This document shows, piece by piece, positions 1 through 64,000 of a DNA stretch of 64,000 nt. The stretch is from Chryseobacterium taklimakanense (lineage in GTDB: Bacteria > Bacteroidota > Bacteroidia > Flavobacteriales > Weeksellaceae), in the NCBI RefSeq assembly GCF_900187185.1, contig NZ_LT906465.1, forward strand, positions 186,001-250,000, written 5' to 3'. A program made the position numbers and the translations under genes. Every line of letters starts with the position of its first letter. Position 1 is the first letter of the stretch. The notes under the pieces are model-generated. The model had not been told where the DNA came from and searched no databases. It saw only the letters and a program-made list of their open reading frames with translations.

Positions 1-3000
1 TTAAAAAACACCGTCGATCTTACTTCAATTGATTTAGATGGAGTGAAAGCTAATGTTGTAAGAAACAAAAATGGTTCTTTTAATTTCGATTATTTTATCG
101 ATGCTTTTGCCCGAAAAGATTCGCAGGAAAGTGAAAGTAAGCCATTCGTCATTTCTTTAGACAAAATTAAGTTGCAGAATATCAATGTTTCATTTATAGA
201 TAACCAAGCCAGGAATGATATTAATCTTAAATTCAAGTATTTCGATACCCGGGTGAAAACCTTCGATCTTGATCGCAATTCGTATGCCGTGGGAAATATT
301 GTTTTGGATGGATTGAAGTTAAAATTGAAGCAAGATTTATTGGAAGAAGTTGCAGAAACGGTTGATGAAAAGGCGGATTCGCTTCGAGCAAAAAAACCAA
401 TGAAATTAGCATTAAATGGTATAAAATTCACCAATTTTAATGTAGATTATGGCGACGATAATTCAAAAACGTATGCCAAAATTCTTTTTAATGAACTTAA
501 TACAAAAATTAATAAACTCGATATTGAAAACCAGAGTTATGAGGTCGATCAATTTCTTTTGAAAGGTGCTAATATTGATGCGAAAATGTTCTCGGCACCT
601 CAAAAAGAAGTGACAAACTCTGATCTTCCATCACCTGCCGAAAAATCGATAGATCTGCTTCTAGGTAAAGCTATTTTAGATGATGTAAAGGTTTCATACA
701 ACAATACCGCGATGCCCAAAAAATCTCGGGGAATGGATTTCAATCATCTTGATTTTTCTCAAATTAATTTTGATCTGAGAGATTTTAAAATGCAGAACGG
801 AACGTTCACAGGAACAGTGAAAAAAGCCGAAATTAAGGAGAAGAACAACCTTGAAGTACGAAAATTCAATACCGATTTTGTGTATGGCGAAAAGCAAGCA
901 TACCTAAAAAACCTTTATTTAGAAACTTCCAGAACGGTCTTGCGTGACGAAATCGTTTTAAATTACAATTCCATCGAACAATTATCCGCAAATCCTGGTG
1001 CAGTAAGTATTTCAGCAAATATCTACAGTTCAAAAATTGGTTTGGCAGATTTGTTGAATTTCGCTCCGGATTTACGAAACACACCACCTTTCAATACTTA
1101 TCCTAATGGTACTATCAATCTGGACGCAAGGATAAAAGGAACGATGAATGAGATGCAGATTGCCAATTTACAAGCATCCGGATTGGGTGACTTGAAGTTG
1201 GCGCTTTCTGGAGTGGTAAGAAATGCAACCGATCCCAATAAGTTATTTTATGACTTGAAAATTCGAAATTTAGGTTCCTCCGCAAAAACTATTTTGAAGA
1301 TTTTGCCGAAAAATACCCTTCCTTCCAATATTTCTTTGCCTTCATATTTTGCTATTTCGGGAGTCGCCCGCGGAACAACAAAAGTGGTCGATACGAAACT
1401 GAAAATGGTTTCAACTTTGGGAAATGTTGTGCTGAACGCACTGGTCGATATGCGCAGAAAAAATGCAGAAACGTATGCTGTTAATGCCAATTTGGCGAAT
1501 TTGCAAATCGGAAAAATCATCCAAAATAAAGACCTGGGGATTGTTCGAGGAACGTTGAGTGCAAAAGGAAGAAGCTTTAATTTTAAGAATGGAAACTTGG
1601 ATTTTAAAGGAAATTTGGCAGCATTTGATTATCAAAATTACCGCTATCAAAACGTTGGTCTTTCCGGCAAATTGAATTCTGGTAAATATAATATTCATCT
1701 TCTCTCACATGATCCCAATGCAAATCTCAATTTATTGGCCTCCGGAAAATTGTCTGATAAAAATTCTAGCGTAAAATTGGGCGGAACGATCACCAAACTT
1801 GATCTTTACAAATTAGGTTTCTACCAAGATCCGCTAATTTTGGCAGGAAACATTGATGGCGAATTCACCAATTTGAATCCTGATTTCTTGAATGGTTATT
1901 TGAATTTGGATCAGTTTGCAATTTCAGACACCAAAGAAGTTTTCCCGATTCAGGAAATGCGTCTGAAAGCTGAAACTACTGCGAATTCAAACGCTTTATA
2001 TTTCAATTCTCAAGTTGCGGATTTTACCATGACCGGAAAATACAAACTATCGCAAATTTTCGGTGCGCTGCAAAATACAGTGAGCAATTACTATGATTTG
2101 GGCAAGAAAAAGCAGCGAATCGATCCGCATCAATATTTCGATTTTACGGCGACTTTGAAAGATGATGATTTAATTAGAAAATTCGTTCCGGAACTCAAAA
2201 GTTTTGAGACCATTACCATGAACGGAAATTACAATGCAGATTCCCAAAACATCAATGTTGATGCGCAAATTCCGAATTTAAAATATGGAGAAAATTTAAT
2301 TGAAAATGCTTCGTTTAAAGTTTCTAATGATAATGACGCATTGCAATATCAGCTTCAGGCGCAGAAGATTTCAAGTGAAAAATTGGCTCTAAATCAATTT
2401 GCTGCAACCGGAAACGTTGCAAACAATCTCATCACATATCGAGTTTCAACAAAAGACGAGAAAAATGTTGAACAATTTTTGATTGCCGGAAGTGCCCAAT
2501 CGCTTAAAAATGCAACACAAATTTCTTTGTATCCGGATGGTTTAAAATTAAATTACACTAACTGGAATGTCGCGCCAGATAATGTGCTGCGTTTCGGAAA
2601 TAATGGAATTTTCGCTCGCAATTTTTTGCTCAGCAACGGGGAAAGCAGTCTTGCAATTAATTCTGAAAATGAAAACGCGAATAGCCCGCTGAATGTTGAT
2701 TTGAAAAATTTTAAAATAGAAACCATCACCGAAATGCTGAAAAAAGATTCTCTTTTGGCGAAAGGAACCATCGATGGAAACGTGAGGTTAAAGGATTATA
2801 AAAACCTCAATTTCACTTCGGATTTAAATGTTACAGATTTGGTGATGTACGGAAATCCAATCGGAAATATCGCAGCAAAGGTGAATACTAAAACTGCAAA
2901 ACTTTTGTATGCCGATGTTGCACTTTCTGGTTTTGAAAATGATGTGAAAATTACCGGAGATTATAATATAGAATCGCAACTTCTTGATTTAGAAGCGGAA

Positions 3001-4707
3001 ATTAATCGTCTGCAAATGAAATCGGTTCAAGGGTTTACCCTAAATGCCATTGAAAATACTGAAGGTTACCTTTCCGGAAATTTCGACATCACGGGGAAAA
3101 CCGAAAGTCCGAAAATATTAGGGAAGTTGAAATTCAATGATGTTGGTTTAGAAATTGTGAAAACGGGAAGCAATTTCAGACATCTTGATGATGAGATAAG
3201 ATTCGCACCGAGAGGAATTGTGTTTGATGATTTTAAAGTGAAGGATTCACAAGGAAATGCATTGACTTTTGATGGCGACATTTTAACCCAAAATTATCAG
3301 GATTTCGCTTTCGATTTAAAACTGCGGGCAAGAGATTTCATGGCGGTAGATTCTCAGCCGGATAATGATAAAATGATGTTCGGAATCTTGGCAGTGGATG
3401 CCGATCTTGGTATTACCGGAAATTTGGATTTGCCACAGGTTGATGGTAAATTAGCAGTCACCGACAAAACCGATTTTACCTTTGTGATTCCTCAAACATC
3501 ACCTACTTTAAAAGATCGAGAAGGTATTGTGGAATTTATCGATCAGGACCAAATTGTCCTCAATAAAACCATAAAAGCCGACAGCATCGATGCGAAAACC
3601 GGCATCAAAGGAATGGATGTTAATGTGAATATTTCTTTAACCAAAGAAGCTAAAATTTCATTATTGATCGATAAAGCCAGCGGAGATTTCGTGAAACTTC
3701 AAGGGGAAGCAGAATTGACGGGAGGTGTGGATCCATCGGGAAAAACTACACTGGTAGGCGTTTATCAGGTAGAAAGTGGGGCGTATGAAATGTCTTTTAA
3801 CATGATTAAAAGAAAATTCGATATCCAAAAGGGTAGTACCATCACCTGGACCGGCGAACCAACCACCGCAAACCTGGATCTTACTGCGATTTACAAAACA
3901 AATGCAGCGCCAATTGATTTGGTGCAGCAGCAACTTTCCGAAGATCAGCTGAATTATTATAAACAGAGAATTCCTTTCAATACTTTATTGGTTTTAAAAG
4001 GAGAATTGCTGAAACCGGTGATTTCTTTTGATATTAAAACGGACGAAAATAACAACGCGGTTAATCAGGAAGTTATCGATAATGTTGAAACTAAGCTGAC
4101 CCAGCTCCGTCGCGATGAATCGGAGCTCAACAAACAGGTTTTTGCACTGTTGATTTTGAATCGTTTCATTGGCGATAATCCGTTCCAAAGCCAAAGCGGA
4201 ATTTCTGCCGGTACGATGGCGAGACAGAGTGTGAGCCAAATCTTGTCCCAGCAACTCAATAATATTGCACAGGATTTAATAGCTGGTGTAGATTTGACCT
4301 TCGATTTTGATAGTTATGAAGAATATTCTTCGGGAAATAAAAATACAAGAACTGATTTGAATGTTAATTTAAGTAAGAAACTATTAAATGATCGCTTGAA
4401 GATCACCGTTGGAAGCAATTTCGGCATCGAAGGAGAAGCGCGACAAAACGAAGAAATGACCAATATTGCGGGTAATATTACTGCAGATTACGCTTTATCG
4501 AAAGATGGCAGATATACCCTCCGCGCATATCAGAAAAATCAGTATCAAGTAGCTTTGCAAGGCCAAATTATCGAAACTGGAGTTGGGTTTGTTATCACTT
4601 TAGATTATACTGATTTCAAAGATATTTTCCAAAGAGCGAAACAAAACCGTGAGATCAGACGAACCAAAAAAGCATTGCAGAAAAATAGCGCAGTTGAATT
4701 CAAATAA
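1..4707 (+). CDS. tamB: TamB-like translocation/assembly module protein (5' partial)
   Basis: The reading frame is open from the first base of the window, so the N-terminus lies outside; 1568 residues are visible. The protein is a long run of short beta-rich repeats of the AsmA/TamB type, and the last ~400 residues match the DUF490/TamB C-terminal domain (for example GVYQVESGAYEM followed by IKRKFDIQKGSTITW and the ALLILNRF segment). In this family an N-terminal anchor sits in the inner membrane and a hydrophobic groove spans the periplasm towards the outer membrane; roles in outer-membrane protein assembly and phospholipid transport are reported. The next gene starts directly after the stop codon and encodes the outer-membrane partner, so the two are surely co-transcribed. 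An internal GTG at 43 is a possible but unlikely start because the upstream frame also reads like AsmA sequence. Confidence 0.9.
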   Translation, partial: LKNTVDLTSIDLDGVKANVVRNKNGSFNFDYFIDAFARKDSQESESKPFVISLDKIKLQNINVSFIDNQARNDINLKFKYFDTRVKTFDLDRNSYAVGNIVLDGLKLKLKQDLLEEVAETVDEKADSLRAKKPMKLALNGIKFTNFNVDYGDDNSKTYAKILFNELNTKINKLDIENQSYEVDQFLLKGANIDAKMFSAPQKEVTNSDLPSPAEKSIDLLLGKAILDDVKVSYNNTAMPKKSRGMDFNHLDFSQINFDLRDFKMQNGTFTGTVKKAEIKEKNNLEVRKFNTDFVYGEKQAYLKNLYLETSRTVLRDEIVLNYNSIEQLSANPGAVSISANIYSSKIGLADLLNFAPDLRNTPPFNTYPNGTINLDARIKGTMNEMQIANLQASGLGDLKLALSGVVRNATDPNKLFYDLKIRNLGSSAKTILKILPKNTLPSNISLPSYFAISGVARGTTKVVDTKLKMVSTLGNVVLNALVDMRRKNAETYAVNANLANLQIGKIIQNKDLGIVRGTLSAKGRSFNFKNGNLDFKGNLAAFDYQNYRYQNVGLSGKLNSGKYNIHLLSHDPNANLNLLASGKLSDKNSSVKLGGTITKLDLYKLGFYQDPLILAGNIDGEFTNLNPDFLNGYLNLDQFAISDTKEVFPIQEMRLKAETTANSNALYFNSQVADFTMTGKYKLSQIFGALQNTVSNYYDLGKKKQRIDPHQYFDFTATLKDDDLIRKFVPELKSFETITMNGNYNADSQNINVDAQIPNLKYGENLIENASFKVSNDNDALQYQLQAQKISSEKLALNQFAATGNVANNLITYRVSTKDEKNVEQFLIAGSAQSLKNATQISLYPDGLKLNYTNWNVAPDNVLRFGNNGIFARNFLLSNGESSLAINSENENANSPLNVDLKNFKIETITEMLKKDSLLAKGTIDGNVRLKDYKNLNFTSDLNVTDLVMYGNPIGNIAAKVNTKTAKLLYADVALSGFENDVKITGDYNIESQLLDLEAEINRLQMKSVQGFTLNAIENTEGYLSGNFDITGKTESPKILGKLKFNDVGLEIVKTGSNFRHLDDEIRFAPRGIVFDDFKVKDSQGNALTFDGDILTQNYQDFAFDLKLRARDFMAVDSQPDNDKMMFGILAVDADLGITGNLDLPQVDGKLAVTDKTDFTFVIPQTSPTLKDREGIVEFIDQDQIVLNKTIKADSIDAKTGIKGMDVNVNISLTKEAKISLLIDKASGDFVKLQGEAELTGGVDPSGKTTLVGVYQVESGAYEMSFNMIKRKFDIQKGSTITWTGEPTTANLDLTAIYKTNAAPIDLVQQQLSEDQLNYYKQRIPFNTLLVLKGELLKPVISFDIKTDENNNAVNQEVIDNVETKLTQLRRDESELNKQVFALLILNRFIGDNPFQSQSGISAGTMARQSVSQILSQQLNNIAQDLIAGVDLTFDFDSYEEYSSGNKNTRTDLNVNLSKKLLNDRLKITVGSNFGIEGEARQNEEMTNIAGNITADYALSKDGRYTLRAYQKNQYQVALQGQIIETGVGFVITLDYTDFKDIFQRAKQNREIRRTKKALQKNSAVEFK

Positions 4708-4710
4708 TTG

Positions 4711-7059
4711 ATGATGAAATTTATGGGAAATACAATTCAGTTTAAAAATATTAAAATAGCTACAGGTTTTTCTGTCGCAGCACTTCTTTTTTCATGCGGT
4801 ACCGAAAGATTACAACCCAACGAAAAACTTTACACTGGAGCGAAAATTAATATCATTAATGACACGATTTCCAAGAAAGAAAAATCTTCATTAAAAGACG
4901 GTTTGGAGGATAATCTTACCCCAAAACCCAATTCTTCAATTTTGGGTTTGCGACCGCGTGTTTGGATTTACAATATTACCCCGGAGCCCAAAAAAGACAA
5001 AGGAATTACCAATTGGCTGAAAAATAAAGTGGGGCAGAAACCTGTTCTTTTGGGCGATGTAGACCGGGAATTTAACAGAGATATAATTGAAAACTACTCT
5101 GAAAATAAAGGGTATTTCAATGCGAAAGCACAGTACGATACTATTATCAATGGGAAAACTGCAAAAGTAGTTTATGATGTGAAAACCGGCGCAAGATATC
5201 TCATCAGCGATGTGAAATTCCCGGAAGATAGCACCAAGATTAACCGTGAAATTCAATTGGTAAAAGATCAAACATTACTGAAAAAGGGGAAACCTTTCGA
5301 CCTCGATGTCATCAAAGCTGAGCGTGAGAGAATTGATAATCGGATGAAGGAAAATGGTTTTTATTACTTTCATCCGGATAATATCATTGTTCAAGCCGAC
5401 AGTACCGTTACCAACAAGCCGGAGGTCGAACTTGCTGTAAAATTGAAAGAAGAAACGCCAGAATTGGCCAAAAAGCAATTCAGCATCAATAATGTAATTG
5501 TCTATGCCGATTACAACTTACGCGATGTGAAAGAAAATGTATATAAAATCCCTGCAAATATAGATTCCATAGAAGCTTACAAGGATTTTTATTATGTTGA
5601 TCCCAAGAAAAAATTTCGTCCGGTCATGTTTGAAAGGGCGCTATATTTCAGAAAAGGCGACATCTACAATCGTGCGGACCATAATTTGACTTTGAACCGA
5701 TTGATCAGTCTTGGAGTTTTCAAATTCGTAAAAAATGAATTCGTAATTTCTGATAGTTTAAAAAATAAATTTGATGCCTATTACTTGCTGACTCCTAAGG
5801 AATTTCAGTCTTTAAGAGTGGAAGCTTTGGGTAAAACCAATTCGGCAAATTATGCAGGTTCAGAGATCAATCTCAATTGGACCCATCGAAATATTTTCCG
5901 AGGTGCGGAGCAATTGAAGGCATCTGTTTTCGGTTCTTTTGATATGCAGATGGGTGGGAGATCTTCCGCTTACGAACGGGGGGAAGGCAATATCTATCGA
6001 GCGGGCGCAAATGTTCAATTGTCTGTTCCAAGATTGTTAACACCTTTTAATTTTCAATCCTCAAGCGCATTTGTGCCGCGTACCAATGCCGAAATAGGTT
6101 ATGAATATGTAAGCCGTAGCAAATGGTACACTTTGCACAATTTCAATGCGTCGTTTGGATATATGTGGAAAGAAAATATCCGAAAGGAACATGAATTGAA
6201 ATTGCTAGATGTTACCTTGGTAACACCTGAAAATGTGACGGAAGTTTACCAAAATTATATTCAGGACAAACCATATTTGCAGCAGGCAATTCAGAAGCAA
6301 TTAATTTACGGGCCTACTTATTCTTACACCTATACCAATACGATGTTGCCTAAAACCAACACGATGTACTATCGCGGTTACGTTGATTTGGCGGGAAATC
6401 TCACAGGCTTAATCTCAGGAGCTAATGCTAAAGAAGGCAAAGAAAAGCAGATTTTTGGGGTGCCTTTCAGTCAGTATGCCAAAATGGAAAACGATTTTAG
6501 ATTTTACCATCAACTTTCCACTAAACAAAGTGTTGCCGCGCGAGTAATTGCTGGAATTGCGTATCCGTACGGAAATTCGCTCACGGTTCCATTTTCCCGA
6601 CAATTTTTTTCCGGAGGTAGCAATAGTATTCGCGCATTTCGGGCGAGAACTTTAGGTCCTGGTAGTTATGATCCGCGGACGCAAACCGGCCAATTGTTTT
6701 TCGATCAAGCCGGCGACATTAAGTTGGAAACCAATCTGGAATATCGCGCGAATATTTATAAATTCTTGAATGTAGGTGTTTTTGCAGATGCAGGAAATGT
6801 TTGGCTGGTCAATGAAGATGCAACGCGCCCAGGAGCGAAATTTTCCAAAGATTGGCTGAGCGAAATGGCGGTAGGAGCGGGCGTTGGACTGCGTTTGGAT
6901 TTTTCTATTCTGCTTCTTCGACTAGATTTGGCAATGCCGTTGCGGGTACCTTACTACGAGAAAAATGATCGTTGGATGTTCGATAAAATCGATTTTGGGA
7001 ATAAAGATTGGCGTCGACAAAATTTAATTTTGAATATTGCGATTGGTTATCCTTTTTAA
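4711..7059 (+). CDS. tamL: TamL, BamA/TamA-family outer-membrane lipoprotein
   Basis: A protein of about 782 residues: an N-terminal signal with lipobox-like LLFSCG near residue 28, POTRA-like region roughly residues 100-370, then a 16-strand-type Omp85 barrel ending in a terminal phenylalanine (IAIGYPF). The conserved barrel motif FFSGGSNSIRAFRART (near residue 630) is the Omp85 (V/I)RG(F/Y)-type signature. Bacteroidota carry a lipidated TamA variant called TamL beside tamB, and both the lipobox and the position fit. The start is uncertain: ATG at 4711, 4714 or 4723 all sit within 20 bases of the tamB stop; the last gives the most typical lipoprotein signal. Expected role: outer-membrane half of the translocation/assembly module. 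Confidence 0.88.
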   Translation: MMKFMGNTIQFKNIKIATGFSVAALLFSCGTERLQPNEKLYTGAKINIINDTISKKEKSSLKDGLEDNLTPKPNSSILGLRPRVWIYNITPEPKKDKGITNWLKNKVGQKPVLLGDVDREFNRDIIENYSENKGYFNAKAQYDTIINGKTAKVVYDVKTGARYLISDVKFPEDSTKINREIQLVKDQTLLKKGKPFDLDVIKAERERIDNRMKENGFYYFHPDNIIVQADSTVTNKPEVELAVKLKEETPELAKKQFSINNVIVYADYNLRDVKENVYKIPANIDSIEAYKDFYYVDPKKKFRPVMFERALYFRKGDIYNRADHNLTLNRLISLGVFKFVKNEFVISDSLKNKFDAYYLLTPKEFQSLRVEALGKTNSANYAGSEINLNWTHRNIFRGAEQLKASVFGSFDMQMGGRSSAYERGEGNIYRAGANVQLSVPRLLTPFNFQSSSAFVPRTNAEIGYEYVSRSKWYTLHNFNASFGYMWKENIRKEHELKLLDVTLVTPENVTEVYQNYIQDKPYLQQAIQKQLIYGPTYSYTYTNTMLPKTNTMYYRGYVDLAGNLTGLISGANAKEGKEKQIFGVPFSQYAKMENDFRFYHQLSTKQSVAARVIAGIAYPYGNSLTVPFSRQFFSGGSNSIRAFRARTLGPGSYDPRTQTGQLFFDQAGDIKLETNLEYRANIYKFLNVGVFADAGNVWLVNEDATRPGAKFSKDWLSEMAVGAGVGLRLDFSILLLRLDLAMPLRVPYYEKNDRWMFDKIDFGNKDWRRQNLILNIAIGYPF

Positions 7060-7072
7060 TCAGTTTAAATTT

Positions 7073-8104
7073 ACCTGTTGTGCATTTAGCACAAATTAAT
7101 TTTTAACTTATTCAAACTTCTCTTGAAGACGAAAAAATTTAGATATTGAATCATGGTAAAAGAAGTTATTTTTGATACTATTCTTGTTGCCAAACCTTGA
7201 AAGGTTTTTGCGAGGTTAATATTTATTAAGAACTGTCCGCACAGTTGCGAAATATTGGTTTGTTCATGATTTAATTTTTTTTCAATGGTATTCACGATTG
7301 CTTCGCAGTTCAATCCTCTTTCTGATTTTTGATTTTGTCTTGGAAAATTCCACAAAATTATGCTGGTTTTTACGCATTGGAACCGAAAGATTTATCTTGG
7401 AATAGTTGAATAAATCCAGTTGGAGTTCTTTGCTGATGTACCCTCTGTCGCCGATTAATAAGCAGTTTTCAAAATTCTCCTTAATGTCGTGCAGATAGTT
7501 CACGTCGTGAACGTTTGCAGGGGAAAAATCAAACGAGTGGAAGATTCCATTTTTGTCACAAACCGCATGAAGTTTATAGCCAAAATACCTAGATTTTTGT
7601 GCGGCACAATATCCATATGCGGGTTTGATCTCATCCGTGGAACAGATTGCAGAACGATTTGCCCGACTTATTTTACAGATTTCAATTGGCGTGGAATCCA
7701 CAATAAAGACATCGGTGAAATCCGAAAACTTGCTGCTCAAGGTTTCTCTGATTTTTTCAATGTAGGGAAAAAGTTTTCTTTTCCTTCTATTGTAGACACT
7801 CCTTTCAATTCTTCCCTCCAAATCAGTCCCTGAAATGTATCTAAATAACTGTAGTTCAGAGTTAATAGACATATATTCTGCGGTGAGGTTGAGTGCCACA
7901 AGTTCCAAATCAGACATTTTTGGAAGCCTAATTTACTTACTTGTAGTAATATATTTACAGGTGTTTGTCAATTCTTTTAAAATAATTTTGTAGTTTTGAA
8001 TAAGATTATTCATGTATTTAATAACTTGGTAATCAATTAATATACGATTTTTTAATCAAATGGACAATCTTTTTTCTTTTTTAATTCCTAAATGCACAAC
8101 AGGT
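7073..8104. mobile_element. IS982-family insertion sequence, full length, inactive (copy 1)
   Basis: The element is bounded by inverted repeats: ACCTGTTGTGCATTTAG at 7073-7089 and its exact reverse complement at 8088-8104, total about 1032 bp. It encodes one transposase on the minus strand, of the IS982 family. No clear target-site duplication flanks it (bases ending AAATTT on the left, AATACT on the right). It sits between tamL and an HdeD-like gene. Copy 2 (12329-13094) matches the first 767 bp with about nine substitutions and one 1-base indel. Confidence 0.9.
7086..8013 (-). pseudogene. IS982-family transposase, broken (copy 1)
   Basis: Reading on the minus strand, the protein begins with ATG at 8013 (MNNLIQNYK), meets a TAA stop at 7933-7935 after about 26 codons, resumes at IRLPKMSDLELVALNLTAEYMS and continues to RKRIE near 7300. 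There about 49 bases separate RKRIE from the conserved tail, which then continues in another frame as ISQLCGQF...KTFQGLATRIVSKIT and stops at 7086. DDE residues appear retained: D of VDSTPIE, D of IGDRGYI and the E of RKRIE. Family members are about 290 residues without these interruptions. A 211-residue open frame (7282-7917) remains but lacks both ends, so transposition activity is unlikely. Confidence 0.85.
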
Positions 8105-8136
8105 AATACTTAATCTAATTTCAAAAACATATTATT

Positions 8137-8775
8137 ATGGGAACAACATTTTTTAAAACTATCAAAAACACAGTTAAGCATTGGTATTTACCTTTAATTG
8201 TAGGTATTTTACTGGTGATTATGGGATTGTATATGTTTAGCATTCCACAAGCCACTTACCTGTCTCTGGTACTGTTTTTCAGTGCGTCATTTTTGGTTTT
8301 CGGGATTATGGAACTTGTGTTTGCAATACAAAACAAGGATAATCTGGACAATTGGGGCTGGTATCTGGTAGGTGCTTTGCTAGATCTTTTTGTAGGGATT
8401 ATATTATTTTTTCAGCCGCAGGTGGCATTTGTTGCTTTGCCCTATTTTGTTGGATTTTCATTAATGTTCCGTTCTGTACAGGGGATTGGTTTTGCCTTTG
8501 ATCTCAAAAGCTATGGCGTTTTGCAGTGGGGGAATCTGGCGCTGATCAGTTTTCTTGGCCTTATCGGGTCTGTTATTCTAATCCTTAATCCTGTCTTAGC
8601 CGGTATTTCTCTGGTTGTTATAACAGCTGTGGCATTTATTTTTGCTGGTATCTCTGCAATAGTTCTTGCATTCAATCTCAAAAAACTGAAAAACTATCCG
8701 AACAAAATCAGCAAAGAGTTGAAAGACAAAATTGAATCACTTAAAAATGAATATCATAATGAACTTAATAAATAA
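8137..8775 (+). CDS. HdeD-like (DUF308) multi-pass membrane protein
   Basis: A 212-residue protein with about six hydrophobic segments, arranged as the repeated short-helix pairs typical of the HdeD/DUF308 family (for example YLPLIVGILLVIMGLYMF and WGNLALISFLGLIGSVILIL). It ends in a charged, probably cytoplasmic, tail rich in lysine. In enterobacteria HdeD is linked to acid resistance at high cell density; the function in Bacteroidota is not established, so only the family is claimed. It starts 32 bases after the end of IS copy 1, so the element may have displaced its native promoter or supplies flanking sequence to it. It is separated from the lut operon by 198 bases. Confidence 0.75.
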   Translation: MGTTFFKTIKNTVKHWYLPLIVGILLVIMGLYMFSIPQATYLSLVLFFSASFLVFGIMELVFAIQNKDNLDNWGWYLVGALLDLFVGIILFFQPQVAFVALPYFVGFSLMFRSVQGIGFAFDLKSYGVLQWGNLALISFLGLIGSVILILNPVLAGISLVVITAVAFIFAGISAIVLAFNLKKLKNYPNKISKELKDKIESLKNEYHNELNK

Positions 8776-8973
8776 AACTTTTTCATAGGCATATTTATAT
8801 TTTTTTCAGAAGTCATGCACAGTTTCTTCTTCATGGGTGATTGGTTTCCAAATCATGCCAGGTAAATTATTTTTACTCAATATAAATAACCTCTCGTATA
8901 GGCTTTTTTCATCCTAAGCCTGATCAGGAAAAGAAGAAATAGTGCTAATTTAGAGTTCCTAGAAAATTTTGTA

Positions 8974-9723
8974 ATGAAAGTAGCACTGTTTATCCCCTGT
9001 TATATAGATCTGATTTACCCAAAAGTTGGGATCGCAACACTTGAGCTTTTGGAGCGATTGGGAGTAGAGGTTACAGTACCTCTGCAGCAGACCTGTTGTG
9101 GGCAGCCTATGGCCAACGAAGGCGATCAGAAACATTCTATAAGGACAGAAACTCAGTTTTGTGAAAATTTTAAGGATTTGAATTTTGATTATATCGTTGG
9201 GCCGGCAGGGAGTTGTGTCAAGCACGTCAAGCTCCATATGGATGCAATTCCGCAAACCGAAACTGTTACAGAAATCCGTCACAAAACTATAGAATTAGTA
9301 GAGTTTTTACACGATGTTCTCAAGATAGAAGAATTCCCTTGGGCAGATTTCCAGCATACGGTGGCTATCCATAATTCCTGCAGTTCTATCCGCGGCTTAC
9401 ACATTGCATCCCGTTTTGAGTGGCAGGAACCTTACTTTAATAAAACCGAAGATCTGTTAAAGAAGGTGTCAGGAGTTAAAGTAGAAACGATTGACAGGCC
9501 ACAAGAATGCTGTGGCTTTGGCGGAACGTTCTGCGTTACCGATGAAGCGGTGAGTGCCAAGATGGGACAGGACAAAGTTGCTGATTACACAAGGCATAAA
9601 GTAGAATATGTAGTTTCGCCGGATATGTCTTGCCTGATGCATCAGGAAGGCATTGCCAAAAGAGAAAAATCAGACCTCAAATTTGTACATATTGCTCAGG
9701 TTTTGAATAACGGACCATTCTAA
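8974..9723 (+). CDS. lutA: L-lactate oxidation subunit LutA (Fe-S oxidoreductase, CCG domains)
   Basis: A 249-residue protein with the two cysteine-rich CCG domains of the LutA/LldE/GlpC family: CCGQP at residues 41-45 and ECCGFGGTF near residue 174, plus further cysteines in NSCSS and MSCLMH that complete the cluster ligands. In Bacillus and others LutA works with LutB and LutC as a cytoplasmic iron-sulfur complex that oxidises L-lactate to pyruvate. It is the first gene of a tight lutA-lutB-lutC cluster. No upstream LutR-type regulator or lactate permease is present in the window. Start ATG at 8974 agrees with the family N-terminus (VALFIPCYID). Confidence 0.92.
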   Translation: MKVALFIPCYIDLIYPKVGIATLELLERLGVEVTVPLQQTCCGQPMANEGDQKHSIRTETQFCENFKDLNFDYIVGPAGSCVKHVKLHMDAIPQTETVTEIRHKTIELVEFLHDVLKIEEFPWADFQHTVAIHNSCSSIRGLHIASRFEWQEPYFNKTEDLLKKVSGVKVETIDRPQECCGFGGTFCVTDEAVSAKMGQDKVADYTRHKVEYVVSPDMSCLMHQEGIAKREKSDLKFVHIAQVLNNGPF

Positions 9724-9735
9724 AAATCACAAACA

Positions 9736-11121
9736 ATGGGAAAAGTAAACGTAGAAGATAACGCCCGCAAGTTCATCAAGCAGGATGATGTTCACGAGGC
9801 GCAACACGACAAGAATCTTTACAATACAATTATCAAGCGTGGTAAAGTATCCTCTGAGATCCCGGAATGGGAAGAGCTTAGAAATCTGGCTTCGCAAATT
9901 AAGGAACATGCGCTGACGCATTTGGATCACTACATAGACCAGTTTGCAACAAAAGCAGAGGAAAACGGTATCACAGTTCATTTTGCAAAAGATGCCGATG
10001 AACACAACGCTATTGTTTTTAATATTCTGAATTCTCACGGCGCAAAGCGCATCATCAAAAGCAAATCGATGCTGCAGGAAGAATGCGGGATGACGCCTTT
10101 TCTTGAAGAAAGAGGAATTGATGTCCTGGAGACCGATCTGGGTGAGCGAATCCAGCAACTATCGGGTGAGCGCCCAAGTCATATTGTAATGCCTGCCATC
10201 CAAAAAACGACAGAAGATATTGCCAAACTATTTGCAGATAAAATTGGTACGGATCCCAACGATGATGATCCGCATTCTCTCGCAGAAGCAATGAGGAACA
10301 ATGCCCGGCCCAAATTTTTGGTGGCAGATGCCGGGATGACAGGCGCCAATTTTGCCATTGCCGAAACCGGTACTTTTGTAGTCTGTACTAATGAAGGTAA
10401 TGCCGATCTTACCGCAAGCATTCCGCCACTTCATATTGCAAGTATTGGTATAGAAAAGATCCTGCCGAAGGTAGAAGATCTGGGTGTTTTTATCAGACTA
10501 CTTTCCCGCAGTGCTTTAGGAACGCCGGCGACACAATATACGTCTCATTTTTCAGGCCCAAGAGAAGGATCTGAGATGCACATTGTACTCACAGATAATG
10601 GCAGGAGCAAACGATTGTCTATGGACAAATTCTGGTATTCTCTCAAATGTATCCGTTGTGGCGCCTGTATGAATACCTGCCCGGTGTACAGAAGGAGTGG
10701 CGGATTGTCTTATGGTGCTACTTATTCCGGCCCGATTGGGATTATTCTGGATCCTACTTTTGATGAAGACACCTATTCAGAATTACCTTTCCATTCATCG
10801 CTTTGCGGCTCCTGTACAGAGATCTGCCCCGTTCATATTAATATTTTGGACCAGATTATCGAGTGGCGAAAAGTGATGATGGAGAAAAAGAAAACACCTT
10901 TTGGCAGAAGGCTGGCATTTGCTGCTGCCGACAGATTTCTGGGCAGTGCAACTGCTTTTAAAATGATGGAAAAGACCACTTACAATATGCTGAATATTCT
11001 CCCAAAATCTCTATTGGAAAACAGCACGTTGGATCCTTGGGTAGAAGACCGTGAATTGCCTGACGTGAAAAAAGAAACCTTCAGAGACTGGTACAAAAAA
11101 AACCGAAAAAACAATGACTAA
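9736..11121 (+). CDS. lutB: L-lactate oxidation iron-sulfur protein LutB
   Basis: A 461-residue protein. The N-terminal two thirds form a LUD domain; a ferredoxin-like part follows with two cysteine clusters, CIRCGACMNTCPV around residue 305 and CGSCTEICPV around residue 357, suited to two [4Fe-4S] clusters. Length and order match LutB/LldF. It would pass electrons from lactate oxidation together with LutA and LutC. It starts 12 bases after lutA and overlaps lutC by 8 bases, which points to coupled translation. Confidence 0.92.
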   Translation: MGKVNVEDNARKFIKQDDVHEAQHDKNLYNTIIKRGKVSSEIPEWEELRNLASQIKEHALTHLDHYIDQFATKAEENGITVHFAKDADEHNAIVFNILNSHGAKRIIKSKSMLQEECGMTPFLEERGIDVLETDLGERIQQLSGERPSHIVMPAIQKTTEDIAKLFADKIGTDPNDDDPHSLAEAMRNNARPKFLVADAGMTGANFAIAETGTFVVCTNEGNADLTASIPPLHIASIGIEKILPKVEDLGVFIRLLSRSALGTPATQYTSHFSGPREGSEMHIVLTDNGRSKRLSMDKFWYSLKCIRCGACMNTCPVYRRSGGLSYGATYSGPIGIILDPTFDEDTYSELPFHSSLCGSCTEICPVHINILDQIIEWRKVMMEKKKTPFGRRLAFAAADRFLGSATAFKMMEKTTYNMLNILPKSLLENSTLDPWVEDRELPDVKKETFRDWYKKNRKNND

Positions 11122-11707
11122 AGAAGAATTACTGAGTTCGGTAAGAACCAATCTTGCTAACCGCGAAAAAGTGGATTATCCCGCCATCCCGGATTATAAA
11201 AAGCCAGGGACAGATCTTAAAGCTGTTTTTGAAATTAACGCCAAAATTGCTGCCGTCGATTTTTATGATGTCGCATCGGTAGAAGAAGCGCAGGAAATTA
11301 TGCGAAAAAAGCTTCCTGATGCTAAGGTCACTTGCTCTGCAACGCCTGAATGGAGAGGGAATAAAGATATACACGTGCAAAAGCCCGCGGATCTGAATGA
11401 TGTGGATTTGGGTATTTTCCGTGCAGAGTTTGGTGTGGCGGAGATGGGAATGGTCTGGGTCACCGAAAAATCTCTGGTTACCAATTCATTAGGTTATTTA
11501 TCTCAACACCTCGCTGTTTTGCTGGATCCTGAAGATTTGACCGAAAATATGCATACCGCCTACAAAAGAGTAGATTTTCCACACTCACATTATGGCTGTT
11601 TTGTGATGGGGCCATCTGCAACAGCGGACATCAGCGCCGTTTTGGTACACGGTGCACAGGGCGCACGGACATTGACTTTGTTCTTTCTGAAAAAACCTGT
11701 GCCCTAA
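11114..11707 (+). CDS. lutC: Lactate utilization protein LutC (LUD domain)
   Basis: A 197-residue protein made of one LUD domain, with the conserved stretch around FGVAEMGMVWVTEKS and the glycine-rich MGPSATADISAVLVHGAQGARTL near the C-terminus, which is diagnostic for the LutC/YkgG family. It is the third subunit of the LutABC lactate oxidase complex. The first 8 bases lie inside lutB, and the next gene begins one base after its stop codon. Confidence 0.9.
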   Translation: MTKEELLSSVRTNLANREKVDYPAIPDYKKPGTDLKAVFEINAKIAAVDFYDVASVEEAQEIMRKKLPDAKVTCSATPEWRGNKDIHVQKPADLNDVDLGIFRAEFGVAEMGMVWVTEKSLVTNSLGYLSQHLAVLLDPEDLTENMHTAYKRVDFPHSHYGCFVMGPSATADISAVLVHGAQGARTLTLFFLKKPVP

Positions 11708-11708
11708 A

Positions 11709-12284
11709 ATGACAATTAACGGAAAGCTTTACAGCAACATCCTTTTGGTTTTTGCTCTGGAATCAGAAGCCGGAAAAGAATTTGATAGTTTTAATAAATT
11801 GTTTGTTGGTGTAGGAAAAATTAAAGAGACTTATCATCTATCAAAAGCCATTCAAAAATCTAAGCCAGATCTCATAATCAATTTGGGAACCGCAGGAAGT
11901 ACAGTTTTTGACAGAGGAAGTATTGTTAACTGCAACCGTTTTATCCAGCGGGATATGGATGTAAGAGCATTGGGTTTTAAGAAATTTGAGACGCCATTTT
12001 CTGATGAACCAATTCTTTTGGAATATGGAATTAAAACAAGCCATCTCCCGAACGGGATCTGCGGTTCCGGCGACCAATTCGAAATGGAACATAATAACCC
12101 CGAATACAACGTTATTGATATGGAAGCTTTTGCACTTGCGAAAGTCGCCGAGCAGGAACAGATCGATTTTATCTGCCTCAAATATATCTCTGACGGTGCC
12201 GATGGCAATGCTGCTGATGATTGGACTCAGGAAGTGAAAAAAGCGTCGAAGGCATTAGGTCAAGCATTGCAGGGTTTAACATAA
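11709..12284 (+). CDS. Nucleoside phosphorylase / MTA-SAH nucleosidase-like protein
   Basis: A 191-residue protein resembling the PNP_UDP_1 fold: INLGTAGS (glycine-rich ribose/phosphate region, near residue 57), VIDMEAFALAKV (the D-M-E ribose-binding motif, near residue 137), and KYISDGADG with the aspartate that protonates the purine in MTA/SAH nucleosidases. It is some 40 residues shorter than typical MtnN, so exact substrate is open (methylthioadenosine, S-adenosylhomocysteine or another nucleoside). It follows lutC with a 1-base gap and ends at a strong terminator, so it is the last gene of the lut operon, which is unusual. Confidence 0.72.
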   Translation: MTINGKLYSNILLVFALESEAGKEFDSFNKLFVGVGKIKETYHLSKAIQKSKPDLIINLGTAGSTVFDRGSIVNCNRFIQRDMDVRALGFKKFETPFSDEPILLEYGIKTSHLPNGICGSGDQFEMEHNNPEYNVIDMEAFALAKVAEQEQIDFICLKYISDGADGNAADDWTQEVKKASKALGQALQGLT

Positions 12285-12310
12285 AAACCAGCCAATTCGG
12301 CTGGTTTTTA
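12285..12310 (+). terminator. Rho-independent terminator of the lut operon
   Basis: Perfect inverted repeat AAACCAGCC / GGCTGGTTT with a 5-base loop, followed by TTTA. It starts right after the stop codon of the nucleosidase-like gene and lies 19 bases left of IS copy 2. Confidence 0.85.
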
Positions 12311-12328
12311 TATCATTTTATATAAAAA

Positions 12329-13094
12329 ACCTGTTGTGCATTTAGCACAAATTAATTTTTAACTTATTCAAACTTCTCTTGAAGACGAAAAAATTTAGAT
12401 ATTGAATCATGGTAAAAGAAGTTATTTTTGATACTATTCTTGTTGCCAAACCTTAAAAGGTTTTTGCGAGGTTAATATTTATTAAGAACTGTCCGCACAG
12501 TTGCGAAATATTGGTTTGTTCATGATTTATTTTTTTTCAATGGTATTCACGATTGCTTCGCAGTTCAATCCTCTTTCTGATTTTTGATTTTGTCTTGGAA
12601 AATTCCACAAAATCATGCTGGTTTTTACGCATTGGAACCGAAAGATTTATCTTGGAATAGTTGAATAAATCCAGTTGGAGTTCTTTGCTGATGTACCCTC
12701 TGTCACCGATTAATAAACAGTTTTCAAAATTCTCCTTAATGTCGTGCAGATAGTTCACGTCGTGAACGTTTGCAGGGGAAAAATCAAACGAGTGGAAGAT
12801 TCCATTTTTGTCACAAACCACATGAAGTTTATAGCCAAAATACCTGGATTTTTGTGCGGCACAATATCCATATGCAGGTTTGATCTCATCCGTGGAACAG
12901 ATTGCAGAACGATTTGCCCGACTTATTTTACAGATTTCAATTGGCGTGGAATCCACAATAAAGACATCGGTGAAATCCGAAAACCTGCTGCTCAAGGTTT
13001 CTCTGATTTTTTCAATGTAGGGAAAAAGTTTTCTTTTCCTTTTATTGTAGACACTCCTTTCAATTCTTCCCTCCAAATCAGTCCCTGAAATGTA
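12329..13094. mobile_element. IS982-family insertion sequence, right part deleted (copy 2)
   Basis: The left terminal repeat ACCTGTTGTGCATTTAG is intact at 12329-12345 and the sequence then follows copy 1 (7073-7839) almost base for base, in the same orientation. Homology stops after CTGAAATGTA at 13094; about 265 bp that carry the other terminal repeat and the transposase N-terminus are missing. The next base belongs to a truncated epimerase gene, so the junction marks a deletion that removed both IS end and epimerase end. Confidence 0.9.
12342..13094 (-). pseudogene. IS982-family transposase fragment (copy 2)
   Basis: The minus strand encodes the transposase from YISGTDLEGRIERSVYN onward. 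As in copy 1, the stretch RKRIE is followed by the extra sequence LRSNREYH and a TGA stop at about 12537; the inserted segment is 48 bases here (one base fewer than copy 1), so the conserved tail ISQLCGQF continues in the same frame after the stop. The N-terminal ~60 codons are gone with the deleted IS end. The open frame continues leftward from the epimerase across the junction only by chance. Confidence 0.85.
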
Positions 13095-13708
13095 AAATCG
13101 TCCACATGGATCCACGGAAAATATTGCTTACCGCTGCCAACAGGTGAAGCAAGATGAAGATTGGTTAATTTTTTTAAAGGTTCCAGAAATCCACCATGGG
13201 CGGAAATTACAGGAGAAATTCTAAGTTTTACAATTCTTTCCGAAATTGCTTCGAACCGGTTTGCGGATTCTTCCAACAAGCCACAAACTTCCGTAAGAAA
13301 ATCTTTTTTTTGCGGTTCATCATTTTCCGTAGCAGCTTTTTCATCGTTCCAGTCACCGTAATAATTAATTCCTGAAGCCGAAATAAATGACTGTAGTATA
13401 ATATTTTTTTCTTTTACCTTTTTCTCTAAAAACAGGGCAGAATCCACGCGAGAATTGATGATTTCCTTCTTGTATGCCGTAGTCCACCGTTTCGCAATTG
13501 TTGCGCCCGCCAAGTGGATGATGCTGTGAATACCTTCCATAGCACCTTCTTCCAAATAGTGATTTTCATAATCCCAGACGAATTCATGCTCGAAAATATT
13601 TTGTTTTTTCCTCACCAGGCAATGTGCAATATAACCTCTTTCCTTAAGCGCAGAATACAATTTTTTCCCGACCATTCCGCTAGCTCCCGTGATTAAAATT
13701 TTTTTCAT
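13095..13708 (-). pseudogene. TIGR01777/SDR39U1-family epimerase, C-terminus deleted
   Basis: Starts at ATG 13708 with the Rossmann motif ITGASGMVGKKL, continues with IIHLAGATIAKRW, SASGINYYG and YFPWIHVDDF, all diagnostic for the TIGR01777 group of NAD(P)-dependent nucleotide-sugar-epimerase-like proteins. About 205 residues are native; normal members are about 300, so roughly 90 C-terminal residues, including the DUF1731 region, are lost at the IS junction. The frame reads on into the IS fragment and would make a 238-residue chimera ending at 12992. The gene follows the MarR gene by 26 bases on the same strand. Relatives often sit near SRPBCC, photolyase and carotenoid genes. Confidence 0.85.
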
Positions 13709-13734
13709 TTTAATTTTTTTAATGTTGATGGGAT

Positions 13735-14379
13735 TTAGATTAAATTATTAATTTCCGTAATGTCAGAATCTTTGTATTGGTGATAGACATTAAAATGAAA
13801 TTCGTTTAATTTTCTTAATGTTTTAAGTAAATTATTCTTTTCATCACTATCTAATTTTGCAGATAAAACTCTGGAAGTGATGCTTACAGATTCAACGGAT
13901 TGATGAAAATACTGTTTGCCAAGTTCGGAAATTTTCAATCGGGTTACCCGCTTATCTTTGCTGTCCGAAATTTCCACCAGAAGGTTGTTTTTTACTAATC
14001 TTCTGATGATTTCAATTCCTGTCTGTTTTTCATGCGCGTTCTTTTCTACCAGTTGCATTTTGGTTAGCAAGGGTTCGTCCATAATTCTGTAGAGGTAGGT
14101 GAACTCTTCATTGTATAATTCCGGAAAATCTTGCAGACCTCTGCGAATCATCTGTTTTGTAAAACGAGACAACAGGATCACTTGCTTGGCAATTTCATTT
14201 TCTAAATCGTTGACCTTCTTTTGCTCACTCTCCGAGATAAAGCGTGGACTTTGACTTTTGTAAAATTTGTCATTTAAAAAATTACGAAAATCCTCAATGG
14301 TGGAATCGTTTTTAGAGCTTCCGGAATTTTCAAATTCTTGAACTTCTAAAAGTAAATTGATAAAAAAATTGGTATTCAT
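13735..14379 (-). CDS. MarR-family transcriptional regulator
   Basis: A 214-residue protein. The central part, about residues 85-160, carries a MarR-type winged helix: LTKMQLVEKNAHEKQTGIEIIRRL as the helix-turn-helix region and a wing with DSKDKRVTRLKISELGKQYF, where the D-x-R-x-x-x-L pattern is the MarR signature. The first ~80 residues are an extra helical stretch. It is transcribed away from the crt operon, after the remnants of a flavin reductase and a TetR-like gene and before the truncated epimerase. It may bind the palindrome at 14721-14748, but this is inference. Confidence 0.82.
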   Translation of the reverse strand: MNTNFFINLLLEVQEFENSGSSKNDSTIEDFRNFLNDKFYKSQSPRFISESEQKKVNDLENEIAKQVILLSRFTKQMIRRGLQDFPELYNEEFTYLYRIMDEPLLTKMQLVEKNAHEKQTGIEIIRRLVKNNLLVEISDSKDKRVTRLKISELGKQYFHQSVESVSITSRVLSAKLDSDEKNNLLKTLRKLNEFHFNVYHQYKDSDITEINNLI

Positions 14380-14381
14380 GA

Positions 14382-14558
14382 TTAAGAGATTAAAAATAGA
14401 GGTTCTGAATTTGGTTTTGCATAAGACAATTTCGCAATTTTTTCCGGTACAAAATACGTAACTAATCCGTAATTCATCAGTGTGTTTTCTAGGTTTACAA
14501 ATCCGTCTTTCTCTAAACGGGAAGGCTTAACAACCAGATGTTGGATTTCGCCGATGAC
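14382..14558 (-). pseudogene. Flavin reductase-like C-terminal remnant
   Basis: On the minus strand a frame without start reads VIGEIQHLVVKPSRLEKDG, FVNLENTLMNYGLVTYFVPEK and ends at a TAA at 14382-14384, two bases before the MarR start. The IGEIQ-plus-DGFVNL pattern resembles the last ~60 residues of flavin reductase family proteins (PF01613). The N-terminal two thirds are absent: just upstream lies the TetR-like head in the same frame with two stop codons between. I take this as a deletion scar. Family assignment is tentative. Confidence 0.55.
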
Positions 14559-14567
14559 TTATCCATG

Positions 14568-14705
14568 TTATTTATAAAACTCTTGCTCTGTGGTGTTTAA
14601 ATCTTTAGTAAATAGGTAAATATTTTTTGGACGCTCGCCATGAATCAAAATATAGTCGGAATAAGCTTCGATAATGCTGTCTTTTGTGATTGTTTGTGTT
14701 TTCAT
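14568..14705 (-). pseudogene. TetR/COQ9-like regulator, only the N-terminal 45 codons left
   Basis: Begins at ATG 14705 and reads MKTQTITKDSIIEAYSDYIL, then IHGERPKNIYLFTKDLNTTEQEFYK, then TAA. The pattern of a short helix, (V/I)Y.F.K, and a T-x-x-x-FY ending is the DNA-binding head of the TetR-like regulators found in Flavobacteriia. Intact members continue with HF(G/A)SFE and about 150 further residues. All of that is missing. The gene is divergent from crtI and its start is 16 bases from a perfect palindrome, as expected of a self-regulating local repressor that has now been lost. Confidence 0.6.
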
Positions 14706-14720
14706 TTTATATGTGATTTA

Positions 14721-14748
14721 TATATTTGTAAAATATTTTACAAATATA
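14721..14748. promoter_or_regulatory. 28-bp perfect palindrome in the divergent crt/tetR-remnant promoter region
   Basis: Half-site TATATTTGTAAAAT followed directly by its exact reverse complement. Both halves contain TATATTTG, a perfect Bacteroidota -7 box (TAnnTTTG), one on each strand, so the palindrome can carry overlapping divergent promoters and be an operator for a dimeric regulator. It lies between the TetR-like remnant (minus) and crtI (plus, 37 bases away). Confidence 0.7.
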
Positions 14749-14760
14749 AAAATAAAAGTA

Positions 14761-14768
14761 TATATTTG
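14761..14768 (+). promoter_or_regulatory. Likely -7 box of the crt operon promoter
   Basis: TATATTTG, matching TAnnTTTG, ends 16 bases before the crtI start codon at 14785. The palindrome ends 12 bases upstream of it, so a bound dimer would cover the upstream promoter region. A second TATATTTG inside the palindrome (14721-14728) is an alternative. Confidence 0.55.
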
Positions 14769-14784
14769 GACAATTATTTTACTC

Positions 14785-16248
14785 ATGAAAAAAGCTATAA
14801 TTATTGGGTCCGGTTTTTCATCATTATCTGCGGCGTGCTACCTCGGAAAAGCGGGACTTCATGTAACCGTTTTGGAAAAAAATGAACAGCTGGGAGGAAG
14901 GGCTTCCATGATGGAGATTGATGGATTCAAGTTCGATATGGGACCGAGTTGGTATTGGATGCCTGATGTTTTCGAACGTTTTTTTGCTGATTTTGGAAAA
15001 AGCGTAGCGGAATATTATACGCTTGAAAAACTTTCTCCGGCATACCGAGTGGTTTTTGGTAAAAATGATTTCATTGATATAGAGGATACACCAGAAAAAA
15101 TTATCCAAACTTTTGAAAGTATTGAAAAAGGTTCTGGAAAGCATCTGAAAAAATTCATGAGTGAATCGCAAGAGAATTATGATATCGCTATGAAGGATTT
15201 GGTTTATCAGCCGGGGCTTTCAGTAACGGAATTGGTATCGTGGGAAACAGCAAAGCGACTAGGTCTCTTCGTAAAAAATATCAGTCAGCAAATCCGAAAA
15301 AATATAAAAAATCCAAAGCTGAGAAGCATTTTGGAATTTCCCGCCCTGTTTTTGGGTGCTAAACCCAAAGATACACCAGCCTTTTATAATTTTATGAATT
15401 ATGCAGACTTTGGTTTGGGAACCTGGTATCCGAAAGGCGGTTTTAATGCCGTTGCTTTAGGGATGGTGAAGCTGGCCAAGGAATTAGGTGTGGATTTCAA
15501 GACCAATGCTGCGGTGCAGTCTATACAGACAGAAAATGGTAAGGTAGTGAGTGTTTCTACGGAAAATGAAACCTTCGCTGCCGATGTTTTTGTATCGGGA
15601 GCGGATTATGCCCACACTGAAAATTTACTGCAGAATAACAGAAACTACAGCGAAGAATATTGGAAAAAGAAAACTTTTGCGCCCAGTTCGCTGCTTTATT
15701 ATGCTGCTTTTGATAAGAAGGTTGAAAGTTTGGAACATCATAATCTATTTTTTGACACCGATTTTGAACAGCACGCTGAGGAAATTTACGACACGATGAC
15801 ATTCCCGAAAGCTCCGTTGTTCTACGCTAATTTTTCCAGCAAAACCGACAGCTCCCTTTGTCCGGAAGGTAAAGAAATTGGATTTTTCCTTATTCCGACT
15901 GCAGTGGATTTAGAAGATTCGGAAGAGATCCATGAGTATTACTTTAATTTAATCTTAGATAGGATTAAGGATTCAACCGGGGAAGATCTGAGGCCGAAGA
16001 TTTTATTCAAAAAAAGTTTTGGAACCCAAGATTTCAAAAATCGCTATAATTCTTGTCGGGGAAACGCTTATGGTTTAGCAAATACATTAATGCAAACATC
16101 TGTTCTTAGACCCTCCATAAGAAATAAAAAATTAGATAATTTCTTTTATACAGGCCAATTAACCGTTCCTGGTCCTGGGGTGCCGCCCGCATTAATTTCC
16201 GGAAAGGTGGTAAGTGAATACATTTTAAGCAAAGGAAAATTTAATTAA
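14785..16248 (+). CDS. crtI: Phytoene desaturase (CrtI)
   Basis: A 487-residue FAD-dependent desaturase. The Rossmann dinucleotide motif GSGFSSLSAA starts at residue 7, and the C-terminal family motif GQLTVPGPGVPPALISG closes the protein. CrtI converts phytoene to lycopene at the membrane. The start is set at ATG 14785 because family members begin with KKAIIIGSG; a longer frame upstream (to 14674) crosses the promoter and palindrome and is not credible. First gene of a six-gene operon: crtB follows after 14 bases. The dead TetR-like gene upstream suggests that its original local control has changed. Confidence 0.95.
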   Translation: MKKAIIIGSGFSSLSAACYLGKAGLHVTVLEKNEQLGGRASMMEIDGFKFDMGPSWYWMPDVFERFFADFGKSVAEYYTLEKLSPAYRVVFGKNDFIDIEDTPEKIIQTFESIEKGSGKHLKKFMSESQENYDIAMKDLVYQPGLSVTELVSWETAKRLGLFVKNISQQIRKNIKNPKLRSILEFPALFLGAKPKDTPAFYNFMNYADFGLGTWYPKGGFNAVALGMVKLAKELGVDFKTNAAVQSIQTENGKVVSVSTENETFAADVFVSGADYAHTENLLQNNRNYSEEYWKKKTFAPSSLLYYAAFDKKVESLEHHNLFFDTDFEQHAEEIYDTMTFPKAPLFYANFSSKTDSSLCPEGKEIGFFLIPTAVDLEDSEEIHEYYFNLILDRIKDSTGEDLRPKILFKKSFGTQDFKNRYNSCRGNAYGLANTLMQTSVLRPSIRNKKLDNFFYTGQLTVPGPGVPPALISGKVVSEYILSKGKFN

Positions 16249-16262
16249 TAAAGAAGATCATT

Positions 16263-17108
16263 ATGAATAATTTTCAAAAATTCAATAAAATTTCAGATTG
16301 TACTTCTCAGTTGGTAACCAAACAGTACAGCACTTCTTTTTACTGGGCCTCTTCGTTATTCAGTCGGGACATTCGTCAGCATATTTATAATATTTATGGC
16401 TTCGTACGGTTTGCTGATGAAATAGTGGATACCTTTCATGACTATAATAAGCAGAAATTGCTTAATGAGTTCGAACGAAATTACAGAGAAACTTTAGAAA
16501 ACGGAATTTCACTTAATCCTGTGATTCAGTCATTCTGCAGAACTCAAAAAGAAAATAATATTCCACAGGATTTGGTAGATGCATTTCTATATTCCATGAA
16601 AATGGATTTAGGCGAGATTAAAGATTTAAATGATGAATTGTATAATCTCTACATTTATGGAAGTGCAGAAGTGGTGGGATTAATGTGTTTAAAAGTCTTT
16701 GTGAAAACGAAAGAGGACTACGAAAAATTGAGACCTTATGCACAAAATCTTGGTGCAGCTTTTCAAAAAATCAATTTTCTTCGGGATATTTCCGCTGATT
16801 ACAACGATTTGAATCGCACCTATTTCCCCAATGTGAATTTTCTGGAATTTTCAGAAAGAGAAAAAACAGAAATAGAGTTAAATATTAAGAGCGATTTTGA
16901 AAAGGCGCTAATCGGGATCAAGATGCTTCCTTTATCAAGCAGAAGTGCAGTTTTTATGGCGTATAAGTATTACCTCAGTCTATTCAAAAAGATCAAAAAA
17001 CAGCGGGCAGAACACCTTATGAAAAGTAGAATCCGTGTTTCTAACGCAAGGAAAATTTATCTGATGGGAGAGATGCTTTTAACTAAGAATTTATATTTTA
17101 TTCGATGA
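16263..17108 (+). CDS. crtB: Phytoene synthase (CrtB)
   Basis: A 281-residue squalene/phytoene synthase. The two aspartate-rich motifs are DEIVD at residues 52-56 and LRDISADYNDLNRTYFP near residues 172-188. These bind the magnesium-diphosphate of geranylgeranyl diphosphate during head-to-head condensation to phytoene. AAGAAG 9 bases before ATG is a plausible ribosome site, unusual for this phylum. The last four bases overlap the next gene. No geranylgeranyl diphosphate synthase lies in the operon; the polyprenyl synthase at 32142 is too far to be part of it. Confidence 0.95.
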   Translation: MNNFQKFNKISDCTSQLVTKQYSTSFYWASSLFSRDIRQHIYNIYGFVRFADEIVDTFHDYNKQKLLNEFERNYRETLENGISLNPVIQSFCRTQKENNIPQDLVDAFLYSMKMDLGEIKDLNDELYNLYIYGSAEVVGLMCLKVFVKTKEDYEKLRPYAQNLGAAFQKINFLRDISADYNDLNRTYFPNVNFLEFSEREKTEIELNIKSDFEKALIGIKMLPLSSRSAVFMAYKYYLSLFKKIKKQRAEHLMKSRIRVSNARKIYLMGEMLLTKNLYFIR

Positions 17109-17560
17109 AATTTTTGGTCATAATATTTACGCTGATGTGCCATATTATTTTTGCTCAAAACCTTAAAGAGCTGAGAAGTTATTTAATTAAAGGTGAAAAA
17201 ACTTCAGTTGCAGCAATACAATTGATGGAAAAGTCTGAGGCGCTTTTTAAACAAAATAAATTGCCTATCTATCAGGGTTTTTACAGTGTCGGACAATTTT
17301 TCATGGCCAAGCACGCTGCCAATCCTTTTAAAAAATTATCCTATTTTAATGAAGGAAGAAAAAGCCTAAATCATGCAATTAATAGCGATTCGAAAAATTT
17401 GGAATTGAGATTGTTCAGACTGATGATCCAAGAACAGGCACCAGCTTTTCTGAATTATACCGATAATATTAAAGAAGATCGGTCATTTATCCTGAAAAAG
17501 TATGAAAATGAAACGGACGAAGATTTGAAGATTTTCATTAAAAAATATTTAAAAAAATGA
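17105..17560 (+). CDS. Unknown secreted protein in the crt operon
   Basis: A 151-residue protein with an N-terminal signal peptide (FLVIIFTLMCHIIFAQ, cleavage after about residue 17), then a mainly helical, lysine-rich domain with no cysteine in the mature part and no motif I recognise. Segments such as SEALFKQNKLPIYQGFYSVG and SKNLELRLFRLMIQEQAP suggest TPR-like helical hairpins, but this is weak. It overlaps crtB by 4 bases and crtZ by 4 bases, so it is translationally locked into carotenoid synthesis. A periplasmic or envelope role beside carotenoid enzymes is likely, but the function is not known to me. Confidence 0.8.
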   Translation: MKFLVIIFTLMCHIIFAQNLKELRSYLIKGEKTSVAAIQLMEKSEALFKQNKLPIYQGFYSVGQFFMAKHAANPFKKLSYFNEGRKSLNHAINSDSKNLELRLFRLMIQEQAPAFLNYTDNIKEDRSFILKKYENETDEDLKIFIKKYLKK

Positions 17561-18024
17561 TTCTACTATATTTGGCAATAACAGTGGCTACTTTTGTAGC
17601 AATGGAAGGCATTACATGGCTGACGCACAAATACATCATGCATGGATTTCTCGGCTGGTATTTTCACGAAGATCATCACCAACCTGGCTATCCACACGTT
17701 TTCGAGAAGAACGATTTTTTCTTTGTGGTTTTTGCTATCCCTTGTATGATTTTGTTTTATCTCGGCACTGTGGAAGGGATTACATGGTTAGCGTTTTTAG
17801 CAGCGGGAGTTTTACTCTACGGAATTTGCTATTTTTTGGTGCATGATGTACTGATACACCGAAGATTTAAATGGTTTGATAAAGTGGACCATTGGTACTT
17901 CAGAGCGTTGAGAAAAGGACATAAAATTCACCACAAACATTTAGGAAAAGAGGATGGCGAGTGTTTTGGAATGCTGTACGTTCCCAAAAAATATTTTATT
18001 GAAGCCAGAAAAATGCGTAAATAG
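17557..18024 (+). CDS. crtZ: Beta-carotene hydroxylase (CrtZ)
   Basis: A 155-residue membrane di-iron hydroxylase of the fatty acid hydroxylase superfamily. The histidine motifs are HKYIMHG near residue 24, HEDHH near 37, HDVLIHRR near 103 and HKIHHKH near 125. About four hydrophobic helices lie between them. It hydroxylates both beta-ionone rings of beta-carotene, giving zeaxanthin, the usual yellow pigment of this group. It overlaps the unknown secreted gene upstream by 4 bases. Confidence 0.92.
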   Translation: MILLYLAITVATFVAMEGITWLTHKYIMHGFLGWYFHEDHHQPGYPHVFEKNDFFFVVFAIPCMILFYLGTVEGITWLAFLAAGVLLYGICYFLVHDVLIHRRFKWFDKVDHWYFRALRKGHKIHHKHLGKEDGECFGMLYVPKKYFIEARKMRK

Positions 18025-18086
18025 TTGATTAATAATTTTTTGTTGGACTTTTTACCTTAATGATTAACGGTGAACTAACCATTATT

Positions 18087-18821
18087 ATGGAGAAATATTA
18101 CTACATTCTTTTGAATATCGCGACATTTTCAGTGCCGTTTTTTTTTAGTTTTGAAAAGAAGTGGATGCATTTTGCGCGATTTTGGAAACCCTATTTTCTG
18201 GCAATTATCAGCGTTGGGTTATTCTTTATTATTTGGGACGTCTTCTTTGCATATTCCGATATTTGGGGATTCAACGATCAGTACTTATTAGGATTTAGAA
18301 TTTTGAAATTGCCTGTAGAGGAATGGCTGTTCTTTCTTCTAATTCCTTATTCCAGTAATTTTATCCATTACTCACTGGAATATTTCTTTCCAAGATTACA
18401 GTTAAGTAAAATAACTACTCAGATCATCAGCATCGCGCTACTAATTATTTCATTGGGAGTTGTGCTGGGTAATTATGATCGATTGTACACATTGTGCAGT
18501 TTCGGTTTATTTGCCTTGCTCATGTTGGCTCAAATCATCTGTCAGTGGAAATATGCCCGACGTTTTTATCTAAGTTTTATCCTGATTTACATGCCATTTT
18601 ATTTTGTAAATGGCGCTTTGACGGGAAGTTATTCGGCAAATCCCGTAGTTTATTACGATAATGCGGAAAATCTGGGAATTCGTGTGGGAACCATGCCACT
18701 GGAAGATTCTTTCTATTGTTTTTCGATGCTTTATAGCAGCGTATTGCTTTTTGAATTTTTGAAGAAAAAAATGAATTTAGATCAACCGATTAGAATCAGT
18801 CATGGACATAAAAATAACTAA
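18087..18821 (+). CDS. Lycopene cyclase, CrtYcd type
   Basis: A 244-residue integral membrane protein with about seven hydrophobic helices in two repeated halves. Each half has the conserved acidic proline motif of the heterodimeric/fused lycopene cyclase family: LPVEEWLFF and MPLEDSFYCF. It closes the ends of lycopene into beta rings before CrtZ acts. ATG 18087 is preferred to the longer in-frame start at 18060 because the first family helix begins right after it. The 3' end overlaps the SRPBCC gene by 20 bases. Confidence 0.88.
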   Translation: MEKYYYILLNIATFSVPFFFSFEKKWMHFARFWKPYFLAIISVGLFFIIWDVFFAYSDIWGFNDQYLLGFRILKLPVEEWLFFLLIPYSSNFIHYSLEYFFPRLQLSKITTQIISIALLIISLGVVLGNYDRLYTLCSFGLFALLMLAQIICQWKYARRFYLSFILIYMPFYFVNGALTGSYSANPVVYYDNAENLGIRVGTMPLEDSFYCFSMLYSSVLLFEFLKKKMNLDQPIRISHGHKNN

Positions 18822-19296
18822 ACAATCCGGCATTTATACCTTAACTTCTAGACAGGTTTTGCCAATGCCCCTGGAAAAAGCATGGGCATTTTTCTCTTTG
18901 CCGCAAAATTTAGACAAAATTACCCCAGATGATATGGCGTTTTCCATCACCAATAATCCACCAAATTATACCTATCAGGGACAAATCATTGCCTATAAAA
19001 TAGGAGTTTTTCCTTTGGTTAAAAATAATTGGGTAACGGAAATTACGCACCTGAAAGAAGGCGAGTTTTTTGTCGACGAACAACGTTTCGGGCCTTATGC
19101 GATGTGGCACCACGAACACCATTTTGAAGAACTGCAAGATGGAAAAGTTCTCATGACGGACATTGTAAATTTCAAATTGCCGATGGGATTTGTTGGCGAT
19201 TTGGTTGCAGGATTTTTTGTGAAAAACAAAGTGAGAAAAATCTTTGAAAGTAGATTCAGAATTTTGGGAGATTTATTTCCTGGTCTCAGTTCGTAA
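18802..19296 (+). CDS. SRPBCC (START-like) family protein at the end of the crt operon
   Basis: A 164-residue protein with the SRPBCC/cell-division-inhibitor-like pattern: MPLEKAWAFFSLPQNLDKITP near the N-terminus, a beta-rich centre with RFGPYAMWHHEHHFEE and a C-terminal long helix FFVKNKVRKIFESRF. The fold forms a hydrophobic pocket. Its family is often paired with TIGR01777 epimerases; here a truncated one lies across the divergent side of the locus. A role in binding a carotenoid or precursor is inference. It overlaps the cyclase gene by 20 bases. Confidence 0.82.
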   Translation: MDIKITKQSGIYTLTSRQVLPMPLEKAWAFFSLPQNLDKITPDDMAFSITNNPPNYTYQGQIIAYKIGVFPLVKNNWVTEITHLKEGEFFVDEQRFGPYAMWHHEHHFEELQDGKVLMTDIVNFKLPMGFVGDLVAGFFVKNKVRKIFESRFRILGDLFPGLSS

Positions 19297-19359
19297 GCGT
19301 CGGCAGTACCATCATGTACGGTTATATAATAATCGTGGGCATATCAGGCATTGTCCCAA

Positions 19360-19634
19360 TATTTAAAAGTAGTTCCCATTTTCAGAAGGGTTATGTGAAG
19401 ATTTATCTTACCAAAGAACAATAGCCGGTTCTCACTTTGATGACGCTCAAAAAACTCGAAGAAGAATTGCCCAAAAACAATTTCATGCGGGTACATCGTT
19501 CCTACATCGTCGCTTTGGATAAGATTGAACAGATCGAACGTAATCAGTTGATTATCAATAATCAAAGAATCAATATTTCCGAAGCGTACCCCGATCATTT
19601 CCGTAAATTTATGGATGCTCATCAGTTTTTGTAA
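19360..19634 (+). pseudogene. LytTR-family response regulator, broken remnant of the DNA-binding domain
   Basis: The frame reads IFKSSSHFQK, then jumps directly to GYVKIYLTKEQ, a TAG stop at 19422-19424, then LTLMTLKKLEEELPKNNFMR and VHRSYIVALDKIEQIERNQL, and ends at 19634. The order is that of a LytTR domain (VHRSYIV is its hallmark), but the receiver domain is missing, about a dozen residues have been lost between the first two pieces, and a nonsense codon interrupts it. The rest of 19297-19767 shows no other gene. Confidence 0.75.
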
Positions 19635-19737
19635 CCAGCATTTTCAAAGTTTTTATCATTAAAATCTGCCATTTTTTTGAATGAAATGTTTGCTGTGGAA
19701 ATTTCCATGGAAACTTTCGCGCTGCTGCCTTTTAGAA

Positions 19738-19745
19738 TATCTTTG
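19738..19745 (+). promoter_or_regulatory. -7 promoter box for the nucleoid-associated protein gene
   Basis: TATCTTTG, a perfect TAnnTTTG match, 22 bases before the ATG at 19768. No clear TTG box at the expected distance. Confidence 0.5.
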
Positions 19746-19767
19746 CAACTTTATTTAAAATTTAAAA

Positions 19768-20784
19768 ATGCTCTCAAAAATTATCGTTCATAAAGTAGGA
19801 AACAGAATCAATCAGGAATCTTTAATCCTTTCCCAGGAAGAATTGCAACTGGAGGAAGACATGAAAGAACTGCTCGAAGATTTCTTCCTGAAAGCCTTCA
19901 AATCAGAGGAACAGTTTTGTTTTTACAGCGACACTTATTTGGTTAATAATCCGGTGTACAGCTCAGTTTCCGAGATTTTTGAAGACCAAAACAAATTCGT
20001 TTACGAAGCGGAAAATATTGCGCAACATCTGTATGATATCACCGAAAATCCGCGCGTGCAAAGCGGCGAACTCTTCATCGTTTATTTCGAAGGGGAAGAA
20101 AATGCCGACGGAAACAGGATCGATTCTATAGGGATTTTCAAAACCGAAAATAAAAATCCTTTCCTGAAAATTTTCCCTCAGAATGAAACTTTTGAAATTG
20201 AAAAAGATTACGGCATCGGGCTTTCAAAGCTGGATAAAGGCGCATTGATCTACAACAGCAGCAAAGAGACGGGTTATGCCGTTTCGGTGGTGGATAACAA
20301 CAAAAACGGCGATATGTACTACTGGTTCGAGGATTTCTTGAAAGTAAAACAGCGCGACGACGAATATTTTCAAACCCAGGAAACGCTCACGGTGTACAAA
20401 GAATATATCACCAAGCAACTTCCCCAGGAATTTGAAACCACCAAAGCCGACCAGGCCGATTTTCTGAACAAATCCATCAGTTTTTTCAAAGAAAAAGAAA
20501 CCTTTGATTATGATGAATTTACCAGGGAAGTTTTGGAAGATCCTAATGTTATCGAGAGTTTCAGTAACTTCAAATCCGATTATGAACAGGAAATGCAGGT
20601 TTCAATTGCCGAAGATTTTGCCATCAATGAGGCAGCGGTGAAGAAGCAAAGCCGGGGTTTCAAAAGTGTCATCAAACTGGATAAAAACTTCCATATCTAC
20701 GTTCACGGCGACCGGAAACTCATCGAAACCGGACAGGATGAGAAAGGGAAATATTACAGGCTCTATTTCGAGAAAGAACAGTAA
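19768..20784 (+). CDS. Nucleoid-associated protein (NdpA/YejK family)
   Basis: A 338-residue acidic protein matching the 37-kDa nucleoid-associated protein family: it opens with IIVHKVGNRINQESL, has GIGLSKLDKGALIYN in the middle and ends with FKSVIKLDKNFHIYVHGDR. The role in chromosome organisation is known only broadly from enterobacterial YejK. Start agrees with the family. Stands alone, with its own promoter box and a shared terminator downstream. Confidence 0.85.
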   Translation: MLSKIIVHKVGNRINQESLILSQEELQLEEDMKELLEDFFLKAFKSEEQFCFYSDTYLVNNPVYSSVSEIFEDQNKFVYEAENIAQHLYDITENPRVQSGELFIVYFEGEENADGNRIDSIGIFKTENKNPFLKIFPQNETFEIEKDYGIGLSKLDKGALIYNSSKETGYAVSVVDNNKNGDMYYWFEDFLKVKQRDDEYFQTQETLTVYKEYITKQLPQEFETTKADQADFLNKSISFFKEKETFDYDEFTREVLEDPNVIESFSNFKSDYEQEMQVSIAEDFAINEAAVKKQSRGFKSVIKLDKNFHIYVHGDRKLIETGQDEKGKYYRLYFEKEQ

Positions 20785-20880
20785 AAAAGCAATGCTTTAA
20801 GACGGAAATTCAGATCGCTGTTTATGCGGATGATAACTCGAAGATTTACACTTGCCCGAAAGGTTAGATATCATTTAAAA

Positions 20881-20908
20881 AAAAATCCTGCCGAAACAGG
20901 ATTTTTTT
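20881..20908. terminator. Bidirectional terminator between ndpA-like gene and cysM
   Basis: Stem AAATCCTG / CAGGATTT with a 6-base loop, A-tract on the left and T-tract on the right, placed between two convergent genes. Confidence 0.8.
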
Positions 20909-20911
20909 GCT

Positions 20912-21844
20912 TTAATATTCGAAAACGTTTTCCTCGAAAAGTCCGTCAACAGACCAGTATCTTTCGCCCGTATCGTAATTGAAAGTAAGAATTTTTGATC
21001 CTTCCGGAATTTCTGAAAGTTTTTTGTTGATCGCTGCCAAAGAAGCTCCGGTCGAGATTCCCGCCAGAATTCCTTCCTGTTTTGCCAGTTTTTTGGTGAA
21101 TTCGTACGCTTCTTCTTTTTCCACCTGAATGGTTCCGTCGAGAATTTCAGTATTCAAAACTTTCGGAACAAAACCCGCTCCAATTCCCTGTAATGGGTGC
21201 GGACCGGGACTGCCTCCGGAAATTACCGGTGAATCTTTTGGTTCCACTGCGAAGCTTTTCAGGTTTGGGAACTGTTGTTTCAAAACTTGGGTAACACCGG
21301 TGATATGGCCACCGGTTCCCACTCCCGTGATCAGATAGTCGAAACCTTCCGGGAAATCGTTGAGGATTTCCTGAGCAGTAGTTTTCTGGTGAATTTCAGG
21401 GTTTGACGGGTTTTCGAACTGTTGGGGAATCCAAACGTTATCGAGAGTTTCTGCCATTTCCAAAGCTTTTTTCACGGCTCCGGAAGTTCCGAGTTCTCTT
21501 GGCGTCAGCACAAATTTAGCACCATAAGATGACATGAGTTTTCTGCGTTCCACACTCATACTTTCGGGCATTACCAAAACCAGTTGATAGCCTTTCACCG
21601 CGCAGACCATTGCCAATCCAACACCGGTGTTTCCGGAAGTGGGCTCTACAATAAGGGTGTTTTTATCGATTTTGCCTTCTCTTTCAGCTTTTTCGATCAT
21701 TGCGAGGGCTATTCTGTCTTTGATGCTGCCGCCGGGATTTTGGCGTTCAAGCTTCATCCACACTTCCACATTGCTGTCAAAAATAGTATTGATCTTAACG
21801 AGTGGAGTGTTTCCAATGGCTTCTAAAACATTATTAATTTTCAT
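20912..21844 (-). CDS. cysM: Cysteine synthase (O-acetylserine sulfhydrylase, CysM type)
   Basis: A 310-residue PLP enzyme. [15 protein letters not shown] near residue 41 holds the PLP lysine; [12 protein letters not shown] at 68-79 binds substrate carboxylate; VGTGGHITG binds the phosphate of PLP. It makes cysteine from O-acetylserine and sulfide or thiosulfate. The ASN/ST-binding pattern and length fit CysM or CysK; the symbol cysM follows the usual naming in this phylum and is not certain. cysE lies 33 bases upstream on the same strand, so both steps of cysteine synthesis are one operon. Confidence 0.88.
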
Positions 21845-21877
21845 AAAATGAGGTATTTATTTTAAATTATATTTGAG

Positions 21878-22693
21878 TTAAATGATGAAATTAATGGGTT
21901 CGTTTCCCGGGAATTTGTTCTTCACCGTGACTTGTCCTTTGTGAAATACCACCGAATTTGGTGCCACACTTTCGGTGATCCAAACATTTCCACCGATGAG
22001 CGAATTTTCCCCAATGATGGTTTCGCCGCCGAGAATGGTCGCGTTGGCGTAAATCACCACACGATCTTCGATGGTGGGATGGCGTTTCTGATCCTGCAAA
22101 TCTTTCGTAACCGAAAGTGCGCCTAAAGTTACGCCTTGATAAATTTTAACTTTCCTGCCAATGACGGTGGTTTCGCCAATGACGATTCCGGTACCGTGGT
22201 CGATAAAGAAATTTTCGCCGATTACTGCGCCGGGATGAATGTCGATTCCGGTTTTGCTGTGGGCATATTCGGTCCAGATTCTTGGAATGAGCGGAATTTT
22301 GTTTTTAAAAAGTTCGTGGGAAAGCCGGTAGACGGCGATTGCAAAAAATCCCGGATAGGAAAACACCACTTCTTCTACACTTTGTGCAGCGGGATCGTTT
22401 TCAAAGATATATTGCGCATCGTTTTGCAGTGCACGGTAAATCTCGGGGAATTTTTCAAAAAAGACATCACTTTCCACTTTTTCATTTTCTGTCTTCACTG
22501 TAGCTAAAATTTCGGTGAATTCAGCTTTGAAGTCACTTAGCCGCTTCTCGATCAGTTCAATTTCTGAGCACCGCTGATATTCTAAAAAAAAGATAAAACG
22601 AAACAGGCGGTCGATAAAATCTTCGGTTTTCCTCTTGTCGATATCGAATTTCCTGTTCTGATAGCCCAAATGAAGTTGTTCCGTGAAAGTCAT
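21878..22693 (-). CDS. cysE: Serine O-acetyltransferase (CysE)
   Basis: A 271-residue protein: a helical N-terminal domain and a left-handed beta-helix of hexapeptide repeats from about residue 160, including [19 protein letters not shown] and [12 protein letters not shown], with the catalytic histidine in [10 protein letters not shown]. It acetylates serine to feed the adjacent cysteine synthase. A longer frame begins with TTG at 22714, but this codon lies inside a perfect -7 promoter box, so ATG at 22693 is chosen. Confidence 0.88.
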
Positions 22694-22711
22694 ATACGGG
22701 ATAATTTCTAA

Positions 22712-22719
22712 CAAAGGTA
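22712..22719 (-). promoter_or_regulatory. -7 promoter box for cysE-cysM
   Basis: On the minus strand TACCTTTG (TAnnTTTG) lies 18 bases upstream of the chosen cysE start and overlaps the alternative TTG start, which helps decide the start codon. Confidence 0.5.
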
Positions 22720-22899
22720 AATAAGAATTTAATGTAAATAATTGATGTAGGTTAATAAAAATTGGACCGTGAGCCTATCGTATTACAAAAAAAAGACCTT
22801 TCCACAAGTCTCTTCAATATCTTCAGAAAAAAATAGTTTCACGGTCTGCTTTCATATACAGAAGCGCTGGTTATCATGGCTGGGCTTCTTTTTATCGGC

Positions 22900-23625
22900 C
22901 TATTTTCCTGTCAGCTGGTTAATGTCCCCAATCATAAAAGTATGTTTTCCTTTCTCGGCAATTTTGGTTATGGTTTCCATAATTTGGAAGAATTTCAGGT
23001 TTTCGTCATCTTTCATGAGTTCTGAAGCATTTTTCAAAGTCCGTGCTGTTGCTACTGCTGTCCTGGCGTTTTCAAGTTCTGATTTTGCTCTTATTTTTGC
23101 TTCCAAATGTTTAGCGAACAAGTCCTGGATTGATTTTGGAAAGGTTAAGTCGCGCAGTTGTGCCTGTTCTATGGTTATGCCGAATTCGGCCACTTCTTTT
23201 TCCATTTCCCCGGTCTTGAAGTCCGTAAGTTCATTTCTTTTTTCGTTCGCGGTTTCACTGTCCATTTCTGCAATCCTGTTTCTCAGATAGATTTGGACGA
23301 TACTGTAAATTCGCTGCTCAGCTTCCTGAATAATGGCATACATCTCTCTGTCAAGCGCAAACTTGTCAAGAAATTTCTGTCCATCCACGATTCTGTAAAT
23401 CACATTGAAGGAAAACCGCAGAGCGACATTGTCCTTTGTTAAAACTTCCTGGTTCACGACGGTGAGCAGTTTTGAAGTTTGAGGCAGAAGAAACAGTTCG
23501 GTCCTGTTTTTCAAATCCCAAACTTCGTAGTAGCCGGCTGCCAGTTTTTGCTCAAACTTATTGTCACGGTAAAGAAATCCAACAGTGTTTGGTTTTACCT
23601 GATATCTTTTTTTGAATATTCCCAT
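22900..23625 (-). CDS. Slipin / SPFH-domain protein
   Basis: A 241-residue band-7 protein. The SPFH domain spans about residues 15-170, with the slipin-type stretch LTKDNVALRFSFNVIYRIVD and the later TIEQAQLRDLTFPKSIQDLF; a coiled-coil-prone tail rich in alanine and glutamate follows. It lacks an obvious N-terminal transmembrane helix, unlike most slipins, so membrane attachment, if any, would be peripheral. No NfeD-type partner lies beside it. SPFH proteins assemble membrane-associated oligomers; the specific role here is unknown. Confidence 0.82.
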   Translation of the reverse strand: MGIFKKRYQVKPNTVGFLYRDNKFEQKLAAGYYEVWDLKNRTELFLLPQTSKLLTVVNQEVLTKDNVALRFSFNVIYRIVDGQKFLDKFALDREMYAIIQEAEQRIYSIVQIYLRNRIAEMDSETANEKRNELTDFKTGEMEKEVAEFGITIEQAQLRDLTFPKSIQDLFAKHLEAKIRAKSELENARTAVATARTLKNASELMKDDENLKFFQIMETITKIAEKGKHTFMIGDINQLTGK

Positions 23626-23880
23626 TTGTTATTTTGTTACAGTTTTGTTGAATTAAAAAGGAGAAGAACACCAAAAGTTGAGGGAAGCCAAGTTGAGTTT
23701 GAACCAGTTGTCCAAACGGTATCCCTTGTCTTGCAAACTCAATTTCAGTTTGAGCAATACTGCTCTGTTCTTCACCTTCTCTTTTTTCAGTGTGATAGGA
23801 TGAAGCGTTTTCCAACGCAAAATGCAACCAATGCACACGGGGAGTCGAACCCCTTGGGACGAAGCTCCGCAATACCCTGT

Positions 23881-24045
23881 TTAGTATGCTTGTCCCCTTA
23901 GTAAAACAGGTGGCGGTTTATCTTTAATATCTTTTTGATTAATTGTTATTTGCAGGTCTACTGCGGTGTCGTCTTTAACATTTGCTCTGACGTTTAAATT
24001 TTTTAGACGTTCTTTCGATACATGCCATCTTGCCTGAAAAGACAT
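23881..24045 (-). CDS. Possible small protein of 54 residues
   Basis: A minus-strand frame from ATG 24045 to TAA at 23881 reads MSFQARWHVSKERLKNLNVR, then ANVKDDTAVDLQITINQKDI, then KDKPPPVLLRGQAY. The composition is protein-like, with a plausible beta-rich centre, but I recognise no family. A TATATTTG box ends only three bases before the ATG (on the minus strand), so the transcript would be leaderless or the true start is further in. It could be a remnant of a larger gene. Confidence 0.3.
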   Translation of the reverse strand: MSFQARWHVSKERLKNLNVRANVKDDTAVDLQITINQKDIKDKPPPVLLRGQAY

Positions 24046-24223
24046 TTCAAATATAATCCAAATCTACAGAAAATCCAAGATATCATAGGTGGTCAATGGA
24101 CTTTTATTGAATTTAGATAGTTGGTGAATTGTAAAAAATATATATTTATTTGTGCTGATGTTCGCGGTGACCAACATTAACTTTATTTAACAGTTTTTAT
24201 AGTTTCCTTTGTTACGGAAAACT

Positions 24224-24231
24224 TACTTTTG
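24224..24231 (+). promoter_or_regulatory. -7 promoter box for the ABM-domain gene
   Basis: TACTTTTG (TAnnTTTG) 48 bases before the ATG at 24280. The expected TTG box is not clear. Confidence 0.4.
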
Positions 24232-24279
24232 TTATAAAGAGTTGAAGATCACTCTTAATAACATTTAAATTTAAAAATT

Positions 24280-24573
24280 ATGGAAAAGTTTGCAGTATTA
24301 GCAAGAGTGGAAGCTAAACCGGGCAAAGAAAAGGATGTACTGGAATTCCTAAAGTCAGCCTTACCGCTTGCCCAGGATGAGCCAGGAACAGTAAGATGGT
24401 ATGCCTTACAAATCGGCCCTTCTACTTTTGGCATATTCGATACCTTTGAAACCGAAGATGCAAGACAGGCTCACCTTAGTGGCGAGATTGCAAAAGCTTT
24501 AATGGCCAATGCTTCTGAATTACTGGCTAAGGAACCTGTACTTGAAATGGTAGATCTGCTGGCAGTAAAGTAA
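24280..24573 (+). CDS. ABM-domain putative quinol monooxygenase
   Basis: A 97-residue single-domain protein of the antibiotic biosynthesis monooxygenase fold: LARVEAKPGKEKDVLEFL at the N-terminus, EPGTVRWYALQ and a phenylalanine-rich IFDTFETEDARQAHLSG. Such dimeric alpha-beta barrels oxidise quinols or degrade small phenolics without a cofactor, or act as stress proteins. Monocistronic by position, with a promoter box upstream. Substrate is unknown. Confidence 0.82.
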   Translation: MEKFAVLARVEAKPGKEKDVLEFLKSALPLAQDEPGTVRWYALQIGPSTFGIFDTFETEDARQAHLSGEIAKALMANASELLAKEPVLEMVDLLAVK

Positions 24574-24679
24574 GCAGTCCAACAAAAGAGATTAGTTCAG
24601 TTGAATGGAGCCGGGTGTTTCACCAGCTCCATTTTTTTGATATCATTTTCTGTGCAGGGTTCAATTCAGAACTAAGTCA

Positions 24680-24710
24680 TTGCAGGAATTTAAATAATAC
24701 ATTATTTTTG
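24680..24710 (+). promoter_or_regulatory. Bacteroidota-type promoter (TTG - 20 - TATTTTTG)
   Basis: TTG at 24680-24682 and TATTTTTG at 24703-24710 have the expected 20-base spacing. It precedes the holin-like gene at 24726 and probably drives the three small membrane-protein genes that follow. Confidence 0.6.
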
Positions 24711-24725
24711 AGTAAAATTTATACT

Positions 24726-25073
24726 ATGAATTTAATTATCAGATTGCTGATTACAGCAGTAGCTGCTTACCTTCTGACCTACGTATTGTCCGGAGTGAGC
24801 TTTGACGGTTTTTCCTCAACCATCGTCTTTGCATTGGTTTTGGGGCTTCTGAACCTGATTGTGAAGCCAATTCTTAAGTTGCTGGGTTTGCCTTTAACCA
24901 TCATTACTTTAGGGCTTTTTTCATTGGTGATTAATGCCATTGTGATTATGATTGCAGATTATTTTGTGGACGGAATGACGGTGGACGGTTTCTGGTGGGC
25001 CCTTATTTTCAGCATCGTGCTTTCGCTGGTTACTTCGGTTTTTGAATCTGTTTTCATCAGCAAGGACAATTAA
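24726..25073 (+). CDS. Phage-holin-family-IV-type (DUF360) membrane protein
   Basis: A 115-residue protein with four hydrophobic helices, matching the PF04020 family common in free-living bacteria: LLITAVAAYLLTYVLSG, then LGLLNLIVKPILKLLGLPL and LVINAIVIMIADYFV. Despite the family name there is no phage gene nearby. Start at ATG 24726, just after a good promoter; a longer in-frame extension to 24615 crosses that promoter and is rejected. The next gene begins directly after the stop codon. Confidence 0.8.
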   Translation: MNLIIRLLITAVAAYLLTYVLSGVSFDGFSSTIVFALVLGLLNLIVKPILKLLGLPLTIITLGLFSLVINAIVIMIADYFVDGMTVDGFWWALIFSIVLSLVTSVFESVFISKDN

Positions 25074-25478
25074 ATGCAGAAGCGGGAGCTTCAGGCGATT
25101 ATCGACAGCCAGCCTTCCGTCTCGGCCAATACTTTTTTGGTCGGGGCGCTCTATGTGGTGGCGTGGATACTTTTCGTCGCTTTTTTGATTTTGGGGGCTG
25201 GGCTTTTTTTGGAAAGTTTACTGCATTACAAAATCTTTTTGGGATGGGTTTCCGAGCAGTTGAATTTTGCTTTGAATGAAGAGCAGCGCTGGAAGATCGC
25301 AACCAGCTTCGGATTGATGTCTTTATTTTTAAGTGCCGTATTTTTAGGCGTGATATTCCTTTGCAGGATGGTCCTCAATCGTAACCGCTTCATCATCGAG
25401 ATTGATGAATGGATTTACACTAATCTTAAAGAAATTAAAAACAAACCGACAACTTCAAAAACAAAAGTGCGCCGATGA
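25074..25478 (+). CDS. Unknown small membrane protein
   Basis: A 134-residue protein with two hydrophobic segments, about residues 19-47 and 78-101, a charged linker between them (KIFLGWVSEQLNFALNEEQR) and a basic C-terminal tail. No family recognised. It starts at the base after the stop of the holin-like gene and overlaps the PH-domain-like gene by 4 bases, so the three form a translationally coupled unit. Confidence 0.7.
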   Translation: MQKRELQAIIDSQPSVSANTFLVGALYVVAWILFVAFLILGAGLFLESLLHYKIFLGWVSEQLNFALNEEQRWKIATSFGLMSLFLSAVFLGVIFLCRMVLNRNRFIIEIDEWIYTNLKEIKNKPTTSKTKVRR

Positions 25479-25942
25479 ATTTCAGAACTGCATCAATGGA
25501 TACCTACACCAAAGTGATGACTATCGTTTTCATCATTTTCTTTTCTGTGGTGATTTTTGCATTGGTGACGAGTGGGGAAAAATTTGTGTTCTGGCCAGTC
25601 TGCATAATGATCGGGGCCATTGTCTCAGCTTATCTCATGGTTCCTGAAATTGATTTGGAACAGGGCAGCCTTAAGATAAAAAACTCCTTTGTAAATATTC
25701 AAGTTCCTGTAAAAAGTATCAAAAATGTGGAATTGATCACAAAGACAGCCTTCAATTACAGGACTTTTGGCATTGGCGGACTTTTCGGTCATTTTGGATA
25801 TTTCAACGGGAATGACGTGTGGTATGTCACCAACATCAGAAAAAAAGTGAAAATCCAGACAGAGAGAAAGACCTATTTGATTTCCCCGGAAGAACCGCAG
25901 AAATTTATTAATGAAATAGAAAAACTTAAAAAAAATATTTAA
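25475..25942 (+). CDS. PH-domain-like membrane protein
   Basis: A 155-residue protein with two N-terminal transmembrane helices (about residues 13-55) followed by a beta-rich domain that resembles bacterial PH domains (VPVKSIKNVELITKT, then FGYFNGNDVWYVTN and KTYLISPEEPQKFINEI). Such proteins are membrane-anchored with the PH domain in the cytoplasm; function unknown. Overlaps the upstream gene by 4 bases and is followed after 7 bases by the S9 peptidase. Confidence 0.68.
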   Translation: MNFRTASMDTYTKVMTIVFIIFFSVVIFALVTSGEKFVFWPVCIMIGAIVSAYLMVPEIDLEQGSLKIKNSFVNIQVPVKSIKNVELITKTAFNYRTFGIGGLFGHFGYFNGNDVWYVTNIRKKVKIQTERKTYLISPEEPQKFINEIEKLKKNI

Positions 25943-25949
25943 AAACATA

Positions 25950-27944
25950 ATGAAACTTAAACATACCATAATTGCTCTCACAGCACCTTTCCTGATGAAT
26001 GCACAAGAATATATGACGCCGGAAATAATGTGGACGCTGAAGAAAATCGGTGTTTCAGTGGTGTCCCCAGAGCAGTCGTCGCTGATCTACAAGGTAAGCC
26101 AGACCGACCTGAAAACCGAGAAGAGCAAATCTGAAAATTATTTTCTGAATATCGGAAACGGGCAGGCTTCAAAAATGGATTTGGGTAAAAAAAGCCTGAT
26201 ACAGTGGGATAAAAATGGGCTGTATGCTCAGGAGGGTGATATAATTTACCTTTCTAAAGATGCCGGCAAAACCTGGTCTGAATTTTATACAATTGGTGAA
26301 GCGGATAATATCGTCATTTCACCAGATGGGCAGAAGGTTGCCTTCAGCAAGCAGGTTCAGGTGGAAACGGTTTATGGCAGGGAAAAGTATAAGGACACAC
26401 CGAATTCTACCGCTCAAATTTATACAGATCTTAATCACAGGCATTGGGATTATTTCAATGAAGGTAAATACAACCACGTTTTTGTGGTGAATAAATCGGA
26501 AAGTGTTGACAAAGCCAAGGATTTGCTGGAAGGAAAAGCCTGGGATTCCCCGCAGCGCCCCTTTGGAGGTGCAGAAGATTTCGTCTGGAGCCCTGATTCT
26601 TCCAAACTGCTTTATGTAACTAAAGCTTTAAGTGGAAAGGAATATGCAAAATCTACCAATACCGATATTTTCGCTTATGATCTGAAATCAGGAACGGTAA
26701 AAAACCTTAGCGAAGGGATGATGGGTTATGATGTTGCTCCGAAATTCTCACCGGACGGAAATTTCCTCTCCTGGCAAAGCATGGCCAGAGACGGTTATGA
26801 AGCAGATAAGAACGACATCATAATCATGAACTGGAAAACCGGTGCCAAAACCAACCTGACCAAAAACTGGGACGAAAGCCTGACCGGCGATGTCTTCTGG
26901 ACTCAGGATTCAAAGAAAATTTATTTTACAACAGCATTCAGAGGGACTAAGCAGCTTTTCTCATTAGATCCAAAAACCTCAAAAATTTCACAGATAACAA
27001 AAGGGAATTTTGATGTGAATGAAATCGTGGCGCAGAATAAAAATTCGCTTTTGGTGACCAGAACCGATATGAACCGCAATGCAGACCTGTTTTCTGTAAA
27101 CCTGAAAGACGGACAAATGACTCAGGTTTCTGATGTGAACAGGGAAACATACGCGAAACTTAAGCCCGCAAAAACGGAACTTAAAATGGTGAAAACCACG
27201 GACGGCAAAGAAATGGGCGTGTGGTTCGTATATCCGCCGAACTTCGATTCCAATAAAAAATATCCTACCTTGCTGTACTGCCAGGGCGGGCCGCAATCTG
27301 CGTTGACGCAATATTTCTCTACAAGATGGAATCCTGGGCTCATGGCCGCAAACGGCTATATCGTAGTGGCTCCAAACCGTCGCGGTATGCCGGGCTGGGG
27401 AACAAAATGGAACGAACAGATCTCGAAGGACTGGGGTGGGCAGGTAATGCAGGATTACCTTGCTGCTGCAGATTACGCGAAAACTTTGAATTATGTGGAT
27501 GGTGACAGAATGGGTGCTGTGGGCGCAAGCTACGGCGGGTACAGCGTGTTTATGCTTGCCGGGATTCACCAGAACCGCTTCAAGACTTTCATTGCACACG
27601 ACGGGCTTTTTGATATGAACTCTTGGGCCCTGACCACAGAGGAACTGTGGTTTGCAAACTGGGATTTGGGAAGTCCTTTCGAACAACCAAAACCAAAGGC
27701 TTACACAGAATTTAATCCGATGACTTATATTGATAACTGGAATAAGCCGATCATGATCATCCAGGGCGGTCTGGATTTCCGCGTGCCGTATGAACAGGGG
27801 CAGGAAGCGTTTCAGGCAGCACAGCTGAAAGGCCTAAAATCTAAATTCCTTTATTTCCCGAATGAAAACCACTGGGTGCTGCACCCTCACAATGGTTTGG
27901 TCTGGCAAAGGGAGTTTTTTGAATGGCTGAAAGAAACATTGTAA
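25950..27944 (+). CDS. S9-family peptidase (prolyl-oligopeptidase/DPP type), exported
   Basis: A 664-residue protein. Signal peptide up to about residue 18 (FLMNAQ). A seven-bladed TolB/WD40-like propeller covers about residues 60-400, and the alpha/beta-hydrolase domain about 400-664. The catalytic serine is in GASYGGYS (near residue 530), the aspartate in GGLDFRVP and the histidine in NENHWVL. It would act in the periplasm on oligopeptides, like bacterial DPP5/acylaminoacyl peptidases. The gene may be read with the small membrane genes upstream, ending at a strong terminator. Confidence 0.88.
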   Translation: MKLKHTIIALTAPFLMNAQEYMTPEIMWTLKKIGVSVVSPEQSSLIYKVSQTDLKTEKSKSENYFLNIGNGQASKMDLGKKSLIQWDKNGLYAQEGDIIYLSKDAGKTWSEFYTIGEADNIVISPDGQKVAFSKQVQVETVYGREKYKDTPNSTAQIYTDLNHRHWDYFNEGKYNHVFVVNKSESVDKAKDLLEGKAWDSPQRPFGGAEDFVWSPDSSKLLYVTKALSGKEYAKSTNTDIFAYDLKSGTVKNLSEGMMGYDVAPKFSPDGNFLSWQSMARDGYEADKNDIIIMNWKTGAKTNLTKNWDESLTGDVFWTQDSKKIYFTTAFRGTKQLFSLDPKTSKISQITKGNFDVNEIVAQNKNSLLVTRTDMNRNADLFSVNLKDGQMTQVSDVNRETYAKLKPAKTELKMVKTTDGKEMGVWFVYPPNFDSNKKYPTLLYCQGGPQSALTQYFSTRWNPGLMAANGYIVVAPNRRGMPGWGTKWNEQISKDWGGQVMQDYLAAADYAKTLNYVDGDRMGAVGASYGGYSVFMLAGIHQNRFKTFIAHDGLFDMNSWALTTEELWFANWDLGSPFEQPKPKAYTEFNPMTYIDNWNKPIMIIQGGLDFRVPYEQGQEAFQAAQLKGLKSKFLYFPNENHWVLHPHNGLVWQREFFEWLKETL

Positions 27945-28042
27945 GCGACAAGATTTTTTATCAACCCCGGATTTTCAGTGATTTACTGCTGAAGAAGTAG
28001 AATTTGAGTGAAAATACGATTTGTATTTATTGTATTTATCAT

Positions 28043-28075
28043 AACCGTCTGAAGGCATTTCAGACGGTTTTTTTA
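28043..28075 (+). terminator. Terminator after the S9 peptidase gene
   Basis: Stem AACCGTCTGAA / TTCAGACGGTT, 5-base loop, seven T residues after the stem. Confidence 0.85.
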
Positions 28076-28238
28076 TAGGTAAAGGACGCGGTAATCATAT
28101 TTCAGCAATATCAGCGAATTAAGTTTGGTTTTGTAAGGTTTCATATGTTACAGCATAACTGCTGTTTCTGGATTTATTGTGCTTAATGGAGTACAGGGCT
28201 TTATTTCTGATATGATTTTGAAATATACTCCTATTTCC

Positions 28239-28269
28239 TTGACTTTCGCTTTTTATAGCCGTATCTTTG
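28239..28269 (+). promoter_or_regulatory. queA promoter (TTG - 20 - TATCTTTG)
   Basis: TTG at 28239-28241 and TATCTTTG at 28262-28269, separated by 20 bases, 35 bases before the queA ATG. It shows that the frame upstream of 28305 is not coding. Confidence 0.65.
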
Positions 28270-28304
28270 CAGACTTTAAAATTTTAATAAAATCCGTAAA
28301 TTTT

Positions 28305-29354
28305 ATGAAAACATCTGATTTCAATTTTGACCTGCCCGAAGAACTGCTGGCAGAACACCCTTCAGAGCACAGAGACGAAGCAAGATTGATGGTGCTGGAC
28401 AGGAAAACAGAAACCATTGAGCATAAACTGTTCAAAGATGTGGTAGATTATTTCGATGAAGGTGATCTTTTTATCATGAACAATACCAAGGTTTTCCCTG
28501 CAAGACTTTATGGAAATAAAGAAAAAACCGGAGCAAAAATTGAGGTTTTCCTGCTGCGCGAACTTGACCGCGAAACCAGAGTTTGGGACGTACTGGTAGA
28601 TCCGGCAAGAAAGATCAGAATTGGCAACAAACTGTTCTTTACTGAAGATGAGTCTTTAGTGGCTGAGGTTATTGACAACACCACTTCCAGAGGGAGAACT
28701 TTGAGATTTTTATACGACGGAACGTATGAAGAATTCCGCGCAAAACTGAAAGAATTGGGGGAAACACCGCTTCCAAAATATATCAAAAGGGCTGTAGAAC
28801 CGGAAGATGCTGAACGTTACCAAACGATTTATGCAAAACACGAAGGTGCTGTAGCTGCGCCAACTGCCGGTTTACACTTCTCCAAACACCTGATGAAGCG
28901 TCTTGAAATCAAAGGAATTGATTTCGCTGAGGTGACGCTCCACGTTGGTTTGGGAACTTTCAATCCGATAGAGGTTGAAGACCTTTCAAAACATAAAATG
29001 GAATCTGAGGAAGCCATCATCGACCAGAAAAATGCCGACATCATCAACAAAGCTGTGGAAGAAAACCGCAGAATCTGCGCAGTTGGTACCACCACCATGA
29101 GAGCGCTGGAAACATCAGTCTCTTCAAACAGGAAAATCGGCCCGTATCACGGCTGGACGAACAAATTCATCTATCCACCACACGATTTCGGGGTTGCCAA
29201 TGCGATGATTACCAATTTCCATACGCCAAAATCAACACTGATCATGATGATCGCCGCATTTGCCGGCAAAGATTTCGTGATGCGTGCCTACGAAGAAGCC
29301 ATCAAAGAAAAATACAAGTTTTACTCTTACGGCGATGCGATGCTGATACTGTAA
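28305..29354 (+). CDS. queA: tRNA queuosine synthesis protein QueA
   Basis: A 349-residue S-adenosylmethionine:tRNA ribosyltransferase-isomerase, which turns preQ1 at the wobble position of tRNA into epoxyqueuosine. Family landmarks: [20 protein letters not shown] at the start, [23 protein letters not shown] near residue 185, [16 protein letters not shown] and [15 protein letters not shown]. The start at ATG 28305 matches the family and follows a clean promoter. rlmN follows after a 68-base gap with a long hairpin. Confidence 0.95.
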
Positions 29355-29365
29355 GATACAAGATT

Positions 29366-29407
29366 TCAGATACCAGACATCAGATTTTTCTGATGTCTGC
29401 TATCTGA
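29366..29407. repeat. Long hairpin between queA and rlmN
   Basis: TCAGATACCAGACATCAGA, a 4-base loop, then TCTGATGTCTGCTATCTGA: 18 of 19 positions pair. No T-tract follows it directly. It may act as terminator, processing site or a mobile palindrome of the REP type. Confidence 0.7.
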
Positions 29408-29422
29408 GATGTGAAATCGATT

Positions 29423-30457
29423 ATGAAAGACATCAGAACTTTATCACTGGATCAGCTTAAGGATTATTTTGTAACCTTGGGTGAAAAACCATTCCGCGCG
29501 AAACAGGTTTACGACTGGTTGTGGAGCAAGAACCTGCATTCCATTGATGAAATGACGAATCTTTCAAAAGATTTGAGAGATAAAATCTCACAGGAATTCT
29601 GCATCAATCCGGTTTCGGTTGACCAACTTCAGAAATCCACCGACGGAACCATAAAAAACGGCGTGAAACTCCACGACGGTCTTATGGTAGAATCCGTTTT
29701 AATTCCGACAGAAACCAGAACTACAGCGTGTGTTTCCTCACAGGTAGGATGTTCGCTAAACTGCGAATTCTGCGCCACCGCCAAGCTGAAAAGGATGCGG
29801 AATCTGGAAGTGGCAGAAATTGTAGATCAGGTGGCGCTGATCGACCGGCAAAGCAAAATGTATTTCGACAGGCCGCTCTCCAATATTGTTTTTATGGGAA
29901 TGGGCGAGCCGATGATGAACTATAAAAACGTGGTAGAGGCAATCAGAAAAATCACCAAGCCGGAAGGTTTGGGAATGTCGCCACGAAGAATCACCGTTTC
30001 CACATCGGGAATCCCGAAAATGATTAAAATGCTCGCGGACGAGGATTTGAAGGTGAAACTGGCTTTATCACTACATTCCGCGATAGAAGAAACCCGAAAT
30101 GAGATTATGCCGTTTTCGGAAAAGTTTCCTTTGGACGAAATTATGGATTCTCTGAAATATTGGTACCAGAAAACCGGGAATGTCATCACATTCGAATATT
30201 GTGTCTGGGGCGGCATCAATGACAATGATGAACACATTAAAGCGTTAATTAAATATTGCCGGCAAGTTCCCAGCAAAGTTAATCTCATCCAGTACAATCC
30301 AATTGGGGAGGGCAAATTCGACCACCGAAGTATTAAATCTGAAGAAAAGTATGTCCGGGAACTCACGAAAGCCGGAATCACCGTAATGGTGCGCCGGAGT
30401 AGGGGCGCAGATATCGACGCAGCGTGCGGACAGTTGGCCAATAAAACTTCGGATTAA
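29423..30457 (+). CDS. rlmN: Dual-specificity RNA methyltransferase RlmN
   Basis: A 344-residue radical-SAM enzyme that makes 2-methyladenosine at A2503 of 23S rRNA and at A37 of some tRNAs. The CSLNCEFC motif (CxxxCxxC, near residues 109-116) binds the [4Fe-4S] cluster; FMGMGEPMMNY is the SAM-binding GEP motif; the C-terminal GADIDAACGQL holds the catalytic cysteine. The ATG at 29423 matches the family start (KDIRTLSLDQL); a GTG at 29411 would add four residues. Together with queA it forms an RNA-modification pair. Confidence 0.93.
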   Translation: MKDIRTLSLDQLKDYFVTLGEKPFRAKQVYDWLWSKNLHSIDEMTNLSKDLRDKISQEFCINPVSVDQLQKSTDGTIKNGVKLHDGLMVESVLIPTETRTTACVSSQVGCSLNCEFCATAKLKRMRNLEVAEIVDQVALIDRQSKMYFDRPLSNIVFMGMGEPMMNYKNVVEAIRKITKPEGLGMSPRRITVSTSGIPKMIKMLADEDLKVKLALSLHSAIEETRNEIMPFSEKFPLDEIMDSLKYWYQKTGNVITFEYCVWGGINDNDEHIKALIKYCRQVPSKVNLIQYNPIGEGKFDHRSIKSEEKYVRELTKAGITVMVRRSRGADIDAACGQLANKTSD

Positions 30458-30458
30458 A

Positions 30459-31175
30459 ATGTTTGCGCACACAGGAAAAACCAGGACCAGCAACCACAAT
30501 TTGGGAATCGCATCCCTGCTTTCCTTTGTGGCAGGCTTGGTAAACGTGGTGGGATTTTTTTCGGTGGCAAAACTTACCACCAATGTCACGGGCCATTTTG
30601 CTTTTTTTGTGGACGAAGCTTTCCGGATGAATTATATAACGGCTTTCCATGTAGCGCTGTACGTTTTTTTCTTTTTTCTGGGTGCCTTTATCTCCAATAT
30701 CATGGTGGAAACCTTTTCCCGGATCAGTGAAAATTATACCTACATTTTTCCCGTTTTACTCGAAGCTGCGATCCTGGCCGTCATCGCTTTGGGCGGACAG
30801 GTCTTTATAGAATCCAATCCGGATATTATAGCTTTCAGCCTTTTGTTTGCAATGGGTCTGCAAAATTCGCTGGTTACAACAATTTCTAATTCTGTCGTAA
30901 GGACTACCCATCTTACCGGACTTTTTACCGACATGGGTATTGATTTTTCGCAACTCTTTTTTTACAAAAGCCGCAAACAGAAACAAGAACTCCTTAAATC
31001 CATAAAGCTGCGTCTTACAATTATTTGGATGTTTTTTGCCGGTGGTATCGTGGGCGGATCGCTGTTTGAAAATTTTGGGATCAAAAGTTTACTGGGCGGA
31101 GCTTTACTTTTATTGGCGGGTTTGCTTTTTGATTTTATAAAAATCCGCCTGTTGCTTTTAAAGAGAAAATTATGA
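30459..31175 (+). CDS. YoaK/DUF1275-family membrane protein
   Basis: A 238-residue protein with about six hydrophobic helices: SLLSFVAGLVNVVGFFSVAK, FVALYVFFFFLGAF-like second pair, and LTIIWMFFAGGIVGGSLF. The motifs LTTNVTGHFAFF and VRTTHLTGLFTDMG are diagnostic for DUF1275. Function unknown, presumably a transporter-like inner-membrane protein. It starts 1 base after rlmN and overlaps the next gene by 4 bases. Confidence 0.82.
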   Translation: MFAHTGKTRTSNHNLGIASLLSFVAGLVNVVGFFSVAKLTTNVTGHFAFFVDEAFRMNYITAFHVALYVFFFFLGAFISNIMVETFSRISENYTYIFPVLLEAAILAVIALGGQVFIESNPDIIAFSLLFAMGLQNSLVTTISNSVVRTTHLTGLFTDMGIDFSQLFFYKSRKQKQELLKSIKLRLTIIWMFFAGGIVGGSLFENFGIKSLLGGALLLLAGLLFDFIKIRLLLLKRKL

Positions 31176-32065
31176 CCAAGAAAACCTTTTTCCTTCTGTC
31201 TTTTTTATATGTCTTAAATATTTCGGCCCAACAGAATTATGAATGGCTGAAAATCAAAAAATATAAAGTTGCCACCCTTTCTGACGGGCTGAAAGAAACA
31301 TCAGGCCTGAAATTCGCCGGTGAAAAACTCTACTCCTTTAATGACGGCGGCAACACTTCTGAAATTTTTGAACTCGATAAATCCACTGGAAGCATCATTA
31401 ATAAAATCAACACAGGTTTAACGAATACGGACTGGGAAGCGCTTACTTCTGATGAAACCCATTTCTACATTGGTGATTTCGGAAACAACTGGGGCATCAG
31501 GAAAGATTTGAAAATTTATAAAATTCCGCATTCTTCTCCAACTTATCCCGCAACTGCTGAAATCATAAGCTTTCAGTACCCGGAACAGAAAGAATTTATA
31601 GGGAAGCCGCACAACAACAATTGGGATGCAGAAAGCCTTATCTATAAAGACGGCAAACTTCATATTTTTACAAAAGAATGGCAGTCGTATCAAACTGCGC
31701 ATTACCGTTTGAGCTCAACGTCGTCTGAGGAAATCCAGAACGCTGAAAAACTGGAGGCTTATAATCTTGGTTACCTTGCCACCGATGCTTCTTATTTTAA
31801 AAATAAGCTGTATATCATCGGTTATACCAGGAAAATGGAGGTTTTTCTTACGGTTTTTAAAGAAGACCAGGACGGCAAATTTTTCACGCAGAAACCACAG
31901 AAATATTACCTTGGACAAACTTCAAAACTTGGACAAATCGAGGGAATTGCAGTGAATGATGACGGAATGTACATTTCCGGTGAAGCATTTAAGTTTAAGA
32001 TTTTCAATGCAAAGCCATCATTCTACTTTATACCAACGGATAAACTGCCTTGGGTCTCGCCTTAA
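31172..32065 (+). CDS. Exported protein of unknown function, beta-propeller-like
   Basis: A 297-residue protein with a signal peptide (FFLLSFLYVLNISAQ, cleavage near residue 19). The mature part has repeated short beta segments with glycines and tryptophans, for example LYSFNDGGNTSEIFELD, HFYIGDFGNNWGIRKDLKIY and LYIIGYTRKM, compatible with a propeller of the SdiA-regulated or T9SS-associated kind. No catalytic motif recognised. Overlaps the DUF1275 gene by 4 bases. Confidence 0.7.
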   Translation: MTKKTFFLLSFLYVLNISAQQNYEWLKIKKYKVATLSDGLKETSGLKFAGEKLYSFNDGGNTSEIFELDKSTGSIINKINTGLTNTDWEALTSDETHFYIGDFGNNWGIRKDLKIYKIPHSSPTYPATAEIISFQYPEQKEFIGKPHNNNWDAESLIYKDGKLHIFTKEWQSYQTAHYRLSSTSSEEIQNAEKLEAYNLGYLATDASYFKNKLYIIGYTRKMEVFLTVFKEDQDGKFFTQKPQKYYLGQTSKLGQIEGIAVNDDGMYISGEAFKFKIFNAKPSFYFIPTDKLPWVSP

Positions 32066-32092
32066 ACGGTTTTACTTTTACTTTAAATCGAT

Positions 32093-32100
32093 TATATTTG
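32093..32100 (+). promoter_or_regulatory. -7 promoter box for the polyprenyl synthase gene
   Basis: TATATTTG, 41 bases before the GTG start at 32142. Confidence 0.5.
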
Positions 32101-32141
32101 TAGAATCATATCCTGTTTAATTCAACACCAATTATCACTCT

Positions 32142-33119
32142 GTGCCGAATATTGTAGAAGACATTAAAATGCCGATTGCAGCAGAAATGAAACTTTTTGA
32201 GCAGAAGTTTTATGAATCGATGCAGAGTAATGTGCCGCTATTGGATAAGGTAACCCGTTTTATCGTCACCACCAAGGGGAAACAGATGCGTCCGATGTTT
32301 GTCTTCCTCTGCGCGAAACTGATTGGCGGGGTGAATGAGAAAACGTTTCGCGGCGCGTCAATGATCGAGCTCATTCACACGGCCACACTGGTGCATGATG
32401 ATGTGGTGGATGAAAGTTTTAAACGAAGGAATTTTTTTTCCATAAATGCGCTTTGGAAGAATAAAATAGCAGTTTTGGTTGGTGATTACCTTTTGTCAAA
32501 ATCAGTTTTGCTTTCCACAGATAATAAGGATTATGATTTATTGGCTGTGATTTCCAGAACGATACGCGAAATGTCCGAAGGCGAACTGCTCCAGCTCGAG
32601 AAAGCCAGAAAACTCGACATTACTGAAGAGGTTTACTATGAAATTATCCGCCAGAAGACCGCGACACTGATTGCTGCCTGTTGTGAAATTGGAGTGCTTT
32701 CAAACGGCGCCGATGAGAATTTAGCAAAAAAAATGCAGGATTTTGGCACATACACCGGTATGGCATTTCAGATCAAAGACGATTTGTTCGATTATTTGAG
32801 TTCCAATTTTATCGGAAAACCTGTCGGCATCGACATCAAGGAACAGAAAATGACTTTGCCTTTAATTTATACATTAAAAACGGCAAAAGAAATCGACCGT
32901 AAATATTTCTTCAATACCATAAAACGCTATAATAATAACCCGAAGCGTGTAAAGGAACTGATCGAATTTGTGAAAAAATCCGGCGGTTTGGACTATGCGG
33001 TTGGAGTTATGAAAGATTTTCAGCAAAAAGCCAAAGATATTCTTTCAGAATTCCCTGAATCGGAGGCAAAAACTTCACTTAATCTGATGCTGGACTACGT
33101 GATTGAACGGAAATTCTAG
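32142..33119 (+). CDS. Polyprenyl diphosphate synthase (GTG start)
   Basis: A 325-residue trans-isoprenyl diphosphate synthase. The first aspartate motif is HDDVVDE (near residue 87), the second is KDDLFDY (near residue 213), and GKQMRP binds isopentenyl diphosphate. Length and sequence fit the quinone side-chain (octaprenyl/heptaprenyl) synthases of Flavobacteriia, although such an enzyme could also make shorter prenyl chains. The first codon is GTG, 41 bases after a promoter box; the next in-frame ATG would remove family-conserved residues. Confidence 0.88.
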   Translation: MPNIVEDIKMPIAAEMKLFEQKFYESMQSNVPLLDKVTRFIVTTKGKQMRPMFVFLCAKLIGGVNEKTFRGASMIELIHTATLVHDDVVDESFKRRNFFSINALWKNKIAVLVGDYLLSKSVLLSTDNKDYDLLAVISRTIREMSEGELLQLEKARKLDITEEVYYEIIRQKTATLIAACCEIGVLSNGADENLAKKMQDFGTYTGMAFQIKDDLFDYLSSNFIGKPVGIDIKEQKMTLPLIYTLKTAKEIDRKYFFNTIKRYNNNPKRVKELIEFVKKSGGLDYAVGVMKDFQQKAKDILSEFPESEAKTSLNLMLDYVIERKF

Positions 33120-33457
33120 CAGATTCCTCATTTATATTACCATAGATTTTTTATGCCGCCTGCGATGGCTGGTATATCTTTTTTCACCGCCAGAGAATAA
33201 CTGTCGGCGAAATTAACTTAAACACCAGGCTTTAATTAGCAGGTTAGATTTGGTTCTCTTTTTTAATCTTATAGAATTTTTTGTATGGTAACTCTCAAAA
33301 TTTCATGATCTTTAACGCATAACCGATTGTAAATCTTATCATTAATGCATAAACTGGAAATGCGGGTTGTAAAATGTTTATTGCGGAATTTTCAATGATT
33401 TAGGTTTAAAATATTAATTCAGCAAAATTGTTATCTTTGTGAAAATCTAATGAAATA
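33120..33457. other. 338-bp intergenic region
   Basis: No gene, tRNA or clear terminator seen. The right end carries a promoter box (33432-33439) for the next gene. The rest is AT-rich and featureless to the eye. Confidence 0.5.
33432..33439 (+). promoter_or_regulatory. -7 promoter box for the E1 dehydrogenase gene
   Basis: TATCTTTG, 18 bases before the ATG at 33458. Confidence 0.5.
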
Positions 33458-35884
33458 ATGCAGACAACTTATATCGAAACGCAGCAGGTTTCTTTTCAGG
33501 ATTTTAAGAATTCAGTGCTTGAAGATTACAGGCTTGGAAGGATTTCCCGCGAAATGTCATACCTCGGAAGAAGGGAAGTTCTCACCGGGAAAGCCAAATT
33601 CGGGATATTCGGGGATGGTAAGGAACTTCCTCAACTGGCTATGGCAAAGGTTTTCAGGGAAGGGGACTGGCGTTCGGGCTATTACCGCGACCAGACTTTT
33701 GCGATGGCTGCAGACGCGCTTACTGTAGAAAGTTTCTTTGCACAGCTTTACGCCGATACGAGCATTGAGCGCGAGCCGGCATCTGCAGGACGACAAATGA
33801 ACGGGCACTACGCTACACGCAGCCTGAACGAGGACGGGAGCTGGAAAGATTTAACCAAAATAAAAAATATTTCTTCCGATATTTCACCTACAGCCGGACA
33901 AATGCCTAGATTACTAGGTTTGGCACTGGCTTCCAAAGTTTTCAAAACTGTAAAATTTGAAGGTTCCGAAAAATTTTCAAATAACGGAAATGAAATAGCT
34001 TTTGGAACGATTGGCGATGCTTCCACTGCTGAAGGCCATTTCTGGGAAACTCTGAATGCAGCCTGTGCCCTGCAGGTTCCGATGATTGTTTCAATTTGGG
34101 ATGACGGCTACGGAATTTCTGTACCCACGCACAATCAGAGAGCAAAAGCAGATATCGCAGAAATGCTTTCCGGATTTCAACGTAAAGAGGGCGAAAACCA
34201 GGGTTGCGAAATCATCCAGGTAAAAGCGTGGGATTATCCGGCACTTTTAGATGCTTATGCCCGGGCTGAACATTTTGCCCGAACAGAAAGTATTCCTGTG
34301 GTTATTCACGTGATTGAAGTGACGCAGCCGCAGGGACACTCCACTTCCGGGTCGCACGAAAGATATAAAGACGAGCAAAGACTGGCTTGGGAAGGAGAAC
34401 ATGACGGCTTGGTAAAATTCAGGGAATGGATTTTAAATTATTCTGTTGAACTGGAAGGCCGTGAGGAAATTTTAGCAACCGCAGAAGACCTGGATGCCAT
34501 TGAGGCTGAAGCAAAAAAAACTGTGAAAGAGGGTCAGAAAAAAGCGTGGGACAATTATCAGGCGCCAATTCTTGCGATGAAAAGCGAAGTGTTGAGCTTA
34601 GTTGAAAAACTGCAGCAGAATGCGGGTGTCGCCGAAGAAGTTTCCAAATTCAATAAACTGATTTCAGTAGCGAAGCGCGATGTTTTTCATTTGGCAAGAA
34701 AAGTTCTGTTGGTAACCCGAGGGACTGATTCTGCGGAAAGAGCGGCACTTCACAATAAATACAACGAATTATTAAAAACCGAAAAAGACAATTATTCATC
34801 GCATCTTTATTCACAGTCTCAATGGAAAGCGACTAATGTGCAGGAGGTAAAGCCTGTATATTCTGAAAACTCGCAGGAGGTTGACGGAAGGGTAGTTGTA
34901 AGGAATAACTTTGATAAAATCTTCGAAAAATATCCTGAAACTTTAGTTTTTGGTGAAGATGCCGGAAATATCGGTGACGTAAACCAGGGTCTTGAAGGTA
35001 TGCAGGAAAAATATGGAGAACTGAGGGTTGCCGATACGGGAATCCGTGAAGCGACGATTCTTGGCCAGGGCCTTGGTATGGCAATGCGAGGACTAAGACC
35101 AATTGCTGAGATCCAGTATCTTGACTATATTCTTTACTGTCTGCAAGGCATGAGCGACGATTTGGCAACGGTGCAGTATCGTACAAAAGGCGGCCAGAAA
35201 GCACCTCTTATCATCAGAACGCGTGGCCACAGGCTCGAGGGAATCTGGCATTCAGGATCCCCGATGGCTGGTATCATCAACCTTTCCAAAGGTATCAATA
35301 TTTTGGTGCCAAGAAACCTTACGAAGGCAGCAGGATTCTACAACACCATGTTGCAGAGCGACGAGCCTGCACTGATCGTGGAATGCCTTAACGGTTACAG
35401 ATTGAAAGAAAAACAACCTGATAATTTGGGTGAATTCACTGTTCCGGTTGGTAAGATTGAAGTGACAAAAGAAGGTTCTGATGTAACGCTGGTAACTTAT
35501 GGTTCAACCTGGAGAATTGTGATGGAAGCAGCAAACGAACTTGAAAAATTTGGAATTTCTGCAGAAGTAATCGATGTGCAGTCATTGATTCCATTCGATT
35601 TAACTTCAGAAATTGCCGGGAGTTTAAAGAAAACCAGCCGCCTTGTCGTGATCGACGAGGATGTGGAAGGCGGAACCTCGGCATTTATTCTTCAGCAGAT
35701 TTTGGAGAAACAGAAAGGCTTCCGGTACCTCGATTCCGATCCCGTAACGATTGCTGCGGAAGATCACCGACCGGCTTACGCGAGCGATGGCGACTACTTC
35801 AGCAAGCCATCCGCAGACGATATTTTAGAGAGGGTTTATGGTATGTTCCACGAAAACAATCCCAATAAATTTCCAAAATTATAA
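33458..35884 (+). CDS. 2-oxoacid dehydrogenase E1, fused alpha-beta subunits
   Basis: An 808-residue protein. The alpha half (about residues 1-440) carries the thiamine diphosphate motif GDASTAEGHFWETLNAA (near residue 187) and GHSTSGSHERY; the beta half (about 470-808) carries VFGEDAG, the RTRGHRLEGIWHSGSP stretch and a C-terminal transketolase domain. Such fused E1 proteins of Bacteroidota are annotated as 2-oxoisovalerate (branched-chain) dehydrogenases. No E2 acyltransferase gene is next to it, but a lipoamide dehydrogenase gene lies 1 kb downstream. Substrate is inferred from family only. A terminator follows. Confidence 0.9.
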   Translation: MQTTYIETQQVSFQDFKNSVLEDYRLGRISREMSYLGRREVLTGKAKFGIFGDGKELPQLAMAKVFREGDWRSGYYRDQTFAMAADALTVESFFAQLYADTSIEREPASAGRQMNGHYATRSLNEDGSWKDLTKIKNISSDISPTAGQMPRLLGLALASKVFKTVKFEGSEKFSNNGNEIAFGTIGDASTAEGHFWETLNAACALQVPMIVSIWDDGYGISVPTHNQRAKADIAEMLSGFQRKEGENQGCEIIQVKAWDYPALLDAYARAEHFARTESIPVVIHVIEVTQPQGHSTSGSHERYKDEQRLAWEGEHDGLVKFREWILNYSVELEGREEILATAEDLDAIEAEAKKTVKEGQKKAWDNYQAPILAMKSEVLSLVEKLQQNAGVAEEVSKFNKLISVAKRDVFHLARKVLLVTRGTDSAERAALHNKYNELLKTEKDNYSSHLYSQSQWKATNVQEVKPVYSENSQEVDGRVVVRNNFDKIFEKYPETLVFGEDAGNIGDVNQGLEGMQEKYGELRVADTGIREATILGQGLGMAMRGLRPIAEIQYLDYILYCLQGMSDDLATVQYRTKGGQKAPLIIRTRGHRLEGIWHSGSPMAGIINLSKGINILVPRNLTKAAGFYNTMLQSDEPALIVECLNGYRLKEKQPDNLGEFTVPVGKIEVTKEGSDVTLVTYGSTWRIVMEAANELEKFGISAEVIDVQSLIPFDLTSEIAGSLKKTSRLVVIDEDVEGGTSAFILQQILEKQKGFRYLDSDPVTIAAEDHRPAYASDGDYFSKPSADDILERVYGMFHENNPNKFPKL

Positions 35885-35889
35885 ATTCC

Positions 35890-35920
35890 AAAAGCAGATG
35901 AAAATCTGCTTTTATTTTTT
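35890..35920 (+). terminator. Terminator after the E1 gene
   Basis: Stem AAAAGCAGAT / ATCTGCTTTT with a GAAA loop, then a T-rich run. Confidence 0.8.
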
Positions 35921-36086
35921 TTCCTTAAATCTGTAGGATAAATCCTTACTGAGGATCATGTTTTTGTGATCATTGAACATCACAACGGATGAATTGAACT
36001 TCTGCTATATGGGTTTATGGCATTTTTTTGAAATTACCTTTTGGCTTATTCTTTGTTTTTAGTTTTTTCAAACCAAATTAAAACAT

Positions 36087-36317
36087 ATGAAAACACTTTT
36101 GTTGTCGGCCACGGCTGTATTACTAACATCATGCGCAACAGTAAAAATACAGGATTGCCCGGATGAAAAAATCATTAACAAAATGCCGCAGGTAGGCGGG
36201 CAGGGTTTACCTTCAGAATATTACATCTACAAAGGGGAACGTAAGGAAATCACAGATTTCGACCAGGAATGGCTGAAGAAAAACTGCCCATCCATCAGGG
36301 TTCAGGAGGTATATTAA
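36087..36317 (+). CDS. Small lipoprotein of unknown function
   Basis: A 76-residue protein with a lipoprotein signal: LLLSATAVLLTSCATVK, so lipidation at cysteine 17. The mature part of 60 residues has two more cysteines (DCPDEK, KKNCPS) that could form a disulfide, and the pattern MPQVGGQGLPSEYYIYKGER. No family recognised. Flanked by terminators on both sides, so it is transcribed alone. Confidence 0.75.
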   Translation: MKTLLLSATAVLLTSCATVKIQDCPDEKIINKMPQVGGQGLPSEYYIYKGERKEITDFDQEWLKKNCPSIRVQEVY

Positions 36318-36324
36318 AAAAAAT

Positions 36325-36356
36325 AAAGCAGAAAAATTTTCTGCTTTTATTTTTTT
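36325..36356. terminator. Bidirectional terminator
   Basis: Stem AAAGCAGAAAA / TTTTCTGCTTT followed by T-rich sequence, between convergent genes; its stem resembles that of the terminator at 35890. Confidence 0.75.
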
Positions 36357-36610
36357 TAGAAGATGCCCCATTTTCGCTCGGGTGTTTCGATTTTAAGCAT
36401 GTCGTTTTTCTGAAGATCTTCTACAAACTCATCTTCTGTAGCGAATCTCAGTTCTATTTTTTCAAATGTTGATTTCCTGTGGGAATAGGCTTCCATGAAA
36501 TCATGGTTGTTTTCAAAGCTCTGAAGATCACTTTTTCGCATCCATGTTACAAACTCCTCATTGCTTTTTGCAAGAGTGCTTTTTTTCCGGTTTACGAGTG
36601 TGTATTTCAT
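36356..36610 (-). CDS. Unknown 84-residue protein
   Basis: A small, charged protein (NRKKSTLAKSNEEFVTWMRK at the N-terminus and a C-terminus ending ERKWGIF), no signal peptide, no cysteine. A -7 box on its strand and a terminator at its end support a real gene. No family recognised. Confidence 0.6.
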   Translation of the reverse strand: MKYTLVNRKKSTLAKSNEEFVTWMRKSDLQSFENNHDFMEAYSHRKSTFEKIELRFATEDEFVEDLQKNDMLKIETPERKWGIF

Positions 36611-36632
36611 CCTGGCTTATTTAATTTTATAA

Positions 36633-36640
36633 CAAAACTA
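36633..36640 (-). promoter_or_regulatory. -7 promoter box for the 84-residue protein gene
   Basis: Minus strand TAGTTTTG, 22 bases upstream of the ATG at 36610. Confidence 0.45.
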
Positions 36641-36871
36641 AAAATAGTTTTCGAAAGTTTTGTTAACAGGTTTTTAAATTTCATGAAAATGTACAGGTTT
36701 ATGATGACGCACCAGTGAAAAAATACTTATTTGAGAAATTTATTAAGTTCAGCATTTTACAAGTTTAGTTTTTTTAAATATGAAACAATTCTTGAATTAT
36801 GATTTCGGCTTCAACAGTTTGAATTCCTGATGAAAAGAAAAATTATAAGGAGGGCAATAAGATATTTTCCG

Positions 36872-36879
36872 TATTTTTG
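36872..36879 (+). promoter_or_regulatory. -7 promoter box for lpd
   Basis: TATTTTTG, 19 bases before the ATG at 36899. Confidence 0.5.
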
Positions 36880-36898
36880 TCTTTAAATAAAATAGAAA

Positions 36899-38290
<1,392 letters not shown>

Positions 38291-38314
38291 TAAAAACCTA
38301 AATACAATCTTAAG

Positions 38315-38338
38315 ACCACAGATTTTCTGTGGTTTTTT
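38315..38338 (+). terminator. Terminator after lpd
   Basis: Stem ACCACAGA / TCTGTGGT, 3-base loop, T-tract after. Confidence 0.8.
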
Positions 38339-38373
38339 GTTATTTAATTCATAACTTTCAAAAAAAAATTGAT

Positions 38374-40317
38374 ATGAAGAATAATTTTATTTTGGCATCA
38401 GTCTTTTTGCTGGGTATTACTGTCTCTGCACAGACAAAAGAGGTCCTGATGGTGCCTAATGAAAACCTGATTACAGAAAATATTTTACCAATTCCCAAAA
38501 GCATTTCGGAAGGGTTTAAAAAATATTCTGAAAGCCGCTCGGCGGTTCTATCAGCAGTACACCCCGTAGATAATTCAATCATTATTTCGACCAGGTTTGC
38601 TTCGGTAAATCAGCTTCATAAAGTAGCCCATCCATTGGGAGCGCGTAAACAGATTACTTTCTTCGACGAACCGGTTTCCAGCGCCAGTTTTGAACCTACA
38701 AAAGGTCATTACCTCATCTATTCCAAAGATATTGGTGGAAACGAATTTGGGCAACTTTTTAAACTGGATCTGAAAACCATGACTTCCACGATGCTCACTG
38801 ATGGCGGGCGCTCACAAAACGGTGGTGTGCGGTGGTTGGTAGATGGTTCAGGATTTTATTATTCTTCCACAAAGAGAAACGGCGGCGACCGTGATATTTA
38901 TTTCATGAATCCTGATAAGCCTCAGAATTCAAAAATGATTCTTCAGGTAAAAGGCGGCGGTTGGGGGCTGACTGACGTTTCGGATGATAACAAAAATCTG
39001 ATAGTGCAGGAGTATATTTCAGCTAATGAATCGCATCTTTACTTATATGATCTCGAAAGTCAAAAGCTTTCAAATATTACCGACAGAAATCAGAAATCTG
39101 TAGTTCAGTCCGCAGCAAAATTCAGTAAGAATAAAGATGTGATCTATTTCCTTACAGACCGTGACAACGAGTTTATCCGTTTGGCAACCATGGATTTGAA
39201 GTCTAAAAAGATAGATTATATCACTTCTGCGATTAAATGGAATGTTGAAAACTTTACCCTTTCTAAAGATAAAAGCAAAATTGCGTTTGTGACCAATGAA
39301 GAGGGCATCAACCAGCTTTATATTCTGGATACGGACAATAATAATTACAGCAAAGTTCCCGGACTTGAAAATGGTTTGATCAGTTCTGCTGAATTCGCAA
39401 ATAATAATAAAAGACTTTTCTTCTCTAAAAGTTCAGACGATTCTTCACTTGATGTTTACGATTTTAACCTTAATTCAAAAAAAATTACGAGGTGGACTGA
39501 AAGTGAGCTTGGCGAAATGCAGAAAGAGGATATGTCTTCACCAAACCTCATTTCGTGGACGAGTTTTGATAATCAGAAAATCACCGGATTCTACTATCCG
39601 GCTTCTAAAAAATTTACAGGTAAACGTCCTGTAATCATCAATATTCACGGTGGGCCAGAAGGTCAGTCTATGGCATCGTTTTTAGGAGCAAACAATTATT
39701 ATACGAATGAAATGGGAATAGCGTTGATCTTCCCAAATGTCAGAGGGTCTTCAGGATTTGGTAAATCCTTTCTTGCCAGTGACAACGGATTTAACCGTAT
39801 GAATTCTGTGAAGGATATAGGTGCACTTCTGGACTGGATTGCCAAACAACAGGAACTCGACAAAGACAGAATTCTCATTACCGGCGGAAGCTACGGCGGA
39901 TTTATGACGCTTGCCACCGCCTATGAGTATGCTGATAAAATTCGTGCATCAGTGGATATTGTAGGGATTTCTGATTTTAATACGTTCCTGAAAAACACCG
40001 AAGAATACCGGCGCGATCTGAGAAGAGCCGAATACGGTGATGAACGTGATCCGAAGATGAGTGAATTCTTCACAAAAATTGCCCCAATGAACAATACGGA
40101 CAAAATTAAAAAACCAATGTTTATCATCCAGGGTACCAATGATCCCAGAGTTCCGGTTACAGAAGCCGTTCAGATGAAAGAGAAACTGAAAGCACAGGGC
40201 AATGTGATCTGGTATCTGGAAGCGAAAAATGAAGGTCATGGTTTCCGTAAAAAAGAGAATATTGATTTTCAGAGAGCCGCAACGATTCGTTTTATTCAGG
40301 AATATTTATTGAAATAA
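38374..40317 (+). CDS. S9-family peptidase (prolyl-oligopeptidase type), exported
   Basis: A 647-residue protein starting at ATG 38374 with a signal peptide (SVFLLGITVSAQ). Propeller of TolB-like repeats about residues 50-390; hydrolase domain 390-647 with catalytic serine in GGSYGGFM (near residue 508), aspartate in GTNDPRVP and histidine in NEGHGFRK. Second S9 enzyme in the window but not closely related to the first (25950). Flanked by near-identical terminator stems (38315 and 40335). Confidence 0.88.
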   Translation: MKNNFILASVFLLGITVSAQTKEVLMVPNENLITENILPIPKSISEGFKKYSESRSAVLSAVHPVDNSIIISTRFASVNQLHKVAHPLGARKQITFFDEPVSSASFEPTKGHYLIYSKDIGGNEFGQLFKLDLKTMTSTMLTDGGRSQNGGVRWLVDGSGFYYSSTKRNGGDRDIYFMNPDKPQNSKMILQVKGGGWGLTDVSDDNKNLIVQEYISANESHLYLYDLESQKLSNITDRNQKSVVQSAAKFSKNKDVIYFLTDRDNEFIRLATMDLKSKKIDYITSAIKWNVENFTLSKDKSKIAFVTNEEGINQLYILDTDNNNYSKVPGLENGLISSAEFANNNKRLFFSKSSDDSSLDVYDFNLNSKKITRWTESELGEMQKEDMSSPNLISWTSFDNQKITGFYYPASKKFTGKRPVIINIHGGPEGQSMASFLGANNYYTNEMGIALIFPNVRGSSGFGKSFLASDNGFNRMNSVKDIGALLDWIAKQQELDKDRILITGGSYGGFMTLATAYEYADKIRASVDIVGISDFNTFLKNTEEYRRDLRRAEYGDERDPKMSEFFTKIAPMNNTDKIKKPMFIIQGTNDPRVPVTEAVQMKEKLKAQGNVIWYLEAKNEGHGFRKKENIDFQRAATIRFIQEYLLK

Positions 40318-40334
40318 ACTGAAGTTGCCAAACC

Positions 40335-40364
40335 AAACCACAGAATTTTGCTGTGGTTTTTTTA
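40335..40364 (+). terminator. Terminator after the second S9 peptidase gene
   Basis: Stem AAACCACAG / CTGTGGTTT, 7-base loop, T-run. Confidence 0.8.
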
Positions 40365-40390
40365 TGTCCTATGATGCAAATACCTTTTAA

Positions 40391-40422
40391 TTGTTAAGAT
40401 AAAAATCTTTGCATTAAATTTG
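40391..40422 (+). promoter_or_regulatory. Promoter of the patatin gene (TTG - 21 - TAAATTTG)
   Basis: TTG at 40391-40393 and TAAATTTG at 40415-40422. The box ends four bases before the ATG at 40427, so the transcript should be leaderless or nearly so. Confidence 0.55.
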
Positions 40423-40426
40423 AATA

Positions 40427-41200
40427 ATGAAGAAAAGCAAAGTAGGACTGGTACTTTCAGGAGGTGGAACGAAAGGTGTTGCACACGCCGGAGTTCTGAA
40501 ATTTTTGGCAGAAAAAAGTATTGAAGCCGATGTTTTGGCCTGCTGCAGCGCCGGTTCTATTGTTGGCTGTCTTTACGCTGCCGGCAAATCTCCCGGGGAG
40601 ATCCTGAGCTTTTTCAAATCGGTTTATTTTTTCAACTGGCGGCATTTTACTTTCAATCAGCCGGGTTTGGTCTCGTCGAAGATCTTCCGGAATTATCTGA
40701 AGCCTGTTTTTGAAGATATGACGATTGGCGATCTGAAAAAAGATGTGCGCATCGTAGCCACTGAACTGGTTTCAGGCACGCAGAAAATTTTCGACAAAGA
40801 TTTTAATGTCATTGATGCCATCATCGCATCCTGCTCCATTCCAGGCGTTACCACACCTTATATTGTTGGAAAAGAACTTTACAGCGACGGCGGCGTGCTG
40901 AATAATTTCCCGGCAGACATCATTCAGCAGGAGTGTGATAAGATGATTGGCGTTTTCGTGTCACCACCACAGGATATCGAACTTTCTAACCTTAATTCGA
41001 TTAAAGCCGTTGTTTCACGTTCTTATGATTTGCTCTCGTTCCGTAATGAACTTCATAAATTTTCATATTGCGACTGGTTTATTACCTCAAAGAAACTTTC
41101 GCACTACGGAACTTTTGAGAGAAAAGCCGAGCGGCTCGAGGAGATTTTTGCAATCGGTTATCAGGCCGCGAAGCAATCTTTCGATGAGGTTATTTTTTAA
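40427..41200 (+). CDS. Patatin-like phospholipase
   Basis: A 257-residue cytoplasmic or peripheral lipase of the patatin/RssA family. The oxyanion motif SGGGTKGVAHAG is at residues 11-22, the nucleophile serine at about 41 in CCSAGSIVG, and the catalytic aspartate in SDGGVLNNFP near 153. The elbow normally reads GxSxG; here the first glycine is cysteine (CCSAG). Fatty acid release from phospholipids is the family activity. The last 11 bases overlap the end of the ion channel gene on the other strand. Confidence 0.86.
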   Translation: MKKSKVGLVLSGGGTKGVAHAGVLKFLAEKSIEADVLACCSAGSIVGCLYAAGKSPGEILSFFKSVYFFNWRHFTFNQPGLVSSKIFRNYLKPVFEDMTIGDLKKDVRIVATELVSGTQKIFDKDFNVIDAIIASCSIPGVTTPYIVGKELYSDGGVLNNFPADIIQQECDKMIGVFVSPPQDIELSNLNSIKAVVSRSYDLLSFRNELHKFSYCDWFITSKKLSHYGTFERKAERLEEIFAIGYQAAKQSFDEVIF

Positions 41201-42047
41201 AATTAACCACTTTTTCGCCGCATATTTTGCAGTAATTGGCATCATCATCAATATCATCGTTACCGCACCTGTTGCAGACCTTTTCAAGATTTTGTCGCTT
41301 GTTTCTCATTTCTGCGGTCACAATTCCTGTTGGTACAGCGATGATGGAGTAACCGGCAAGCATTAATATAATAGAAAAGAATTTTCCCAGTGGCGTAGAC
41401 GGTGATACGTCGCCATAACCGACCGTAGTTACCGTAACCACAGCCCAGTAAATACTTTGCGGAATGCTTTCAAAACCTTCCTTATGACCTTCAACCATGT
41501 ACATTATTGAACCTACGATCACAGAAAAAATGATCAAAAACAGCAGGAATATATATATCTTCCGCGAAGAGTTTTTCAAGGCCCGAACGATCAGGTAGCC
41601 GTCATTCATAAAATCCATCAGATTCAGGATTCTGAAAATCCTCAGCATCCTCAGCATTCTGATGATGAGGAAAAACTTGGTAAAAGGAAAAAATAAACTA
41701 AGGTAAAACGGAATGATCGCTAACAGGTCTATAATCCCAAAAAAACTGAAAATATAGTCTTTTTTATTGCGGATCGTGATAATTCTCAGCGCATATTCAA
41801 TAGTGAAAACAACTGAAATCAGAATTTCAAGTGCGATGAAAAATTTATGAAACCTTAAGTCCAGCGAAGGTATGCTCTCCAGCATTACAATAAAAGTGCT
41901 GATGAAAATAAGGATCAGGAGGCAGATGTCGAAGAGTTTTCCCAGCGGCGTATCCGCTCTGTAAATGATTCGGAAGAGCTGGCGTTTCCATTTTTTGCGC
42001 TCCGGAATATAGTCGTGTTCCTTTTCTATAGTTTGGTGTTCTTGCAT
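41190..42047 (-). CDS. Voltage-gated-type potassium channel with C-terminal zinc ribbon
   Basis: A 285-residue ion transporter with six transmembrane helices; the fourth is the arginine-rich voltage-sensor-like segment (LIIRMLRMLRIFRILNL). The pore loop has TVTTVGYGD, the potassium selectivity filter. After the last helix comes a short linker and a treble-clef/zinc-ribbon pair CNRCG and CKICG (about residues 257-275), an add-on that could sense metal or bind a partner. Convergent with the patatin gene. Confidence 0.88.
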   Translation of the reverse strand: MQEHQTIEKEHDYIPERKKWKRQLFRIIYRADTPLGKLFDICLLILIFISTFIVMLESIPSLDLRFHKFFIALEILISVVFTIEYALRIITIRNKKDYIFSFFGIIDLLAIIPFYLSLFFPFTKFFLIIRMLRMLRIFRILNLMDFMNDGYLIVRALKNSSRKIYIFLLFLIIFSVIVGSIMYMVEGHKEGFESIPQSIYWAVVTVTTVGYGDVSPSTPLGKFFSIILMLAGYSIIAVPTGIVTAEMRNKRQNLEKVCNRCGNDDIDDDANYCKICGEKVVNFKK

Positions 42048-42084
42048 TCGGCAGAATTTTAGAAATTTATTCCTAATTTCGCTA

Positions 42085-42092
42085 CAAACATA
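42085..42092 (-). promoter_or_regulatory. -7 promoter box for the ion channel gene
   Basis: Minus strand TATGTTTG, 37 bases upstream of the ATG at 42047, immediately left of the divergent Nif3-like gene. Confidence 0.5.
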
Positions 42093-42097
42093 ATAAA

Positions 42098-43195
42098 ATG
42101 AAGTTAAACGAGGTAATTCTTGAACTCGAACAACGGTTTGAAATTCCCCAGGCAGAAGATTTTGACAATGTGGGGTTACTCTGCGGAAATCCGGATCGGG
42201 ACATCACCGGAATTCTGGTGTGTCATGATGCTCTGGAAAGCGTCGTTGATGAGGCTGTTGCTAAAAATCATAATCTCATCGTGTGCTTCCATCCCATTAT
42301 TTTTTCCGGGTTAAAATCTTTGACGGGTAAAAATTATGTGGAGAGGGCGGTTCTGAAAGCTATTGAAAACAAAATCGCGATTTATGCCGTTCACACCAGT
42401 TTTGACAATGATTATTTTGGTGTGAATTACAGAATATGTGAAGAACTTGGCCTGAAAAATCAGCAAATACTGATGCCGAAAAAAGACAACCTGAAACAGT
42501 TGGTAGTCTACGTTCCAAAAGACTTTTCCGAGAAAGTAGAAACAGCCCTCTTTGCAGTTGGTGCAGGAAATGTGGGCTTTTACGATGAATGCAGTTTTAC
42601 AGTTTCCGGAAGCGGAACCTTTCGGCCGTTGCCTGGGTCGGATCTGTTCCAGGGTGAGGAATGTATTCGGGAATATGCCGAAGAGGAAATGCTTTACTTC
42701 ATCTTTGAAAAATACAAGCAGCGAAACATCATCAACGCGATGAAAGCTGCACATCCGTACGAAGAAGTGGCTTACCAGATTTACAGTTTGAACAATGAAA
42801 ATCAGTATTCAGGACTTGGAAGGTTCGGTGATTTTGAAAAAGAAATGGATGAGCCTGAATTTTTGGCCCTGGTTAAAGAAAAATTCAATTTGAAAGTCAT
42901 CAGGCATTCACCACTCAACGGAAAACCTGTAAAAAGGGTAGGCGTACTTGGCGGAAGTGGCGCGGGCGGAATTAAGGCAGCCATTTCCAAAAAATGTGAT
43001 GCTTATCTTACCGGTGATATCAAGTACCACGATTTTTTCCTCTCAGAAAGCAATATGCTCATTTGCGATATCGGGCATTACGAATCCGAACAGTTTGTGG
43101 TTCAACAATTATTTGAGATTTTGTCGGAAAAATTTCCTAAATTTGCAATCTCAAAAACAGAGGAAAATACTAACCCTGTAAATTATTTTTTATAA
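42098..43195 (+). CDS. Nif3-like dinuclear metal centre protein
   Basis: A 365-residue member of the YqfO/YbgI/NIF3 family. Two halves of the dinuclear metal site are visible: CFHPIIFSGLKSL and AVHTSFDNDYFGVN in the first half and GDIKYHDF plus GHYESEQF near the C-terminus. The middle CutA-like PII domain (LVVYVPKDFSEKVETALFA) is typical of the longer members. Some family members are annotated as GTP cyclohydrolase I type 2, but the function remains uncertain. The zinc-ribbon-family gene starts four bases after its stop. Confidence 0.88.
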   Translation: MKLNEVILELEQRFEIPQAEDFDNVGLLCGNPDRDITGILVCHDALESVVDEAVAKNHNLIVCFHPIIFSGLKSLTGKNYVERAVLKAIENKIAIYAVHTSFDNDYFGVNYRICEELGLKNQQILMPKKDNLKQLVVYVPKDFSEKVETALFAVGAGNVGFYDECSFTVSGSGTFRPLPGSDLFQGEECIREYAEEEMLYFIFEKYKQRNIINAMKAAHPYEEVAYQIYSLNNENQYSGLGRFGDFEKEMDEPEFLALVKEKFNLKVIRHSPLNGKPVKRVGVLGGSGAGGIKAAISKKCDAYLTGDIKYHDFFLSESNMLICDIGHYESEQFVVQQLFEILSEKFPKFAISKTEENTNPVNYFL

Positions 43196-43199
43196 AAAT

Positions 43200-43979
43200 A
43201 TGGCTAAAAAGACCACCGAAATTTCAGTTGAAGAAAAATTAAGAGCGCTTTACGACCTTCAAATTATCGACTCCAGATTAGATGAAATCCGTAACACCAG
43301 AGGTGAATTGCCGATTGAAGTGGAAGATTTGGAAATAGAAATCGAAGGCCTGCAAACAAGAGCCGAAAAATACGAGACTGAAGTTAAAGAGCAAAATACC
43401 GAGATCGGAATAAAAAACGAGGTGATCAACCACGCTAATTCGCTGATTGAAAAATATAAAGCACAGCAAGACAACGTAAGAAACAATAAGGAATTTGAAT
43501 CTTTGGCTAAAGAGATTGAGTATCAGGAACTTGAAATTCAGCTGGCCGAGAAGAGAATTAAGGAGCATAACGCTAAGATCGGACAGAAAAACGAAACTTT
43601 AGAGGAGCTGAAATCTAAAATCGAAGACCTGCAAAGCCACCTGAAATTCAAGAAGGAAGAATTGGATGGTTTGATCGCAGAAACCCAGAAAGAAGAAGAA
43701 TATCTGGTATCAAAATCAGAAGAATTTGCTGCAAAGATTGATGAAAGACTTCTGAAATCTTACCAAAGAATCCGTGAAAACTCTGCAAACGGACTTGCAG
43801 TTGTAGGTTTGGAAAGAGGAGCGCCAAAAGGTTCATTCTTCATGGTTCCGCCGCAAAAGCAGATGGAAATTGCCCAGAGAAAGAAAATTATTATCGATGA
43901 GCACTCCGGTAAAATCCTTGTTGACGACGATTTAGTAAACGAGGAAACTGAAAAAATGAAAGATGTGATTAAATTCTAA
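43200..43979 (+). CDS. CT398-like coiled-coil protein, cysteine-less zinc-ribbon family
   Basis: A 259-residue protein: residues about 10-180 form a long coiled coil, then a short helical part with the family stretch VGLERGAPKGSFFMVPPQ and IIIDEHSGKILVDD. In the CT398/zf-RING_7 family this last part is a zinc ribbon with two CxxC pairs. Here the sequence has no cysteine at all: the pairs read GAPKGS and DEHSG. The fold may persist without zinc. It is coupled to the Nif3-like gene, a common neighbour in Bacteroidota and other phyla. Confidence 0.85.
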   Translation: MAKKTTEISVEEKLRALYDLQIIDSRLDEIRNTRGELPIEVEDLEIEIEGLQTRAEKYETEVKEQNTEIGIKNEVINHANSLIEKYKAQQDNVRNNKEFESLAKEIEYQELEIQLAEKRIKEHNAKIGQKNETLEELKSKIEDLQSHLKFKKEELDGLIAETQKEEEYLVSKSEEFAAKIDERLLKSYQRIRENSANGLAVVGLERGAPKGSFFMVPPQKQMEIAQRKKIIIDEHSGKILVDDDLVNEETEKMKDVIKF

Positions 43980-43998
43980 TCAATCACAAATCATACAA

Positions 43999-44028
43999 AA
44001 ACCGCAGAGCGATCTGCGGTTTTTTTTT
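43999..44028 (+). terminator. Terminator after the coiled-coil protein gene
   Basis: Stem AAACCGCAGA / TCTGCGGTTT, GCGA loop, T-tract. Confidence 0.85.
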
Positions 44029-44250
44029 GTATAATTTTTTTTATGGTAATTATTTCCTGTCAATACATCAGAATCTGCATACAGTTTTATATACCCTATT
44101 TTTTAATAATTCTCCTGTTAATATGTCCTCGTAATTTAGATTTTTATCTGCTTGTATCAGGCCGCTTAACTTTCTGCGTGAAATCTGCTTTATCGTTCCT
44201 TTTGTTTTACTGATGGATGCATCTTAAAGTTACGTGTCATTTTAAATTAT
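44029..44250. other. Intergenic region between two terminators
   Basis: Lies within the 308-bp gap between convergent genes. One minus-strand frame without start codon (44068-44223) reads TKGTIKQISRRKLSGLIQAD and NYEDILTGELLKNRVYK, protein-like but too short to assign; it may be a gene remnant or chance. Confidence 0.35.
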
Positions 44251-44280
44251 AAAAAAAGCCGCAGTTCACTGCGGCGATTT
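44251..44280 (-). terminator. Terminator of the acyl-CoA synthetase gene
   Basis: On the minus strand: stem GCCGCAGT / ACTGCGGC with a 2-base (or larger) loop, then a run of seven T. Confidence 0.8.
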
Positions 44281-44287
44281 TTAAGCA

Positions 44288-46060
44288 TTATGCCCCGTAC
44301 ATCTTATTGTAAAGGGCGATATATTTTTCTTTTATAGCTTTACGCTTCAGCTTTAATGTTGGCGTAAGCAAACCGTCTTCGATGCTCCAGACTTCCGGAG
44401 TAAGTTCAATTTTTTTGATCTGTTCCCAGCCGCCAAGTTTGGTGTTCAGATAATCGATATCTTTTTCAATTCTCGCTTTCAGTTCAGGATTTTTTGCTAT
44501 TTCAGCAGGGGTGTCACCGATTTTTATATTTTTGCGCTCTGCCCAGGATTTAGCAAAATTAAAGTCCGGTTGTACAAGGGCTGTCGGCATCTTCTCGCCT
44601 TCACCAACGACCATAATCTGCTCAATAAATTTTGAAGCTTTAGCCATATTTTCAATCATCTGTGGCGCTACATATTTGCCTCCAGACGTTTTGAACATTT
44701 CCTTTTTGCGGTCGGTGATGTGCAGAAAACCTTCTTGATCAATATGCCCGATATCACCTGTCTTAAAGAATCCGTCTTCGGTAAAGGCCTCCCTGGTGAG
44801 TTCCTCATTTTTAAAATAACCTTTAAAAATACTCGGCCCTTTTACCGTAATTTCTCCGTCGGCTTCTATTTTTACATCAAGATTTTCCAGAGGATGGCCC
44901 ACCGTACCTACTTTCATCCTGTCTTTTGAGTTTACAGAAATTACCGGCGAAGTTTCTGTAAGCCCGTAACCTTCAAGAATTGGAATTCCGGCGTTTTGAA
45001 ATAAGTTATTAAGCCGCGGCGAAAGGGCTGCCGAACCGGATACTAAAGTGATGATGTTTCCGCCCAAACCTTCACGCCATTTGCTGAAAACCAGCTTGTC
45101 TGCAATAATTTCCTTAAGCCCGGACGGTTTTCCGATTTTCTTTTTTGCCTCGTTTACGCCAAGTGCCCAAAGAAAAATTTTAGATTTCAGGCCTCCCGCA
45201 GAAGTTCCTTTATCATATATTTTATCATAAACCTTTTCAATTAATCTAGGTACCACCGACATAATGTGCGGCTGCACTTCCTTGATGTTCTCGCCCATTT
45301 TATCGATGCTTTCTGCAAAGTAAATAGAGTATCCGTTAGATTGGTAAAGGTAAAACAGCATCCGCTCGAAAATATGGCAGATCGGCAGGAAACTAAGGAC
45401 TTTTATATCCTTGTTATCCAGTCCCTTTACCCGGGGAATTCTGCTGTCAGACGCTAAAACATTGGAAACGATGTTGGTATGCGACAACATGACGCCTTTA
45501 GGTTTCCCGGTAGTTCCTGATGTGTAAATAATCGTCGCCAGATCTTCCGGGTTGATTGTTTTTGAAATATCTTCAACTTCAGTTTGGGTGGATTCGTCCT
45601 CACCAAGATCCATCACTTCCTTCCAGCTGGCAGCACCATCGATATTGTCAAAAGTAAAAATTCCCTGTAAACTCGGTACATTTTCCTTGATTGCGTTTAC
45701 TTTTTCAAGCAAAGCTCTGTCCGAAAGAAAACAATATTTTACTTCAGCATTATTAAAGATATAATTATAATCTTCCGGAGAAATCGTAGGATATACGGGA
45801 ACGCTAACGGCCCCTATCTGCAGGATTCCTAAATCCATAACTGCCCATTCGGTACGCGTTGAGCTGGTAATTAGGGCAATTTTATCGCCGGGCTTTATGC
45901 CGAGTTTCAGTAATCCCCGGGAGATTTTGTTACCAAGATTAATAAACTCTTTCGTGGAAGTTTTTTTCCACTCGCCATGATATTTGGTTACAAACATCGA
46001 GTCATTTGGAAATTTCTCCATTGCCTGATGTGCAATATCAAACAGTCTTCGTATAGACAT
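44288..46060 (-). CDS. Long-chain acyl-CoA synthetase (AMP-forming)
   Basis: A 590-residue adenylate-forming ligase. The P-loop-like motif TIIYTSGTTGKPKGVMLSH is near residue 177, the GYGLTETSP motif near 360, and the C-terminal domain has GDIGHIDQEGFLHITDRKKE with the hinge. It activates fatty acids with ATP and CoA at the membrane. The group of shorter FadD-type proteins (also called FadD15-like) fits. Divergent from the acyl-CoA dehydrogenase gene, 144 bases apart, together making the first steps of fatty acid use. Confidence 0.9.
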   Translation of the reverse strand: MSIRRLFDIAHQAMEKFPNDSMFVTKYHGEWKKTSTKEFINLGNKISRGLLKLGIKPGDKIALITSSTRTEWAVMDLGILQIGAVSVPVYPTISPEDYNYIFNNAEVKYCFLSDRALLEKVNAIKENVPSLQGIFTFDNIDGAASWKEVMDLGEDESTQTEVEDISKTINPEDLATIIYTSGTTGKPKGVMLSHTNIVSNVLASDSRIPRVKGLDNKDIKVLSFLPICHIFERMLFYLYQSNGYSIYFAESIDKMGENIKEVQPHIMSVVPRLIEKVYDKIYDKGTSAGGLKSKIFLWALGVNEAKKKIGKPSGLKEIIADKLVFSKWREGLGGNIITLVSGSAALSPRLNNLFQNAGIPILEGYGLTETSPVISVNSKDRMKVGTVGHPLENLDVKIEADGEITVKGPSIFKGYFKNEELTREAFTEDGFFKTGDIGHIDQEGFLHITDRKKEMFKTSGGKYVAPQMIENMAKASKFIEQIMVVGEGEKMPTALVQPDFNFAKSWAERKNIKIGDTPAEIAKNPELKARIEKDIDYLNTKLGGWEQIKKIELTPEVWSIEDGLLTPTLKLKRKAIKEKYIALYNKMYGA

Positions 46061-46204
46061 AATTCGTTATGGTTTAATGTTAATTAAAAATTAATGAAAG
46101 GATAATTGTAAAAATATAATTTTTTATCGATTCTCCAAAATTCAATATGTTTTTAGGATTTGAGCTGAAAATCGTAAATTTACGGCAAACAACTTTTAAA
46201 AATT

Positions 46205-47347
46205 ATGAACTTTAATTTATCTGAAGAACACTTAATGATTCAGCAGGCTGCACGAGATTTTGCACAGAATGAATTGCTGCCCGGAGTAATAGAAAGAGAC
46301 CGCGACCAGAAGTTTCCGCACGAACAGGTGAAGAAAATGGGAGAAATGGGATTTCTTGGTATGATGGTGGATCCGAAATACGGCGGAGCGGGCATGGACA
46401 GTGTTTCCTACGTCTTAGCCATGGAAGAAATTGCAAAAGTAGATGCTTCCGCTGCGGTGGTAATGTCTGTGAACAATTCACTGGTTTGCGCGGGTATTGA
46501 AAAATTTGCCAGCGAAGAGCAGAAACAGAAATATTTAGTGCCTTTGGCAAGTGGCGAAGTAATCGGGGCATTTGCGCTTTCTGAGCCGGAAGCTGGTTCT
46601 GATGCCACTTCACAGAAAACAACAGCTGTAGATATGGGCGACCATTACCTGCTGAACGGTACCAAAAACTGGATTACTAATGGTGGCAACGCAACGTATT
46701 ACGTGGTAATCGCCCAAACTGATCCCGAGAAAAAGCATAAAGGAATCAACGCATTTATTGTAGAAAGAGGCTGGGAAGGTTTTGAAATAGGGCCAAAAGA
46801 AGACAAACTGGGAATCAGGGGAAGTGACACACACTCTTTGCTCTTCACCGACGTTAAAGTTCCAAAGGAGAACAGAATTGGCGCTGACGGTTTCGGGTTC
46901 AACTTTGCAATGGCAGTTTTGAACGGTGGCAGAATCGGTATCGCATCACAGGCTTTGGGAATTGCTTCCGGAGCTTACGAGCTGGCTTTGAAATATGCTA
47001 AAGAAAGAAAGGCTTTCGGTACAGAAATTATTAACCACCAGGCAATTGCGTTCAAACTTGCAGATATGGCCACACAAATTACGGCGGCAAGAATGCTTTG
47101 TTTAAAGGCAGCTGTAGAAAAAGATGAAGGAAAAGACATCTCCGAAAGCGGCGCTATGGCAAAACTTTATTCATCACAGGTTGCGATGGATACTACGGTT
47201 GAAGCGGTACAGATCCATGGTGGTTATGGTTATGTGAAAGAATATCACGTAGAACGTATGATGCGGGATGCGAAAATCACGCAGATTTACGAGGGAACAT
47301 CAGAAATTCAGAAAATCGTAATTTCTCGTTCAATCGCTAAGAAATAA
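46205..47347 (+). CDS. Acyl-CoA dehydrogenase
   Basis: A 380-residue flavoenzyme. ALSEPEAGSDA near residue 123 and NGTKNWITNG near 153 are the two family signatures; QIHGGYGYVKEYHVERMMRDAKITQIYEGTSE would be the C-terminal signature, with the catalytic glutamate in IYEGTSE, written here as separate parts QIHGGYGYVKEY and RDAKITQIYEGTSE. It oxidises acyl-CoA to trans-2-enoyl-CoA and passes electrons to ETF. Typical short-/medium-chain length. Divergent from the acyl-CoA synthetase. Confidence 0.92.
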   Translation: MNFNLSEEHLMIQQAARDFAQNELLPGVIERDRDQKFPHEQVKKMGEMGFLGMMVDPKYGGAGMDSVSYVLAMEEIAKVDASAAVVMSVNNSLVCAGIEKFASEEQKQKYLVPLASGEVIGAFALSEPEAGSDATSQKTTAVDMGDHYLLNGTKNWITNGGNATYYVVIAQTDPEKKHKGINAFIVERGWEGFEIGPKEDKLGIRGSDTHSLLFTDVKVPKENRIGADGFGFNFAMAVLNGGRIGIASQALGIASGAYELALKYAKERKAFGTEIINHQAIAFKLADMATQITAARMLCLKAAVEKDEGKDISESGAMAKLYSSQVAMDTTVEAVQIHGGYGYVKEYHVERMMRDAKITQIYEGTSEIQKIVISRSIAKK

Positions 47348-47432
47348 TTCTACGCTATGTTTAAGGTCTGAATTCGCTGTTTTCTGAATTTAAACCTTTG
47401 AATTTTAAATTAGAACCTAAAAAAATACAGCT

Positions 47433-47798
47433 ATGAAATACCTTTGGATGATTTTACTCGCCGTTTTCCTTATACTGGGCGGATTTATTTGGTTTAAATA
47501 TTACTACGTTTTCGGTGAAGGTGTGAAGTCCGGGCATTTGAATTATGCGGTTTATAAAGGAAATGTCTTTAAAACCTATGAAGGAAAACTTATACAGGAA
47601 GGTTTCGGCAGAAATTCCAAAAGCGGACAGTTTACCACCTACGAATTTGAATTTTCTGTAGAAGATCCGGAGGTTTTTAAGCAGCTGGAAATGAACAGTG
47701 GCAAATATTTTGACCTTCACTACAAGGAATACAAAGGTACGCTTCCCTGGCGCGGTAATACGGTTTATATCGTCGATAAGATCGTCAATATGAGATAA
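47433..47798 (+). CDS. Unknown single-helix membrane protein
   Basis: A 121-residue protein with one N-terminal hydrophobic helix (LWMILLAVFLILGGFIWF) and a beta-rich extracytoplasmic part (SGHLNYAVYKGNVFKTYEG, FEFSVEDPEVFKQLEMNSG, YKGTLPWRGNTVYIVDKI). Homologues in Flavobacteriia are sometimes labelled 6-phosphogluconate dehydrogenase, which the sequence does not support. No catalytic motif. Ends at a bidirectional terminator. Confidence 0.72.
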   Translation: MKYLWMILLAVFLILGGFIWFKYYYVFGEGVKSGHLNYAVYKGNVFKTYEGKLIQEGFGRNSKSGQFTTYEFEFSVEDPEVFKQLEMNSGKYFDLHYKEYKGTLPWRGNTVYIVDKIVNMR

Positions 47799-47806
47799 AG
47801 AAGAAA

Positions 47807-47836
47807 AAATCCTTCCCAGGCGGAAGGATTTTTTTT
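47807..47836. terminator. Bidirectional terminator
   Basis: Stem AAATCCTTCC / GGAAGGATTT, 5-base loop, A-run before and T-run after; between convergent genes, reaching the stop codon of the DUF4349 gene. Confidence 0.85.
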
Positions 47837-49013
47837 ACGGTTTCGGTTTGTACTTCGCGTACGGATCGTCAGGGTTTTCTGGTGATTCCGGTTTTGAGAT
47901 AGGGGTCGGTTCGGTATAACTATGCTCAGCTTTCTCGCGGTATATTTTCTGTTCTTCGAGTTTTGCTTCTACCAGAGCCTCGTCTTTTTTACGCTGATTC
48001 CGACGGTAAAAATAGTACACGATTCCACCGATCAATAACAGTGGCCAGAACGGAAGCAGAAACAGTAATACATTTTTCAAGCCGTCGAAACCTTTCATGA
48101 AGGCGTCTGATGATTTGTCTTTGTAGGTTTCACTGTTGCTTGAGTCAGAATTTGTAATTGTTTCGTTTGATGAAAACTGACTTCTCTCAGTAAAAGTAAT
48201 TTCTAGGTCGCACATCTGTTCCGGACTGTAATCTGTTCCGTCGGTTTCAACATTTTTAGTCTTCAGGGTTCCCATACGCTGGGCGATTTTTTGCGTGGCT
48301 TCATCGAAGTATTTATATGGCACTTTCGCGGTAATTCTCTGCTTTCGGATGCCCTGTTCTTCGCCCATACTTTCACTTACGATTTCTCCGCCATATTTAT
48401 AAAGTTCAGTCGCCAGTGTACTTCTGGTGCCCTCGATGTTATCCACCGCTATGGTCATAGTTGCCGTTTTCGTTATTGGATTTGTGGCAACAGGTTCCTG
48501 CTGAGAAGGAACTGCCGGGCTTTCATAATCCGGAGTTTGTTTCTCAACCTGCACTTGCGGCTCTGCCGGTTTTGTCTGCTGCTGAGTATTCCTTGCAGAT
48601 TTTGAAACCTTTTCCAGAGTTTTTGAGATTGTCGTCAATGCATCGACAGGATTTTTGCTGTTTTTAAGAGATTCCCGGGCAGAATCAACGGTCTTAATTA
48701 CGTCGGCGCTCCTGTTGATCTTTTCAGTGGTGCTTTTGATTACGGCATTTACAGAATCAATGCTTTTAGCGCTGTTTCTGATTACTTCTTCTACACTCTT
48801 TTTCTGCTTTTCAATTTCTGGAACTATAACTTTATTGAATTGAGCAGAGTCTTTTACAATCGCCGAAATTGAATCCAGTGTCTTAAAGCCATCTTTTGCA
48901 GTTTTAAACAGGCTGTCGGCCTGCTTTATGGTGTCTGTGGTTTGTTTCATTTCTGTTTGGGAGCAGGAAACCATAGCCACTGCAACCGCAAAAGGAAACC
49001 AGATATTCTTCAT
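47835..49013 (-). CDS. DUF4349 lipoprotein
   Basis: A 392-residue protein with a lipoprotein signal (AVAMVSCSQ, cysteine 17). Residues about 25-150 are a long helical, lysine/serine-rich stretch with repeats such as KTLDSISAIVKDSAQ, probably coiled coil. The DUF4349 domain follows (KTATMTIAVDNIEGTRSTL to TDYSPEQMCDLEITFTERS), then one transmembrane helix near residue 320 (NVLLFLLPFWPLLLIGGIVYYF) split as LLFLLPFWPLL and IGGIVYYF, and a charged proline-rich tail. Function unknown; the double anchoring (lipid and helix) is notable. Confidence 0.82.
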   Translation of the reverse strand: MKNIWFPFAVAVAMVSCSQTEMKQTTDTIKQADSLFKTAKDGFKTLDSISAIVKDSAQFNKVIVPEIEKQKKSVEEVIRNSAKSIDSVNAVIKSTTEKINRSADVIKTVDSARESLKNSKNPVDALTTISKTLEKVSKSARNTQQQTKPAEPQVQVEKQTPDYESPAVPSQQEPVATNPITKTATMTIAVDNIEGTRSTLATELYKYGGEIVSESMGEEQGIRKQRITAKVPYKYFDEATQKIAQRMGTLKTKNVETDGTDYSPEQMCDLEITFTERSQFSSNETITNSDSSNSETYKDKSSDAFMKGFDGLKNVLLFLLPFWPLLLIGGIVYYFYRRNQRKKDEALVEAKLEEQKIYREKAEHSYTEPTPISKPESPENPDDPYAKYKPKP

Positions 49014-49140
49014 TTGATATTTTTTGTCTTAACGGAATTGATGATGCAATTTATATTCCTAAAAATAGATTATAAGGTTAAGTGTTAATCAAAGTGGTTG
49101 TATACCAATATCTTGTAAATCATTTTACAGGCATTTCACA

Positions 49141-49166
49141 AAAAAAAATCTGCAAGTGGATTGCAG
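49141..49166 (-). terminator. Terminator of prfC
   Basis: Minus strand: stem TCTGCAA / TTGCAGA with a 5-base loop, followed by a T-tract. Confidence 0.8.
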
Positions 49167-49193
49167 ACTTTGATTTAAAAATTTTGATTTCCG

Positions 49194-50789
49194 TTATTCA
49201 TTATGAAATTCACTGATGAAATGCAGCTTCACGTTGGGAAATTTCTCCTGTGTCATGTGAATGGTAAATGATGAATCTGCTAAAAAGACCAGCTGGTTAT
49301 ATTTGTCCCGTGCCAGAAATCTCTGTTTTAAGCGCGCAAATTCCTTAAACTCTTCAGATCTTTCATCGGCTTCTACCCAGCAGGCTTTATGAATGGAAAG
49401 CGGTTCATAGGTGCACTTTGCACCGTATTCGTGCTCCAGGCGGTATTGGATGACTTCATACTGAAGCGCGCCCACGGTTCCGATGATTTTTCTGCCGTTC
49501 ATTTCCAGAGTAAACAGCTGGGCAACACCTTCATCCATCAGCTGATCGATGCCTTTCGCAAGCTGTTTTGCTTTCAGAGGATCATCATTATTGATATATC
49601 TGAAATGCTCCGGCGAGAAGCTCGGAATTCCTTTGAAACTCAGTTTTTCACCCGCGGTCAAAGTATCGCCGATCCTGAAATTTCCTGTGTCGTGCAAGCC
49701 AACGATGTCGCCCGGGAAACTTTCGTCAATAACTTCTTTTTTATCAGCAAAAAAGGCGTTTGGGGCAGCGAATTTCATTTTTTTTCCTTCACGTACAAGC
49801 AGGTAATTTTCATTTCTTTTAAAAGTTCCGGAAACTATTTTCACGAAGGCAAGACGGTCGCGGTGTTTTGGGTCCATATTCGCATGGATTTTAAAGACAA
49901 ATCCTGTAAAATTCTTCTCTTCCGGCTTCACAAGTCGCAGGTCAGATTCCTTTGGCTGCGGCATCGGAGCAATTTCAATAAAGGCATCCAGCAGTTCGCG
50001 CACGCCGAAATTGTTTAAAGCCGAACCAAAGAATACCGGCTGCAGATTACCGTTCATATAATCTTCACGGTTGAATTCCGGGTAAACGGATTCTACCAGT
50101 TCCAGTTCGTCACGCAGGGTAGAAGCGGCTTTGGCGCCGATCAGTTCATCCACTTTCGGATCGTTGATGTCTTTGATATTGATGGATTCGCCAACCTTTT
50201 GTTTCTTTTCTTCCAGGAAAAATTCAATATTCTTCTCCCAGATATTATAAATCCCCTGAAAGTCGCTTCCCATACCGATGGGCAATGAAAGCGGTGTCAC
50301 CGTAAGGCCAAGTTTCTGTTCCACTTCGTCGAGCAGATCAAAGGCGTCTTTCCCTTCCCGGTCGAGCTTATTGATGAACACCAGCATCGGGATATTCCGC
50401 ATTCTGCAGACCTGAACAAGTTTTTCCGTCTGTTCCTCAACGCCTTTTGCCACGTCGATCACGACGATTACAGAATCTACAGCCGTTAAGGTCCTGTATG
50501 TATCTTCAGCGAAATCCTTGTGGCCCGGAGTATCCAGAATGTTGATTTTATGGCCTTTATATTCAAATGCTAAAACCGAAGTTGCTACGGAAATTCCTCT
50601 CTGGCGCTCAATTTCCATAAAGTCGGAGGTTGCTCCTTTTTTAATTTTGTTGGATTTCACCGCACCCGCCTCCTGAATCGCCCCTCCGAAAAGGAGAAGT
50701 TTTTCGGTAAGCGTGGTTTTACCGGCATCGGGGTGGGAGATGATTCCGAAGGTTTTACGTTTTTGTATTTCTTTGATTAAATCTGACAT
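49194..50789 (-). CDS. prfC: Peptide chain release factor 3
   Basis: A 531-residue GTPase. G1 motif SHPDAGKTT (near residue 18), effector region with RGISVATS, G3 DTPGHKDF and G4 NKLDRE are all present. It recycles class I release factors from the ribosome after peptide release. Start at ATG 50789 fits the family (SDLIKEIQKRKTFG); an upstream in-frame extension to 50837 is not conserved. Confidence 0.95.
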   Translation of the reverse strand: MSDLIKEIQKRKTFGIISHPDAGKTTLTEKLLLFGGAIQEAGAVKSNKIKKGATSDFMEIERQRGISVATSVLAFEYKGHKINILDTPGHKDFAEDTYRTLTAVDSVIVVIDVAKGVEEQTEKLVQVCRMRNIPMLVFINKLDREGKDAFDLLDEVEQKLGLTVTPLSLPIGMGSDFQGIYNIWEKNIEFFLEEKKQKVGESINIKDINDPKVDELIGAKAASTLRDELELVESVYPEFNREDYMNGNLQPVFFGSALNNFGVRELLDAFIEIAPMPQPKESDLRLVKPEEKNFTGFVFKIHANMDPKHRDRLAFVKIVSGTFKRNENYLLVREGKKMKFAAPNAFFADKKEVIDESFPGDIVGLHDTGNFRIGDTLTAGEKLSFKGIPSFSPEHFRYINNDDPLKAKQLAKGIDQLMDEGVAQLFTLEMNGRKIIGTVGALQYEVIQYRLEHEYGAKCTYEPLSIHKACWVEADERSEEFKEFARLKQRFLARDKYNQLVFLADSSFTIHMTQEKFPNVKLHFISEFHNE

Positions 50790-50925
50790 ATTGAATTTTC
50801 TGGCTGCAAAAATCGGTATTTTTATTATAAACCACAAAAGTGACCAACGAAAGTGGTGAGTTTGTTAATGACCGTTTGAAAATAATCAAAATTTTAGCTT
50901 AATATTTCAACTTCGCCTTCAGTGT

Positions 50926-50979
50926 TCTGACTTCTAACTTCTAACTTCTAACCTCCAGTCTTCATCTTCCAGTCTTCAA
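50926..50979. repeat. Low-complexity tandem CTTCTAA/CTTC repeats
   Basis: Repeats of TTCTAAC (three near-perfect units) merge into CCAGTCTTCATCTTCCAGTC-type units, pyrimidine-rich on the plus strand. It stands just before the promoter box of the CPBP gene. Similar CTTC-rich strings are seen between genes in Flavobacteriia. Confidence 0.7.
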
Positions 50980-50987
50980 ACAATTAT

Positions 50988-50995
50988 TATATTTG
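50988..50995 (+). promoter_or_regulatory. -7 promoter box for the CPBP protease gene
   Basis: TATATTTG, 17 bases before the ATG at 51013. Confidence 0.5.
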
Positions 50996-51012
50996 TGTAA
51001 AATAAACATTTG

Positions 51013-51837
51013 ATGAATTCAAAATTTCCCAAGTATATTTTCGACTGGAAAGGTTTTTTGGCGCTGTTTGCAGGAGCGATAGTTCCTGCGACGGCAGTTT
51101 CTTTTATCAATGTCGTTGCTATGATGTTTTTGAAAGAGAATTTCCAGTACGAAGATTTTTATTTAATGCTTCTGAATGCGGTGATGTGGGTTGGTGCCAT
51201 CCTGGGTTTTGATTTGCTGGTATGCCGTCCCCAGACGGGAAAAAAACTGAATTTTAATTTTTCGACTAAAAATGTCAGTACGTATTTCTTCATTTTCCCT
51301 CTAATGCTGGGCATGATGTTCATCGCTGAATTTATCACAGGAAAAATACCGGTAAAAGGGCCGTTTTTCGGGCCGATGTACGAATGGTTTTCGAAAATGA
51401 TGGAGCAAATGACCAATGATTTCTCGGTGATGTTCATTATGGCGGTAGTAATGGCGCCCATTTTTGAGGAAATCGTATTTCGTGGAATTTTGCAGAAAGG
51501 ACTGATTAACAAAGGCTGGAAACCCGCGAAAGCGATTTGGGTTTCTGCGGCTGTTTTTGGCCTGGTTCATGGCAATCCGTGGCAGTTTGTAGGGGCAGTT
51601 TTGCTCGGATATGTGCTGGGACTGGTTTATCACCGTACGAAATCGCTGTTGATGCCAATTTTGCTGCACGCCTTTAATAACGGAATTTCCACAATTCTTT
51701 TATTTTATGGCAAGACAGAAAGTTTTTCAGATTTCTTCGGGATTCCGGATTATTCGATTTTAATAATCGGAATTGTTTTATTTGCATTTTTTTATTATTT
51801 ATTTACCCAAAAATACGAGATTGCTCACGCGGAGTAA
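51013..51837 (+). CDS. CPBP-family intramembrane metalloprotease
   Basis: A 274-residue membrane protein with about eight hydrophobic helices. The Abi/CPBP motifs are complete: EEIVFRGILQKG (motif 1), FGLVHGNPWQF (motif 2) and LLHAFNNG (motif 3), providing glutamate and histidine ligands for zinc. Eukaryotic relatives cleave prenylated proteins (Rce1); bacterial ones act on membrane substrates or in bacteriocin self-immunity. Own promoter; rdgB follows after 14 bases. Confidence 0.88.
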   Translation: MNSKFPKYIFDWKGFLALFAGAIVPATAVSFINVVAMMFLKENFQYEDFYLMLLNAVMWVGAILGFDLLVCRPQTGKKLNFNFSTKNVSTYFFIFPLMLGMMFIAEFITGKIPVKGPFFGPMYEWFSKMMEQMTNDFSVMFIMAVVMAPIFEEIVFRGILQKGLINKGWKPAKAIWVSAAVFGLVHGNPWQFVGAVLLGYVLGLVYHRTKSLLMPILLHAFNNGISTILLFYGKTESFSDFFGIPDYSILIIGIVLFAFFYYLFTQKYEIAHAE

Positions 51838-51851
51838 TTTCAATAATATTT

Positions 51852-52421
51852 ATGATTAAAGAAATCTTAGTTGCCACGCACAACATTCATAAAAAAGAAG
51901 AAATTCAGCAGATTTTAGATCCTGATTTTCTTGTTAAAAGCCTTACCGATTACGGCATTCAAGACGAAATTGTGGAAGACGGCACAACTTTCCACGAAAA
52001 TGCGCTGATCAAAGCAGAATTCTGTTTCAGAAGAACCGGAATTCCAAGTTTGGGCGACGATTCGGGATTGGTGGTGGATGCTTTGGACGGGCGGCCGGGC
52101 ATACACTCTGCACGTTACGCTTCCGATCACGATTTCCCAACCAATATCGCCAAAGTTCTGGAAGAGATGGAAGGAATAGAAAACCGGAAAGCTCATTTCA
52201 TCACCGTACTTTGCTACTTTACCGAAGAAGGTGCGCAATATTTTGAAGGAACTGTAGACGGCACTTTGCTCCAAGAAAATAAAGGCCATAAGGGCTTTGG
52301 TTACGATCCGATTTTTGTTCCTGAAGGTTTCGAAAAGACTTTTGCTGAAATGCCGGCTGAAGAAAAAAACCAGATCAGCCACCGGAAAAGAGCGCTGGAA
52401 AAATTCCTGGTAGGTTATTAG
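51852..52421 (+). CDS. rdgB: Non-canonical purine NTP pyrophosphatase (RdgB/HAM1)
   Basis: A 189-residue enzyme that removes dITP, XTP and related nucleotides. ILVATHNIHKKEEI at the start, DDSGLVVDALDGRPGIHSARYA near residue 68, GFGYDPIFVP and SHRKRALEKF are family signatures with the nucleotide-binding residues. Close to the CPBP gene and ribonuclease Z gene on the same strand. Confidence 0.93.
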   Translation: MIKEILVATHNIHKKEEIQQILDPDFLVKSLTDYGIQDEIVEDGTTFHENALIKAEFCFRRTGIPSLGDDSGLVVDALDGRPGIHSARYASDHDFPTNIAKVLEEMEGIENRKAHFITVLCYFTEEGAQYFEGTVDGTLLQENKGHKGFGYDPIFVPEGFEKTFAEMPAEEKNQISHRKRALEKFLVGY

Positions 52422-52460
52422 TCGCGCTTTTATTATTTTTACATAGTAATTTTTATTTCT

Positions 52461-53378
52461 TTGGGTACTTACTTAACCATCCTCGGCTTTAATTCCGCAA
52501 TTCCAACCATTAATTCTGCGCCTACAGCACAGTTTTTGGAGATGGAGGAACGCCATTTCCTTATCGATTGCGGAGAAGGAACGCAGGTGCAGCTGCGGAA
52601 AGCCAAAGCGCGGTTTTCAAAAATTAACCATATTTTTATATCCCATCTTCACGGGGACCACTGTTTCGGTTTGCCGGGACTTATCGCTTCTTTCAGGCTT
52701 TTGGGCAGGGAAACGCCGCTGCATATTTACGGTCCAAAGGGAATTAAGGAAATGCTGGAAACCGTTTTCAGGCTCACAGAAACGCATAAAGGTTTTGAGG
52801 TAGTTTACCACGAACTCGATAAAAATTATTCCGAGAAAATTTTTGAAGATAATAGGGTAGAAGTCTTTACAATCCCGCTCGATCACAGGATTTACTGCAA
52901 CGGCTACCTCTTCCGCGAAAAACCAAAAGAGCGCCACCTCAATATGCAGGAAATCTCAAAATACCCCGAAATCGAAACCTGTGATTATCATAATCTAAAG
53001 CTGGGAAAAGATTTTGTGTTGAGTGACGGCTACATCCTTAAAAATGAAGTCTTAACCAAAGAGCCTGCAAAATCTGTTTCTTACGCTTTTTGCAGCGATA
53101 CGCGCTATTTTGAAAGTATCGTTCCTGTAATTGAAAATGTGGATGTTCTTTACCACGAGGCAACTTTTCTTCATGATTTAAAAGAAATGGCCGATTACAC
53201 GGGACATACCACTGCTCTGGAAGCTGCCAGGATTGCGAGAAAAGCAAATGTTGGGAAGTTGATACTGGGACATTTTTCAAACCGTTACGGTGATCTGTCG
53301 GTATTTACCAATGAGGCGCGGGAAATTTTCCCCAATACATTTCTGCCGAAACAGCTCGAGCCGGTAAAAATTGGATGA
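52461..53378 (+). CDS. rnz: Ribonuclease Z (TTG start)
   Basis: A 305-residue metallo-beta-lactamase-fold endonuclease which trims the 3' end of tRNA precursors. SHLHGDHCFGLPG (near residue 61) is the HxHxDH zinc motif; HEATFLHD and GHTTALEA plus LGHFSNRY give the other ligands. The frame starts with TTG at 52461; no ATG is available before the conserved start GTYLTILGFNSAIPT, so a TTG start is accepted. Confidence 0.92.
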   Translation: MGTYLTILGFNSAIPTINSAPTAQFLEMEERHFLIDCGEGTQVQLRKAKARFSKINHIFISHLHGDHCFGLPGLIASFRLLGRETPLHIYGPKGIKEMLETVFRLTETHKGFEVVYHELDKNYSEKIFEDNRVEVFTIPLDHRIYCNGYLFREKPKERHLNMQEISKYPEIETCDYHNLKLGKDFVLSDGYILKNEVLTKEPAKSVSYAFCSDTRYFESIVPVIENVDVLYHEATFLHDLKEMADYTGHTTALEAARIARKANVGKLILGHFSNRYGDLSVFTNEAREIFPNTFLPKQLEPVKIG

Positions 53379-53523
53379 TTTCCAGCAAATACGGACATAT
53401 TTCTGGCGGATGACACGTATTTTTCTGTTGTTATAAAACGGTCAAGAGGCGGTAAAGTTTCGTTATAGATCTGCATTCAAACTAAAACTTTGTTAAACCT
53501 TGCGTTTATAAATTTCTTTTAAA

Positions 53524-54288
53524 ATGAAATTTCAGGAATTAAAAACTTTTCTTGACGAGAAAGCCGATCAATACAATCATCCTGATTTTATTGAGAGTGA
53601 TCCCATACAGATTCCGCACCGTTTTTCTTTGAAACAGGATATTGAAATTTCGGGATTTTTAACCGCTACAATTTCCTGGGGAAACAGAAAAGCAATCATT
53701 AAGTCCGCAGAAAAAATGTTGGATTATATGGGCAATTCACCGTACGATTTTGTTCTGAATTTTTCTGAAAGTGATTTGAAACCTATCGAAGGGAAACCTT
53801 TGCACAGAACTTTTAACGGGGAAGATTTTGCACAGTTTATCAGGAATTTAAGCCGTATTTATCGTGAATATAACAGTCTGGAAAATCTTTTTTTGATCAG
53901 AGAGAGTGAATCCAGTTACTATCACAGTCTGGAAAGGTTCCGTACTTCTTTTTTAGGTGAAAAAAGGCACCGCAGCCATAAGCACGTTTCGTCCACATAT
54001 AAAAATTCTTCCGCAAAAAGGCTGATGATGTTTCTGCGCTGGATGACACGACGAGACAACAAAAAAGTTGATTTTGGGATTTGGGATCAGCTCCCACAAA
54101 AATATTTATCAATCCCGCTGGATGTTCACACCGGAAATATTTCCAGGAAACTCAATCTTATTACAAGAAAACAAAACGACTGGAAAGCCGTAGAAGAACT
54201 GGATCTAATCCTGAGAAAAATGGATTCGGAAGATCCCGCCAAATACGATTTCGCACTTTTTGGTCTTGGAGTAGCACGCGAATTTTAA
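53524..54288 (+). CDS. TIGR02757-family protein
   Basis: A 254-residue protein matching the conserved family TIGR02757 (DUF2400): ISGFLTATISWGNRKAIIKS, SAKRLMMFLRWMTRRDN and SIPLDVHTGNISRKLNLITR. The fold resembles HhH-GPD DNA glycosylases, with the PLDVH motif in the position of the catalytic pocket, but function is not proven. It stands 23 bases before the DUF1003 gene. Confidence 0.85.
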   Translation: MKFQELKTFLDEKADQYNHPDFIESDPIQIPHRFSLKQDIEISGFLTATISWGNRKAIIKSAEKMLDYMGNSPYDFVLNFSESDLKPIEGKPLHRTFNGEDFAQFIRNLSRIYREYNSLENLFLIRESESSYYHSLERFRTSFLGEKRHRSHKHVSSTYKNSSAKRLMMFLRWMTRRDNKKVDFGIWDQLPQKYLSIPLDVHTGNISRKLNLITRKQNDWKAVEELDLILRKMDSEDPAKYDFALFGLGVAREF

Positions 54289-54311
54289 TAATTTTGCCAA
54301 AAAATAAAGCA

Positions 54312-54869
54312 ATGGGCAAAAGGCGGAAAAATCTACAGGCGCTGGAGAAAACTGCAGAAAATATTACCTCGTGGGTAGGTTCCATCCCGTCGCTGATCGT
54401 GCACACCGTTTTTTTCGTCATTGCCTTTATGTTGCCGGTTTTCGGGATTTTAGAGTTTGATCAGATGTTGCTGATCCTGACGACGATTCTTTCCCTGGAG
54501 GCCATCTACCTTTCAATTTTTATTCAGCTTTCCGTAAACCGCAGTCAGGAGCACATTGAGGACCTTATTGACGATGTTTCTGAAATTCAGGAAGATATCG
54601 AGGATATCCAGGTGGATATCGAAGAAATTAGTGACGATATCGAAGACATTCAGGAAGATATTGAAGAAATCAACGAGGACGAAGATGAAGATGAAGACCA
54701 CAGCGAACGCGCAAGAACGGTAATGCTGAAAAGCAAAGTGGCTCTCAACAAAACCGAAATCAATTCCCTGAAAAATAAAATTGCAGAAATGCAGGCTTTA
54801 ATCCTGGAACTTCAGAAAGAAGATGACGAAATTGAAGATGAGTTGGGTGCCAGCGAAGAAAATTACTAA
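54312..54869 (+). CDS. DUF1003 membrane protein with acidic heptad-repeat tail
   Basis: A 185-residue protein: two hydrophobic helices between residues 25 and 75 (PSLIVHTVFFVIAFMLPVF, LLILTTILSLEAIYLSIFI) are the DUF1003 core, followed from about residue 88 by four or five near-perfect 7-residue repeats of the form (E/D)IQEDIE, then an acidic run EDEDEDED and a second coiled-coil segment. The start at 54312 is chosen because DUF1003 begins there. The gene ends 4 bases into the mgtE stop on the opposite strand. Confidence 0.8.
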   Translation: MGKRRKNLQALEKTAENITSWVGSIPSLIVHTVFFVIAFMLPVFGILEFDQMLLILTTILSLEAIYLSIFIQLSVNRSQEHIEDLIDDVSEIQEDIEDIQVDIEEISDDIEDIQEDIEEINEDEDEDEDHSERARTVMLKSKVALNKTEINSLKNKIAEMQALILELQKEDDEIEDELGASEENY

Positions 54870-56218
54870 ATGTGAAGCATCATTTTCGCAATCGAGAAAT
54901 AAATAAGAACTCCTAAAATATCGTTGGAAGTCGTGATAAAAGGACCTGTCGCAATCGCCGGGTCTATTTTATTTTTGTCTAGAATTATCGGAACTATGGT
55001 ACCAATCACAGCCGCAACCAAAATTACCGCAAGAAGTGAAATTGAAATCGTCATCGAAATCGTGAAATCCTGGTGATTGACCAGTAAATTGAAAGCAAAA
55101 ATAATCAGTGAAAGAATCATCCCCGAAGCTGCTGAAACGCTGATTTCTTTTGCTAAAGTTCTGAAAGTGTCTTTACCCAAAGTATTATTGGCCAAACCCT
55201 GTACGATGATTGCCGAAGCCTGAACTCCGATATTTCCGGCAGTTGCTGCAATCAGCGGTACAAAAAACATCAGGGCAGGTACATTTTGTAAAGCACTTTC
55301 GTTACCCTGTAAAACGCGCGAACCAATCAGGCCGCCGACCATCCCGATGAACAGCCACGGCAGGCGCGCCTTGGTCATATTGAAGATATTGTCGGTATTG
55401 TCAATATCACTCGAGATACCCGATGCCAACTGATAATCTTTTTCGGTTTCCTCCTTTACAAAATCCATCACGTCGTCGATGGTAATTCTGCCGACCAGTT
55501 TTCCCAAAGAATCAATTACAGGAACTTCAAAAAGGTCATATTTCTGCATTTGCCGTGCAACTTCGTCAGCTTCTTCAGAATCTTTTACGGAACGTACTTT
55601 TGAATTAAAAACATCAGATACCCTGGTTGAAGAAGAGGTGGTCAACAGTTTTTTCAGGCTTAAAGTTCCCAGGAGCTTATCGCTGTTATCCACCACGTAG
55701 ATGGAGTAAACTTCCTCCATTTCCTCGGCCTGTTTGCGCATCTCTTTTACCGCAGAAATTATGGAAAGGTCCTGATTGACTTTCACAAGCTCCGTCGCCA
55801 TCAAACCCCCGGCAGTATCTTCGTCATAACGGAGAAGGTCGACGATGTTCTGTGCGTGTTCTACGTCATCAAGGTGCTGGATGATTTCATCCTGTTTATG
55901 TTCCGGAAGTTCGGCGATAATATCGGCAGCATCATCAGAATCAATCTCATTGATGATTTCATCGGCAATTTCCTTGGAAGAAAGGGTGCTGAGGAATTTT
56001 TTACGTTTGTCTTCATCAATTTCCAGGAGCATTTCCGCAGATTGCTCATTGGTCATCAGATCATAGAGAAACGTCTGCCCGTCGGTATCTAAACTTTCGA
56101 AAAACTCAGCAATATCCACAGCTTCCATTTCCGCAATCATGGCAGAAACTTCGCTCACGTTACGGTCCAGTACCGCGTTCTTCAGCTTTTCGTGGATTTG
56201 TAATGCTTCTTCAGTCAA
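54866..56218 (-). CDS. mgtE: Magnesium transporter MgtE
   Basis: A 450-residue channel. N-terminal MgtE superhelix about residues 25-130 with repeated acidic motifs (EIADEIINEIDSDDAADII), a pair of CBS domains about 135-255, and five transmembrane helices from about 275 with the family motif VGGLIGSRVLQG and GNIGVQASAI. Mg2+ binding between the cytosolic domains gates the pore. Its promoter (56258-56288, minus) has ideal spacing. Confidence 0.93.
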   Translation of the reverse strand: MTEEALQIHEKLKNAVLDRNVSEVSAMIAEMEAVDIAEFFESLDTDGQTFLYDLMTNEQSAEMLLEIDEDKRKKFLSTLSSKEIADEIINEIDSDDAADIIAELPEHKQDEIIQHLDDVEHAQNIVDLLRYDEDTAGGLMATELVKVNQDLSIISAVKEMRKQAEEMEEVYSIYVVDNSDKLLGTLSLKKLLTTSSSTRVSDVFNSKVRSVKDSEEADEVARQMQKYDLFEVPVIDSLGKLVGRITIDDVMDFVKEETEKDYQLASGISSDIDNTDNIFNMTKARLPWLFIGMVGGLIGSRVLQGNESALQNVPALMFFVPLIAATAGNIGVQASAIIVQGLANNTLGKDTFRTLAKEISVSAASGMILSLIIFAFNLLVNHQDFTISMTISISLLAVILVAAVIGTIVPIILDKNKIDPAIATGPFITTSNDILGVLIYFSIAKMMLHI

Positions 56219-56257
56219 AATTTAATGCTTTGTTTTTGTGGGAAATTCTCAGTTTTG

Positions 56258-56288
56258 CAAAATTACGCTTTAAAATAGAAAATCCCAA
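56258..56288 (-). promoter_or_regulatory. mgtE promoter (TTG - 20 - TAATTTTG)
   Basis: Minus strand: TTG at 56288-56286 and TAATTTTG at 56265-56258, 20 bases apart, 39 bases upstream of the mgtE ATG. Confidence 0.65.
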
Positions 56289-56333
56289 TCTTTAAGCGAT
56301 CAGGAAATATTAATATTTAGAAACTTTGCAGAT

Positions 56334-57107
56334 TTAAGAAACGGAATTTTTCCAGACATTCGTCAGCGAAATGAAATCTTCCACCGAAAGTTCTTCCGCA
56401 CGTTTGTCCATAAACCCGTGGGTTTTCAGGTTTTCAGGAATATTCAGGATTTTGAGAGCGTTACTGAGTTTTTTTCTTCTTTGGTTAAAACCTGCTTTTA
56501 CAATTTGTTTAAACAGAATTTCATTGCCTTCAAGTCCGTTTTTGGGATTTCTGATTAAGCGGATTACTCCGGATTTCACTTTTGGCGGGGGATTGAAGAC
56601 ATTTTCATGAACGGTGAAAAGGTATTTCACATCATAATAAGTCTGAATTAAAACCGACAGAATTCCGTAATCTTTTGTGCGGGGAACGGCTGCCGTGCGC
56701 TCGGCGACTTCCTTTTGGAACATCCCGACCATTTCCGGAATCTGCTCAAAATGATCAACAATTTTGAATAAAATCTGCGAAGAAATATTGTACGGAAAAT
56801 TACCGATTATGGCTAAAGGTTCTTTCTTTAAATAAGAAAAATCCGTTTTCAGAAAATCTCCAACAAAAGCTTCATTGTCAATTTGATTGTAGTTTTCTTT
56901 CAGATAATCGATCGATTCCGTATCGATTTCCGCGAGGTAAAGCTGCACATCTTTTTCCAGAAGATACTTGGTAAGGACTCCAGTTCCGGGGCCAACCTCC
57001 AACACTTTGCTGTAACCCTCAAACGAGAGGCCGTCCACAATTTTTTTCGCAATATTTTCGTCGGTTAGAAAGTGCTGTCCTAGATGTTTTTTTGCTTTTA
57101 CGCTCAT
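56334..57107 (-). CDS. rsmA: 16S rRNA dimethyladenosine transferase (RsmA/KsgA)
   Basis: A 257-residue methyltransferase that dimethylates two adjacent adenosines near the 3' end of 16S rRNA. KKHLGQHFLTDENIA at the start, SAM motif EVGPGTGVLT near residue 38, and catalytic IIGNFPYNISSQ (the NxPY motif, here NFPY) near 100. Length and start match the family. Confidence 0.95.
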   Translation of the reverse strand: MSVKAKKHLGQHFLTDENIAKKIVDGLSFEGYSKVLEVGPGTGVLTKYLLEKDVQLYLAEIDTESIDYLKENYNQIDNEAFVGDFLKTDFSYLKKEPLAIIGNFPYNISSQILFKIVDHFEQIPEMVGMFQKEVAERTAAVPRTKDYGILSVLIQTYYDVKYLFTVHENVFNPPPKVKSGVIRLIRNPKNGLEGNEILFKQIVKAGFNQRRKKLSNALKILNIPENLKTHGFMDKRAEELSVEDFISLTNVWKNSVS

Positions 57108-57253
57108 TAATTATCTGTTGAAATTTTAATTAGGAAAGGTACACAATTTACCTTTCGGGCATCAGGCATTTAAGGTTTTTTAACAAGTTTTTCCTCGCTA
57201 TATTCAGCAAATTTCGGAAGTTTTTTTCTATTTTAGCCGAAAATTTTTATTTG

Positions 57254-58153
57254 ATGGCTAAAACTGTTGATGATTTTAACAAGAGAAGGCTGCGTTCCAG
57301 CAATATTACCGTTGTAATTTCTATCGCATTAGTTTTGTTTTTGTTGGGATTGATGGGGCTTATACTTATCAATGCCCAGAAATATTCGGATTATATCAAG
57401 GAGCAGCTGGTGGTAAACGCCTATTTTGATGAAAATTTTGAGGTAAAAGATTCTGCTAAAATTGTTGCGATGGAGCAGCAGGCCTTCCAGAAAATCCAGA
57501 CTTTGGCGCCCGTGAAACGTGCGACCTACATCACCCGGGAGATGGCAACTGCCGAAGCCAAAAAAAGCATGGGAATTGACAGCGACGCTCTTTTCGACGA
57601 ACATATTTTTCCTTCCTCGGTGGAAGTAGCTCTGAAACCGGAGTTTGTAGATCCTGCCAAGATCGAAGGCGCCATAAAGCAGTTAGAGGCAGTTCCTGGA
57701 ATCGTGGATGTAAAAAATAATTCCTCCTTGATGGTGGATGTTTACAATAACCTAAACAGAATTCTAAAATGGATTTTAGGTTTTTCTTTGCTGTTTTTGG
57801 TGCTTGCAGTCGTATTAATCAACAACTCAATCAGGCTTAAAATATTCTCCAAACGTTTCATTATCAAAACCATGCAGTTGGTAGGGGCGAGGAGGAGGTT
57901 TATTCTGAAACCTTTCATCGTTGAAGCGGTGGTTCTCGGGCTGATCGGTTCGGTGCTTGGTCTTTTGGCATTGTTTGGTGTCTGGTATTATTTCACCCGG
58001 GAAATCGGTCAGGAATTCATTCAAAACGACCCACAATATCTGTGGCTCATCCTGCTGGTTTTTGGTGTGGGAATTTTAATTACAGTCCTCAGTACAATTT
58101 TTGCAACGTGGAGATTCCTTAGAACCAATATCGACGATTTATACTATAACTAA
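57254..58153 (+). CDS. ftsX: Cell division protein FtsX
   Basis: A 299-residue protein with the FtsX layout: a first helix near residue 20-42, an extracytoplasmic domain about 45-165, then three helices at the C-terminus with LVGARRRFILKPFIVEAVVLG. It pairs with the ATPase FtsE, which is not in this window, to control septal peptidoglycan hydrolases. Start at ATG 57254 (a TTG lies one codon earlier). The stop codon shares its last base with the DUF3098 start. Confidence 0.9.
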   Translation: MAKTVDDFNKRRLRSSNITVVISIALVLFLLGLMGLILINAQKYSDYIKEQLVVNAYFDENFEVKDSAKIVAMEQQAFQKIQTLAPVKRATYITREMATAEAKKSMGIDSDALFDEHIFPSSVEVALKPEFVDPAKIEGAIKQLEAVPGIVDVKNNSSLMVDVYNNLNRILKWILGFSLLFLVLAVVLINNSIRLKIFSKRFIIKTMQLVGARRRFILKPFIVEAVVLGLIGSVLGLLALFGVWYYFTREIGQEFIQNDPQYLWLILLVFGVGILITVLSTIFATWRFLRTNIDDLYYN

Positions 58154-58464
58154 TGGCGAAAAATAAACTGAAAAAATTCTCTGCGGACCAGTTCGGCAAT
58201 GATGATGTGAAAGTTGGGGACACCAGTAATTCACAATTTTATTTCGGGAAGGAAAACTACAAATGGATGCTGATCGGTTTAGGTTTAATAGCCGCGGGCT
58301 TCCTGCTTATGCTCGGTCCTGATGCCAATACCGTAAACGGAAAATATGATCCCAACCAGTGGAATGACGGTATTTTCTCGGTTGTTAGGGTCAGAATTGC
58401 GCCACTTCTCGTTGTTGCAGGGTTCGCAGTAGAGGCTTACGCTATTTTAAAAAGAAATAAATAA
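58153..58464 (+). CDS. DUF3098 membrane protein
   Basis: A 103-residue protein with two hydrophobic helices (YKWMLIGLGLIAAGFLLML and APLLVVAGFAVEAYAIL) and a glycine/asparagine loop. Conserved beside ftsX and uppP in Bacteroidota, and its start overlaps the ftsX stop by one base (TAATG). Function unknown, likely related to envelope or division. Confidence 0.83.
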   Translation: MAKNKLKKFSADQFGNDDVKVGDTSNSQFYFGKENYKWMLIGLGLIAAGFLLMLGPDANTVNGKYDPNQWNDGIFSVVRVRIAPLLVVAGFAVEAYAILKRNK

Positions 58465-58515
58465 TCAAAAAACTTTATGCTTGTCACACGGATGTGGCGA
58501 AAGCTTTTATAAGAT

Positions 58516-59328
58516 ATGGATTTAATCAAGGCAATCATCATCGCCATCGTGGAAGGATTAACAGAATACCTGCCTGTATCATCCACTGCTCACATGATTT
58601 TCACCAGTTCAATCTTTGGAATTCAGGAAGATGAATTTGTGAAGATGTTTCAGGTTTCCATTCAGTTTGGGGCCATTTTGGCGGTTGTTTTTCTCTACTG
58701 GAAGAAGTTTTTCGATTTTAAAAACATCAATTTCTACCTTAAGTTGGCGGTAGCAGTTCTCCCTGCTCTGGTTTTGGGAAAACTGTTTGATGATAAAATT
58801 GAAGCCGTCCTCGGCGACCCTGTTCCTATTGCAGTAGTCCTGATTCTCGGGGGTGTGGTGCTTTTATTTATCGATAAAATTTTCAAGGTTCATACCATTG
58901 ATGATGAAAAGGAAATTACGTTCAAAAAAGCTATTACCATCGGTTTTTGGCAGTGTTTGGCAATGATGCCCGGAACCAGCAGAAGCGCCGCTTCCATTAT
59001 TGGAGGTATGCAGCAGAAACTCACCAGAAAAGCTGCTGCAGAATTTTCGTTTTTCCTCGCTGTCCCTACGATGCTTGCGGTAACGGTTTATTCAATTTTC
59101 CTGAAAGACTGGAACCACAACGGGGTGCAGCAAAAGGGTTATGAAATGCTGATGCAGGGAAATAACCTGATGCTGTTTCTCGTGGGAAATATCGTGGCGT
59201 TCGTCGTAGCTGTAATCGCGATTAAATTTTTTATCGGTGTACTCACAAAGTATGGTTTCAAACCTTGGGGTTGGTACAGAATCGTCGTTGGAATCGCGCT
59301 GTTGATCTATTTTACACAGTTTAAATAA
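58516..59328 (+). CDS. uppP: Undecaprenyl-diphosphate phosphatase
   Basis: A 270-residue integral membrane phosphatase that recycles the lipid carrier of cell-wall synthesis. The two catalytic motifs are EGLTEYLPVSSTAHM near residue 14 (E-x-x-x-E region) and MPGTSRSAASI near 152. Continues the ftsX-DUF3098 group. Confidence 0.95.
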   Translation: MDLIKAIIIAIVEGLTEYLPVSSTAHMIFTSSIFGIQEDEFVKMFQVSIQFGAILAVVFLYWKKFFDFKNINFYLKLAVAVLPALVLGKLFDDKIEAVLGDPVPIAVVLILGGVVLLFIDKIFKVHTIDDEKEITFKKAITIGFWQCLAMMPGTSRSAASIIGGMQQKLTRKAAAEFSFFLAVPTMLAVTVYSIFLKDWNHNGVQQKGYEMLMQGNNLMLFLVGNIVAFVVAVIAIKFFIGVLTKYGFKPWGWYRIVVGIALLIYFTQFK

Positions 59329-59336
59329 TATTTGGG

Positions 59337-59430
59337 CAGCTTTTTCCGCCTTCCGTTCCCAATCTTTTGTTCGTCCTGCGTCCTCACAAAAGGATTTCCA
59401 CTCAAGTCGGGCTGCGGATTTGGGAATCTT
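59337..59430. repeat. Nested inverted-repeat element between uppP and truB
   Basis: GC-richer than its surroundings. TTCCCAATCTTTTGT on the left pairs, with small mismatches, with ACAAAAGGATTT and GATTTGGGAA on the right, around a CCTGCG core. No open frame. It looks like the dispersed intergenic repeats of Chryseobacterium-type genomes, but only one copy is in the window. Confidence 0.5.
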
Positions 59431-59449
59431 TAGAAATTTTAGTTAACCA

Positions 59450-60148
59450 ATGACCGAAACAGATTTTTTAGAAGGGCAGACTCTTTTGGTAGACAAGCCA
59501 TTAGACTGGACCTCCTTTCAGGCGGTAAACAAACTCAAATACAAACTCAAAAGAGAATTTAACCTGCCCAAAAAATTCAAAATCGGTCACGCCGGAACGC
59601 TGGATCCAAGAGCGACAGGTTTACTGATCGTCTGCACCGGAAAATTCACCAAGAAAATTCCGGAAATACAGGATGCACCGAAAGAATATCTTACCGAAAT
59701 AAAGATCGGCGTACAAACTGAATCCTACGACACCGAAAAACCGGAAATTCTTCACGCAGATTTTTCCCATATTACCGAAGAATTCATTCACGAAACCTTA
59801 AAAACTTTTGTTGGCGAAATAGAACAGAAACCGCCTGTTTTTTCAGCTATAAAGATTGATGGAAACCGCGCTTATGATTTAGCAAGAAAAGGCGAAGAAG
59901 TGGAAATGAAACCGCGGAAAACCAAGGTTTTTTATATAAAGGATATTGAAATTGAATTACCTTTCGTAAGATTTACGGTTGGATGCTCGAAAGGCACCTA
60001 CATCCGGAGTTTGGCGAACGATATCGGTCAGGAATTGGGAGTGGGAGCGTACCTCACGAATTTGAGAAGAACGAAAATCGGAGCGTATTCTGTAGAAAAT
60101 GCCTCATCAGAATTTTTGGAAAACGATTACAGATTTAGTGGTTTATGA
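59450..60148 (+). CDS. truB: tRNA pseudouridine(55) synthase TruB
   Basis: A 232-residue synthase. The catalytic aspartate is in GHAGTLDPRATGLL (near residue 48), and KPPVFSAIKIDGNRAYDLAR and KGTYIRSLANDIG are the other family signatures. It overlaps the next gene by 4 bases. Confidence 0.95.
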   Translation: MTETDFLEGQTLLVDKPLDWTSFQAVNKLKYKLKREFNLPKKFKIGHAGTLDPRATGLLIVCTGKFTKKIPEIQDAPKEYLTEIKIGVQTESYDTEKPEILHADFSHITEEFIHETLKTFVGEIEQKPPVFSAIKIDGNRAYDLARKGEEVEMKPRKTKVFYIKDIEIELPFVRFTVGCSKGTYIRSLANDIGQELGVGAYLTNLRRTKIGAYSVENASSEFLENDYRFSGL

Positions 60149-60708
60149 GAAAAATTTTATCGGTTTGGTCTTTGTTAATGGGCGTTTTTGCTTTCTCGCA
60201 GGAAAAAGAAAATTTAAAGCTGGGATTCTTTGGAACTTTGCAAACTGATATTGGTCTGGATCTCGGCTCCATACTTAGAAAACCGCAAGATCCCAATGAT
60301 TATTATTCTGCAAAAGACCAGTTTCCGACGTATTTTACTTATGGTTTTACAGGACAGATCGGCTATCAACCGTTGAATTGGTTTGCTTTGGGCACAGGTT
60401 TGCGATACAGCTATATTTCACCAAAATATCATAATATTTACTGGACTTTTCAGCCCTATTTCTTTGTTTCAAATCCCAAGGATAAAGAATTTAATTTTAT
60501 CACATTAAATTTCGGAAAGCAAATCAACACGACTCAGGGATTGAGCAATAACGGCTTTATAGGTGTTGGTGGCGGTTTCTATGAACTGGCAAGGGAAAGA
60601 ACAGCACAGAAATTTCAACTGAATCTGGATGTTCAGGTGGCAGATGATGCGGTATGGTTTTTAGGATTTTCTTACGGAATTACAGTTTTCAGCAACAAAA
60701 ATTTGTAA
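60145..60708 (+). CDS. Exported, outer-membrane-like protein of unknown function
   Basis: A 187-residue protein with a signal peptide (VWSLLMGVFAFSQ). The mature part alternates short beta segments (YFTYGFTGQIGYQPLNWFAL, GLRYSYISPKYHNIYW, FSYGITVF) typical of a small beta-barrel. Coupled to truB by a 4-base overlap and followed by rluF after 9 bases. No family recognised. Confidence 0.75.
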   Translation: MRKILSVWSLLMGVFAFSQEKENLKLGFFGTLQTDIGLDLGSILRKPQDPNDYYSAKDQFPTYFTYGFTGQIGYQPLNWFALGTGLRYSYISPKYHNIYWTFQPYFFVSNPKDKEFNFITLNFGKQINTTQGLSNNGFIGVGGGFYELARERTAQKFQLNLDVQVADDAVWFLGFSYGITVFSNKNL

Positions 60709-60717
60709 ACTTGCAGA

Positions 60718-61440
60718 ATGGAGAAAACCCGCATTAATAAATATCTTTCGGAAGTCGGATACTGTTCGCGCAGAGCCGCAGATAAACTTCTGGAAGAAGG
60801 AAGAATCACCATCAACGGAAAAATTCCCGAGTTGGGAACCAAGGTTTCTGATGAAGATGAAATTTGCGTGGATGGCATTTCCATCCGCAAAAGCGGGGAA
60901 GAACATGTTTATATCGCGTTCAATAAACCAATTGGAATTGTCTGCACCACCGATACGAAACGTGAAAAAAACAATATCGTTGATTACATCAACCATCCTA
61001 AAAGGATCTTTCCCATCGGAAGACTTGATAAACCCAGCGAAGGACTTATTTTGCTGACGTCCGACGGCGATATTGTGAATAAAATCCTGCGCGCCAGAAA
61101 CAACCACGAAAAGGAATATATCGTCCGCGTCGATAAGCCCATTACGCCAAAATTCCTGGAAAAAATGCGCAGCGGCGTCCCGATTTTAGACACCGTAACC
61201 AATAAATGCGAAGTGGAAAAACTGGACACGATGACGTTCAGGATTATTTTAACGCAAGGCCTCAACCGGCAAATCCGCAGGATGTGCGAATATCTGGGCT
61301 ACGAAGTAAAGAAGCTGAAACGCATCCGGATTATGAACATTCACCTCGATTTACCCGTGGGAAAATGGCGTGATCTGACACCGGAAGAGTTTTCTGATTT
61401 GGATCAGTTGCTGCAGGATTCTTCGAAGACGATTGACTGA
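60718..61440 (+). CDS. rluF: 23S rRNA pseudouridine synthase (RluF type)
   Basis: A 240-residue protein: S4 RNA-binding domain residues 1-50 (INKYLSEVGYCSRRAADKLL), then the RsuA/RluB/E/F catalytic domain with GRLDKPSEGLILLTSDGD near residue 101, holding the catalytic aspartate, and GLNRQIRRMCEYLGY. Closest to RluF (U2604) by the PILDTVT segment, but the exact site is inferred. Confidence 0.88.
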   Translation: MEKTRINKYLSEVGYCSRRAADKLLEEGRITINGKIPELGTKVSDEDEICVDGISIRKSGEEHVYIAFNKPIGIVCTTDTKREKNNIVDYINHPKRIFPIGRLDKPSEGLILLTSDGDIVNKILRARNNHEKEYIVRVDKPITPKFLEKMRSGVPILDTVTNKCEVEKLDTMTFRIILTQGLNRQIRRMCEYLGYEVKKLKRIRIMNIHLDLPVGKWRDLTPEEFSDLDQLLQDSSKTID

Positions 61441-61478
61441 AAAGCATTTTTGGGGCTCGAAGCCCTGAGAACGCTCTC

Positions 61479-62822
61479 TTATTTCAGATACATTCTCATT
61501 TTCGCTTCGTACTCCGGTTTTGTTTTGATGAATTTCCAAATCTTTTTTTCATCCGGATTAGAAATTCGGTAGAAAATAATTTTATCAGCTGAATATTTGA
61601 AGTAAGGATGTGTTTTCAACCAACTTTCGGGCGCATCAGTCAAAGTGTATTTTTTTACGCCCTCAGAATTTAATGGGGACATACCAACCAGTTTTTCTGC
61701 CAAATCTCGGTCTATTCCGTACACTTCATAAATCTGATTTTTATTTACGAAACCGCCCAAACTCTTGCGAAATGCCACAAATCCGCCGGAAGTTTTTTCA
61801 TTAAAACCAAATTCTCGCAGCTGGTTGAATGTCATTTCATTCAGATCCACTTTCGAGAAGTCGGTTTTATGTTCCTGCTTTGCATCTGGTTTTGCGTAGC
61901 TTGTTTTTTCAGGTTCTTTAATATTTTCAGGATTAAATCTGATCCACGGTTTCAGCTCTTCGAAGCGCTGAGTGATCATATAGCATTTCTGCACATCTTC
62001 CAAAGTCCGGAAGCTTCCGCGCAGAATTTTTATTTTGTAATTTAAAATTCCGGCAATCTGCTTTTCGGAAAATCCCAGCGATTTCCACCCTTCTTCATCC
62101 AGTTGGTTGGGATCGAAATAAGTGTAGTTGATTTTGGGTTTTTCCTTGAAACTGCCAGCATAGACCCTGGGCTGCTCATCGGTTTTCTCCGGTAGCAAAA
62201 CGTAAGGCGACATTTGCGCAAACTGCTCTTCACTAATCATGAAACAGGCCTTCAGCTTCTCTTTACTCTGAAAACTTCCACCCAGATAGTTCTTGTATTT
62301 CAGGATTGCCTCTGCCTGCCGCTCAGAAAATCCCATTGCAACCCAATCGTTTGTAGAAAAATTGTCCGGATTGAATTTGCCGGGAATATTAAGTTTCTTC
62401 TTTTCAAAAGTTTTATAAGTAAAATTACCTTTTTTGGCGTCGTAATCGGTTTCCGGGAGAAGAATGTAGGGCTCAAGTTCTTTGTAACGGTCAACAATTG
62501 GATAACACTTTCTGAACTGTTCTTTCGATCTGAATTCGCCGCCTATAATTCTTTTGTATTTCAGAATTGTAGCAACATCTCTGTCCGTAAACCCAAGATT
62601 TTTCCATTGGCTTTGATCCAGGTCATTGGGATTAAATTCAGTAAGAATTATAGGTAAATCGGGAGTTGCCGAATTGGTTTTAAACTCAACATCTGATATT
62701 TCCGGCTTTTGTTTCTGCTTATAAAGGGAAAATGCAAATTGAGTTGCAGCGATCGTCACTCCAAACAAAGCTAGGGCGATATACTGCCTGCGTCGGAGCC
62801 GGTTTGGGAGATTGTTTTTCAT
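61479..62822 (-). CDS. Membrane-anchored protein with several helix-hairpin-helix repeats
   Basis: A 447-residue protein. One N-terminal transmembrane helix (YIALALFGVTIAATQFAF, residues ~14-31) then four related units of about 85 residues, each with a D-W/Q-x-x-x-G(F/W)S/T pattern and HhH motif: NLGFTDRDVATILKYKR, AMGFSERQAEAILKYKNYLG, SLGFSEKQIAGILNYK and EFGFNEKTSGGFVAFRKSLG. The last has G-G-F-V-N-K as in ComEA. HhH repeats usually bind DNA without sequence preference; the anchored form could be a DNA receptor at the cell surface or have a structural role. Function is not established. Confidence 0.82.
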   Translation of the reverse strand: MKNNLPNRLRRRQYIALALFGVTIAATQFAFSLYKQKQKPEISDVEFKTNSATPDLPIILTEFNPNDLDQSQWKNLGFTDRDVATILKYKRIIGGEFRSKEQFRKCYPIVDRYKELEPYILLPETDYDAKKGNFTYKTFEKKKLNIPGKFNPDNFSTNDWVAMGFSERQAEAILKYKNYLGGSFQSKEKLKACFMISEEQFAQMSPYVLLPEKTDEQPRVYAGSFKEKPKINYTYFDPNQLDEEGWKSLGFSEKQIAGILNYKIKILRGSFRTLEDVQKCYMITQRFEELKPWIRFNPENIKEPEKTSYAKPDAKQEHKTDFSKVDLNEMTFNQLREFGFNEKTSGGFVAFRKSLGGFVNKNQIYEVYGIDRDLAEKLVGMSPLNSEGVKKYTLTDAPESWLKTHPYFKYSADKIIFYRISNPDEKKIWKFIKTKPEYEAKMRMYLK

Positions 62823-62878
62823 TATTCTCAGTTTTCTGACTAAAATTAATCAAAAAACTTAAATGAAATTCAATATTC

Positions 62879-63118
62879 TTATGAAATTGATTTTCTTCGC
62901 AGAAGAACTCTTTCGATAAAAAGTTTCAGATAACTTATGGCTACGACAATAATCAGCAAGTCGGCAAAGTTAACCCCTAAACTGTATGCAAAACTTTCAA
63001 CGTCAGCCGGAAAGTTCAAGCCTCTGTCAAAATATTCAGAGATAATTTTAGAAGATTTTACTCCGAAGGATATGGCAAAAAATGTTATGAAAATTGGATT
63101 TTGGATTAGATTTTTCAT
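62879..63118 (-). CDS. Unknown small membrane protein
   Basis: A 79-residue protein with hydrophobic stretches near residues 8-20 and 50-68 (ADLLIIVVAISYLKLFIE), ending in a basic tail. Overlaps the MerR gene by 4 bases on the same strand, so the two are probably co-translated. No family recognised. Confidence 0.6.
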   Translation of the reverse strand: MKNLIQNPIFITFFAISFGVKSSKIISEYFDRGLNFPADVESFAYSLGVNFADLLIIVVAISYLKLFIERVLLRRKSIS

Positions 63119-63468
63119 GGTTGTTCGTTTTCAGGTTTATCAGTCAATGAATCCTTTAGTTTCTGCAATTCAGCTTTTACAAATTCCAGACGGTCGATCA
63201 TGGTAACGGTTTCTGAAATTTTTGAGTTGGTCGTCAGTGCGATGCGCGCTCCGTCCAAAGTATAACCTTTTTCTTTAACCAAATGATAGATGATTTTCAA
63301 ATTCTTGAGGTCTTCCGGCGTAAAATACCGGTTTCCTTTCTTATTTTTCTTCGGACGAAGGATCGGAAATTCCTGTTCCCAATATCTTAAAAGTGAGGTG
63401 TTTACATCGAAAGCTTTAGCAACTTCTCCGATGGAATAGTAAAGTTTATCAGGTAATTCAAGTTTCAT
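63115..63468 (-). CDS. MerR-family transcriptional regulator
   Basis: A 117-residue protein. The MerR helix-turn-helix at residues 8-40 reads YSIGEVAKAFDVNTSLLRYW with the following EQEF...PKKNKKGNRYFTPEDL wing, and a coiled-coil tail follows. It lacks an effector domain and cysteines. Divergent from rpsA across 238 bases. In Bacteroidota such short MerR genes are common next to ComEA/HhH proteins. Targets unknown. Confidence 0.82.
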   Translation of the reverse strand: MKLELPDKLYYSIGEVAKAFDVNTSLLRYWEQEFPILRPKKNKKGNRYFTPEDLKNLKIIYHLVKEKGYTLDGARIALTTNSKISETVTMIDRLEFVKAELQKLKDSLTDKPENEQP

Positions 63469-63582
63469 TAAAGCAAAGATAAAAATTTCCCTTTAACTTA
63501 AAGTAAATCTTTAATTCAAAATCTTTTGCTTAAAGCTAAATGAAAATCTTGAGTAACAGTATTATATATCAATAATTTTTAT

Positions 63583-63590
63583 TAATTTTG
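63583..63590 (+). promoter_or_regulatory. -7 promoter box for rpsA
   Basis: TAATTTTG, followed by CACC; a 116-base leader separates it from the rpsA ATG at 63707. Long leaders are usual for ribosomal protein genes with feedback control. Confidence 0.5.
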
Positions 63591-63706
63591 CACCACTTTT
63601 TTGTGGGCAAGGTCTGTGAAAGTAAACAATTCATAACTAACATCTTCCGTATTTCTAAAACCCACAGCAACAGACTTTAGAAAGAAGGAATACAAATTTA
63701 GAATTT

Positions 63707-64000
63707 ATGTCTGAAAACAAAGACGCGGTTCTGATGAACCAAAACGTAGCACCTGAACAGTTTGACTGGGATTCTTTCGAATCCGGACTGGATGCTGAAG
63801 CCAGAAAAGAAAAAAGTGACCTTGAAGAAATCTACAAAGGTTCTTTGAGCGATCTTGAGGACAATGATGTTCTTGTGGGTAAAGTTGTAAGACTTACTGA
63901 CAAAGAAGCTATCGTTGACATCAACTTCAAATCTGAAGGTGTGATTTCTCTGAACGAATTCCGTTACAACCAAGGCCTGCAGGTAGGTGACGAGGTTGAA
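63707..64000 (+). CDS. rpsA: 30S ribosomal protein S1 (3' partial)
   Basis: The first 98 codons are present and the gene runs off the right edge. It opens with a short acidic leader and then enters the first S1 (OB-fold) domain: GSLSDLEDNDVLVGKVVRLTD and DKEAIVDINFKSEGVISLNE match the repeated mRNA-binding S1 motif. AAGAAGGAA lies 15 bases upstream of the ATG. Confidence 0.92.
   Translation, partial: MSENKDAVLMNQNVAPEQFDWDSFESGLDAEARKEKSDLEEIYKGSLSDLEDNDVLVGKVVRLTDKEAIVDINFKSEGVISLNEFRYNQGLQVGDEVE

Follow-up and report, generated by a model that had tools for sequence, protein, structure and literature searches.

Light-induced carotenogenesis in non-phototrophic bacteria can be governed by LitR/CarH, B12-dependent regulators of the MerR family. 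In Corynebacterium glutamicum, the MarR-family regulator CrtR (195 aa, winged helix at residues 73-134) represses the crt genes and its own gene (PMC5401885, PMC6739363). Its footprint of 52 bp covers both promoters and is longer than one MarR site. These papers give TTAA as the essential motif and GGPP as an effector in vitro; one paper describes two inverted repeats in the region, the other none at the footprint (PMC5401885, PMC6739363).

Within Bacteroidota, Chryseobacterium lacus is described as producing carotenoids under induction by light, with no car or lit operon (PMC7064467). Given the lack of car/lit genes, its authors considered a possibly new light-induced regulator and guessed at two other genes of the cluster; the main text makes no mention of MarR or TetR. 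Among the titles and abstract openings listed from an open-access library, we found no MarR- or TetR-type regulator of a Bacteroidota crt operon. Here we describe the front of a crt operon in a 64-kb stretch of DNA (the window; 39.6% G+C), which occupies positions 186001-250000 of a host genome made up of a single contig of 2,764,880 bases.

A deletion at the front of the crt operon

The crt operon is read rightward and faces a leftward row of genes and gene remnants:

12992-13708, minus strand: TIGR01777-type oxidoreductase gene, shortened, its end overlapped by a transposase gene
13735-14379, minus strand: marR, 214 aa, intact, the first complete gene behind the former tetR promoter
14388-14558, minus strand: C-terminus remnant of a flavin-reductase-like gene, left by the deletion
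14571-14705, minus strand: remnant of a TetR-like gene (TetR_C_23 family), codons 1-45, divergent from crtI
14785-16248, plus strand: crtI, phytoene desaturase family
16263-17108, plus strand: crtB, phytoene synthase family
17105-17560, plus strand: hypothetical protein of the crt operon
17557-18024, plus strand: presumed crtZ-like hydroxylase gene, named from its position and from what we take to be the family motif; no Pfam match above cut-off
18084-18821, plus strand: lycopene cyclase gene (CarR domain)
18802-19296, plus strand: presumably an SRPBCC-like gene (Polyketide_cyc match below cut-off), the last of the operon here

The divergent TetR-like gene is a remnant. The initial annotation had credited it with 45 codons, and these are what we find. 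The remnant region matches residues 1-48 of a relative's intact 217-aa protein at 94%, and the C-terminal part of that protein matches Pfam TetR_C_23 (E 8e-29). Two close relatives, G171 (locus L147) and G186 (L150), keep the full order of crtI, a divergent tetR-like gene (217 aa, TetR_C_23), an ABC1 kinase gene, a DUF2805 gene, a flavin reductase gene, marR and an oxidoreductase gene. The alignment of the window with L147 breaks off at position 6111, within tetR, and is taken up again at 3418, close to where the flavin-reductase gene ends. The deletion of about 2.7 kb comprises the rest of tetR, the ABC1 kinase and DUF2805 genes, and most of the flavin-reductase gene. Its junction is common to the window, G162 and G159, and G184 has a different one. 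An intact divergent TetR-like gene did once lie here, as had been supposed: it is kept in two of six close loci (the window, G162, G171, G186, G184 and G159) and stands next to crtI in 23 of the 50 best loci described below.

Both ends of the locus show further changes. A DDE transposase gene (12537-13115) overlaps the end of the TIGR01777 oxidoreductase gene (12992-13708), whose product has 238 aa in the window and 300 aa in L147, with similarity ending at residue 206. At the other end, a DNA photolyase gene follows the SRPBCC-like gene in G159, G162, G171 and G186. It has no tblastn match in the window, where its place is 19297-19768, and was not seen in the G184 stretch either.

The surviving marR product is recognized by MarR-type winged-helix profiles. 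HTH_27 matches just above its cut-off (E 1.1e-4), MarR_2 (8.5e-4) and MarR (0.022) fall below theirs, and the best PDB sequence match is a MarR regulator (E 2.9e-6). On these matches, we assign the protein to the MarR family as a predicted member. A low-confidence structure model built from two sequences (mean pLDDT 52) shows the order helix-helix-helix-strand-strand.

A perfect palindrome between divergent promoters

The following elements lie in and beside the intergenic region:

14721-14748, unstranded: perfect 28-bp palindrome, TATATTTGTAAAAT/ATTTTACAAATATA, identical to its own reverse complement, at the crt operon front
14721-14728, plus strand: -7-like box in the left palindrome arm, in the window copy only (1/6 close loci)
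14728-14741, unstranded: O1, the palindrome core, GTAAAATATTTTAC (GTA-N8-TAC), proposed upstream MarR site from the comparison of locus classes
14748-14741, minus strand: -7-like box in the right palindrome arm, TATATTTG on the minus strand, kept in 6/6 close loci
14758-14771, unstranded: O2, GTATATATTTGGAC, proposed second MarR site 30 bp downstream of O1, 5/6 letters
14761-14768, plus strand: likely crtI promoter -7 box, TATATTTG, outside the palindrome

The palindrome at 14721-14748 is indeed perfect over 28 bp, as first annotated, and it is the sole even palindrome of at least 16 bp in the 64-kb window. Simulated sequences of the same length (20 Markov-1 and 20 Markov-3) held on average 2.1 and 1.6 palindromes of at least 16 bp and 0.15 and 0.10 of at least 20 bp, respectively; none of the 40 held one of at least 24 bp. 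The 20-bp core has one mismatch-free copy in the 2.76-Mb genome and five further places with 2-3 mismatches, making six places against three for a reversed control pattern.

Of the promoter boxes that had been placed in both arms, the one in the right arm is kept in all six close loci. It probably served the former tetR operon as its promoter, and today it leads into marR. The left-arm box occurs in the window alone (1/6). We considered the left arm as the crtI promoter and ruled it out, because its box is confined to the window copy and because TAnnTTTG, the -7 box consensus, lies nearer crtI in 43 of 44 loci. That consensus is found at most 60 bp upstream of crtI in 23/23, 4/4, 12/12 and 4/5 loci of the four locus classes defined below. 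Thus, the crtI -7 box is more likely the one at 14761-14768, outside the palindrome.

Half-sites are kept while the palindrome varies

Among the six close loci, the palindrome is 24 bp long in G162 and G171 and mutated in G186, G184 and G159. A single T-to-A change lengthens the 24-bp form to the 28 bp of the window. O1 reads GTAAAATATTTTAC in the window, G162 and G171, GTAAAATATTGTAC in G186, GTAAACTATTTTAC in G184 and GTAAAAGATTATAC in G159. These changes are confined to the central 8 bp of the site, and the half-sites GTA and TAC are intact in all six loci, even where the rest of the palindrome has decayed. They are also kept in the window, G159 and G184, whose genomes show tetR-like remnants only. 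The palindrome is thus present at intact crt loci of relatives (24 bp in G171, mutated in G186), as would be expected from the initial annotation. Its argument that perfect conservation implies a binder needs recasting: the perfection is not conserved, the palindrome being mutated in G186, G184 and G159 and the allele perhaps recently exchanged with G162, while the GTA...TAC half-sites (6/6) carry the argument in a stronger form.

The deletion allele may have moved between lineages recently. The stretch 14380-14784, which is non-coding and pseudogene sequence, is 98.8% identical to G162 and 90.6% identical to G159. It is closer to G162 than are the eight flanking genes compared, seven of which are 92.0-95.6% identical and the eighth 97.6%, and this suggests a recent exchange. 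In a CrtI tree the three deletion-sharing loci are not grouped, with support there of only 80-83.

Paired sites across locus classes

Loci of the host family fall into distinct classes. A CrtI match was found in 205 of the 296 genomes sampled from this family, and the best 50 matches define our crt loci. A tetR-like gene adjoins crtI in 23, is a remnant in 4 and is separated from crtI by another gene in 6; marR lies next to crtI with no linked tetR-like gene in 12; and 5 have neither gene (one of them, L145, ends at the contig end). The 6 loci with an intervening gene were not scored as crt promoters, and 5 of them enter a set of 28 tetR-like loci that face other genes. In many relatives, the TetR-like homologue gene faces a GTP cyclohydrolase II gene rather than crtI, with a similar site between. 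All 23 crt loci with an adjacent tetR-like gene have marR on the same contig and strand, 2-4 kb away. Among the 12 genomes with marR adjacent to crtI, a TetR-like match (E 1e-10) is absent from eleven, and the other has an unlinked copy (L124, genome G168).

On the CrtI tree (49 rows, L143 being too short), the linked tetR state changes at least 7 times, 3 of these forced by strongly supported branches. In three supported independent tree pairs, the site pair is unchanged in 2.5 and changes in the same direction in 0.5 on average. Across 246 genomes of the host order, the MarR has a match at E 1e-30 in 18, all in the host family, and a TetR_C_23 TetR-like protein has one in 54 at E 1e-30; that both counts refer to the same 246 genomes is judged from equal size and handles.

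We scored a promoter as carrying the pair when two GTA-N8-TAC-like sites lay exactly 30 bp apart with at least 10 of 12 letters, a motif defined after the sequences had been seen. The pair is present in 23/23 crt loci with linked TetR-like and MarR genes, in 27/28 tetR-like loci facing other genes (MarR in the genome) and in 4/4 tetR-remnant loci, the window included, or in 54 of 55 related loci with both genes or a tetR remnant. These counts are not independent events, because many loci are close kin. Where crt loci have MarR and no linked TetR-like gene, the pair is found in 7/12 at 10 letters and 12/12 at 9 letters; L118, L124 and L129 are near-copies, and the 12 loci hold 10 distinct 100-bp upstream sequences. 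A column profile of these 12 loci shows half-sites more conserved than the centre.

The control promoters lack the pair at 10 letters. Among tetR-like promoters with no MarR gene linked to them, none of 25 rows (24 distinct) has it at either 9 or 10 letters. These comprise 21 rows (20 distinct, L009 and L285 being one locus) from other families and four MarR-unlinked promoters of the host family, among which L293 does have a marR gene 8 kb off, on its own contig and strand. In named crt promoters whose examined flanks contain neither gene, the pair is present in 0/79 at 10 letters and 4/79 at 9; these loci are mostly from Flavobacteriaceae, and their collection has no crt locus closer than 63% identity. 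Shuffled sequences give 4-8% at 9 letters and 0-1% at 10.

A set of 18 MarR-bearing loci comprises the 12 MarR-adjacent crt loci and L231, L232, L234, L235, L297 and L016 (the last with TetR status judged from flanks only). At the two thresholds the pair is present in 16/18 and 9/18 of these against 0/25 (Fisher p 6e-10 and 9e-5, kinship ignored). Not counted in the set were L236, where a TetR-like gene is adjacent; L237 and L143, whose genomes carry one elsewhere; L292 and L293; and extra MarR copies in TetR-bearing genomes (L238, L240, L241). The near-identical L231 and L232, from genomes that keep marR and have no TetR-like match, carry the pair upstream of ribA with 11/12 letters. L234 and L235, also from genomes without a TetR-like match and with marR facing another gene, have an exact GTA-N8-TAC. 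The TetR-like gene, marR and crtI are dispersed in G033; there, marR and crtI are each preceded by a site-like stretch (9/12 letters each), and the tetR-like gene by none.

Some MarR loci depart from this distribution. The pair is absent by score at L297 (G117), L236 (G087) and L016 (a 45% MarR, divergent from crtI), and by eye at L292, L293 and the extra MarR copies in L238, L240 and L241. G085 has the pair at crtI, yet only a 28% MarR paralogue.

The half-sites AGTAA and TTTTC are both kept in 20/21 TetR-linked and 7/13 TetR-less loci (Mann-Whitney p 2e-4, kinship ignored, with the consensus taken from TetR-linked loci). We also trained a PWM on tetR-like loci with a divergent neighbour other than crtI (20 distinct sites); it scored above all 20 shuffles in 22/23 TetR-linked, 10/12 MarR-adjacent, 2/4 remnant and 2/5 neither-gene crt loci, and in 3/80 named crt loci. 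Scans of 11 whole genomes for the exact pair gave 29 matches, fewer than the reversed control (49), and 3 against 4 in the host genome (G000). The crt locus was matched in 6/6 close genomes. A second palindrome, TTATCATTGATAA, lies about 80-90 bp upstream of crtI in L118, L124 and L129 (tetR-like gene unlinked); a similar one was seen by eye in L108, L109 and L111.

Single sites recur in the promoters of MarR paralogues (24-30% identity; 20 of 28 listed were examined). Exact GTA-N8-TAC occurs upstream of 13/20: when the paralogues are placed by their coordinates, 8/10 of those directly before crtI, 0/3 of those elsewhere and 5/7 of those unplaced. A pair with at least 11 letters at 28-33 bp is found in 7/20, and the 30-bp rule holds in 1/20.

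One relative may connect such a site with light. Genome G024 is probably that of a C. lacus strain, with the same crt gene row as far as the genes are named. In it, a MarR-type gene (MarR_2 at cut-off) lies directly before crtI, followed by crtB. An exact GTATTATATTATAC (GTA-N8-TAC) lies upstream of marR, without a 30-bp pair (9/12 letters). After crtB, three frames fit by size and look the hypothetical, crtZ and lycopene cyclase genes of the published light-induced cluster (PMC7064467). Thus, a concrete protein and DNA site can be named as candidates for light-induced carotenogenesis.

The TetR-like protein and its own promoters

The TetR-like protein lacks a recognizable canonical DNA-binding domain. 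Pfam TetR_N does not match one intact TetR-like protein at E up to 1, and the only PDB sequence match, to an unrelated enzyme, has E 0.78. Canonical TetR recognition helices are neutral or basic. The stretch expected to form this helix carries, in 88/88 TetR-like orthologues, an unvarying Glu placed three residues ahead of Phe-Tyr (near residue 43), and its net charge is -1 to -3. Judged from sequence, the protein does not appear to have the canonical N-terminal domain of TetR, and these TetR_C_23 proteins may depart from the usual way of reading DNA.

In other families, tetR-like promoters carry a different inverted repeat, GTTTAA-N8..24-TTAAAC, found in 16/21 rows (L009, L273, L275-L290 and others). 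It was found in 0/67 host-family loci for which the pair was counted. The repeat is a possible operator of the TetR-like protein or of another factor; because of it, the TetR-like protein may bind DNA by itself after all.

Candidate binders of the crt palindrome

The crt palindrome is a real feature, probably a regulator site and as such ordinary in kind, with an unexpected owner. We consider it likely, from sequence comparison, that its core O1 and the downstream O2 form a tandem operator through which the neighbouring MarR-type regulator acts as repressor of both crt and its own operon. What we observe is the anatomy of the locus, the deletion, where the sites occur and how far apart, and which relatives have them. 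The occurrence of the pair by locus class shifts the explanation to MarR and away from TetR. The MarR protein that survived, already offered as an alternative controller by the initial annotation, is thus the best-supported candidate.

In this arrangement, MarR (13735-14379) would occupy O1 (14728-14741) and O2 (14758-14771), whose centres are separated by 30 bp, or some three turns of the helix. O2 sits over the likely crtI -7 box, and O1 borders on the leftward operon's -7-like box and shares one base with it, so that occupation of both sites by MarR would repress crt as well as marR. We infer binding, repression and autoregulation at O1 and O2; a weaker suggestion is that light, photo-oxidative stress or an isoprenoid provides the signal. 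The leftward operon once read tetR-like, ABC1 kinase, DUF2805, flavin reductase, marR and oxidoreductase. The deletion of about 2.7 kb took most of tetR and the next three genes, leaving a stump of the last, and brought marR directly behind the old promoter. The operator would have been kept because its own protein, MarR, survived. Several points weigh against the MarR operator. O2, with 5/6 letters, overlaps a promoter box whose conservation is expected in any case, and drift to GGA...TTC would have to be assumed at the MarR loci without a pair. G085 has the pair with only a MarR paralogue, the promoters of the paralogues rarely follow the 30-bp rule (1/20), the whole-genome scans for the exact pair stayed below their reversed control, and the structure model of MarR has low confidence.

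The initial annotation had raised the TetR-like protein as the possible repressor; the palindrome would then be the operator of a lost repressor, now a relic, with crt constitutive or otherwise controlled. We regard this as unlikely. The TetR-like gene is divergent and adjacent in 23/50 best crt loci with the site between the genes, and in G159, which lacks an intact TetR-like gene, decay has reached the outer palindrome. Loci with the gene linked keep their half-sites better, a pattern that loss of a TetR-like binder would fit too. The PWM from non-crtI tetR-like loci finds the site at crt loci (22/23 above all 20 shuffles), and it was this that first suggested a TetR operator, an idea dropped after the tetR-like promoters without MarR were read. 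A TetR operator should recur wherever the TetR-like gene occurs. However, the pair is in 0/25 rows (24 distinct) of tetR-like promoters without linked MarR, and those in other families carry GTTTAA-N8..24-TTAAAC instead (16/21 rows, against 0/67 host-family loci). The pair often persists without the TetR-like gene: a TetR-like match is absent altogether from 11 of the 12 MarR-adjacent genomes, and all 12 loci keep at least 9/12 letters. The expected recognition helix, moreover, is acidic in 88/88 proteins, with no Pfam TetR_N or PDB sequence match.

It is quite unlikely that the site has no specific binder. AT-rich promoter sequence lying back to back would then have been kept through common descent, and the palindrome would be perfect in the window owing to one chance substitution and recent exchange with the G162 lineage. 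Such an origin would account for the right-arm -7 box in 6/6 close loci, the one substitution that turns 24 into 28 bp, the 98.8% identity of 14380-14784 to G162 against 92.0-97.6% for eight flanking genes, and the separation in the CrtI tree of three loci with a common deletion (support only 80-83). It fits poorly with the higher conservation of half-sites than of the centre at the 12 MarR-adjacent loci, with the single sites in MarR paralogue promoters, and with the recurrence of GTA/TAC and the 30-bp spacing upstream of ribA, though the tetR-side flank there may share descent. A joint action of both proteins at the relatives' promoter, with MarR binding DNA and the TetR-like protein as its partner or antagonist, overlaps the MarR operator reading and is, taken by itself, decidedly unlikely. 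In its favour, each of the 23 crt loci where a tetR-like gene is adjacent has marR close by (2-4 kb, same contig and strand), and the helix region is acidic in 88/88 TetR-like proteins. Against it, the distinct repeat before tetR-like genes in other families may mean self-sufficient DNA binding, and repeated loss of the TetR-like gene with MarR kept shows that this gene is dispensable.

With MarR as the preferred owner of the operator, the crt locus shows a regulator gene deleted while its neighbour's operator stays. A broader proposal is tentative and somewhat unlikely. The MarR clade could be the missing light or stress regulator of carotenogenesis in Bacteroidota without LitR/CarH, acting through two in-phase GTA-N8-TAC sites. 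In relatives, it would control a photo-protection block of ancestral origin (crt, GTP cyclohydrolase II, photolyase and photolyase-related genes, DUF2805, ABC1 kinase and an NAD(P)-binding oxidoreductase), and the linked acidic-helix TetR-like protein would be a partner or antagonist of MarR, not a repressor at the site. If this is true, repeated TetR-like loss would retune pigment control with the operator untouched.

Comparison with known systems

The deleted gene of the window is one of the TetR_C_23 proteins that are encoded with ABC1 kinases. In other families, such systems have their own promoters with the different repeat (16/21) and no GTA-N8-TAC pair, unlike the window. The locus also differs from LitR/CarH systems, whose regulators have MerR-type and B12-binding domains; here, the regulator gene at the crt locus itself is of MarR type.

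CrtR appears to be the closest described case for the proposed MarR operator (PMC5401885, PMC6739363). It belongs to another phylum and has the motif TTAA, whereas the window has two GTA-N8-TAC-like sites 30 bp apart, and the likeness is one of description. CrtR has 195 aa with the winged helix at 73-134; the MarR of the window has 214 aa with its profile match at about 92-154. The CrtR footprint of 52 bp compares with a span of 44 bp from O1 to O2. As with CrtR, a MarR-type gene is divergent from the crt operon in the window, and in the two close relatives with an intact locus it is found towards the end of a divergent gene row.
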